Shown in pieces: positions 1 to 39,281 of a stretch of DNA of 39,281 bases; position 1 is the stretch's first letter; the number at the start of each line of letters is the position of its first letter. The position numbers were made by a program, and so were the translations under genes. The stretch is from positions 1-39,281 of the forward strand of contig JACVRR010000011.1 in assembly GCA_014534345.1 (NCBI GenBank), given 5' to 3'. Below the pieces are notes generated by a model. That model did not search any database. It saw nothing but the letters and a program-made list of their open reading frames with translations, and had not been told where the DNA came from. The stretch is from Thermoleophilia bacterium. GTDB lineage: Bacteria; Actinomycetota; Thermoleophilia; Gaiellales; Gaiellaceae.

Positions 1-8
1 ACCAGGAG

Positions 9-1385
9 GTGGTGCGCGTGGCCACGCGCAGCAGGACGGTAGGTTCGCCCGCCGCGACGCGGGCGGTCGACTGGGAGCAGCGGGTCGACTTCCCGCGCCT
101 CCGGCGCGCGCGCCTCGAGCGGGCGAAGGCGGCGCTCGAGGCGTCCGACCTCGGCGCACTCCTCTTCTTCGACCCGAACAACATCCGCTACGTCACGAGC
201 ACCCACATCGGCGAGTGGGCGCGGGACAAGAACGCGCGCTACGCGCTGCTGCCGCGTGGCGGTGACCCGATCCTCTGGGACTTCGGCTCGGCCGCCCGCC
301 ACCACCAGCTGTTCGCGCCCTGGCTGCCGCGTGAGAGCTTCCGCGCGGGGGTCGCCCCGATGCGCGGCGCGATGCCGGCGGAGACGGGTGTCCCCGACCG
401 GCTCGGCGCGCGAATCGCGCACGAGCTGCGCGAGCGGGGCCTGCACGACGACCCGCTCGGGATCGACATGGCCGACCTGGTGACGATCGAGGCGCTGCAG
501 CGTGCCGGCGTCCACGTGACCGACGGCTCGCGCGTCATCCTCGAGGCCCGCAAGATCAAGACGCCGGACGAAGTCGCGCTGCTCGACCAGTCAGCCGGGC
601 TCGTCGACGCCGTCTACGAGGAGATCTACCGCCTGCTGCGGCCCGGCATCTACGAGCACCAGGTCGTCGCGCGCGCCAACGAGCTGCTGTTCGAGCTGGG
701 CTCGGAGTACGTCGAGGCGATCAACGCGGTCTCCGGCGACCGCTGCAACCCGCATCCGCACGTCTTCTCCGACCGCCTCCTGCGGCCGGGCGACCAGGCG
801 TTCTTCGACATCATCCACTCGTTCATGGGCTACCGGACGTGCTACTACCGCACGTTCAACGTGGGCGGGGTCAGCCCCCCGCAGCTCGACGCCTACAAGC
901 AGTGCCGTGAGTGGCTCGACGCGGCGATCGAGCTCGTCCGCCCCGGCATGACGACCGACCGGATCGCCGAGGTCTGGCCGACCGCCGAGGAGCTCGGGTT
1001 CCCCGACGAGGAGACGTGCTTCGGCCTGCAGTTCGGGCACGGGATCGGCGTCGGGCTCTACGAGCCGCCGATGATCTCGCGCGTCCACTCGCTCGACAGC
1101 CCGGTCGAGCTCGAGGAGGGGATGGTGTTCGCGCTCGAGACGTACTGCGCGGCCACGGACGGGCGCTCGGCAGCGCGGATCGAGGAGGAGGTCGTCGTGA
1201 CCGCGACCGGCTGCGAAGTGATCACCCGCTTCCCGGCGGAGGAGCTGCTGGTGGCGGGCCGGATCTACGTCCGGGGCGCCGACCTGGTCGACCGCGGCGC
1301 GGACGGACAGCGCGACGCCTCACCCGGGTTCGCCGCCGCCGTAGCCGAGGCGGCCGTCGTCGAGCCGGCGGGCGTGTCGCGATGA
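9..1385 (+). CDS. M24-family metallopeptidase / creatinase-like protein
   Basis: Creatinase-type N-domain (ALLFFDPNNIRYVTS) and M24 C-domain (FGHGIGVGLYEPP, GMVFALETY, ARIEEEVVVT). Start may lie upstream of the window. Confidence 0.85.
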   Translation: MVRVATRSRTVGSPAATRAVDWEQRVDFPRLRRARLERAKAALEASDLGALLFFDPNNIRYVTSTHIGEWARDKNARYALLPRGGDPILWDFGSAARHHQLFAPWLPRESFRAGVAPMRGAMPAETGVPDRLGARIAHELRERGLHDDPLGIDMADLVTIEALQRAGVHVTDGSRVILEARKIKTPDEVALLDQSAGLVDAVYEEIYRLLRPGIYEHQVVARANELLFELGSEYVEAINAVSGDRCNPHPHVFSDRLLRPGDQAFFDIIHSFMGYRTCYYRTFNVGGVSPPQLDAYKQCREWLDAAIELVRPGMTTDRIAEVWPTAEELGFPDEETCFGLQFGHGIGVGLYEPPMISRVHSLDSPVELEEGMVFALETYCAATDGRSAARIEEEVVVTATGCEVITRFPAEELLVAGRIYVRGADLVDRGADGQRDASPGFAAAVAEAAVVEPAGVSR

Positions 1386-2326
1386 CGGGCGAGACCGGCA
1401 CCCGCACCCTTGCGGACGGGCTCCCCGGCTACCGCCTCGTCCGGCGCGAAGACATCGAGCTCGCCGACGCGCTCCCCGGGCGCTCGAGCGGGCTCGCGAC
1501 CTGCCGGCTCGTCGGCGGCTCGCTCGGCTCGACGCACATGGCGCTCACGCTCACCTCGCTCGCCGACGGGCACGTCGACACGCACCTCCACTCGTACGAG
1601 ACGAGCTTCTACGTGCTCGAGGGCGAGCCCATCCTGTACCTGGACGGGCGGGGCGTCGAGCTGAAGCCGGGCGCCTGCGGCGTCGCGCCGGTGGGGGCCC
1701 CCCACGCGTGGCGGGCGGACGGCCGTGCGCTCTGGGTCGAGATGGCCGCGCCGCGGCCGCGGCCGGGCGGCGGCGACACGTTCTTGCTCGGGCCCGCGCC
1801 GGACGCCGCCCCGGCGCCGCTCGACGTGCGGGATCCGCGGAACCGCAACCTCTTCCTGCTGACCGAGGGCGAGATGGACCTCGATCGGCTGAAGCGCGGC
1901 GCGACCGTGAGCGCGCCGACCGTGTCCGCGAGCATGGCGACCGCCGTCCTCGCGTACAGCGGCATCGCCGTGAAGATGCTCGTCGACCAGCGGCTCGACG
2001 CGCAGCTGCACACGATGTTCATGGTCGACTACCAGCCAGGTGCCGTCGCGCACCCGCACGACCATCCGTTCGAGGAGTCGTACTACATGCTCGAGGGCGA
2101 GGTCGACGTCGTCGCCGACGGCGACCGCTACACGCTCCGCCCGGGCGACGTCTTCTGGACGGCCACGGGCTGCGTGCATGCGTTCTACGAGACGCGCGGC
2201 GGCCGGGTGCGCTGGCTGGAGACCTCCGCCCCGGGTCCCCCGCCGCGCCACTCCTACCGCTTCGACCGCGACTGGGACTATCTCGCCGACCGTCTGGCGG
2301 CCGCGGCGAGCGTGGGAACTGCATGA
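1382..2326 (+). CDS. bicupin protein, (S)-ureidoglycine aminohydrolase-like
   Basis: Two cupin modules (HVDTHLHSYETSFYVLEGE; HPHDHPFEESYYMLEGEVDVVADG..RPGDVFWTATGCVHAF). ATG at 1382 overlaps the upstream TGA. Confidence 0.75.
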   Translation: MTGETGTRTLADGLPGYRLVRREDIELADALPGRSSGLATCRLVGGSLGSTHMALTLTSLADGHVDTHLHSYETSFYVLEGEPILYLDGRGVELKPGACGVAPVGAPHAWRADGRALWVEMAAPRPRPGGGDTFLLGPAPDAAPAPLDVRDPRNRNLFLLTEGEMDLDRLKRGATVSAPTVSASMATAVLAYSGIAVKMLVDQRLDAQLHTMFMVDYQPGAVAHPHDHPFEESYYMLEGEVDVVADGDRYTLRPGDVFWTATGCVHAFYETRGGRVRWLETSAPGPPPRHSYRFDRDWDYLADRLAAAASVGTA

Positions 2327-3303
2327 GCCGGGTCAGCGACGAGCCCGCGACCGGCGTCCTCGACGACGTCGAGCTGTACCTGGGGATCTACCGCCGCATG
2401 CTGCTGATCCGCGGGTTCGAGGACCTCGTCCAGTCGCTCTTCCTGAAGGGGGAGGTGTACGGGACGACGCACCTCTACTCGGGCCAAGAGGCGGTCGCGA
2501 CCGGCGTCGCCAGCCTGCTCGAGGAACGCGACCGGGTCGCCGCGACCTACCGCGGCCACGGCCACGCGCTCGCGCTCGGCGTCGACCCGCAGAAGCTGCT
2601 CGACGAGATGCTGGCGCGCGAGACGGGGATCAACGGCGGTCGCGCCGGGTCGATGAACGTCAACTCCCTGGCCGACCGGCTGATCGGCTCGTTCGGGATC
2701 GTCGGCGGGAGCATCGCGGCCGCGACCGGAGCCGCGCTCGCCCTGCAACGGACGACCGGGGGCGTCGCCGTCGCCTACTTCGGCGACGGCGCGATGAACC
2801 AGGGCTACTTCTTCGAGTGTCTGAACTTCGCCCAGGTGCTCAAGCTGCCGCTCCTGCTCGTCTGCGAGAACAACCAGTACGGCGAGTACACGCCGTTCCG
2901 CTCGGTGACGGCGGGCGAGATCCGCGCGCGGGCCGAGGTGATGGAGGTGCCGGCCGAGACGATCGACGGGATGAGCGTCTGGGCCGTGCGCGAGGCGGCC
3001 GCCCGGGCGGTGGCGCACGCGCGCGGCGGCAACGGCCCGGCGTTCATCGAGGCGCTGACGTACCGGTTCGTCGGCCACTCGCGCAGCGACCCGGGCGCGT
3101 ACCGACCCGAGGGCGAGCTCGAGCGCTGGAAGCAGCGCGATCCGATCGTCCTGCTCCGCGCGCAGCTCGAGGCGGAGGGCGTGGACGGCGCTCGGCTGGA
3201 CGAGCTCGAGCAGGCGGTCGCTCGCGAGCTGGAGGAGATGCGGGAGCGCGGGCTCGCCGCGCCGTTCCCGAGCGAGCTCGCGGCCCGCGAGTTCAAGGAC
3301 TGA
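2323..3303 (+). CDS. TPP-dependent 2-oxoacid/acetoin dehydrogenase E1 component, alpha subunit
   Basis: TPP motif GDGAMNQGYFFECLNFA, VCENNQYGEYTP, GHSRSDPGAYR. ATGA overlap with the bicupin. Confidence 0.9.
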   Translation: MSRVSDEPATGVLDDVELYLGIYRRMLLIRGFEDLVQSLFLKGEVYGTTHLYSGQEAVATGVASLLEERDRVAATYRGHGHALALGVDPQKLLDEMLARETGINGGRAGSMNVNSLADRLIGSFGIVGGSIAAATGAALALQRTTGGVAVAYFGDGAMNQGYFFECLNFAQVLKLPLLLVCENNQYGEYTPFRSVTAGEIRARAEVMEVPAETIDGMSVWAVREAAARAVAHARGGNGPAFIEALTYRFVGHSRSDPGAYRPEGELERWKQRDPIVLLRAQLEAEGVDGARLDELEQAVARELEEMRERGLAAPFPSELAAREFKD

Positions 3304-3308
3304 CCGGC

Positions 3309-4529
3309 GTGGCCGGCGAGCTCACGATGCCGAAGCTGTCGGACTCGATGGCCGACGCAGTGATCGTGCGCTGGCTGAAGGGTCCGGGCGAGGCGTTCGC
3401 GCGAGGCGAGGCGCTGATCGAGGTCGAGACCGACAAGGCGACCGTGATCTACGAGGCGGAGGAGGACGGCACGCTCGGGTCGATCCTCGTTCCCGAGGGC
3501 TCGGCGGCTGCGGTCGGCGAGCCGATCGCCACGCTGGGGAACGGCGAGCCGGCGCGACCGCGGGAGCAGGTCGAGGCCGTGCGCCGCCCCGCACCGCCGC
3601 AGCAGGACGCCGCCGCCGCGGAGCCGGCAGCACCTCCGCCGCCGCGCCCGCCTCCGACGTCGGGCGACGGCGCGGAGCCGCGCCGGCCGAACGCGAGCCC
3701 TGTCGCACGCCGCACGGCGGTCGAGCTCGGGGTCTCGCTGCACGGGCTGACGGGGACCGGCCCCAGCGGGCGGATCACCCGGGAGGACGTGCGGCGCGCC
3801 GCCGCGGCAGCGCCGCCCTCCGACGAGCGCGCCGCCGCGGGCACGGGCCACGCGGACCTGGTCGCGCTGACGCCGACGCAGGCCACGATCGCGCGCCGGA
3901 TGCTGGAGTCGGCGACCACGATCCCCGTCTTCAGCGTCACGGCGGACGTCGACATGTCGGCCGTCGTGGCGCTTCGCCGCGAGGCGCGCGACCAGGTGGA
4001 CGCCGTCCCCTCGCTGAACGACTTCGTGATCAAGGCGGCCGCCGCCGCGCTGCGCGAGTTCCCGCGCTTCAACGCCTCCTACCGCGACGGGCAGGTCGCG
4101 ATCCACTCGCGCGTCAACGTCGGCGTCGCGGTCGCGACCGACGACGCCCTGCTCGTCCCGGTCGTCTTCGACGCCGACCGCAGGACGGTCGCCGAGATCG
4201 CCCGCGAGACGCGCCGCCTCGCCGACGCCGCGCGGCGGCGCGCGCTGCGGCCCGAGGAGCTGCACGACGGCACGTTCACCGTCTCGAACCTCGGCATGTT
4301 CGGCACGCGCTCGTTCACCGCGATCATCGACCCCCCGCAGGTCGCGATCCTCGCCGTCGGCGCGGTGCGGCGCGCTGCCGTCGAAGACGAGCGCGGCGCG
4401 GTCGCCTTCCGGGACGTGATGACCGTCACGCTCACGTGCGACCACCGCGTCGTCTACGGCGCCCACGGCGCCCAGTTCCTGACCCGCCTGCGCGAGCTGC
4501 TCGAGCGCCCGCTCGCGCTCCTGATCTGA
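3309..4529 (+). CDS. dihydrolipoamide acyltransferase (E2) with lipoyl, PSBD and catalytic domains
   Basis: Lipoyl motif EVETDKATV, PSBD NASPVARRTAVELGV..GRITREDV, catalytic core CDHRVVYGAHGAQFL. GTG 3309 or ATG 3327 start. Confidence 0.9.
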   Translation: MAGELTMPKLSDSMADAVIVRWLKGPGEAFARGEALIEVETDKATVIYEAEEDGTLGSILVPEGSAAAVGEPIATLGNGEPARPREQVEAVRRPAPPQQDAAAAEPAAPPPPRPPPTSGDGAEPRRPNASPVARRTAVELGVSLHGLTGTGPSGRITREDVRRAAAAAPPSDERAAAGTGHADLVALTPTQATIARRMLESATTIPVFSVTADVDMSAVVALRREARDQVDAVPSLNDFVIKAAAAALREFPRFNASYRDGQVAIHSRVNVGVAVATDDALLVPVVFDADRRTVAEIARETRRLADAARRRALRPEELHDGTFTVSNLGMFGTRSFTAIIDPPQVAILAVGAVRRAAVEDERGAVAFRDVMTVTLTCDHRVVYGAHGAQFLTRLRELLERPLALLI

Positions 4530-4558
4530 CCCGGTGACGACCGCGAGGAGGCGCTGAC

Positions 4559-5524
4559 ATGCCGACCCTGGACTTCCGCTCCGCGATCCGCGAGGCCCTC
4601 GACGAGGAGCTGGCGGCGGACGAGCGCGTGATCCTCTTCGGCGAGGACATCGCGGTCGCGGGCGGCGTGTTCGCGACCACCACCGGCCTGTACGAGAAGT
4701 ACGGCGCCGAGCGCGTCTTCGACACGCCGATCTCCGAGCTCGCGCTCGCCGGCGCGGCGTTCGGCTCGGCGGTGACGGGGCTGCGGCCGGTGCTCGAGGT
4801 CATGTTCGGCGACTTCCTGGGGCTGGCGATGGACAGCCTCGTGAACCAGTCGACCAAATACTGGTTCCTGACCGAAGAGCAGGTGAGCGTGCCGCTCACG
4901 ATCCGCTCCGTCGTCGGCGCGGGTGGGCGCTTCGGGGCGATCCATTCGCAGATGCCCGTCTCCTGGTTCATGGGCGTCCCGGGGCTGAAGATCGTCGGCC
5001 CGTCCACGCCTGCGGACGCGAAGGCGCTGCTGAAGGCCTCGATCCGCGACGACAACCCGGTGCTCTTCTTCGAGCACAAGCGGCTGTACGGGAACCAGGG
5101 CGAGGTCGACGCGACGCCCGCCCGGCTCGGCGAGGCCGCCGTCGTGCGCGAGGGGACCGACGTCACGATCGCAACCGCGATGAAGAGCGTCCACGACGCC
5201 CTCGAGGCGGCCGAGGCGCTCGCGGCGGATCGCGTCTTGGCCGAGGTGATCGACCTGCGGACGCTGCGCCCGCTCGACCTCGAGACGGTCGTCGCTTCGG
5301 TCCGAAAGACGAACCGGCTGGCCGTCGTCGAGGAGGGCCCGGTGACGGGCGGCTGGGCCGGCGAGGTGCTCGCCTCCGTGACGGAGGACGCGCTCGGGTA
5401 TTTGGACGACGCCTGGCGCATCGCCACCCCGAACACGCCCATCCCGTACAGCCCGCCGCTCGAGGATGCGTTCCTCCCCGGGCCGGCGCGAATCGCCGCG
5501 GAGATTCGCCGCCGGCTGCGGTAG
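4559..5524 (+). CDS. 2-oxoacid dehydrogenase E1 component, beta subunit
   Basis: GEDIAVAGGVFATTTGLYEKYG, DTPISELALAGAAFGSA, transketolase C-domain VIDLRTLRPLD; GAGGAGG-like RBS region. Confidence 0.9.
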   Translation: MPTLDFRSAIREALDEELAADERVILFGEDIAVAGGVFATTTGLYEKYGAERVFDTPISELALAGAAFGSAVTGLRPVLEVMFGDFLGLAMDSLVNQSTKYWFLTEEQVSVPLTIRSVVGAGGRFGAIHSQMPVSWFMGVPGLKIVGPSTPADAKALLKASIRDDNPVLFFEHKRLYGNQGEVDATPARLGEAAVVREGTDVTIATAMKSVHDALEAAEALAADRVLAEVIDLRTLRPLDLETVVASVRKTNRLAVVEEGPVTGGWAGEVLASVTEDALGYLDDAWRIATPNTPIPYSPPLEDAFLPGPARIAAEIRRRLR

Positions 5525-5556
5525 TCCGTGCGGACAAGCTGCGATACGGTCCGGGG

Positions 5557-5646
5557 ATGAGCACGCTACGCGTCTGGGTCGGCCGCACGAGCGCCTCATC
5601 CACCCGTCGCCTGCCCCGCCACAGCGACACGGACGTTGCCCGATGA
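5557..5646 (+). CDS. putative 29-aa leader ORF MSTLRVWVGRTSASSTRRLPRHSDTDVAR
   Basis: TACGGT-N6-ATG (leaderless start geometry). Stop TGA overlaps the XRE regulator ATG (5643) as ATGA. Same-length homologous ORF at 37342. Confidence 0.5.
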   Translation: MSTLRVWVGRTSASSTRRLPRHSDTDVAR

Positions 5647-6338
5647 CCGATCCTGCCCCGAACGTCCGCCCGGCCGACCGCGGCTTCGCGCCTTCCCGGG
5701 TGGGGAGCCGCCTCCGCCAGGAGCGGGAGCGGCGGGGGATCAGCCTGCGCGAGCTCGCGCGCCGCGTGGGCGTCTCGCCGAGCCTCGTCTCGCAGATCGA
5801 GCTCGACCGCGTCAACCCCTCGGTCAGCACGCTGTACGCGCTCGTGACCGAGCTCGGGATGACGATGAGCGACGTCTTCGGCGACCCGCGCGCCGGCGAG
5901 CCGGTCGTGCGCCCGCTTCGCGGCGGGGACGGGCTGGCCGCCAGGCCGCAGACGCGGCCGGTGATCAACCTCGCCTCCGGCGTGCGCTGGGAGCGGCTGA
6001 CGCCCGACAGCGACCCCGACGTCGAGTTCCTGTACGTCGTGTACTCGGTCGGGGGCGAGTCGTGCGGCGCCGACGCCCTGATGACGCACGGGGGCAAGGA
6101 GTACGGCTACGTGATCAGCGGCACGCTCGGCGTCCGCGTCGGATTCGAGCAGTACGAGCTCGGCGCCGGGAGCTCGATCGCGTTCGACTCGTCCTCGCCG
6201 CACCGTCTGTGGGCGATCGGCGACGAGCCCGTGCACGCGATCTGGGTGGTGATCGGCAGGCAGGCCGACCCGCGCGCCCAGGCGGTCGGCGCGGTCGCGC
6301 CGCAGGGCGGGGGAGCGCCGCCCGAGCGGAGCGCGTAG
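5643..6338 (+). CDS. XRE-family transcriptional regulator with C-terminal cupin domain
   Basis: HTH RLRQERERRGISLRELARRVGVSPSLVSQIELDRVNPSVSTLYAL plus cupin VISGTLGVRVGFEQYELGAGSSIAFDSSSPHR. Confidence 0.88.
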   Translation: MTDPAPNVRPADRGFAPSRVGSRLRQERERRGISLRELARRVGVSPSLVSQIELDRVNPSVSTLYALVTELGMTMSDVFGDPRAGEPVVRPLRGGDGLAARPQTRPVINLASGVRWERLTPDSDPDVEFLYVVYSVGGESCGADALMTHGGKEYGYVISGTLGVRVGFEQYELGAGSSIAFDSSSPHRLWAIGDEPVHAIWVVIGRQADPRAQAVGAVAPQGGGAPPERSA

Positions 6339-6340
6339 GC

Positions 6341-7345
6341 CTACCCGGCCGGCGTCGCCCCGCGCGTCCGCAGGCGGCCGACTCCCTGCCAGCTGGAGCG
6401 GAACCGGCGCGCGAGCTCGGGCCCCTGGTAGAGCAGAAGGGCGAGCAGGATCAGGGCCCCGATCGTGATCTGCGCGTACTCGGTCGGCTGCTGGAACAGC
6501 GGCAGCACGTTCTTGATCAGCGAGAGGAACACGGCGGCCAGCAGCGCGCCGACGAACGACCCGCGCCCGCCGGCCAGGCTGGCGCCGCCGAGGACGGCCG
6601 CGGCGATGCTCTCCAGCGCGTAGCCGCCGACGATCGGCGAGCCGATCTGCACCTGCGCGGCAGCGTAGAAGCCGCCCAGCGCGGCCATCAGCGAGCAGAC
6701 CACGAAGGCTCCGAAGACGACGCGTCCGGTGCTCATCCCGAGTCGGCGAGCCGAGGTCTCGTCCAGGCCGACCGCCCGCACGGCCAGGCCCCTGCGGCTG
6801 CGGTACAGCCACAGGTCGGCGGCGACGGCCAGCAGGACGACGCCGACGAAGGCGAGCGGGAGGAAGCCGACGCTCCAGGTGAGGACGTCGATCGCCTCCC
6901 CGCTGATCGGACCCTCGGGGTGGTCGCGCAGGAGCAGCGCGCCTCCCTGGAGGATGCTGAGGGTGCCGAGGGTCGCGATGATCGAGGGCAGGCCGAGCAC
7001 GCGGATCAGGGTCGCGTTGAACACGCCCGTGGCCAGGCCGACGCCGACGAGCGCGAGCGCCCCCGGGATCAGCACCCACCAGGCGGCCCCCGCCGGCATG
7101 GTGAACGACGCGACGACGATGCACATCGTCACCAGCGCCGCCACGGAGACGTCGAACCCGCCGACGAGCAGCGCGTTCGTCTGCCCCAGCGCGACGAGCG
7201 CGAGCGGCATCGTCGTCAGCAGGAGGTTGCGCAGGTTGTAGTCGCTGTAGAACGCGGGCTCGCGCGCGCCCGCGTAGACGGCGATCGCCACGATCAGGAC
7301 TGACAGGAGCGCGAGCGGCATCCAGCCGCGGAAGCGAAGGCTCAT
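6341..7345 (-). CDS. ABC transporter permease (RbsC/BPD_transp_2 type)
   Basis: Multi-TM; GGFDVSVAALVTMC and VLGGASLAGGRGSFVGALLAAVFL. Confidence 0.88.
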   Translation of the reverse strand: MSLRFRGWMPLALLSVLIVAIAVYAGAREPAFYSDYNLRNLLLTTMPLALVALGQTNALLVGGFDVSVAALVTMCIVVASFTMPAGAAWWVLIPGALALVGVGLATGVFNATLIRVLGLPSIIATLGTLSILQGGALLLRDHPEGPISGEAIDVLTWSVGFLPLAFVGVVLLAVAADLWLYRSRRGLAVRAVGLDETSARRLGMSTGRVVFGAFVVCSLMAALGGFYAAAQVQIGSPIVGGYALESIAAAVLGGASLAGGRGSFVGALLAAVFLSLIKNVLPLFQQPTEYAQITIGALILLALLLYQGPELARRFRSSWQGVGRLRTRGATPAG

Positions 7346-7424
7346 GGGCGAGCTCCGAGCAGCTGCAGCGGTCCGCGTGCGACGGGGCGGAGGTGTCGAT
7401 ACGGCGCAACCAGACCCGGAGGGT

Positions 7425-8972
7425 TCACGCCGGCTGCCCGTCGCTTGCCGCCCGCCGCGGCTCCGCCGTGACGCCCGTGCCGACGATCGCCTCCACGATC
7501 CGCCGCTCGCCCAGCTCGGCGCGGGGGATCTCGTCCACGATCCGCCCGCGCGACATCACGATCACCCGGTCGCAGAGCCCGCTCAGCTCGAGCGGGTCGC
7601 TCGACTTGACGAGCACCGCGACGCCGTCGTCCGCCTTGGCGCGCAGGGCCTCGTAGATGTCGAAGCGGGAGCCGACGTCCACGCCCTGGGTCGGCTCGTC
7701 CGCGAGCAGGACGTGGAGGGCGCCGCGCAGGAAGGGACGCGTCAGCGAGACCTTCTGCTGGTTGCCGCCCGAGAGCGACTGCACCGGCTGCTCGATCGAG
7801 GCCGTGCGGATCCGCAGCCGGCGCACGAGCTGCCCGAGGGTCCTCTTCTCGCGCCCGCGGCCGAGCAGGCCCGCTCGCCCGAAGCGGCGCAGCACCTGGA
7901 TCGTGCTGTTGGCACGCACGCTCAGCACCGGGAAGAGCGCCTCGCGGGCCCGGTCGCCGCTCAGAAGCACGACGCCCGCGCGGAGCGGGCCGAGCGGCGA
8001 GTGGCGGTCGAGCTCGCGGCCGTTGCAGCGCGCGCTCCCGGCCGAGGGCTCGACGCCGGCGAGCGCGCGAAGGAGCTGCACTTGGCCGTTGCCCTCGGCG
8101 CCCGCGATGCCGAGGATCTCGCCCCGGTGCAGCTGCAGGTCGACCGGCCCGAACCGGTCGCCCTGGAGGCTCGAGAGCTCGAGGAGCACCTCTGCCGCCT
8201 CGGTGTCGACGTCGCGCTCGGGAAAGGCGAGCTGGAGCGGCCGGCCGATCATCAGCGCGACGAGCGCGTCCTCGGACATGCCGTGCGCCTCGAACGTCCC
8301 CTGGCCGCCCCCGTCGCGGAGCACGGTGATCCGGTCGGCTATCCCGAGCACCTCGGGCAGGCGGTGGCTGACGTAGACGACGCCGACGCCCGACCGGCTC
8401 CGCTCGAGCATCAGCGCGTGCAGCTGCTCGACCTCCGCAGGCCCGAGCGCCGTCGTCGGCTCGTCGAGCAGCAGCACCTTCGGCTGCGCGAGCAGCGCCT
8501 TCACCACCTCCACCAGCTGCCGCTCCGCGAGCGAGAGCGCTCCGGCCGGTGCGCCCGCGGGGATCCGCAGGCCGAACTCCTCGAGCCGCGCGGCCGCCCA
8601 CCGCTCCATGTGGCGGTAGTCCGGCTGGAGCTCGGGCGGGACGGCGAGGTAGAGGTTCTCGGCCACCGACAGGTCGACGACCTGCGAGTAGGTCTGGTAG
8701 GCGATCCCGAGACCGAGCCGGAGCGCGTCGGCGGCGGATGCTCGCCGCAGCGGCCGGCCGCCGATCTCGACCGTCCCCTCGTCCGGCGCGAGGAAGCCGC
8801 TGGCGATCCCCAGCAGGGTCGACTTCCCGGACCCGTTCTCCCCGACGAGCGCGTGGGTCTCTCCGGCCACGCAGTCCACGCTGACGTCGCGGAGCGCCTG
8901 CACCGCGCCGAAGCGCTTCGAGACGCGCTGCAGCGACAGCACGACGGGGGTCGCGGGTCCGGGCGTCGACAT
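7425..8972 (-). CDS. sugar-type ABC transporter ATP-binding protein (RbsA-like, duplicated ATPase)
   Basis: Walker A GENGSGKST, first-domain ALSLAERQLVEVVKAL and LLLDEPTTAL, second-domain SLSGGNQQKVSL and LLADEPTQGVDVGSR. ATG at 8972. Confidence 0.9.
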   Translation of the reverse strand: MSTPGPATPVVLSLQRVSKRFGAVQALRDVSVDCVAGETHALVGENGSGKSTLLGIASGFLAPDEGTVEIGGRPLRRASAADALRLGLGIAYQTYSQVVDLSVAENLYLAVPPELQPDYRHMERWAAARLEEFGLRIPAGAPAGALSLAERQLVEVVKALLAQPKVLLLDEPTTALGPAEVEQLHALMLERSRSGVGVVYVSHRLPEVLGIADRITVLRDGGGQGTFEAHGMSEDALVALMIGRPLQLAFPERDVDTEAAEVLLELSSLQGDRFGPVDLQLHRGEILGIAGAEGNGQVQLLRALAGVEPSAGSARCNGRELDRHSPLGPLRAGVVLLSGDRAREALFPVLSVRANSTIQVLRRFGRAGLLGRGREKRTLGQLVRRLRIRTASIEQPVQSLSGGNQQKVSLTRPFLRGALHVLLADEPTQGVDVGSRFDIYEALRAKADDGVAVLVKSSDPLELSGLCDRVIVMSRGRIVDEIPRAELGERRIVEAIVGTGVTAEPRRAASDGQPA

Positions 8973-9015
8973 CGTCCTTCCGGTTCGGCCGTTCTCTTGG
9001 CTCCTCGCTCGCCTC

Positions 9016-10293
9016 CTAGCCCGGGTACATCTTCGAGAGCAGCTCGACCGGCACGAGCGAGGTCGCGGACGCCTCCTGCGGGTAGCCCTCGACGCACGAG
9101 TCACGCTCGGCCTGGTCCTGGAGCTCGACCGGGAACACGATCTCGGGCGGGATCTCGGCGCCCTTCAGCTTCATCATCCCCGCCGTGAGCGCGACCCTGA
9201 TCTGCGAGTTCCCGGCCGTGTAGTAGTAGACCTTCAGGTTCGGGTTGTCGAGGTCGTTGACGGCACAGCCGAGGCCGACGTCGTCCGTCCGCATCGTCAG
9301 CACGGCGTCGAACGGCTTCCCGGCCGCCTTGTACGCCGCGACGGCGCCTTGCGCCATGCCGAGCCCGTACTCGTAGCTCCAGCCCTTGATGTCGGGATGG
9401 CGGGCGAGGATCCCGGCCACGACCTCCTGCACCTTGGACGAATCCCAGTTGGTCGCCTCCTTGGCGACGACCTGGATCTCGTCGTTCAGCTCCGGCTCCT
9501 CGCACTTCTGCCAGCCGAGCGAGAGCGGGTTCCCCGGGAAGCCGCCCAGGAAGGCGATCTTGCCCGAGCCGACCTCCTCGTTCATCACGTTGGCGAAGGC
9601 CTTGCCGAGGTTGCACGTGTCCTCGCCGACGACCGTGGTGTAGTTCTCGCCCGGCCCGGTCACGTAGCCCCAAGCGTAGGTGGTGACCGGGATGCCGGCC
9701 TCGGTGGCCTCCTTGAACACCGGCAGCATCGCGTCGCCGAAGTCGGGGTACGTGACGATCACGTCGACGCCCCTGGAGATCGCGGCCCGGAAGTCGGTCA
9801 GCGCCTGGTCGGGATCGGACTGGGCGCTCGTGTAGATGATCTCGCCGATCTCGGGGTAGGTCAGCGCCTGGAGGATGAACTCCATCTTCGAGATCTCGCG
9901 GTAGATGTTCTCGCCGAAGCCCTCGACGTAGCCCACGGTGAGCTCGCCGTCGGTGCCGGTCTTGCAGCCGTTGTTTCGCCAGCACCGAAGCGCCAGCTCC
10001 TGGTCGACGTCGTCGTCGGCGCGGCCGTAGGCGGCCAGCGCGATGTTGCGGGACATCTCGTCCTCGGGGAGCAGCTCGGCGTCGAAGAGCGTCTTCTCGA
10101 GCAGGGCCTCGTCGGCCTCGTAGACCTCGCCGAACTCGCCGTCGCCCGTCGTCTCGCCGGTGGTCGCGCCCGGCCCCGCCTCGTCGTCGCCGTCGTCGCC
10201 GCCGCACCCCGCCGCGACGAGCGCGAGCGCCGCGACGAGCAGCCCCAGCACCAGCCAGTACCGCCTCCTGGGAGGCCCGGTTCGTAGGTGCAC
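9016..10293 (-). CDS. ABC transporter substrate-binding lipoprotein (periplasmic-binding sugar family)
   Basis: Lipobox ALVAAGCGG; SBP-like fold (ISRGVDVIVTYPDFGDAMLPVFKEATEAGIPVTTY). GTG start with AGAAAGGAG RBS. Confidence 0.85.
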   Translation of the reverse strand: MHLRTGPPRRRYWLVLGLLVAALALVAAGCGGDDGDDEAGPGATTGETTGDGEFGEVYEADEALLEKTLFDAELLPEDEMSRNIALAAYGRADDDVDQELALRCWRNNGCKTGTDGELTVGYVEGFGENIYREISKMEFILQALTYPEIGEIIYTSAQSDPDQALTDFRAAISRGVDVIVTYPDFGDAMLPVFKEATEAGIPVTTYAWGYVTGPGENYTTVVGEDTCNLGKAFANVMNEEVGSGKIAFLGGFPGNPLSLGWQKCEEPELNDEIQVVAKEATNWDSSKVQEVVAGILARHPDIKGWSYEYGLGMAQGAVAAYKAAGKPFDAVLTMRTDDVGLGCAVNDLDNPNLKVYYYTAGNSQIRVALTAGMMKLKGAEIPPEIVFPVELQDQAERDSCVEGYPQEASATSLVPVELLSKMYPG

Positions 10294-10315
10294 CTTCCGT
10301 CTCCTTTCTGTCGTC

Positions 10316-11437
10316 TCAGAGCTTTCCGGGATCGACTGGGTGGTGCTCGGGCGGCGGCGCCTCCGCGGGCGCACCGGGATGCTCCGGCGGCCGCAGCAGG
10401 CGGCCGAGGACGGCGGCCACGCGGTCGCCCGAGACGAGCATCCCGGCCACGATCGCGGCGCCGAAGACGACGAACTGCATCGCCGTCGACAGGCCCAGGA
10501 TCCGGAGCATCTGCGTCAGCAGCGTGAGCGCGAGCGCCGCGACCCAGGTCGAGGTCGCGCTCGCCAGGCCGCCCGCCAGCGACGCGCCCGCGATCACGAC
10601 CGCGGCGATCGGCGCGAGCAGGTAGGCGGCGCCGAAGCTGGGGTCGATGCTGATCCGCACGCCGGCCAGCAGGACCGCCGCGACCGCGTACAGCGTCCCT
10701 GCGGCCGCGTACGCGAACACGACGTGCGTCCGCACGCGGATCCCGGCCATCCACGCCGCCCGCGGGTTGGCGCCCACCGCCTGAAAGCGCCGCCCGGCGG
10801 CGGTGTAGCGGAGGGCGAGCGCGACGAACGCGGTCAGCAGCACGCCGACCCAGAACACCCAGCTGACGCCCAGCGGCTTGTCGCCGGCCCAGGAGGAGAG
10901 CGCCTGCGGCACGTTCGACTCGTTCGCGATCCCGCGCGAGTAGCTGAGCCCGAGGGCGAGCACGACCTGCCCGACGGCGAGCGTGACGATCAGCGGGTTG
11001 AGACGCAGCACGCCGACGAGGACGCCGTTCGCGAGCCCCACGACGGCGCCCAGGCCGAGGCAGGCGAGCACGGCGAGCGCGAGCTGGTCGTCGGAGCCGG
11101 CCGCCACCCCGACCACGAGGTTGCCGCCGAGGAACATGACGCCCGGGATCGACAGGTCGATCCCGGCGTGCATGATCACGAGCATCTGCCCGAGCGCGGC
11201 GACGGCCAGGATCGTCATGTACGGGAGGACGAAGCCCCACGACGTCCCCTGGAGCGTCTCGGGTGCGACGACGGCCGCGATCGCGATCAGGAGGGCGGTT
11301 GCGATCCAGATCGGCAGGAAGCGGGAGCCCACCAGCGCAGCGGTGACCACGGGCGCCAGCCGGCTGCCACCGGCGAGCGCCGCGACGCTGCCCGTCCCGC
11401 CCGGCGCGCTCACGGACCGCCGTCCGAGCAGCCGCAC
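10316..11437 (-). CDS. ABC transporter permease (RbsC/BPD_transp_2 type), second copy
   Basis: Multi-TM; MHAGIDLSIPGVMFLGGN and VVIAGASLAGGLASATSTWVAAL. Confidence 0.87.
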   Translation of the reverse strand: MRLLGRRSVSAPGGTGSVAALAGGSRLAPVVTAALVGSRFLPIWIATALLIAIAAVVAPETLQGTSWGFVLPYMTILAVAALGQMLVIMHAGIDLSIPGVMFLGGNLVVGVAAGSDDQLALAVLACLGLGAVVGLANGVLVGVLRLNPLIVTLAVGQVVLALGLSYSRGIANESNVPQALSSWAGDKPLGVSWVFWVGVLLTAFVALALRYTAAGRRFQAVGANPRAAWMAGIRVRTHVVFAYAAAGTLYAVAAVLLAGVRISIDPSFGAAYLLAPIAAVVIAGASLAGGLASATSTWVAALALTLLTQMLRILGLSTAMQFVVFGAAIVAGMLVSGDRVAAVLGRLLRPPEHPGAPAEAPPPEHHPVDPGKL

Positions 11438-11527
11438 GGTGATTCGACGCGAGTCACGACCGTCTCGCCGACCGGCACGATCTGCGTTCGCGCTCCTCTT
11501 GCCGCCCTAGCCCGTGCCAGAAGCGCA

Positions 11528-11557
11528 ATTCTCAGCACGCGCGCGCGAGGGTGTCAA
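11528..11557 (-). promoter_or_regulatory. candidate sigma70-type promoter of the ABC importer operon
   Basis: Minus strand TTGACA (11557-11552), 18-bp spacer, GAGAAT (11533-11528). Confidence 0.45.
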
Positions 11558-11580
11558 CCGAGACCGAACGCCGACGCCTC

Positions 11581-11651
11581 CGGAGGGGCCGGTCGTCCAG
11601 GGGCGCTGAACGCCCGCCTACGGCAAGTGACGCGTCGCCCCGGCCCCTCCG
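11581..11651. repeat. 12-bp perfect inverted repeat CGGAGGGGCCGG/CCGGCCCCTCCG with nested GGGCG-CTGAA-CGCCC hairpin
   Basis: Arms 11581-11592 and 11640-11651; nested arms 11601-11605 and 11611-11615. Lies between two divergent candidate promoters. Confidence 0.6.
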
Positions 11652-11667
11652 TTTATGCTCGCTGCAC

Positions 11668-11787
11668 ATGCGGCGGCGTGGCGCAGCTGCGGGCGAGGCG
11701 GGGGCGGCCGAGACGAGGACGGGTTCCGCCCCGGCGCACGCGTCCCCGCCCACTTCGGTGTCAGGCAAGCGAAGGAGGGAGCCATGA
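11668..11787 (+). CDS. putative 39-aa leader ORF upstream of the amidohydrolase
   Basis: TATGCT (11654-11659)-N8-ATG; TGA overlaps the amidohydrolase ATG as ATGA (11784-11787). Confidence 0.35.
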   Translation: MRRRGAAAGEAGAAETRTGSAPAHASPPTSVSGKRRREP

Positions 11788-13151
11788 GCTCCGAGCGGCT
11801 TCTGATCCGCAACGGCTTCGTCGTCTCGATGGACGCCGAGGTCGGGAACGTCCCCTACGGCGACGTCCTGGTCGAGGATGGCACGATCGCCGAGATCGGC
11901 CGCGGCCTCGACGTGTCCGAGGCGGAGGACGTGGACGCGACCGGAATGATCGTCATGCCGGGGTTCGTCGACACGCACCGGCACACCTGGCAGACGCCCG
12001 TTCGCGGCGTGCTTCCGTGCTGCACGCTCGACCACTACTTCGCGGTGATGCTCGGCAGCGTCGGCGGTCACTACCGGCCGGAGGACGTCCACGTCGGCAA
12101 CTACGCGGGCGCGCTCGAGGCGCTCAACGGCGGGGTCACGACCCTGCTCGACTGGTCGCACATCAACAACACGCCCGACCACTCGGATGCGGCGATCCAG
12201 GGTCTGAAGGACGCGGGCATCCGCGCCGTCTACGCGCACGGGGTCCCGACGGGCGGCGAGTGGTGGGCGTTCAGCGACCTGGAGCACCCCGAGGACATCC
12301 GCCGCATCCGGGACACGTACTTCTCCTCCGACGACGGGCTGATCACGCTCGCGCTCGCCGCGCGCGCTCCCGGCAACTCGAACTTCGAGGTCGCCAAGCA
12401 CGACTGGGAGCTGGCGCGCGAGCTGGGCATCCGGATCAGCGTCCACGTCGGCATGCGCCTGACGAACGTGCACGTGACCCACGTCAAGAACATGCACGAG
12501 CTCGGGCTGCTCGGCCCGGACACGACGTACATCCACTGCACCGACTCGACGGACGAGGAGCTCGACCTGATCGCCGAGACCGGCGGCACTGCCTCGGTCG
12601 CGCCCTACGTGGAGATGCTGATGGGCCACGGCCCGCCGCCGACCGGCAAGCTGATCGCGCGCGGCGTGCGGCCGTCCCTCAGCGTCGACGTCGTCTCGAG
12701 CGTCCCGGGCGAGATGTTCACGCAGATGCGCACCGCGCTCGTCCACGAGCGGATCGGCGCGTTCACGGCGACGCCGGACGAGCCCTTTTCGCCCGCGCTC
12801 TCGCACCGGGAGGTGCTGGAGTTCGCGACGATCGAGGGCGCCCGTGCGTGCGCGCTCGAGGACAAGGTCGGGTCGCTCGCGCCCGGGAAGCAGGCCGACA
12901 TCGTCCTGCTCAACGTGCAGGCGATCAACACCTCGCCGATGGTCGACCCGGTCGGCACGATCGTCGTGTTCGCGGATACCTCGAACGTCGACTCGGTGTT
13001 CGTCGCCGGGCGCGCCGTCAAGCGCAACGGCGAGTTCGTCGGCCACGACCTGAACCGCGTGTTCGAGCGGCTCGAGGAATCACGGAACCACATCCTCTCG
13101 GGCGGCGGGTTGCTGCCCGAGTGGGCGGCGGGCCCGATGGCCGCCGTCTGA
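11784..13151 (+). CDS. amidohydrolase-superfamily enzyme (TRZ/ATZ / cytosine deaminase-like)
   Basis: GFVDTHRHTWQ (HxH), ISVHVG, TYIHCT, SVDVVSS; urease-like N- and C-terminal flanks. RBS GAAGGAGGG. Confidence 0.87.
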   Translation: MSSERLLIRNGFVVSMDAEVGNVPYGDVLVEDGTIAEIGRGLDVSEAEDVDATGMIVMPGFVDTHRHTWQTPVRGVLPCCTLDHYFAVMLGSVGGHYRPEDVHVGNYAGALEALNGGVTTLLDWSHINNTPDHSDAAIQGLKDAGIRAVYAHGVPTGGEWWAFSDLEHPEDIRRIRDTYFSSDDGLITLALAARAPGNSNFEVAKHDWELARELGIRISVHVGMRLTNVHVTHVKNMHELGLLGPDTTYIHCTDSTDEELDLIAETGGTASVAPYVEMLMGHGPPPTGKLIARGVRPSLSVDVVSSVPGEMFTQMRTALVHERIGAFTATPDEPFSPALSHREVLEFATIEGARACALEDKVGSLAPGKQADIVLLNVQAINTSPMVDPVGTIVVFADTSNVDSVFVAGRAVKRNGEFVGHDLNRVFERLEESRNHILSGGGLLPEWAAGPMAAV

Positions 13152-13161
13152 TCGTCGTTCT

Positions 13162-13197
13162 CGGGCCCGGCTCGCGCCGGCGGGCGAGCCGGGCCCG
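13162..13197 (+). terminator. strong hairpin, 14-bp perfect stem with 8-nt loop; no U-tract
   Basis: CGGGCCCGGCTCGC-GCCGGCGG-GCGAGCCGGGCCCG. Confidence 0.5.
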
Positions 13198-13229
13198 CTC
13201 GACCGCTCCGCGGCGAAAGGAGGTAGGCA

Positions 13230-13931
13230 GTGGCCGGTGGCAGCGTCCTCGTCGTCGGCGGCACGCAGGGCCTCGGGCGCGAGCTCGCCCAGGAGTACGC
13301 CGACGCCGGGCGCGACGTGGTCGTGACGGGGCGCGAGCGCGCCCGCGCCGAGGCGGCCGCGCGCGAGATCGGCGGCTCGACGCGCGGGGTCGGCTTCGAC
13401 CTCGCGGAGCCCCGCACGATCGCCGACGCGCTCGCCGACGTCGCGGACGTCGAGTACCTGGTGCTCGCGGCGATCGAGCGCGACACGAACTCGGTGCGCG
13501 AGTACGACATCGAGGGCGCGCTCCGCCTGGTCACGCTCAAGGTCGTCGGCTACACGGAGGTCGTCCACGCGCTCCTGCCGCGTTTGCAAGACGACTCCGC
13601 GATCCTCATCTTCGGCGGCCTCGCGCGCGACCGGCCCTATCCCGGCTCGACCACCGTGACGACCGTCAACGGCGCGGTCACCAGCCTGGTGCGCACGCTC
13701 GTCATCGAGCTGGCGCCCACCCGTGTGAACGCGCTCCACCCGGCGATCGTCGGCGACAGCCCCCAGTGGCGGAACATGCCCGAGGAGCGGCACCGGGCGC
13801 TGGTCTCGCGAACGCCGATCGGGCGGCTGGTGACGATGGCCGAGATCGTGCACGCCTCCCGCTTCCTGCTCGAGAACCAGGGGATCAACGGCCTCAACCT
13901 GCCGGTCGACGGCGGCTGGCTCTGCACCTAG
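13230..13931 (+). CDS. short-chain dehydrogenase/reductase (SDR)
   Basis: VVGGTQGLGRELAQEYADAGRDVVVTGR, C-terminal INGLNLPVDGGWL. GTG start with AAAGGAGGT RBS. Confidence 0.85.
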   Translation: MAGGSVLVVGGTQGLGRELAQEYADAGRDVVVTGRERARAEAAAREIGGSTRGVGFDLAEPRTIADALADVADVEYLVLAAIERDTNSVREYDIEGALRLVTLKVVGYTEVVHALLPRLQDDSAILIFGGLARDRPYPGSTTVTTVNGAVTSLVRTLVIELAPTRVNALHPAIVGDSPQWRNMPEERHRALVSRTPIGRLVTMAEIVHASRFLLENQGINGLNLPVDGGWLCT

Positions 13932-13989
13932 CGCGAGTCGCCGGCAGCGCCGCTGGGCGGCAGGCTCGTGCGCTCTTACACTTGGCGGC

Positions 13990-16900
13990 ATGCCGCTCTG
14001 CCCGCGCTGCGGCGAGGACAACCCTGCGCACGCCCGCTTCTGCCTGAGCTGCGGCGCGCCGCTCACGCCCGCGGCGACCCGCGAGGAGCGGAAGGTCGTG
14101 AGCGTGCTGTTCGCCGACCTGGTCGGCTTCACCGGGCGCGCGGAGGCGCTCGACCCGGAGGACGTGCGCGCGCTGCAGGACCGCTACTGGGGCCGCCTGC
14201 GAGCAGAGCTCGAGCGCCACGGCGGCACGGTCGAGAAGTTCATCGGCGACGCGGTCGTCGGTCTGTTCGGCGCACCGGTCGCGCACGAGGACGACCCGGA
14301 GCGCGCGGTGCGGGCCGCGCTCGCGATCCGCGACTGGGCCCGGGGGCAGGAGCGTCTCCAGGTGCGGATCGGCGTGACGACCGGCGAGACGCTCGTCCGC
14401 CTCGATGCGCAGCCGCTGGCCGGCGAGGGCATGGCCTCCGGCGACGTCGTCAACACGGTCAGCCGCCTCCAGGCGGCGGCGCCGGCGAACGGGATCCTCG
14501 TCGACGAGACGACGTACCGAGCGACGAGACACGCGATCGAGTACCGGGATGCCGACACCGTGCGGGCGAAGGGGAAGCCGGAGCCCGTTCCCGTTTGGGA
14601 GGCGGTTGCGGCACGGGCCAGCCTCGGTGTCGACGTCGCCCGCGCGCACCGCGCCTCGCTGGTCGGGCGGGAGCGAGACCTGACCGTCCTTCGCGAGGCG
14701 TTCGCGCGCGCGCGCCACGAGCCGGCGCCGCAGCTGGTCACCCTGGTCGGTGTGCCGGGGATCGGCAAGAGCCGACTCGTCCACGAGCTGAGGCGGTCGC
14801 TCGACGCCGAGCCGGACCTGGTGCGCTGGCGGCAGGGCCGCTCGCTTCCCTACGGCGACGGTGCCGCCTTCTCGGCTCTCGCGGAGATCGTCAAGGCCGA
14901 GGCCGGCATTCTCGAGACGGATGTCGCGGACGACACCGCCGCCAAGCTCGCGCGGGCCGTCGAGCGAACCGCGCCCGACGAGGCCGAGTGGCTCGCGCGG
15001 CACCTGCGCCGGCTCGTCGGGCTCGGGGCCGGAGAGACGGCGGGCGCCGACGTCCGAAACGAGGCGTTCGCCGCCTGGCGCAGCTTCCTCGAGGCGCTGG
15101 CCGAGGAGCGGCCGTCGGTGTTCGTCTTCGAGGATCTCCACTGGGCGGATGACGGGCTGCTCGACTTCGTCGACCACCTCCTCGAGTGGGCAGGCCCCGC
15201 CCCGCTCCTAGCCTTGTGTACCGCGCGGCCGGAGCTCCTCGAGCGCCGGCCCGGCTGGGGCGGCGGGAAGCGGAACGCCGTGACGCTCGCTCTACCGCCG
15301 CTCGACGAGCGCGAGACGGACGCGCTGCTCGACTCGCTGCTTGCGCCGGCGCGCGCCGACGACCGGGCCGCGCTGCGTGAGCGCGTCGGAGGCAACCCGC
15401 TCTACGCCGAGCAGTTCGCACTCCTCGTCGGCGAGCGAGACGCGGGCGCGCAGCCGGCGCTGCCGGAGACGGTGCAGGGGATCATCGCGGCACGGCTCGA
15501 CACGCTGGCCGCCCCGGAGAAGCGGCTGCTTCACGGGGCGTCGGTCTTCGGCAAGGTCTTCTGGGAGGGAGCGGTGGTGGCGGTCGACGGCGTCGACCGG
15601 GAAGCGGCCGAAGCCGCGCTGCACCGCTTGGCGCGGAAGGAGTTCGTCGAGCGCGCCCGGCGCTCGTCCGTCGAGGGCGAGCGCGAGTACGCGTTCCGGC
15701 ACGTTCTCGTCCGCGACGTCGCGTACGGCCAAATTCCGCGCGGCGCCCGCGCTCACCTGCACGAGCGGGCGGCCGCGTGGATCGAGTCCCTCGGCCGAGC
15801 CGAGGACCACGCGGAGATGCTCGCCCACCACTGCGTCAGCGCGCTCGGGCTCCGCGAGGCGATGGGCGAGCGGCCGGAGCCGCTCGTCGAGCGCGCCGCG
15901 CTCTGGCTCGCTCGCGCCGGCGAGCGCGCCGCCGCCGTCTACGCGTTCCCCGCCGCAGCACGCCACTTCGAGCGCGCGCTCGACCTCGTGTCCGAGCACG
16001 ATCCGCGGCGCCCCGAGCTGCTCTTCGGGTACGCGCGCGCGCTCTTCGGGAGCGGAGACGAGAAGCGTCGCGAAACGCTCGAGACGGCCCGGCAGGCGCT
16101 GCTTGCCGCCGGGGACGTCGAGGGCGCCGCAGAGGCCGACGCGCTCCTCGCCGAAGTCGCCTGGCTCGAAGGGGGGAAGGCCGATGCGCACCTGGAGCGG
16201 GCGATGACCCTCATCGCGGACTATGCGCCGTCGGCGACGAAGGCGCGCGTGATCGCGGCTTGCGCGCGCTTCCGCATGCTCGCTCAGGAGCCGGAGGCGA
16301 TCGACCTCGCGCGGCAGGCACTCGCACTCGCCGAGGCGCTCGACCTCGCCGAGACCCGCGCGAACATCATGATCACGTTGGGGACGGCGCGCTGGTTCGC
16401 CGGCGACACGAACGGCGCTTCCGATATCGAGCGCGGCCTACGCGGTGCGCTCGAGCACGGCTCGCTCTTCGCCGCGCAGCGGGGATACACGAACCTGGCG
16501 ATGGCGGTCGGCCGAGAAGGCGACCGCGCGCGGCGGTTCGAGCTGCTCGAGCAGGCTGAGGTGGTTGCCCGACGCCTCGGGGATCGCCAGCAGCTCCGGT
16601 ACGTGCAGCCGCAGCTATCGGGAATGAGGTTCGCGCAGGGGGACTGGGAAACCGCCCTGCGCGAGGCCGACGAGTTCATCGCCGAGTGCGAGGCGGGTGC
16701 GCCTCACGTCCAAGAGGCGTACGTGCGCGGGAGGCGCGCGTGGATCCGCCACGCGCGGGACGACGTGGAGGGCGCGACCGCAGACTCCGAGCGGGCGCTG
16801 ACGCTCGCGCGCGAGACAGGTGCTGCGGAGGCGCTCGTCTCGACCCTCGCGACGACAGTCGAGATCCAGGTGAATCTCGGCCGGCTGCGCGAGGCGCGTG

Positions 16901-17313
16901 AGCTGGCGAACGAGGCGCTCTCTCACGATCCGGCGCTGGTCGCGAACTCCATCCTGTTCTCCCTCGCACTGGCCAGCGAGCCGCTCGGCTTGAGCCGGGA
17001 CACCTTGGCGCCCCACGTGGCGCATATCGCGATTCCGGAGGAGCGCGAGCGAGTGGAGCTCGCGCTTGCACGGGAGTTCGCGGCGCTCGCCGAGCGCGAG
17101 TGGGAGCCTCTCTGGAAGGCGGAGGTCCATCGACGGGCCGCCGCCGAGGAGCTCAGCAAGCGGCGCCGCGCCCGCGAGGCCGAGGGGCACGCCGAGAAGG
17201 CTCTGGCGTTCTACCGCTCCGTCGGAGCGACGCGCTTCGTCCGCGAGAGCGAGGACTTGCTCGCCCGAGCACGCGAAGCGGCCGGCGAACGCGGGACGCG
17301 CGTGAGCACGTGA
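13990..17313 (+). CDS. zinc-ribbon / class III adenylate cyclase / AAA ATPase / TPR-like regulator
   Basis: CPRCGEDNPAHARFCLSCG; CHD VLFADLVGFTGR..VEKFIGDAVVGLFG..GDVVNTVSRLQ; P-loop VGVPGIGKSRL; long helical-repeat C-terminus. Confidence 0.88.
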   Translation: MPLCPRCGEDNPAHARFCLSCGAPLTPAATREERKVVSVLFADLVGFTGRAEALDPEDVRALQDRYWGRLRAELERHGGTVEKFIGDAVVGLFGAPVAHEDDPERAVRAALAIRDWARGQERLQVRIGVTTGETLVRLDAQPLAGEGMASGDVVNTVSRLQAAAPANGILVDETTYRATRHAIEYRDADTVRAKGKPEPVPVWEAVAARASLGVDVARAHRASLVGRERDLTVLREAFARARHEPAPQLVTLVGVPGIGKSRLVHELRRSLDAEPDLVRWRQGRSLPYGDGAAFSALAEIVKAEAGILETDVADDTAAKLARAVERTAPDEAEWLARHLRRLVGLGAGETAGADVRNEAFAAWRSFLEALAEERPSVFVFEDLHWADDGLLDFVDHLLEWAGPAPLLALCTARPELLERRPGWGGGKRNAVTLALPPLDERETDALLDSLLAPARADDRAALRERVGGNPLYAEQFALLVGERDAGAQPALPETVQGIIAARLDTLAAPEKRLLHGASVFGKVFWEGAVVAVDGVDREAAEAALHRLARKEFVERARRSSVEGEREYAFRHVLVRDVAYGQIPRGARAHLHERAAAWIESLGRAEDHAEMLAHHCVSALGLREAMGERPEPLVERAALWLARAGERAAAVYAFPAAARHFERALDLVSEHDPRRPELLFGYARALFGSGDEKRRETLETARQALLAAGDVEGAAEADALLAEVAWLEGGKADAHLERAMTLIADYAPSATKARVIAACARFRMLAQEPEAIDLARQALALAEALDLAETRANIMITLGTARWFAGDTNGASDIERGLRGALEHGSLFAAQRGYTNLAMAVGREGDRARRFELLEQAEVVARRLGDRQQLRYVQPQLSGMRFAQGDWETALREADEFIAECEAGAPHVQEAYVRGRRAWIRHARDDVEGATADSERALTLARETGAAEALVSTLATTVEIQVNLGRLREARELANEALSHDPALVANSILFSLALASEPLGLSRDTLAPHVAHIAIPEERERVELALAREFAALAEREWEPLWKAEVHRRAAAEELSKRRRAREAEGHAEKALAFYRSVGATRFVRESEDLLARAREAAGERGTRVST

Positions 17314-17331
17314 GGCGCGTCGTAGCCGCGC

Positions 17332-18549
17332 TCAGCGCCCCGACCGCCGCTGCGCGCGGCCACCGCCGACGTCCGCGACCCAGGCGGCGAACGGCCGCTC
17401 GCCCGCGCTACGGCGCGGGAGCGACCGCGCCAGACGGCCGAGGTCGGTCCGCCGGCCCGTCGCGGCGTCGATGACGGCGACCTGCCCGTCGGCGGAGGTG
17501 TAGAGCAGGTGCCGACCGTGCCAGTTCATGTTCGCCCCGACGCCGCAGCCGACGGGGCCGAGGCGGTGCCGGTAGACCGCCCGCGCGCGCGTCTCCTCGG
17601 CCGCGACGACGTAGAGGACGGCGGTCCCGCTGGTCGCGCCGGGCCGCGCGTCGCTCAGGCGGAAGGCGAGGCGGTTCCCGTCCGCGGCCACGGCGACGCC
17701 CGAATCGAGGACCCCGAGCCGTGAGCGCGGCCAGCGCGCCCGGGCGACGAGGCGGCCGTCGCGCGTGGTCAGCATGAGCGAGCGTGTGCCCTCGAACAGC
17801 AGGCGGCCGGCGGGCGCGGACATGAGCGTTCCGGCGAAGCCGAGGGGGCGCCCGAGGCGAACGCCGGTGTCGCTCAGCACCGCTAGCCGCCCGTCCGGCG
17901 TGACGAAATAGAACGTCTCGCCGGCGGCGTCGAACGTGTGGCCGGCGCGACGGCTGTAGGCGTACGTGCGCTCGACGCGGCGGTCCGGCGAGACGACGAG
18001 GATCGCCGGCCCGCCGGTGACGAGCAGGCGGCCGCTCGCGAGGAAGGCATGCGGGTAGCGGCCGCGGCCGCGCACGACGAGCCGCTCGGGCCCCCGCAGG
18101 TCGGTGACGAAGACGCCCCGGTGGTACGCCGCGAACGCGAAGGCGCCCGGCCCGAAGGCGACGTCACCCGCGTCGTTGCGGTAGACGGCGCGCGAGCGCC
18201 AGACGATACGGCCGCGGCGAAGCAGGACGATGCGCCCGCCGCGGTTGCGCCGGAGCTGCAGGTCGGCGCCGTACGGACGGCTCGTCCCGCCGCTGTGCGC
18301 CGCGAGCCAGCCTTTCGGCAGCCGGTCGACGCGGCCGCTCGGCGCCAGGCGAAAGGCGCCGCAGCTCGTGGTGAACACGATCGGCGCGGGCACGCGCGGG
18401 CCGTGCGGCAGCGCCGCCTGGCACGGCGCCGCCGGCGTCGGCGCGCCCGCCAGGAGAGCGGCGACGAGCGGGGCGATCACGCCGCCGATACGGGTGCGCG
18501 GCCGGCGGAGGTCCCGCCCGAGCCGGCCGTGTGCTGGAATCGGTGTCAT
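17332..18549 (-). CDS. secreted beta-propeller-like hypothetical protein
   Basis: N-terminal signal-like segment (GVIAPLVAALLAGAPTPAAPC) and repeated R/G/V-rich strand motifs. Start ATG 18549 inferred. Confidence 0.55.
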   Translation of the reverse strand: MTPIPAHGRLGRDLRRPRTRIGGVIAPLVAALLAGAPTPAAPCQAALPHGPRVPAPIVFTTSCGAFRLAPSGRVDRLPKGWLAAHSGGTSRPYGADLQLRRNRGGRIVLLRRGRIVWRSRAVYRNDAGDVAFGPGAFAFAAYHRGVFVTDLRGPERLVVRGRGRYPHAFLASGRLLVTGGPAILVVSPDRRVERTYAYSRRAGHTFDAAGETFYFVTPDGRLAVLSDTGVRLGRPLGFAGTLMSAPAGRLLFEGTRSLMLTTRDGRLVARARWPRSRLGVLDSGVAVAADGNRLAFRLSDARPGATSGTAVLYVVAAEETRARAVYRHRLGPVGCGVGANMNWHGRHLLYTSADGQVAVIDAATGRRTDLGRLARSLPRRSAGERPFAAWVADVGGGRAQRRSGR

Positions 18550-20035
18550 GGCCGGTCTCCCCCTGCGCCTCTTCAACACGCTCGGGCGAGAGCTGCAGGA
18601 GTTCGCGCCCCTCGAGCCCGGGCGCGCGCGCGTCTACACCTGCGGGCCCACCGTCTACGCGTACCAGCACATCGGCAACCTCCGCGCCTACGTCTTCGCC
18701 GACACGCTGCGCCGCGTCCTGGAGTGGAAGGGATACGAGGTCGTCCAGGTCATCAACATCACCGACGTCGGCCACCTCACCTCCGACATGGACGAGGGCG
18801 AGGACAAGCTCGAGCTGGCCTCGCAGCGGGAGGGCCGCTCGGTCTGGGACATCGCCGCCCACTACACCGACGTGTTCATGGGCGACCTCGCCAAGGTGCG
18901 CGTGCGACCGGCAACAGTGTGGCCGCGGGCGACCGAGCACGTCGAGGAGATGATCGAGTTCGCGCGCGCGCTCGAGGAGAAGGGGTACGCCTACCGGCTC
19001 GAGGCGGGGCTCTTCTTCGACACCTCGAAGCTGTCCGACTACGGCAAGCTCGCGCTGCTCGACCTCGAGGGGCTCCAGGAGGGCGCGCGCGTCGCGCCCA
19101 TCCCGGGCAAGCGGAATCCCACCGACTTCGCGCTCTGGCGCGCCTCCCCGACCGACGCCGAGCGGCTGATGGAGTGGGACTCGCCCTGGGGAAAGGGCGC
19201 CCCCGGCTGGCACCTCGAGTGCTCGGTGATGAGCATGAAGTACCTCGGCGAGCGCTTCGACCTGCACACGGGCGGGGTCGACCACATCCCCGTCCACCAC
19301 ACGAACGAGATCGCCCAGAGCGAGGCCTACCTCGGCGGTGCCTGGGTGCCGTACTGGCTTCACAACGAGTTCATCGGCCTTGGCGAGACGAAGATGTCGA
19401 AATCGAAGGGCGGGACGCTCCTGCTCTCCGACCTCGAGCGGCAGGGCTTCCATCCGCTCTCCTACCGCTTCCTGCTGCTCGGCTCGCACTACCGCAACCA
19501 GACGGAGTTCACCTGGCGCGGGCTCGAGGGCGCGCGCGTCGCCCAGCGGCGGCTGCTAGAGCGTCTGCGCGAGCGCATTCCCGCGGGCGGCGAGCCGCTG
19601 GCGTACGACCAGGCGTGGGCCCGGCTCGACGGCTCCGCGCGCGCACACCTCGAGGGGCTCGACGCCGCGGTCTCCGCCGACCTCAAGACCGCCCAAGCGC
19701 TCGCCGTCCTCACCCAGCTCTCGCGCGACGCCGACGTCCCGGCCGGCGACCTCGCCGTCCTCGTCGCCGCCTTCGAGGCCGTGCTCGCGGTTGGCCTGCT
19801 CGACCTCGCGCCCGAGGACCTCGACCCGCCGGCGCGGGAGCTGATGCTCGAGGTGGGGGAGGTCGAGCGGCTGCTCGCCGACCGCGAGGAGGCCCGCCGG
19901 AGCCGCGACTTCGCGTCCGCCGACGAGATACGCGACATGCTCGACCGCCTCGGGGTCGAGGTCCAGGACACGCCGACGGGGACGACCTGGCGCGTGCGCC
20001 CCGCGGTGGGTCAGCGCGAGGCCGGCCGCGACTGA
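18548..20035 (+). CDS. cysS: cysteinyl-tRNA synthetase
   Basis: YTCGPTVYAYQHIGNLRAY (HIGH), LECSVMSMKYLG, GGVDHIPVHHTNEIAQSEA, ETKMSKSKGG (KMSKS). Confidence 0.95.
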   Translation: MAGLPLRLFNTLGRELQEFAPLEPGRARVYTCGPTVYAYQHIGNLRAYVFADTLRRVLEWKGYEVVQVINITDVGHLTSDMDEGEDKLELASQREGRSVWDIAAHYTDVFMGDLAKVRVRPATVWPRATEHVEEMIEFARALEEKGYAYRLEAGLFFDTSKLSDYGKLALLDLEGLQEGARVAPIPGKRNPTDFALWRASPTDAERLMEWDSPWGKGAPGWHLECSVMSMKYLGERFDLHTGGVDHIPVHHTNEIAQSEAYLGGAWVPYWLHNEFIGLGETKMSKSKGGTLLLSDLERQGFHPLSYRFLLLGSHYRNQTEFTWRGLEGARVAQRRLLERLRERIPAGGEPLAYDQAWARLDGSARAHLEGLDAAVSADLKTAQALAVLTQLSRDADVPAGDLAVLVAAFEAVLAVGLLDLAPEDLDPPARELMLEVGEVERLLADREEARRSRDFASADEIRDMLDRLGVEVQDTPTGTTWRVRPAVGQREAGRD

Positions 20036-20039
20036 GGCC

Positions 20040-20729
20040 TCAGGCGGCGGGCTCGCCGCGCGGCGTCACGACCCACCAGAGGCCGCCGTGCAGGTCGACG
20101 TTGTGGCACCTGATCTCGCCCGGCGCCTCGTGCTCGTAGAAGTAGAGCGGGCGACCGTTGTACGTCACCTGCAGCCGGCCGTCGCTGCGAGTGACCGTCC
20201 CGAGCAGGCGCGACTGCACGCCGCTGCCTGCCGACGGCGGCTCGTGCGTGAGAACGGGCGGCCATGCCCGGACGCACTCCGCGCTCGTGCAGTTCGACGT
20301 GTTACGGCGATCGTTCTCGAACGCGTACACGACCTGGCCGTTGGCATCGAACAGAACACGTCCGAAGGCTGACTTCTTCGCGACGACGCGTGCTCGCCTG
20401 GCCGGCACGCGGAGACCATCCTCGCCGGCGGGCCGGCGAGCCAGGGCGGCGTCGGACATCCTCGCGCGCGCGCCTCCCGTGCGCGTCGGCGTGGGTGCCG
20501 CGGCGGTGACCGTGTTCGCCGGCCCGGGTGCCGTAGCGGTCCGGTTCTCCGCTCGCCGGTCGGGCTCGGCGTCGCCGCCGCAGCCGGCGGACGAGAGGAG
20601 GAGGACGGCGAGAGCGACGAAGCGAGAGCCGCTGGACGCTTCGCCGGCGGTGCGACGGCGCAATGCACCGCGCGCACGAGGGGATCGAGCGCGGCGCCGC
20701 CGATGTTCTGGTACCGGCCGAGGTGGCAC
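20040..20729 (-). CDS. COG4315-type secreted repeat lipoprotein
   Basis: Lipobox LLLSSAGCGG; GRVLFDANGQVVYAFENDRRNTSNCTSAECVRAWPPVLT and VTYNGRPLYFYEHEAPGEI. Start uncertain. Confidence 0.75.
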   Translation of the reverse strand: MPPRPVPEHRRRRARSPRARGALRRRTAGEASSGSRFVALAVLLLSSAGCGGDAEPDRRAENRTATAPGPANTVTAAAPTPTRTGGARARMSDAALARRPAGEDGLRVPARRARVVAKKSAFGRVLFDANGQVVYAFENDRRNTSNCTSAECVRAWPPVLTHEPPSAGSGVQSRLLGTVTRSDGRLQVTYNGRPLYFYEHEAPGEIRCHNVDLHGGLWWVVTPRGEPAA

Positions 20730-20879
20730 TGCGTCGCTTCACTCTACGTGCATGCTGCGGCGGCGACTGCGGCGCCGCGACCGACTGCCGCGCGGCGACG
20801 ACGCACGACCGCAGGCCGCCGGGCCGCGGGGCGATGTGCTTAACTCCCGCCGCACGCGCCGATCGACCAAGGAGTCGTG

Positions 20880-20993
20880 ATGCAGGCAGCGCTCATGTCC
20901 ATCGAGAGGGGCTTTGTGACCTGTTCGGAGGGGATGACGCGTGCTTCGCAGAACGATCAACTTGGGGATCCTGGCGCATGTCGACGCCGGTAA
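20880..20993 (+). CDS. putative 37-aa upstream ORF overlapping the start of the ribosomal-protection gene
   Basis: AAGGAG RBS 6 nt before ATG 20880; runs MQAALMSIERGFVTCSEGMTRASQNDQLGDPGACRRR to TAA 20991-20993, out of frame with CDS 20941. Confidence 0.35.
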   Translation: MQAALMSIERGFVTCSEGMTRASQNDQLGDPGACRRR

Positions 20994-22950
20994 GACGACG
21001 CTGACCGAGCGGCTGCTCTACGCCGCCGGCGTCATCGACACGCCCGGCAGCGTCGACGCCGGGACGACGCAGACGGACTCGCTCGCGCTCGAACGGCAGC
21101 GCGGCATCACGATCAGGTCGGCGGTCGCGACGTTCGCGATCGGCGACGTCGTCGTCAACTTGGTCGACACGCCGGGCCACCCCGATTTCATCGCCGAGGT
21201 CGAGCGGGCCCTCGGCGTGCTGGACGGCGCCGTGCTCGTCGTCTCGGCTGTCGAGGGGGTGCAGCCGCAAACCATCGTGCTGATGCGCGCGCTGCAGCGG
21301 TTGCGGGTGCCGACGCTGCTGTTCGTGAACAAGATCGACCGCCGCGGCGCGGACTGCGCGCGGGTGCTACGCGACCTCCGCGGCCGGCTGGGGATCGCGC
21401 CGGTGGCGCTGGGCTCGGTCAGGGGCGAGGGCACGCGCGGCGCCGCGTACGTCCGCCCCGAGGACGGGGATGCCACCCGCGCGCGCCTGGCCGAGACGCT
21501 CGCCGAGCACGACGACGCCCTCCTGGCCGCCTACCTCGAGGACGGGACGGGGCTCTCGCCCGGCCGGCTTCGCCGTGAGTTCGCCGCCCAGACCGGGCGG
21601 GCCCTCGTCCACCCCGTGGTGTTCGGGTCGGCGCTCACCGGCGCAGGCGTCGACGCGCTCACGGCCGCCGTCGCCGAACTGCTGCCGGCGTCCGCCGGCG
21701 ACGCTGACGGGCCCCTGTCGGCCGTCGTCTTCAAGGTCGAGCGCGGGCCCGCGGGCGAGAAGGTCGCCTACGTCCGCCTCTTCTCGGGGACGCTCCGCGT
21801 CCGCGACCGGGTGCCGGTCGCCGGCGGGGAGAAGGCGAAGGTGACGGCGATCGGGGTCTTCGACGGCGCCGTGGCCGTTCCGGGGACCTCCGTCGGCGCC
21901 GGGCAGATCGCCAAGCTGTGGGGACTCGGCACCGTTCGGATCGGCGATGCGATCGGCGACCCGCCCCCGCGGGCGGCACCCGGCCGCTCGTTCGCGCCGC
22001 CGTCGCTCGAGTCGGTGATCGTCCCGCGGCGCGCCGCCGACCGCCGCGCCCTCTCCGTGGCGCTCGGGGAGCTCGCCGAGCAGGACCCGCTGATCGGCGT
22101 TCGCCTCGACGACGGCGCCCAGGAGCTGTCGGTGTCGCTCTACGGCGAGGTGCAGAAGGAGGTGATCGAGGCGACGCTCGCCGGCGAGTACGGCCTCGCG
22201 GTCGACTTCCGCGAGACGACGCCGATCTACGTCGAGCGTCCGACCGGAACGGGCGAGGCCGTCGAGCTGCTCCACGCGGCGACGAATCCCTTCCTCGCCA
22301 CGATCGGCCTGCGCGTCGACCCGGCGCCGCTCGACTCGGGTCTCGCGTTCCGGCTGGAGGTCGACGCGCGGTCGCTTCCCCTCTACCTCTACAAGACCCT
22401 CGAGAGCTTCACGGCGCACATGGACGAGTACGTCCGCCGGACGCTGCGCGAGGGCCTCTTCGGCTGGCAGGTCACCGACTGCGCCGTGACGATGAACCGC
22501 TGCACCTACAGCGTCCCCGACGGCCCGCCGTCGCGGCGCGGACCGCTCAGCACGGCGGCCGACTTCCGCAAGCTCACACCGCTGGTACTCATGCAGGCGC
22601 TCGAGCGGGCCGGCACGGTGGTCTGCGAGCCCGTCGTCCGCGCTCGCCTCGAGCTGCCGACGGCCGGGATCGGAGCGGTGATGGCCATGCTGACGCGGCT
22701 CGGCGCGGCCGTCGAGACGCCGTCGCCGCGCGGGAGCGTGTGCAGCGTCGAAGCCGTCCTCCCCGCCGTGCGGGTCCGCGACGTGCAGCGGCAACTCGCG
22801 GGGGCGTCCCGCGGCGAGGGTGCGCTCGAGTTCGACTTCGCCGGCTACCTGCCCGTCGCCGGCGACCAGCCGACCCGGCGCAGGACGACGCCGAACCCCC
22901 TCGACCGCGAGGAGTACCTCCTGCACCTCGCGCGCCGCGTCGGGCCATGA
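20941..22950 (+). CDS. Tet(M)/Otr(A)-like ribosomal protection / EF-G-like translational GTPase
   Basis: AHVDAGKTTL, RGITIRSA, VDTPGHPDF, FVNKIDR; C-terminal STAADFRKLTPLVLMQALERAGTVVCEP..NPLDREEYLLHLARRV resembles Otr(A). Confidence 0.88.
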   Translation: MLRRTINLGILAHVDAGKTTLTERLLYAAGVIDTPGSVDAGTTQTDSLALERQRGITIRSAVATFAIGDVVVNLVDTPGHPDFIAEVERALGVLDGAVLVVSAVEGVQPQTIVLMRALQRLRVPTLLFVNKIDRRGADCARVLRDLRGRLGIAPVALGSVRGEGTRGAAYVRPEDGDATRARLAETLAEHDDALLAAYLEDGTGLSPGRLRREFAAQTGRALVHPVVFGSALTGAGVDALTAAVAELLPASAGDADGPLSAVVFKVERGPAGEKVAYVRLFSGTLRVRDRVPVAGGEKAKVTAIGVFDGAVAVPGTSVGAGQIAKLWGLGTVRIGDAIGDPPPRAAPGRSFAPPSLESVIVPRRAADRRALSVALGELAEQDPLIGVRLDDGAQELSVSLYGEVQKEVIEATLAGEYGLAVDFRETTPIYVERPTGTGEAVELLHAATNPFLATIGLRVDPAPLDSGLAFRLEVDARSLPLYLYKTLESFTAHMDEYVRRTLREGLFGWQVTDCAVTMNRCTYSVPDGPPSRRGPLSTAADFRKLTPLVLMQALERAGTVVCEPVVRARLELPTAGIGAVMAMLTRLGAAVETPSPRGSVCSVEAVLPAVRVRDVQRQLAGASRGEGALEFDFAGYLPVAGDQPTRRRTTPNPLDREEYLLHLARRVGP

Positions 22951-23854
22951 CGCGGATGCACGCGGACGAGGTCGACATCGACCGCCCGCTGGTCCGGCGG
23001 CTGCTCGCCGCGCAGTTCCCCGACTGGGCGGATCTGGCGCTCGCGCCCGTCCGGCCGTGGGGGACCGACAACGCGCTCTACCGCCTGGGCGACGAGATGG
23101 TCGTTCGCCTGCCGCGGCGCGAGCGAACGAGCGCGACGCTCGAGAAGGAGGCCGCCTGGCTGCCCCGCCTCGCGCCGCTGCTGCCACTCGTCGTGCCCGT
23201 CCCGCTCGCGGCGGGCAAGCCGGCCGAGGGCTATCCCTTCCCGTGGTCGGTCTACCGCTGGCTGGACGGCGAGCTGGCGACGGACGAGCCGTTCGCCGAC
23301 CCCCACCGCGCGGCGAGCGACCTGGCGGCATTCGTCGCCGCGCTCCAGCGGGCCGATACGTCCGGCGGCCCCCCGCCCGGCGAGCACAACTTCTTCCGCG
23401 GCGAGCCGCTCCGGCTACGCGACGAGGCGACGCGGGCGGCGATCGTCTCCCTCGCGGGGCGGATCGACACCGACGCGGCGACCGACGCCTGGGAAGCGGC
23501 CCTGGCCGCGCCCGAGTGGGCGCGTCCGCCCGTCTGGGTGCACGGCGACCTCGATGCGCGCAACCTGCTCGTCCGGAACGGCCGGCTCGGTGCCGTGATC
23601 GACCTCGGGAGCCTCGGCGTCGGTGACCCGGCGTGCGACGTCATGGTCGCGTGGAAGCTCTTTCGTGCGGACACCCGCACGTCGTTCCGGGCAGCCCTCG
23701 CGGTCGACGGCGCCACCTGGGCGCGAGGCCGCGGCTGGGCGCTCTCCCAGGCCGTCGTCGCGCTCGCCTACTACACCGAGGAGACCAACGCGGTGTCTTC
23801 CGTGAGGCGCGACGCTGGCTGCGGGAGGTGCTCGCGGAGGGTCCGGGACGGTAG
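22947..23854 (+). pseudogene. aminoglycoside phosphotransferase-family (APH) kinase, frameshifted near 23796
   Basis: VHGDLDARNLLV, VIDLGSLGVGDPACDVMVAW. Frame 0 reads through into the next gene, while the expected C-terminus FREARRWLREVLAEGPGR* lies in another frame ending at 23854. ATGA-coupled to the upstream gene. Confidence 0.7.
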
Positions 23855-23885
23855 GGTCGGCGCGTTGGTCGCGCACTGGGACGAC

Positions 23886-24737
23886 ATGGAGCGGGAGCGC
23901 CTCGACGCCGGCGAGATCCGGGGCTGGGCGACGGACCTCGGCACGGCGGCCGGCTCCCTCGGCGTCGGCGTGACGCGCTACCAGCTCGACCCGGGCGGAC
24001 GCTCGAGCCCGGTGCACGTCGAGCTGGCCGAGGAGGAGATCTTCTTCGTCCTCGGCGGCTCGGGGCTGCTCTGGCAGAACGGCGAGACGCACGAGGTCCG
24101 CGCGGGCGACTGCGCCGTCGCCCGGGTCGCCGAGCACGTCCACGCGTTCGTCGCGGGCGACGAGGGGCTCGACCTGCTCGCCTACGGCCAGCGGGCCGAT
24201 CCGCCGCTCACCTACCTGCCCCGCGCGGGCGTCGTCCGGGCCGGCGTGACGCTCGACGTCTCGGGCGGTCCGCACCCATGGGAGCGGGAGGCCGCCGCCG
24301 GCCCGCTCGAGCTGCCCGCGCCGAGCCCGCGCCCCGAGAACCTCGTCAACCTGGACGAGCTCGAGGGCGAGTTCGGCGGCTCCTGGAAGCGGCTCGGCCG
24401 CACCGCCGGCGCCAAGCGGACCGGGCTGAACTGGGGCCGGCTCGATCCCGGCGAGGACGACCCGCCCCACTGCCACTCCGCCGAGGAGGAGATCTTCGTC
24501 ATCCTGGACGGGGAGGGCACCCTCCTGCTCGGCGACGACGATCACGCCGTCCGGCGCGGGCACGTGATCTCGCGGCCGCCGGGCACCGGCGTCGCGCACG
24601 GCTGGCGCGCCGGCGAGCAGGGGCTGGCGGCGCTGTTCTACGGAACGCCCGAGCCGAACGACACGATCTTCTACCCGCGGACGCGGGAGGTCTACCTGAA
24701 GGGCCTGCGCGTCAGCTTCAAGCTGCCCGAGGAGTAG
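23886..24737 (+). CDS. bicupin-domain protein
   Basis: VHVELAEEEIFFVLGGSGLLWQNG and DPPHCHSAEEEIFVILDGEGTLLLG. Start ATG 23886 (TTG 23865 also possible). Confidence 0.8.
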   Translation: MERERLDAGEIRGWATDLGTAAGSLGVGVTRYQLDPGGRSSPVHVELAEEEIFFVLGGSGLLWQNGETHEVRAGDCAVARVAEHVHAFVAGDEGLDLLAYGQRADPPLTYLPRAGVVRAGVTLDVSGGPHPWEREAAAGPLELPAPSPRPENLVNLDELEGEFGGSWKRLGRTAGAKRTGLNWGRLDPGEDDPPHCHSAEEEIFVILDGEGTLLLGDDDHAVRRGHVISRPPGTGVAHGWRAGEQGLAALFYGTPEPNDTIFYPRTREVYLKGLRVSFKLPEE

Positions 24738-24747
24738 AGGCCCGCGG

Positions 24748-25623
24748 ATGGCGATCCGCGAGCGGCGGGCGGCGGGCCTCGAGTACCTCGCGCTTGCGAC
24801 GGAGCTGCTCCAGCGCGCCCGCCTGGCCGACCCCGAGGCGGGCGTGTGGGAGGCCGCCGACCTGCAGTGGTGGTGGCGTACGCCGCGGAGCTCGGACACC
24901 GTCGAGCAGCGGGTCTGGCTCGACGCGGACGGCCCGGTAGCGGCGGTGGGGCTGACGGAGTGGACGCGTGCCTGGGGGTGCGACCCGCTGCTCGTCCCCG
25001 GGCGCGTCCCGCTCACCACCGTCTGGGCGGGCGGGCTCGAGGCGATCGACGCCCTGCGGCTCGACGACGTCGAGACGCTCGTCCGCGAGGACGACCCCGC
25101 GCTGCGGAGCCTGCTCGCGGCCTCGGGCTTCGCGCCCGACGGCGAGCTGTCCGGCATCACCTGGATGGACGCCGACGAGCGCGCCGCGGTCGCTCCCCTG
25201 CCCGAGCAGTTCGCCATCGTCGACCGGACACGGCGGCGGACCAGGCCGCATCCCATGCGGCGGAGAAGCGGCGACCAGATCGAGACCCGCCTGCGCCAGT
25301 GCTCGCTCTACGAACCGGAGCTCGACCTCGCCGTCGAGACCGTGGACGGCGAGGTCGCGGGGTACTCGCTCTACTGGTTCGACCCGGTGACCATGGTCGG
25401 GCTGGTGGAGCCGATGCGCGTCGAAGACGCGTACCAGCGCCGCGGCCTCGCGCGCGCGATGCTCACCGAGGGGCTCGATCGGCTGGCGAGGCGCGGCGCA
25501 CGCCGCCTGAAGGTCGGCTACGGCACCGACGCGGCGCTCGCGCTCTACACCGGCGTCGGGTTCCGGCCTGCGGCGACGTGCGTCTCGTACCGCGGGCGCG
25601 TGCGCCGGCTGACAGCCAGCTAG
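24748..25623 (+). CDS. GNAT-family N-acetyltransferase
   Basis: PMRVEDAYQRRGLARAMLTEGLDRLARRGARRLKVGYGTDAALALYTGVGFRP. Confidence 0.82.
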   Translation: MAIRERRAAGLEYLALATELLQRARLADPEAGVWEAADLQWWWRTPRSSDTVEQRVWLDADGPVAAVGLTEWTRAWGCDPLLVPGRVPLTTVWAGGLEAIDALRLDDVETLVREDDPALRSLLAASGFAPDGELSGITWMDADERAAVAPLPEQFAIVDRTRRRTRPHPMRRRSGDQIETRLRQCSLYEPELDLAVETVDGEVAGYSLYWFDPVTMVGLVEPMRVEDAYQRRGLARAMLTEGLDRLARRGARRLKVGYGTDAALALYTGVGFRPAATCVSYRGRVRRLTAS

Positions 25624-26306
25624 CGGCGCGAGGCGACGAACACGTACTCGCGGCTGTCAGACGTCAGCGGCCTCAGCGCGAAGTCGCCGTAGAGCGCGTC
25701 CAGGGCCAGCCCGGCGACGTCGAGCAGGCCGAGCCACTCGTTCTTCGTCGCCCACCAGAGCGAGCTCGTGCCGCCGTCGTCGAGGCGGATGTCGACCCGG
25801 TTGTCGGGCACGTCGTAGTGGAGGGAGTGGGGCACCGGCTCGTCCCGGTGCTCACCGTCGAGCCGGGCGGCAACGTGGTGGTCGAAGGCGAACGCGTTCC
25901 AGGCGAACCGGCCGCCGGGGCGCAGCGAGGCCGCGACGCGCTCGAACGTCTGCCGCCGGTCGGCCCAGGTCGGCAGGTGCAGGAGCGCCCGGTACGGGCA
26001 GTAGACGAGCGCCGCCGGCTCGGCGAGCGCGAGGTCGCGCATGTCCGTCTCGCGCAGGTCGAGCGTCACCCCGGCAGCCTCGCCCGCCGACCGCGCCCGT
26101 GCCAGCATCGCCGGCGAGGTGTCGAGCCCGATGACGGGGCGCCCCGTGGCCCGGGCGACCGGGATCGCGACCCGCCCGCTGCCGACGGCGAGCTCGACCA
26201 GCGGTCCGTCGGCCGCGAGCGCGAGGTCGACGTAGAACGGGATGTCCTCCGTCATGTCCGCCGACCACTCGTCGTAGTGCGCGGCGAACGCCTCGTCCCA
26301 GCTCAT
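25620..26306 (-). CDS. class I SAM-dependent methyltransferase
   Basis: LVELAVGSGRVAIPVARATGRPVIGLDTSPAMLARAR. ATG 26306 preceded by TACGAT-N6. Confidence 0.87.
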   Translation of the reverse strand: MSWDEAFAAHYDEWSADMTEDIPFYVDLALAADGPLVELAVGSGRVAIPVARATGRPVIGLDTSPAMLARARSAGEAAGVTLDLRETDMRDLALAEPAALVYCPYRALLHLPTWADRRQTFERVAASLRPGGRFAWNAFAFDHHVAARLDGEHRDEPVPHSLHYDVPDNRVDIRLDDGGTSSLWWATKNEWLGLLDVAGLALDALYGDFALRPLTSDSREYVFVASRR

Positions 26307-26512
26307 CCACCGATCGTAGGGGCTGACCCGCGAAGCCGTCGCGACGGTCGTCCCGCCCGCCGCTCTCCCCGCGCGGGCGCGCCGTAGCGTGCACGCGCGC
26401 GGCGCCTGCGTGCCGAGCTCCTCGACGAACGGGCTGGATGCCCGGGAGTCGGCTACGGTCCGGCGATCGAGCGCCACACGGCCCCGCTCCCGCTCGCCGG
26501 CGGACGCGTTCC

Positions 26513-26983
26513 GTGACGGCCGAGCTCGCGCTGTTCGTCCACCTGCTCGGCGCGTTCGTGCTGGTTGCCGGGGTCGTCGTCGCCGGCGTCGCGCACGCGG
26601 CGGCGCGGCGGCAGGAACGCGCCCGGGACGTCGCGCTGCTGCTCGGGCTCGCGCGCTGGGGGGCGCTGCTCGTGGCCGGCGGCACGCTGGTCGTCGTCGC
26701 CTTCGGCGTCTGGCTCGTCGGCCTCACCGGCCACGGCTTCGCAGAGCCGTGGGTCGTCGCGTCGCCGGTGCTGTTGACCGCCGCGCTCGCCCTGGGGGCG
26801 GCCGGCGGCCGGCGACCGCGGGCCGCGCGCGAGCTCGCCGTGCACCTCGCCGAGCGAGACGCGCCCGTCACCGCGGATCTCCGGCGGCTGCTCGACGACC
26901 GGGCCTCGGCCGCGGCGAACTACGCGGCGGCGGCGGCGGTCGTCGCGATCGTCGCGCTGATGGTCTGGCGGCCGGGGCAGTAG
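26513..26983 (+). CDS. small integral membrane protein, DUF2269-like
   Basis: FVHLLGAFVLVAGVVVAGVAHAAARR and three further hydrophobic segments. GTG start inferred. Confidence 0.55.
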   Translation: MTAELALFVHLLGAFVLVAGVVVAGVAHAAARRQERARDVALLLGLARWGALLVAGGTLVVVAFGVWLVGLTGHGFAEPWVVASPVLLTAALALGAAGGRRPRAARELAVHLAERDAPVTADLRRLLDDRASAAANYAAAAAVVAIVALMVWRPGQ

Positions 26984-27049
26984 CCGGTATCGGCGTCCCG
27001 CCGCGCCGGAGTACATTCGCAACACCGATGGCTCGGCGAGGAGGCGACC

Positions 27050-27529
27050 ATGACCGTCTTGCGTGAAGGCGGCTGCGCCTGCGGCGCGGTGCGCTACCGC
27101 CTGCGCTCGGAGCCCCTGTTCGTCCACTGCTGCCACTGCCTGAACTGCCAGCGCCAGACCGGAAGCGCGTTCGTGATCAACCTGCTGATCGAGGCCGACC
27201 GGGTAGAGCTCCTCACCGGCGAGCCGCACGGGGTGGCCGTCCCGCGCGCCGGCAACCGCGAGCAGGAGATCCGGCGCTGTCCGGCGTGCCAGATCGCCCT
27301 GTACAGCGAGTACACGCGCCGGGACGTGCACTTCGTCCGCGCGGGGACGCTCGACGACCCGGCGTCGGTCGCGCCCGACGTCCACATCTTCACGCGTTCG
27401 AAGCTGCCCTGGGTGGCGCTGCCGGAGTCGGTGCCCGCGTTCGAGGTCTACTACGACATGCAGAAGCTGTGGCCGGCCGAGAGTCTCGCGCGCCTCGAGG
27501 CGCTCGACGTCGTGAAGCGCGCAGGCTGA
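27050..27529 (+). CDS. GFA-family (glutathione-dependent formaldehyde-activating/CENP-V-like) zinc protein
   Basis: GGCACGAVRYRL, CCHCLNCQRQTGSAF, RRCPACQIALYS. GAGGAGG RBS. Confidence 0.88.
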   Translation: MTVLREGGCACGAVRYRLRSEPLFVHCCHCLNCQRQTGSAFVINLLIEADRVELLTGEPHGVAVPRAGNREQEIRRCPACQIALYSEYTRRDVHFVRAGTLDDPASVAPDVHIFTRSKLPWVALPESVPAFEVYYDMQKLWPAESLARLEALDVVKRAG

Positions 27530-27552
27530 CGCCGCCTCGGCCTGCGACCCGG

Positions 27553-28215
27553 TCAGCCGGCCGGGCGTCGGTCGCCGTCGAAGAGTCCGCTCTCGTGCGC
27601 GAGGACGACCGCCTGAACGCGGTCGCGTAGCTGGAGCTTCTGGAGGATGTGCGTGATGTGCGTCTTGACCGTCGTGTCGCTGATGTAGAGCTGGCGGGCG
27701 ATCTCGGCGTTCGAGAGCCCGCGGGCGATCAGGCGGAACACCTCGAGCTCTCGCTCGGTCAGCTCGTCGAGGGCTCGCGGCGGCGCACGCCGCGGAATGC
27801 GCGTGAACCGCTCGATCACGCGTTTCGTCACGGCGGGCGAGAGCAGCGCGTCGCCGCCGGCGACGGTGCGGACGGCGGCGAGGAGCTGCTCCGGGGGGTC
27901 GTCCTTCAGGACGAACCCGCTCGCGCCGGCGCGGAGCGCCTCGTAGACGTACTCGTCCAGGTCGAACGTCGTCAGGATCAGGATCCGGGCGGTGCGGTCC
28001 GCGGCGAGGATCCGTCGGGTGGCCTCGAGCCCGTCGAGGTCCGGCATGCGAATGTCCATCAGCACGACGGTCGGCCCGAAGCGGGCGGCCTTTTCGACCG
28101 CCGCGAGCCCGTTGCTCGCCTCCGCGACGACCTCGATGTCGGGCTCGCCGGAGAGGAGCATGCGGAAGCCGGCGCGCACCATCGACTGGTCGTCGGCCAC
28201 CAGGACGCGGATCAT
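27553..28215 (-). CDS. NarL/FixJ-family response regulator
   Basis: VLVADDQSMVRAGFRMLL, VVLMDIRMPDLDGLEA, LuxR HTH LTERELEVFRLIARGLSNAEIARQLYISDTTVKTHI. Confidence 0.93.
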   Translation of the reverse strand: MIRVLVADDQSMVRAGFRMLLSGEPDIEVVAEASNGLAAVEKAARFGPTVVLMDIRMPDLDGLEATRRILAADRTARILILTTFDLDEYVYEALRAGASGFVLKDDPPEQLLAAVRTVAGGDALLSPAVTKRVIERFTRIPRRAPPRALDELTERELEVFRLIARGLSNAEIARQLYISDTTVKTHITHILQKLQLRDRVQAVVLAHESGLFDGDRRPAG

Positions 28216-29411
28216 CCCGCGCGCCGGCCGTCGAGGGGAAGGCGCGCGTTGAGCACGAAGCCGCCGCCGGGCGCCGCGCCTGCGGACATCTCGCCGCCGT
28301 AGATCTTCACGCGCTCGCGGATCCCGACCAGGCCGTGGCCGAGGCCGTCGCTCGCCGCGGGGCCGCTGCCGTCGTCGGCGACCTCGACCTCGATCCCCTC
28401 GGGGCGGTAGCGGACGACCACGTCGGCGCTGGTGGCGCGTGCGTGCTTGAGCGCGTTGGTCAGGCCCTCCTGCGCGATCCGGTACGCGGACAGGTCGAGC
28501 GCGCGCGGGAGCGGGAACGGCTCGCCCTCGACGTGCAGCCGCGCGGGTAACCCCGCGCGCTCGACTTCGTCGAGCAGCGAGTCGAGCCCGTCGAGCCCGG
28601 GCTGCGGCGCGAGCTCCGCCTCGTCCCCGTCGGGGCGGATCGCCCCGAGGAGGCGCCGCATCTCCGCAAGGGCGGTGCGACCCGCCTGCTCGACGTGCCC
28701 GAGCGCCTCCCGGTCCTCCTCGAGTGCCTGCGGCAGCTTGTGCCTGACGGCCCCCACCTGGAGCACCATCACGCTGACCGCGTGCGCGACGACGTCGTGG
28801 AGCTCGCGCGCGATCCGCGCGCGCTCCTCGGCGACGGCGATGCGCGCGGCCGCCTCCCGCTCGCGCTCGGCCTGGGCGGCACGGACCTCGGCCGCTTCCG
28901 CTTGCTGGGATCGCTCTCGGAGCGCGTAGCCCGCGAGCCAGCTGATCCCGAAGACCAGGGGAATGAAGAGCTGCTCGGCCGCGGAGTGCGCGGGCAGGTT
29001 GTAGATGATGATCACGGCGCCGCCGACCACGATCGCCCCGCCCAGCCACGCCCTCACCGCCTCGCGCAGGTTGCCGAGCAGGAACGCGGTCGCCATCCCG
29101 AGGATGTACACGCCGCCCGCGAACGGGATCAGCCGTCCGTCCACGAACGACGCACCGGCCGCGACGAGCCAGTAGGCCGCCGGCGCGCCAAACGGGAATC
29201 GCCTCCGCGCGAAGAGCGGGAGCACCATGACCGCAATCGCCGGCAGGCAGAACCAGAGCGTCCTTTGCGGCGCGTCCGGTGAGTCGCGGCTTACCGCGAC
29301 GACGACGATCGCCTGGATCGCGAGCACCGCGATCAGCGCGTCCAGCCTGTAGCTGCGAGCGAGGTGCTGGAGTCGCCTCACGAGCTGAAGGTACTCCAGG
29401 GTCGCGCGCAT
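28212..29411 (-). CDS. NarL-type sensor histidine kinase (HPK7)
   Basis: H-box IARELHDVVAHAVSVMVLQ; YRIAQEGLTNALKHA; DDGSGPAASDGLGHGLVGIRERV. ATGA overlap with the response regulator. Confidence 0.92.
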   Translation of the reverse strand: MRATLEYLQLVRRLQHLARSYRLDALIAVLAIQAIVVVAVSRDSPDAPQRTLWFCLPAIAVMVLPLFARRRFPFGAPAAYWLVAAGASFVDGRLIPFAGGVYILGMATAFLLGNLREAVRAWLGGAIVVGGAVIIIYNLPAHSAAEQLFIPLVFGISWLAGYALRERSQQAEAAEVRAAQAEREREAAARIAVAEERARIARELHDVVAHAVSVMVLQVGAVRHKLPQALEEDREALGHVEQAGRTALAEMRRLLGAIRPDGDEAELAPQPGLDGLDSLLDEVERAGLPARLHVEGEPFPLPRALDLSAYRIAQEGLTNALKHARATSADVVVRYRPEGIEVEVADDGSGPAASDGLGHGLVGIRERVKIYGGEMSAGAAPGGGFVLNARLPLDGRRAG

Positions 29412-29415
29412 CGCC

Positions 29416-29515
29416 TCCTACGTGAGTAGGAGCGGCGATCGTCGGCGGGTCCCGGCCCGAACCCGACCCCGCGACGACGCCGCTGCGCGGCCGTCTTCGT
29501 ACGGTCGCGGCATGG
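29416..29515 (+). promoter_or_regulatory. candidate regulated promoter module A: palindrome TCCTAC-GTGA-GTAGGA plus TACGGT-N6-ATG
   Basis: Palindrome 29416-29431; -10-like TACGGT 29500-29505; ATG 29512. About 70/100 ungapped identity (manual count) with 32269-32368. Confidence 0.6.
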
Positions 29516-29667
29516 ACGTCGAGCCGAGAGCAGGAGCGAAGGCACTCGAACGGCCGCCGGTCCGCGAGGTGGCCGCACGCGAGGAAGACGGCATCCAGCG
29601 TGCACGCCTCGTATCACCCCTACACCGACGCGGCCGCCTAGCGGCGCGCGCGGCGACGATCGCCTGA
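29512..29667 (+). CDS. putative 51-aa leader ORF upstream of the MMPL transporter
   Basis: ATG 6 nt after TACGGT; TGA 29665-29667 followed by AAAGGAGG RBS and ATG 29681. Confidence 0.3.
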   Translation: MDVEPRAGAKALERPPVREVAAREEDGIQRARLVSPLHRRGRLAARAATIA

Positions 29668-29680
29668 AAGGAGGCGCAAG

Positions 29681-31918
29681 ATGTTCGGGAGCAAGCAGGG
29701 AAATGGGCGGGCGGAGCGCAACGTCGCGGCCCGCATGGGCCGCTGGAGCGCCGCCCACTGGAAGACGGCCACGTTCGGCTGGCTGGCGTTCGTCGCCGTC
29801 GCCTTCGCCCTCGGCGGTCTCGTCGGGACGAAGAACGTCGATCCGAACACGTCCGGCCCGGGCGAGTCGGGCCGCATGGACAGAATTCTCGACGCCGGCT
29901 TCAGGCAGCCGGCCGGCGAGAGCGTCCTGATCCAGAGCCGTTCGGCTCGTGTCGGCGACCCCGCCTTCACCGCTGCGATCGAGGACGTCGTCGCGCGCGT
30001 CTCCAAGTTGGCGGACGTCCAGAACGTCCGCTCGCCGCTCGCGCCCGCGAACGCCGGCCAGATCGCGAAGGCGGAGGACGCGGCACTCGTTCAGTTCGAC
30101 ATCCGCGGCGACAAGGAGACGGCCGGTGACAGGATCGACCCGGTCCTCGACGCCGTGGCTGCAGCCCAGCGCGCCCATCCCGGGTTCTTCATCGGTCAGT
30201 TCGGCGACGCGAGCGCCGCGAAGGCGGTCGACACCGTGTTCGCGGACGACCTCGCGAGCGCGGGTCTGTTCTCGATCCCGATCACGCTCGTCATCCTCGT
30301 GGTCGCGTTCGGCGCACTCGTGGCGGCAGGGATCCCGCTGCTCCTCGCGCTCACGGCCGTCTTCGCGACCTTCGGGCTGACGGCGCTGCCGAGTCACGTG
30401 TTCCCGCTCGCGGAGGAGGCGTCCGCGGTCGTGCTGCTGATCGGGCTCGCGGTCGGCGTCGACTACTCGATGTTCTACTTGAAGCGCGAGCGCCAGGAGC
30501 GGGCCGCCGGGCGGAGCGAGCGGGCCGCGCTCGAGGCGGCCGCGGCGACCTCCGGCCGGTCGGTGCTCGTCTCCGGCTTGACGGTGATGGTGGCGATGGC
30601 CGGCCTGTTCCTGACGGGCGACGCCACCTTCGCGTCGTTTGCGTACGCGACGATGATCGTCGTCGCCGTCGCGGTGCTCGGCTCGCTGACCGTCCTGCCC
30701 GCGCTGCTCTCGAAGCTCGGCGACCGAGTCGACCGGCTGCGCGTGCCGCTCGTCGGTCGCCTCCGCCGCGACGACGGCGACGGCCGGATCTGGGGCGCGA
30801 TCGTCGACCGCGTCCTGCGCCGGCCCCTGATCTCCGCGGTGGTCGCGGCGGGTCTGATGCTGGGGCTCGCCGCGCCGGCGCTGCAACTGCGGATCGCCAC
30901 GCCGGGTCCGGATGCGGCGTTTCCGAAGTCGCTCGAGGTCATCAAGACGTACGACCGCATGCAGGAAGCGTTTCCGGGCACCGCGCTGCCTGCCAACGTG
31001 GTCGTGAAGGCGGCCGACGTCAACGCGCCGGCGATGCGAGACGCGATCCGGCGGCTCGAACGGCGGGCGCACGAGAGCGGGCAGATGGGCGAATCGATCA
31101 CCGTTGCAGTCAACGCGGATGCGACGGTCGCCAACATCACCGTTCCGATCGCCGGCACCGGGACCGACCCCGCGTCGAACACGGCGCTTGCCGAACTCCG
31201 CGGCGAGATCGTGCCCGAGACCGTAGGCGCAGTCCCCGGCGCGGAGGCCGGCGTCACGGGACTGACCGCCGCATGGAAGGACCAGGGCGACCAGGTGAAG
31301 GCGTGGCTGCCGCTCGTCGTCGGGTTCGTCCTCGTGTTCGCGTTCGCCCTCCTGCTCGTCGCGTTCCGCTCGCTCGTGATCCCGGTCAAGGCGATCGCGC
31401 TCAACCTGCTCTCGGTCGCGGCCGCCTACGGCGTGCTGGTGCTCGTCTTCCAGCACGGCGTCGGCAAGGGACTGCTCGGCTTCAGCGAGACCGCCGGGAT
31501 CTCCCCCGTCGTACCGGTGCTGCTGTTCGTGATCCTGTTCGGGCTCTCGATGGACTACCACGTCTTCATCCTCAGCCGAATCCGCGAGACGTTCGACTGC
31601 GGCGCGACCATGGACGACGCGGTTGCGCACGGGATCAGGTCGACGGCCGGTGTCGTCACGAGCGCCGCGATCGTCATGGTGGCCGTCTTCTCGGTCTTCG
31701 CAGCGCTCTCGTGGCTGTTCTTCAAGCAGTTCGGCGTCGGGCTCGCGGCGGCGATCCTGATCGACGCGACGATCGTCCGCGCGGTGCTCCTGCCGGCGAC
31801 GATGAAGCTGCTCGGGGAGTGGAACTGGTACCTGCCGGCCTGGCTCGAGTGGCTCCCGCGCTTCGAGCACGCGCCGGACGACGTGCCGGAGGCGACCCCC
31901 ACGCCGACGTCCGCGTAG
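29681..31918 (+). CDS. MMPL/RND-family transporter
   Basis: MMPL motifs LLIGLAVGVDYSMFYLKRERQER and FVILFGLSMDYHVFILSRIRETF; about 12 TM segments. AAAGGAGG RBS. Confidence 0.92.
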   Translation: MFGSKQGNGRAERNVAARMGRWSAAHWKTATFGWLAFVAVAFALGGLVGTKNVDPNTSGPGESGRMDRILDAGFRQPAGESVLIQSRSARVGDPAFTAAIEDVVARVSKLADVQNVRSPLAPANAGQIAKAEDAALVQFDIRGDKETAGDRIDPVLDAVAAAQRAHPGFFIGQFGDASAAKAVDTVFADDLASAGLFSIPITLVILVVAFGALVAAGIPLLLALTAVFATFGLTALPSHVFPLAEEASAVVLLIGLAVGVDYSMFYLKRERQERAAGRSERAALEAAAATSGRSVLVSGLTVMVAMAGLFLTGDATFASFAYATMIVVAVAVLGSLTVLPALLSKLGDRVDRLRVPLVGRLRRDDGDGRIWGAIVDRVLRRPLISAVVAAGLMLGLAAPALQLRIATPGPDAAFPKSLEVIKTYDRMQEAFPGTALPANVVVKAADVNAPAMRDAIRRLERRAHESGQMGESITVAVNADATVANITVPIAGTGTDPASNTALAELRGEIVPETVGAVPGAEAGVTGLTAAWKDQGDQVKAWLPLVVGFVLVFAFALLLVAFRSLVIPVKAIALNLLSVAAAYGVLVLVFQHGVGKGLLGFSETAGISPVVPVLLFVILFGLSMDYHVFILSRIRETFDCGATMDDAVAHGIRSTAGVVTSAAIVMVAVFSVFAALSWLFFKQFGVGLAAAILIDATIVRAVLLPATMKLLGEWNWYLPAWLEWLPRFEHAPDDVPEATPTPTSA

Positions 31919-31929
31919 CGCGGACGCCG

Positions 31930-31966
31930 CGATCCCCGGCCGCGATCGGCGCGTGGCCGGGGATCG
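31930..31966 (+). terminator. candidate terminator hairpin downstream of the MMPL gene
   Basis: CGATCCCCGGCC-(13 nt)-GGCCGGGGATCG, 12-bp stem. Confidence 0.45.
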
Positions 31967-32135
31967 TCAGCGCGCGAAGCGGGCGAGCGCGGCGCGGACC
32001 CTGCGCCGCATCGCGTCGCTGCCGGTTTGGCCGGAATCGTCGATCACCCGCAGGTCGGCGTCCGGCCATGCGCGGGCGAGCTCCCAGGCGGTCAGAAGCG
32101 GCGCGCCCATGTCGAGGAGTCCGCTTGCCGCTCGG
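31967..32135 (-). pseudogene. C-terminal remnant of a proline-iminopeptidase-like alpha/beta hydrolase
   Basis: Minus-strand translation SGLLDMGAPLLTAWELARAWPDADLRVIDDSGQTGSDAMRRRVRAALARFAR*; in-frame stop just upstream. Confidence 0.55.
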
Positions 32136-32268
32136 ATGCCGCGCGTCCCTCAGTAGACGCGGCTGCCGTCGCCGACGTCGCGCAGCCCCTGTCCGTGCGG
32201 CTCGCTCGCTGGGAACCGCCCCGCCACGGCGTGGATCCTCGCGCTGCGGCGGACCGATCGTACGCGCG

Positions 32269-32368
32269 TCCTACCTGCGTAGGAGGCCGACTCGTCGGCC
32301 CGTGCGAGCGCGAATCCGGCCCGCCGACGACGACGCGGCGCCGACGCTGTCCTAGCGTCGAGGCATGC
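32269..32368 (+). promoter_or_regulatory. candidate regulated promoter module B: palindrome TCCTAC-CTGC-GTAGGA plus TAGCGT-N6-ATG
   Basis: Palindrome 32269-32284; TAGCGT 32353-32358; ATG 32365. Same internal offsets as module A. Confidence 0.6.
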
Positions 32369-32391
32369 ACTCGACCTGGAGAGGAGCCACC

Positions 32392-34428
32392 ATGGACGCC
32401 CCGAGAGCCCGAGCGCTCACCCCCGCGCGCATCGTCGCGCTCGCCGTCGTCGCCGTGCTCGTGGTCGGGCTCGGCTACCTCCGCGTCACGACCGGCACGG
32501 ACCGGCTCGCCGTACCGGACGGCGCGAAGGCCGGCCAGCTCGTCCTCGAGCCGTGCGAGTACGCGACCGAGGACGGCGCGTACGGCGCGGACTGCGGCAC
32601 CCTCGTCGTACCCGAGAACCGCGCCGACCCGCAGTCGCGCCTGGTCGCCCTGCCGGTAACGCGCATCAGGGCACGCTCGGCGCGGCCGGCCGAGCCGATC
32701 TTCCGCCTCGGGGGCGGCCCCGGCGGGACGAACATGGAGTTCGACCGGGCGAGCCGGTTCGCCCAGCGGCACGACGTCGTCCTGGTCGGCTACCGCGGCG
32801 TCGACGGCTCCTCGGTCCTCGACTGCCGCGAAGTCGAGTCGGCGCTCGCGCACTCGACCGACCTCCTCGGCGAGAGGACGCAGCGCGCCTACGCCGAGGC
32901 GCTCCGGGCGTGCGCCGACCGGCTCGCCGGCGCGGGAGTCGATCTCCGCGGCTACAGCCTCCCGCAGCGGGTCGACGACCTCGAGGCGGCCCGCGTCGCG
33001 CTCGGCTACGACCGTATCCACCTGCTCAGCGAGAGCGCCGGGACCCGCACGGCGCTGATCTACGCCTGGCGCTACCCGGACAGCGTCCACCGCTCGGTGC
33101 TGATCGGAGCGAACCCGCCGGGCGGCTTCGTCTGGGACGCGAGGACGACCGACCTGCAGGTTCGCCGCTACGCCGCGCTCTGCGAGCGGGACGAGCGCTG
33201 CAGCACGCGGACGGACGATCTCGCCGAGTCGCTGACGCGCGCGGCCGGCGACATCCCGGACCGCTGGCTCTTCCTGCCGATCAAGGAGGGGAACGTTCGC
33301 GTGGCGACGTTCTACGGTCTCGTCGAGGCGTCGTCTGAACAGCCGATCTCCGCGCCGATGACGCTCGACTCGTGGCTCTGGGCGGAGGACGGCGACGCGA
33401 GCGGATTCTGGTTCCAGTCGCTCCTGGCCGACGTCGCGTTCCCGAAGGCGTTCGTCTGGGGCGACGTCGCAGCCGCCTCCCGGGCCGACGCCGACGCCGC
33501 GAAGCGCTACTTCGCCTCCGACCGCGCCCGCGGGACGGCCCTCGGCGATCCCGGCACGCAGTTCCTCTGGGCCGGCGGCCGCACCCTCGACGCGTGGCCC
33601 GCGACGCCGGACGAGGACGACTACGGCCGCATGCGCACGTCGTCGGTCGAGACGCTCGTCATCGGCGGCGAGCTGGACTTCGCGACCCCGCCGCAGGTGG
33701 CGAAGCGGGAGGTCATGCCGCACCTCCCGAACGGTCACCGGGTCGTCCTGGCAGGGTTCGGCCACACGACCGACTTCTGGACGCAGCAGCCAGAGGCGGG
33801 CACACGCCTGATCGGCACGTTCCTCGCGAGCGGGCGGGTCGACGACTCGCGGTACGAGCGGGGGAAGGTCGATTTCGCGCCGTCGATGAGCCAGGGCGCG
33901 ATCGCGAAGATCGTCGCCGGCTCGCTCGTCGGGCTCGCGGCGCTCGCCGTCCTCTCGCTCGGCTGGATGGCCGTCCGTGTCCGCGCGCGCGGCGCCTTCG
34001 GCCGCAAGGGGAGCGTCGCGCTGCGGTCGCTGAGCCCCGTTCTGCTCGGCGTGGGCGGCTGGCTCCTCGGCGTGCTCGTCGTCATCGCGACGATGCCCGG
34101 CGTCCCGATCGACGGCGAGCTGCTCGTCGCCGTCTCGGTCGGCGCGCCGATCGGGCTCGGGCTCTACCTCGCCTGGGTCGACCGCCGCTGGTCGACGACG
34201 GCCAAGTCCACGGGTCTCGCGGCAGCCGTGGCGGGCGCGCTCCTCGGCGCGTGGCTCGGGTTCAACGCGGCCGACGACCTCGTCGCGCTGCTCACGTCGA
34301 TTGCGGGGGCGGCCGCGGGGGGCAACCTGCTCCTGCTCGTGCTCGACGCCGCCTGGGATCGCCAGGCGCGCGATCGGTTCGCCGCCCCGACGGCGCCGGA
34401 TACGTCCGCCGCGGCCTCGGCTGGGTGA
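32392..34428 (+). CDS. alpha/beta hydrolase (TAP-like) with C-terminal TM segments
   Basis: Oxyanion region LGGGPGGTN, nucleophile elbow LLSESAGTRTALIY, C-terminal IGGELDFATPPQVAKREV..VVLAGFGHTTDFW and four hydrophobic helices. In-frame leaderless ATG at 32365 also possible. Confidence 0.85.
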   Translation: MDAPRARALTPARIVALAVVAVLVVGLGYLRVTTGTDRLAVPDGAKAGQLVLEPCEYATEDGAYGADCGTLVVPENRADPQSRLVALPVTRIRARSARPAEPIFRLGGGPGGTNMEFDRASRFAQRHDVVLVGYRGVDGSSVLDCREVESALAHSTDLLGERTQRAYAEALRACADRLAGAGVDLRGYSLPQRVDDLEAARVALGYDRIHLLSESAGTRTALIYAWRYPDSVHRSVLIGANPPGGFVWDARTTDLQVRRYAALCERDERCSTRTDDLAESLTRAAGDIPDRWLFLPIKEGNVRVATFYGLVEASSEQPISAPMTLDSWLWAEDGDASGFWFQSLLADVAFPKAFVWGDVAAASRADADAAKRYFASDRARGTALGDPGTQFLWAGGRTLDAWPATPDEDDYGRMRTSSVETLVIGGELDFATPPQVAKREVMPHLPNGHRVVLAGFGHTTDFWTQQPEAGTRLIGTFLASGRVDDSRYERGKVDFAPSMSQGAIAKIVAGSLVGLAALAVLSLGWMAVRVRARGAFGRKGSVALRSLSPVLLGVGGWLLGVLVVIATMPGVPIDGELLVAVSVGAPIGLGLYLAWVDRRWSTTAKSTGLAAAVAGALLGAWLGFNAADDLVALLTSIAGAAAGGNLLLLVLDAAWDRQARDRFAAPTAPDTSAAASAG

Positions 34429-34451
34429 GCCCGCCGGCGTCCCGCTGCGTA

Positions 34452-34487
34452 CCGAGCCCTGCGGGCGGTTGTGCCCGCAGGGCTCGG
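34452..34487 (+). terminator. strong hairpin terminator, 15-bp perfect stem
   Basis: CCGAGCCCTGCGGGC-GGTTGT-GCCCGCAGGGCTCGG between convergent genes. Confidence 0.65.
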
Positions 34488-34534
34488 CTACACCGGTGCG
34501 GCCCGGCGGTCCCGCCGTTGCGAGCGCCGCCGAA

Positions 34535-35113
34535 CTAGGGCGCGGCCGCCGGCACCCGCCGCCCGTCACCCGAGCACTCGATCAGCGTCGCCAGGCGGCG
34601 CGCGCGCGTCTCGGGGCGCTTCGCGCTGACGACCCAGAACGTCGCCATCGTGCGGTACGACGGCGACTGCGCCGTGAACCACGCCCAGGCGGCCGCGTTC
34701 GCGCGGAAGGCGGCCTCCTGCTCGGCGTCGAACGCGGCCTCGTGCCGCCGCTCGTAGGAATAGGCGCCCTCCGGCTGCTCGTGCCGGGCAGCGAACGCCG
34801 CCTCGCCGGCCGGGGTCATCCGCCCCTGCGCGCGGAGCTCGGCCACCTTGGCGACGTTGACCGCGCTCCAGTTGCTCGCCGGCCGGCGGGGCGTGAGCCG
34901 CTGCCGGTAGCGGTGCTCGTCGATCCGCTGCACCTTGCCGTCGATCCAGCCGTAGCAGAGCGCCTCGTCGACCAGCTGCGACCAGGTCAGCGAACGGCGG
35001 CCGGATCCCTTCTTGTAGAGGCCGACCCAGAGCTCTGACGCCGTCGCGTGGTGCTCCTCCAGCCAGGCGCGCAGCTCCGCCGGGCTCTCGAAGAACATGG
35101 CGTCCTCGGTCAC
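34535..35113 (-). CDS. YdeI/OmdA-like (OmpD-associated/bacteriocin-protection) family protein
   Basis: MFFESPAELRAWLEEHHATASELWVGLYKKGSGRRSLTWSQLVDEALCYGWIDGKVQRIDEHRYRQRLTPR. GTG 35113 or ATG 35098 start. Confidence 0.85.
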   Translation of the reverse strand: MTEDAMFFESPAELRAWLEEHHATASELWVGLYKKGSGRRSLTWSQLVDEALCYGWIDGKVQRIDEHRYRQRLTPRRPASNWSAVNVAKVAELRAQGRMTPAGEAAFAARHEQPEGAYSYERRHEAAFDAEQEAAFRANAAAWAWFTAQSPSYRTMATFWVVSAKRPETRARRLATLIECSGDGRRVPAAAP

Positions 35114-35238
35114 GGGCGCAGGATGCCCGACCTCGTCCCTCCGGGGAAGATCAGGGGCGATCGAGGGTGTTTCCGGATTTACGGCGGGGTGCGCGTGCAC
35201 GCATGCTCGGTGCGTCACTCGAGACAAGGGAGCGCGAG

Positions 35239-36162
35239 ATGAGCAGCATGGAAAGCATGGAAAGCAGTCCGGTCCGCGGGGCGCCGTCCGCCGGCGACGA
35301 GGCGAAGCGACTGCAACGCAGCGGAACGAACCGCTGGATCGCGGGGGTGAGCGGCGGCCTGGCCGAGTACTTCGGGCTCCACGCGGCGATCTACCGCGTC
35401 CTCTTCGTCGCGCTCGCCTTCGCGGGCGGCACGGGGATCCTCCTGTACATCGCGGCGGCGCTCGTGATGCCGGCCGAGGGCCGCGACGAGTCGGTGCTCG
35501 CCGACACGCTGCGCCGCCACCGCGACCGGCCGTGGCTCGTGATCGTGCTGGCGCTGCTCGCGCTGGCGTTGATCTTCGCGCTCTCCGACCCGGGCGGCGG
35601 GTTCGGGTTGGGGCTCGGCGGCGTCGTGCTGCTCCTGGTTCTCGGCGGCGTCGTGCTCGTGTGGACGCGCGCGGCGCGCCGTGACGCGAGGCGCAGCGAG
35701 GCAAGCGGGCGGAGTTCCGTCCGCTGGCGCGTGTCGGCCGTGGCGGCGATCACCGCCGTCGTGCTCGCGGGCCTGCTCGCCGTCGCCGCGGCGGCCGCCA
35801 AGGTCGACGGCGGGATCGGCGACCGGACCGAGCGTCCCGCGTCGGTCGCCGAGCTCGAGCGCGAGTACCGGCTCGGGTTCGGTTACCTCGGGCTCGACCT
35901 GCAGGACCTCGAGCTGCCGCGCGGCGAGACACGTGTCCGAGCAACCCTCGGCGTCGGCGAGCTCGAGATCACCGTCCCGAGCGACGTCGCAGTCGCGGTG
36001 ACCGCGAACGCGCGGTGGGGCGAGGTCGACGTCCTCGGCCGCCGGACGGAAGGGCGGCGACCGCGCGCGCGCTACGTCGACCCCGGCTTCGAAGGCGCAT
36101 CGCGGCGGCTGGTCGTCGAGGCCGAGGTCCGTGGGCCCGGCGAGCTCACCGTCCGGCGGTGA
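35239..36162 (+). CDS. PspC-domain protein with LiaF-like C-terminal domain
   Basis: TNRWIAGVSGGLAEYFGLHAAIYRVLFVALAFAGGTGILLYIAAALVMP; C-terminal LGVGELEITVPSDVAVAVTANARWGEVDVLG. Confidence 0.85.
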   Translation: MSSMESMESSPVRGAPSAGDEAKRLQRSGTNRWIAGVSGGLAEYFGLHAAIYRVLFVALAFAGGTGILLYIAAALVMPAEGRDESVLADTLRRHRDRPWLVIVLALLALALIFALSDPGGGFGLGLGGVVLLLVLGGVVLVWTRAARRDARRSEASGRSSVRWRVSAVAAITAVVLAGLLAVAAAAAKVDGGIGDRTERPASVAELEREYRLGFGYLGLDLQDLELPRGETRVRATLGVGELEITVPSDVAVAVTANARWGEVDVLGRRTEGRRPRARYVDPGFEGASRRLVVEAEVRGPGELTVRR

Positions 36163-36190
36163 GCGAGCGCCGTCCTACGATGACGTCCGG

Positions 36191-37345
36191 ATGACGGGCG
36201 CCCCGGAAGCGTCGCCGGCAGTCGGCTCCGCGAGCCGGCTGCCGGCGCTTCCGCGCTTCGTGCGCACCGAGGAGGACCGCGTCGCGGCGGGCGTCTGCAG
36301 CGGGATCGCCGCTGCGCTCGGAGCCGATCCGTCGCTCGTCCGGTTGGTCTTCGCGATCCTGGCCTTCGCCGGCGGGAGCGGGGTGGTCCTGTACCTTGGC
36401 CTCTGGCTCCTCCTTCCGCCGCCGGACGCGCGCGAGCCGCGCGGCGGCGCCGCGAGGGCGGTCGGTGTCGCGCTCGCGGCGCTCGCGGGCCTGCTCGCGA
36501 TGCGCGGGCTCGGGCTCGCGGACTCGCTGCTCATTCCCGGGGCCCTGATCGCGCTCGGCGTCCTCGCCGTCTCGCGCGGCGCGGCGACCCGGAAGCGGTC
36601 GCGGCTCGTGCTCGGGTTCCTGCTCATCGTGGGCGGCACGATCGTGTACGTCAACGAAGCCGGGCCGCTCGGCGGCGAGAGCGCGATCGTGGCGCCCGGA
36701 GCGGTCGCGATCGCGTTGATCGCGGTTGTGGCCCCGTGGCTGTGGCGCCTCGCGCGCGAGCGCGACGCCGAACGGCTCGAGCGGATCCGCTCGCAGGAGC
36801 GCGCCGAGGTCGCGGCTCGCGTCCACGACTCGGTCCTGCAGACGCTCGCGCTGATCCAGCGGCGCGCCGACGATCCGCGCGAGGTGGGCGCGCTCGCGCG
36901 GCAGCAGGAGCGCGAGCTGCGACGCTGGCTCTACGGCCGCGCGCTCGGTGGCGGGGCGACCGTCGCGAGCGCGCTCGAGCGCACGGCGGCCGAGGTCGAG
37001 GAGCTGCACGGCGTGAAGATCGACGTCGTCAGCGCCGGGGATTCGCCGCTGGACGCGCGCCTCGACGCGCTCGTGCTCGCCGCGCGCGAGGCGATGACGA
37101 ACGCGGCGAAGTTCTCCGGAGCCGACGCGATCTCCGTCTACGTCGAGGCGCAAGAAGGAGGAGCGACCGTCTTCGTCCGCGATCGCGGCGTCGGGTTCGA
37201 CCGCGCCGCGGTGCCGCTCGACCGGCACGGGATCCGCGAGTCGATCGAGCGCCGGCTGGCGCGGCACGGCGGTGCCGCGACGATCGTGACAGCGCCCGGC
37301 TCGGGGACCGAGGTCGAGCTGTCGATGCCGGCCGCGGCGCGATGA
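36191..37345 (+). CDS. PspC-domain sensor histidine kinase (LiaS-like)
   Basis: VAAGVCSGIAAALGADPSLVRLVFAILAFAGGSGVVLYLGLWLLLPP plus H-box AARVHDSVLQTLALIQRRA plus HATPase REAMTNAAKFSGA, DRGVGFD. Confidence 0.88.
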   Translation: MTGAPEASPAVGSASRLPALPRFVRTEEDRVAAGVCSGIAAALGADPSLVRLVFAILAFAGGSGVVLYLGLWLLLPPPDAREPRGGAARAVGVALAALAGLLAMRGLGLADSLLIPGALIALGVLAVSRGAATRKRSRLVLGFLLIVGGTIVYVNEAGPLGGESAIVAPGAVAIALIAVVAPWLWRLARERDAERLERIRSQERAEVAARVHDSVLQTLALIQRRADDPREVGALARQQERELRRWLYGRALGGGATVASALERTAAEVEELHGVKIDVVSAGDSPLDARLDALVLAAREAMTNAAKFSGADAISVYVEAQEGGATVFVRDRGVGFDRAAVPLDRHGIRESIERRLARHGGAATIVTAPGSGTEVELSMPAAAR

Positions 37346-37431
37346 ACGCGCTACGCGTCTGGTCTCGCCGGGCAACCTCCTCGTCGGTGCCGCCCCTTTT
37401 CCGCTGGAGCCGCGTCGAGGTCGCCCTATGA
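37342..37431 (+). CDS. putative 29-aa coupling [32 protein letters not shown]
   Basis: ATGA overlap with the kinase stop at its 5' end and with the response-regulator ATG (37428) at its 3' end. Homologous to the ORF at 5557. Confidence 0.5.
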   Translation: MNALRVWSRRATSSSVPPLFRWSRVEVAL

Positions 37432-38072
37432 GCCCCGAGTCGCGCCGCGTCGTCCTCGTCGACGACCACCGCCTGTTCCGCGCGGGCGTCCGCAGCGAGC
37501 TCGGCCCCACCGTCGAGGTGGTCGGCGAGGCCGGCTCCGTCGACGAGGCAGTGCCGATGATCGTCGAGGTCGACCCGGACGTCGTCCTGCTCGACGTCCA
37601 CCTGCCGGACGGCGGCGGCGAGGCCGTGATCGCGCGCGTCGCGCCGGAGCGGCCGGGAGTCCGCTTCCTGGCGCTCTCCGTCTCGGACGCTGCCGAAGAC
37701 GTGATCGGCGTCATCCGCGCCGGCGCGCGCGGCTACGTCACGAAGACGATCTCCGGCGACGAGCTCACCGACGCGGTCCACCGCGTGGCCGACGGCGATG
37801 CCGTCTTCTCGCCGCGGCTGGCCGGCTTCGTCCTCGACGCGTTCGGTCGCGGTGAGGCGGTGGCGCGCGACGACGAGCTCGACCATCTGACCGCGCGCGA
37901 GCGCGAGGTGCTCCAGCTCATCGCGCGCGGGTACCGCTACAAGGAGATCGCCGCGCGTCTCCACCTCTCCGTCAAGACCGTCGAGTCGCACGTCTCGGCG
38001 GTGCTCAGGAAGCTGCAGCTCTCGAGCCGGCACGAGCTGACGCGCTGGGCGGCGGAGCGGCGCCTCATCTAG
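37428..38072 (+). CDS. LuxR-family response regulator (LiaR-like)
   Basis: [83 protein letters not shown]. Confidence 0.93.
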
Positions 38073-38137
38073 CACGACCGGTCCGAAGCCGCGAGGAATC
38101 CGTCCGAGCAACGGGAATACCGGCCCAGGGTCGCCCG

Positions 38138-39277
38138 TTGACGGAGGAGGAACGCGGCCGGCCGCGCGCGTACGCGTGGGCCGGCCTTCCGACTCGCACA
38201 CCGGCGCCGCGCGCGACGCAACCGACGAAAGGGACACCGATCAGCACCTTCCTCCAGACCGACCACTTCCAGGCGCTGCTCGAAGAGGCGGACGAGCAGG
38301 GCTTCGTCGCTGCCGCGGACATCGAATCGCTCGCCGAAGCGCACGACCTCGACGAAGACGAGGTCGAGGAGCTCGCACGGGCGCTCGACGAGCGCGGAAT
38401 CGAGATGCGCCCGGCTGCCGAGACCGCGCTCGAGGACGCGCCCGCGCCCGAGGGACTCCCCGGGTCGACGGACTCGCTGGGCCTGTTCCTCAGCGAGATC
38501 GGGCGTCACCCGCTGCTCACCGCGGCCGAGGAGGTCGCGCTCGCCAAGCGCGTCGAGCGCGGCGACGCGGCGGCGAAGGAGCGGATGATCAACTCGAACC
38601 TGCGCCTGGTCGTCTCGATCGCGAAGCGCTACCGCGGTCACGGCGTGCCGCTCTCGGACCTGATCCAGGACGGCGTCGTCGGGCTCAACCGCGCGGTCGA
38701 GAAGTTCGACTGGCGCAGGGGCTTCAAGTTCTCGACCTACGCCACCTGGTGGATCCGCCAGGCCGTACAGCGCTCCGTCGCCTCGCAGGCGCGCACGATC
38801 CGCGTACCGACGCACGTCGGCGAGCGGCGGCAGCGGCTCGCCCGGCACGCGCGCCGGCTGGAGACGGTCCTCGGCCGGCCTGCGACGCCCGAGGAGCTGG
38901 CAGAGGCCAGCGGGATCGCGCTCCAGCACGTGCGGGAGGCGCTCGCCGTGCCGGAGGCGCGCGTCTCGCTGAACCAGCGGATCGGCGACAGCGAGGACAG
39001 CGAGCTGGGCGACCTGGTCGCGGACGAGCACGCGGACGACCCGGGCGAGCTCGCCGAGGAGACGCTGCGCCGCCGGGCCGTCCGGCGCGCGGTCGCCGAG
39101 CTTCCGGAGCTCGAGCGTCGCGTCGTCGAGCTCCGCTTCGGCATCGACGGCCAGCCGCGCTCGCTCGAGGCGATCGCCAGCGAGCTCGGCATCGGCCGCG
39201 AGCGCGTCCGTGAGCTGGAGGCCGCGGCGCTGCCGATGCTCGCCGAGGCGCTCGGCGAGCTCGCGCTCGCCGCCTGA
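38138..39277 (+). CDS. sigma-70 family RNA polymerase sigma factor (RpoD/SigA-like, with region 1.1-like N-terminus)
   Basis: [78 protein letters not shown]; region 4 [36 protein letters not shown] start. Confidence 0.92.
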
Positions 39278-39281
39278 CGGC

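What the first reader, a model, noticed from the sequence alone, without database searches (positions are those of the whole stretch)
29416..29515. Duplicated ~100-bp promoter module with palindrome TCCTAC-N4-GTAGGA in front of the MMPL gene and the hydrolase gene
Seen directly: TCCTACGTGAGTAGGA (29416-29431) and TCCTACCTGCGTAGGA (32269-32284). In both, CGACGACG starts at offset +56, a TANNGT -10-like hexamer at +84 and ATG at +96. Ungapped identity over 100 bp is about 70% by my count, although the downstream genes are unrelated (MMPL transporter vs alpha/beta hydrolase). The adjacent NarL-type two-component system is the obvious candidate regulator; inverted repeats centred near -88 fit an upstream activator site. 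This suggests a compact TCS-MMPL-hydrolase regulon.
Basis: partly seen in the sequence, partly recalled or inferred. Interest (0 to 1): 0.75.

Follow-up and report, generated by a model that had tools for sequence, protein, structure and literature searches.

The report
Three-site two-component regulator promoter, twice
The two matching 100-bp stretches are real switch regions, each with three evenly spaced docking sites for the neighbouring two-component regulator, which probably switches on its own sensor gene, a membrane exporter and a membrane hydrolase together; sister regulators in related bacteria use the same layout with different docking sequences.

Summary
In detail: two perfect palindromes TCCTAC-N4-GTAGGA (29416, 32269) start two 100-bp stretches that are exactly 70% identical, and they are the only two exact copies in the 2.4-Mb (69% complete) genome. 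The finding is larger than reported. Each stretch is an array of THREE 16-bp operators (TC-N12-GA) at exact 23-bp pitch, followed 22 nt later by a -10 (TANNGT). The operators are centred at -88.5, -65.5 and -42.5 from the inferred start. On the other side of the palindrome the histidine-kinase gene has the same 22-nt/-10 geometry (14/14 loci), implying a leaderless GTG start at 29381 and a symmetric bidirectional promoter. The module precedes MMPL genes in 13 genomes, the hydrolase in 3, and a CPBP/Rce1-like protease in one. MMPL homologues beside the orthologous TCS have the palindrome in 7/7 cases, those without in 1/22. Paralogous kinases carry the same grammar with other half-sites (TCGTCC, TCCGCC). 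So the TCS-MMPL-hydrolase regulon is well supported by comparative genomics. The ATG at +96 is the transcription-start region, not a conserved start codon. Binding and activation are inferred by analogy to DevR/DosR; nothing was tested at the bench.

The parts
29416..29431 (.). Operator 1 of the divergent HK/MMPL promoter (perfect palindrome TCCTACGTGAGTAGGA); centre -88.5 from MMPL start and -42.5 from HK start
29439..29454 (.). Operator 2 (TCGTCGGCGGGTCCCG), 23 bp from operator 1, centre -65.5
   Evidence: TC..GA score 3.59 of 4 at offset 23 over 17 modules, background 0.95
29462..29477 (.).
   Evidence: score 3.06 of 4 at offset 46
29500..29505 (+). -10 element TACGGT, 22 nt after operator 3; inferred transcription start at 29512
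   Evidence: hexamer conserved in relatives
29388..29393 (-). -10 element TACCTT of the kinase gene, 22 nt after operator 1 on the other side
   Evidence: same 22-nt spacing in 14/14 loci
28212..29381 (-). DesK-like (HisKA_3) sensor kinase; probable leaderless GTG start at 29381 instead of ATG 29411
27553..28215 (-). NarL-type response regulator, the proposed binder of the operators
29681..31918 (+). MMPL-family transporter (target 1)
32269..32284 (.). Operator 1 of the hydrolase promoter (TCCTACCTGCGTAGGA)
32292..32307 (.). Operator 2 of the hydrolase promoter (TCGTCGGCCCGTGCGA)
32315..32330 (.). Operator 3 of the hydrolase promoter (TCCGGCCCGCCGACGA), centre -42.5
   Evidence: the only exact triple-operator hit in the own genome
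32353..32358 (+). -10 element TAGCGT; inferred transcription start at 32365
32392..34428 (+). Alpha/beta hydrolase (Abhydrolase_1 + TAP-like C-terminal domain; hydrophobic C-terminal extension by sequence), target 2; start at the ATG after GGAGAGGAG

Best explanation
Each module is a class II promoter built on three tandem operators for the response regulator encoded at 27553-28215. Phosphorylated regulator dimers first occupy the perfect palindrome (operator 1). They then spread cooperatively at 23-bp intervals over the weaker operators 2 and 3. The dimer at -42.5 contacts RNA polymerase at a promoter that has a good -10 but no consensus -35. At the kinase/MMPL intergenic region the array is bidirectional: operator 1 is itself at -42.5 from the leaderless kinase gene, so the same array autoregulates the two-component system and switches on MMPL. 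The second array, 2.85 kb downstream, switches on the hydrolase. Shown: the array geometry, its conservation, and its linkage to the TCS and the targets. Inferred: that this regulator is the binder, cooperativity, the order of occupancy, activation rather than repression, and the exact transcription starts. An envelope-stress or toxic-lipophile signal is plausible from the VraR-like regulator and membrane targets, but is a guess.
For: Operators: over 17 modules the TC..GA signature scores 4.0/3.59/3.06 (maximum 4) at offsets 0/23/46, against a mean of 0.95 and a maximum of 2.35 at all other offsets. Geometry: a 22-nt gap to the -10 on both sides, 14/14 loci on the kinase side. Conservation and targets: 13 MMPL, 3 hydrolase and 1 protease promoter. 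Linkage to the TCS: 7/7 against 1/22 MMPL homologues, P = 5e-6. Swapped gene order with modules retained in L028. Same grammar at paralogous TCSs with other half-sites: 16/44 kinase-upstream regions (orthologues included) score 12/12 against 0/880 shuffles. A base-agnostic pattern search gave 11 hits and 0 controls in 299 genomes, 7 with a TCS homologue within 1.5 kb. The regulator residue aligned with the second Lys of the NarL helix TVKVHVK is Thr in 12/12 TCCTAC-type regulators and Ala in 15/16 others. No -35 better than random. DevR precedent: close-packed sites, the proximal one over the -35, cooperative, shared by divergent genes (PMC3029386).
Against: No binding, transcript-start or expression data exist. 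Operators 2 and 3 are weakly palindromic: mean 2.7 and 1.8 of 6 arm pairs, the latter at background. Their identity as operators rests on the 23-bp register, the conserved TC and GA ends, and the paralogues where the extra sites are clearly inverted repeats. G123 keeps the module before MMPL but has no regulator homologue at E<=1e-50. The Thr/Ala correlation is confounded by ancestry and has one exception (L137). The genome is only 69% complete, so further targets may be missing.
Confidence: 0.83

Rival explanations
1. The same regulator binds the same array but represses: a dimer over the -35 at -42.5 blocks RNA polymerase, and phosphorylation or dephosphorylation relieves it.
For: Operator 3 overlaps the position of a -35 element; autorepression of TCS operons occurs (general knowledge).
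Against: No consensus -35 on either side, as expected for activator-dependent promoters. -42.5 on both sides with two further upstream sites is activator geometry, as in DevR.
Confidence: 0.1
2. An unlinked regulator (for example a TetR, MarR or BlaI-type repressor) binds the palindrome, and the neighbouring TCS is a bystander or just another target.
For: Perfect palindromes are common operators of such repressors. G123 has the module without a detectable TCS homologue.
Against: Palindrome presence tracks the orthologous TCS (7/7 against 1/22). Paralogous TCS groups have their own half-sites in the same three-site grammar, which is hard to explain unless the cognate regulators read it.
Confidence: 0.06
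3. The similarity is simply a recent local duplication of intergenic DNA with no regulatory meaning.
For: Two similar copies lie 2.85 kb apart.
Against: Outside the palindrome the two copies are 67% identical, no more than copies of different genera (window hydrolase against G052 MMPL is 79%). The module is conserved in 14 genomes with near-exact spacing.
Confidence: 0.01

Closest known systems
DevR/DosR promoters of Mycobacterium tuberculosis (e.g. tgs1-Rv3131)
   Same: NarL-family regulator; tandem close-packed sites of unequal strength; proximal site over the -35; one array shared by divergent genes (PMC3029386).
   Different: Different site sequence; three sites at 23-bp pitch here; the kinase gene itself is one of the divergent targets and is probably leaderless; targets are MMPL, hydrolase and CPBP protease, not hypoxia genes.
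VraSR / LiaRS envelope-stress systems of Firmicutes
   Same: VraR is the closest solved relative of the regulator (5hev, E = 3e-49); HisKA_3-type kinase; autoregulated membrane-stress logic (function from general knowledge).
   Different: No LiaF-like third gene was sought; different operator; NCBIfam LiaS model far below its cut-off (82 against 450 bits).
NarL / NarP
   Same: Best NCBIfam matches of the regulator are of this family; same receiver + GerE layout.
   Different: Below the NarL cut-off (190 against 250 bits). NarL heptamers are arranged otherwise (from memory).

Membership tests
NarL/FixJ-type two-component system | Receiver domain plus GerE (LuxR-type) helix-turn-helix in the regulator | tested here: met
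   Response_reg 88 bits, GerE 76 bits, both above cut-off
NarL/FixJ-type two-component system | HisKA_3 + HATPase_c kinase encoded next to it | tested here: met
   HisKA_3 67 bits, HATPase_c 36 bits
DevR-like class II tandem-operator promoter | Several close-packed regulator sites upstream of the start | tested here: met
   Three sites at 23-bp pitch, by sequence
DevR-like class II tandem-operator promoter | Proximal site overlaps the -35 region | tested here: met
   Centre -42.5 relative to the inferred start, 22 nt before the -10; start not mapped
DevR-like class II tandem-operator promoter | Cooperative binding of the phosphorylated regulator | not testable with these tools
   needs EMSA or footprinting
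VraR/LiaR, MadR or NarL equivalogs | Passes the curated equivalog cut-off | tested here: not met
   LiaS 82 bits against 450; MadR 163 against 300; NarL 190 against 250
MMPL transporter | MMPL domain above Pfam cut-off | tested here: met
   261 bits, two stretches

The most novel reading that the evidence does not exclude
A whole family of NarL-type two-component systems in Thermoleophilia (and at least one Propionibacteriaceae-assigned MAG) uses one fixed promoter grammar: three 16-bp operators at 23-24-bp pitch, symmetric 22-nt gaps to the two -10s, and a leaderless kinase gene. Paralogues are insulated from each other by changing only the inner half-site (TCCTAC, TCGTCC, TCCGCC) together with a residue of the recognition helix. 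The regulon of each system could then be read from sequence.
Probability: 0.6. Interest if true: 0.6.

Novelty: new variant of a known kind. Interest (0 to 1): 0.5.

Why it matters
It turns a TCS of unknown function, in a class with little regulatory genetics, into a defined regulon with base-level operators and predicted transcription starts. It also gives a set of paralogues in which regulator residue and half-site vary within a constant layout. That is a natural data set for the open question of how NarL-type regulators acquire and insulate DNA specificity, and for finding the targets of uncharacterised systems from sequence alone.

Tried and rejected
Leaderless translation from the +96 ATG: rejected because the ATG is absent at the same place in most relatives. 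Simple recent duplication: rejected by the identity matrix. Other own-genome targets: the 1-mismatch palindrome at C166:3480 and the two 1-mismatch triple hits show no coherent array. Exact palindromes in G080, G086 and G098 are not near homologues of the TCS, MMPL or hydrolase genes and look like chance. L179 (G035) is a chimeric join of RR and MMPL fragments and was excluded. Sequence-model hits with E above about 1e-5 are mostly weak; the useful ones sit at paralogous kinases. Literature searches found no paper on such a system in Thermoleophilia (open-access library only). A suspected gene remnant between MMPL and the hydrolase gave no Pfam match in the frame tried and was dropped.

Full report
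The two palindromes TCCTACGTGAGTAGGA (29416-29431) and TCCTACCTGCGTAGGA (32269-32284) are exact and are the only exact copies in the held genome, a 2.43-Mb draft of 69% completeness. The 100-bp stretches they open are 70/100 identical without gaps. Random pairs in the same GC-rich window average 30 and reached at most 59. The similarity stops at the edges: 5/20 before and 9/20 after.

Exact palindromes occur in 12 other genomes of the order. Nine of these lie beside homologues of the MMPL gene, eight of them with the divergent kinase gene. Kinase relatives from named genomes (Thermoleophilia MAGs, a Solirubrobacteraceae MAG and a MAG called Chloroflexi) add more. Aligning 17 modules from 14 assemblies shows conservation well beyond the palindrome: ATCGTCG, GCGAATCCGGCC, CGACGACG and CCTAGCGTCGA.

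The reason is a repeat that is hard to see by comparing only two copies. Cutting the module every 23 bp gives three 16-bp sites that start with TC and end with GA. Over the 17 modules the four end letters match on average 4.0, 3.59 and 3.06 at offsets 0, 23 and 46. All other offsets average 0.95 and never exceed 2.35. The third site ends 22 nt before a TANNGT -10. If transcription starts 6 nt after the -10, at the A of the +96 ATG, the sites are centred at -88.5, -65.5 and -42.5.

The other side of the first palindrome is equally regular. In 14/14 loci, reading towards the kinase, 22 nt separate the palindrome from a TANNNT hexamer, and a GTG or ATG follows 6-7 nt later. The kinase is therefore probably leaderless, starting at GTG 29381, with the palindrome at -42.5. 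The intergenic region is a symmetric bidirectional promoter. Neither side has a -35 better than random positions.

The +96 ATG is not conserved in relatives. Conserved Shine-Dalgarno sequences follow downstream. So MMPL starts at 29681, and the hydrolase at 32392 rather than 32365.

Targets. The module precedes MMPL in 13 genomes and the hydrolase in three (window, G062, L028). In L028 the order is kinase<>hydrolase, MMPL instead of kinase<>MMPL, hydrolase, yet each gene has its own module. In L032 (a Propionibacteriaceae MAG), and with a degraded palindrome in L092 (G001), the divergent target is a CPBP/Rce1-like membrane protease. Hydrolase orthologues are rare, in 3 of 129 genomes of the order.

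Link to the TCS. Among MMPL homologues of the order, 7/7 with the orthologous kinase adjacent have a perfect palindrome, against 1/22 without (P = 5e-6). In G046 the MMPL-hydrolase pair (73% and 71% identical) lacks both the orthologous TCS and the palindrome. The exception, G123, has the module but no regulator homologue at E<=1e-50 and none on the fetched parts of its contig. It keeps a TACGGT at the kinase-side -10 position, so loss of the TCS or a binning gap is possible.

Family-wide grammar. A sequence model of the module also hit, weakly, the promoters of paralogous kinases, including one in the own genome (C81). There the three-site layout recurs at 23-24-bp pitch with other half-sites: TCGTCC-N4-GGACGA, TCCGCC-N4-GGCGGA and others. 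Of 44 kinase-upstream regions (orthologues and paralogues, some from near-identical loci) 16 match all twelve end letters; none of 880 shuffles does. A search for spacing and end letters only, over 299 genomes of the class, gave 11 hits against 0 for the reversed control. Seven of the 11 have TCS homologues within 1.5 kb. Several paralogue targets are ABC-transporter ATPases.

Regulator. Its best solved relatives are VraR and NarL. The helix position aligned with the second lysine of NarL TVKVHVK is Thr in 12/12 regulators of the TCCTAC group and Ala in 15/16 others. This correlation is suggestive but not corrected for ancestry; that this lysine touches bases in NarL is from memory.

Mechanism. 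The nearest described logic is DevR: close-packed sites, the proximal one over the -35, a strong and a weak site filled cooperatively, one array serving divergent genes (PMC3029386). By analogy the regulator should load at the palindrome, spread to sites 2 and 3, and activate from -42.5. Binding, cooperativity, activation and the signal are inferred.

Verdict: a well-supported regulon, not found described in the papers searched, and a tidy promoter grammar; a new variant of a known kind.

Noticed in passing
window 29381-29411 (-): The longest kinase ORF begins at ATG 29411, but the conserved promoter geometry puts the start at GTG 29381 (leaderless). The extra 10 codons would overlap the -10.
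   Followed up: yes
window 29512-29642 (+): Remnant of a small upstream gene (..REVAAREEDGIQ.. then, in another frame..HASYHPYTDAAA) between promoter and MMPL. Its homologue is intact in G052 (L069, 66 aa) and G046 (L067); no Pfam match. It appears frame-shifted or shortened here.
   Followed up: partly
G000:C81:31224-33196 (L137): A paralogous TCS in the same genome (HK 46%, RR 66%) has a similar module driving an ABC-transporter ATPase, but with another half-site.
   Followed up: partly
G123:C15 (L070, L171): Intact module before MMPL (74% identical) in a 98% complete genome without a detectable orthologous TCS; a kinase-side -10 hexamer persists.
   Followed up: partly
L092 (G001) and L032: The orthologous TCS is divergent from a CPBP/Rce1-like membrane protease instead of MMPL, with the same promoter body (palindrome degraded in L092).
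   Followed up: partly
L028 (VBDV01000186.1): A contig filed as a Chloroflexi MAG carries this TCS, hydrolase and MMPL promoters at 63-70% protein identity; possibly mis-binned or transferred.
   Followed up: no
L208 (G064:C163:4143-4233): A perfect three-operator array without a TCS homologue within 1.5 kb; a candidate remote target of a paralogous system.
   Followed up: no
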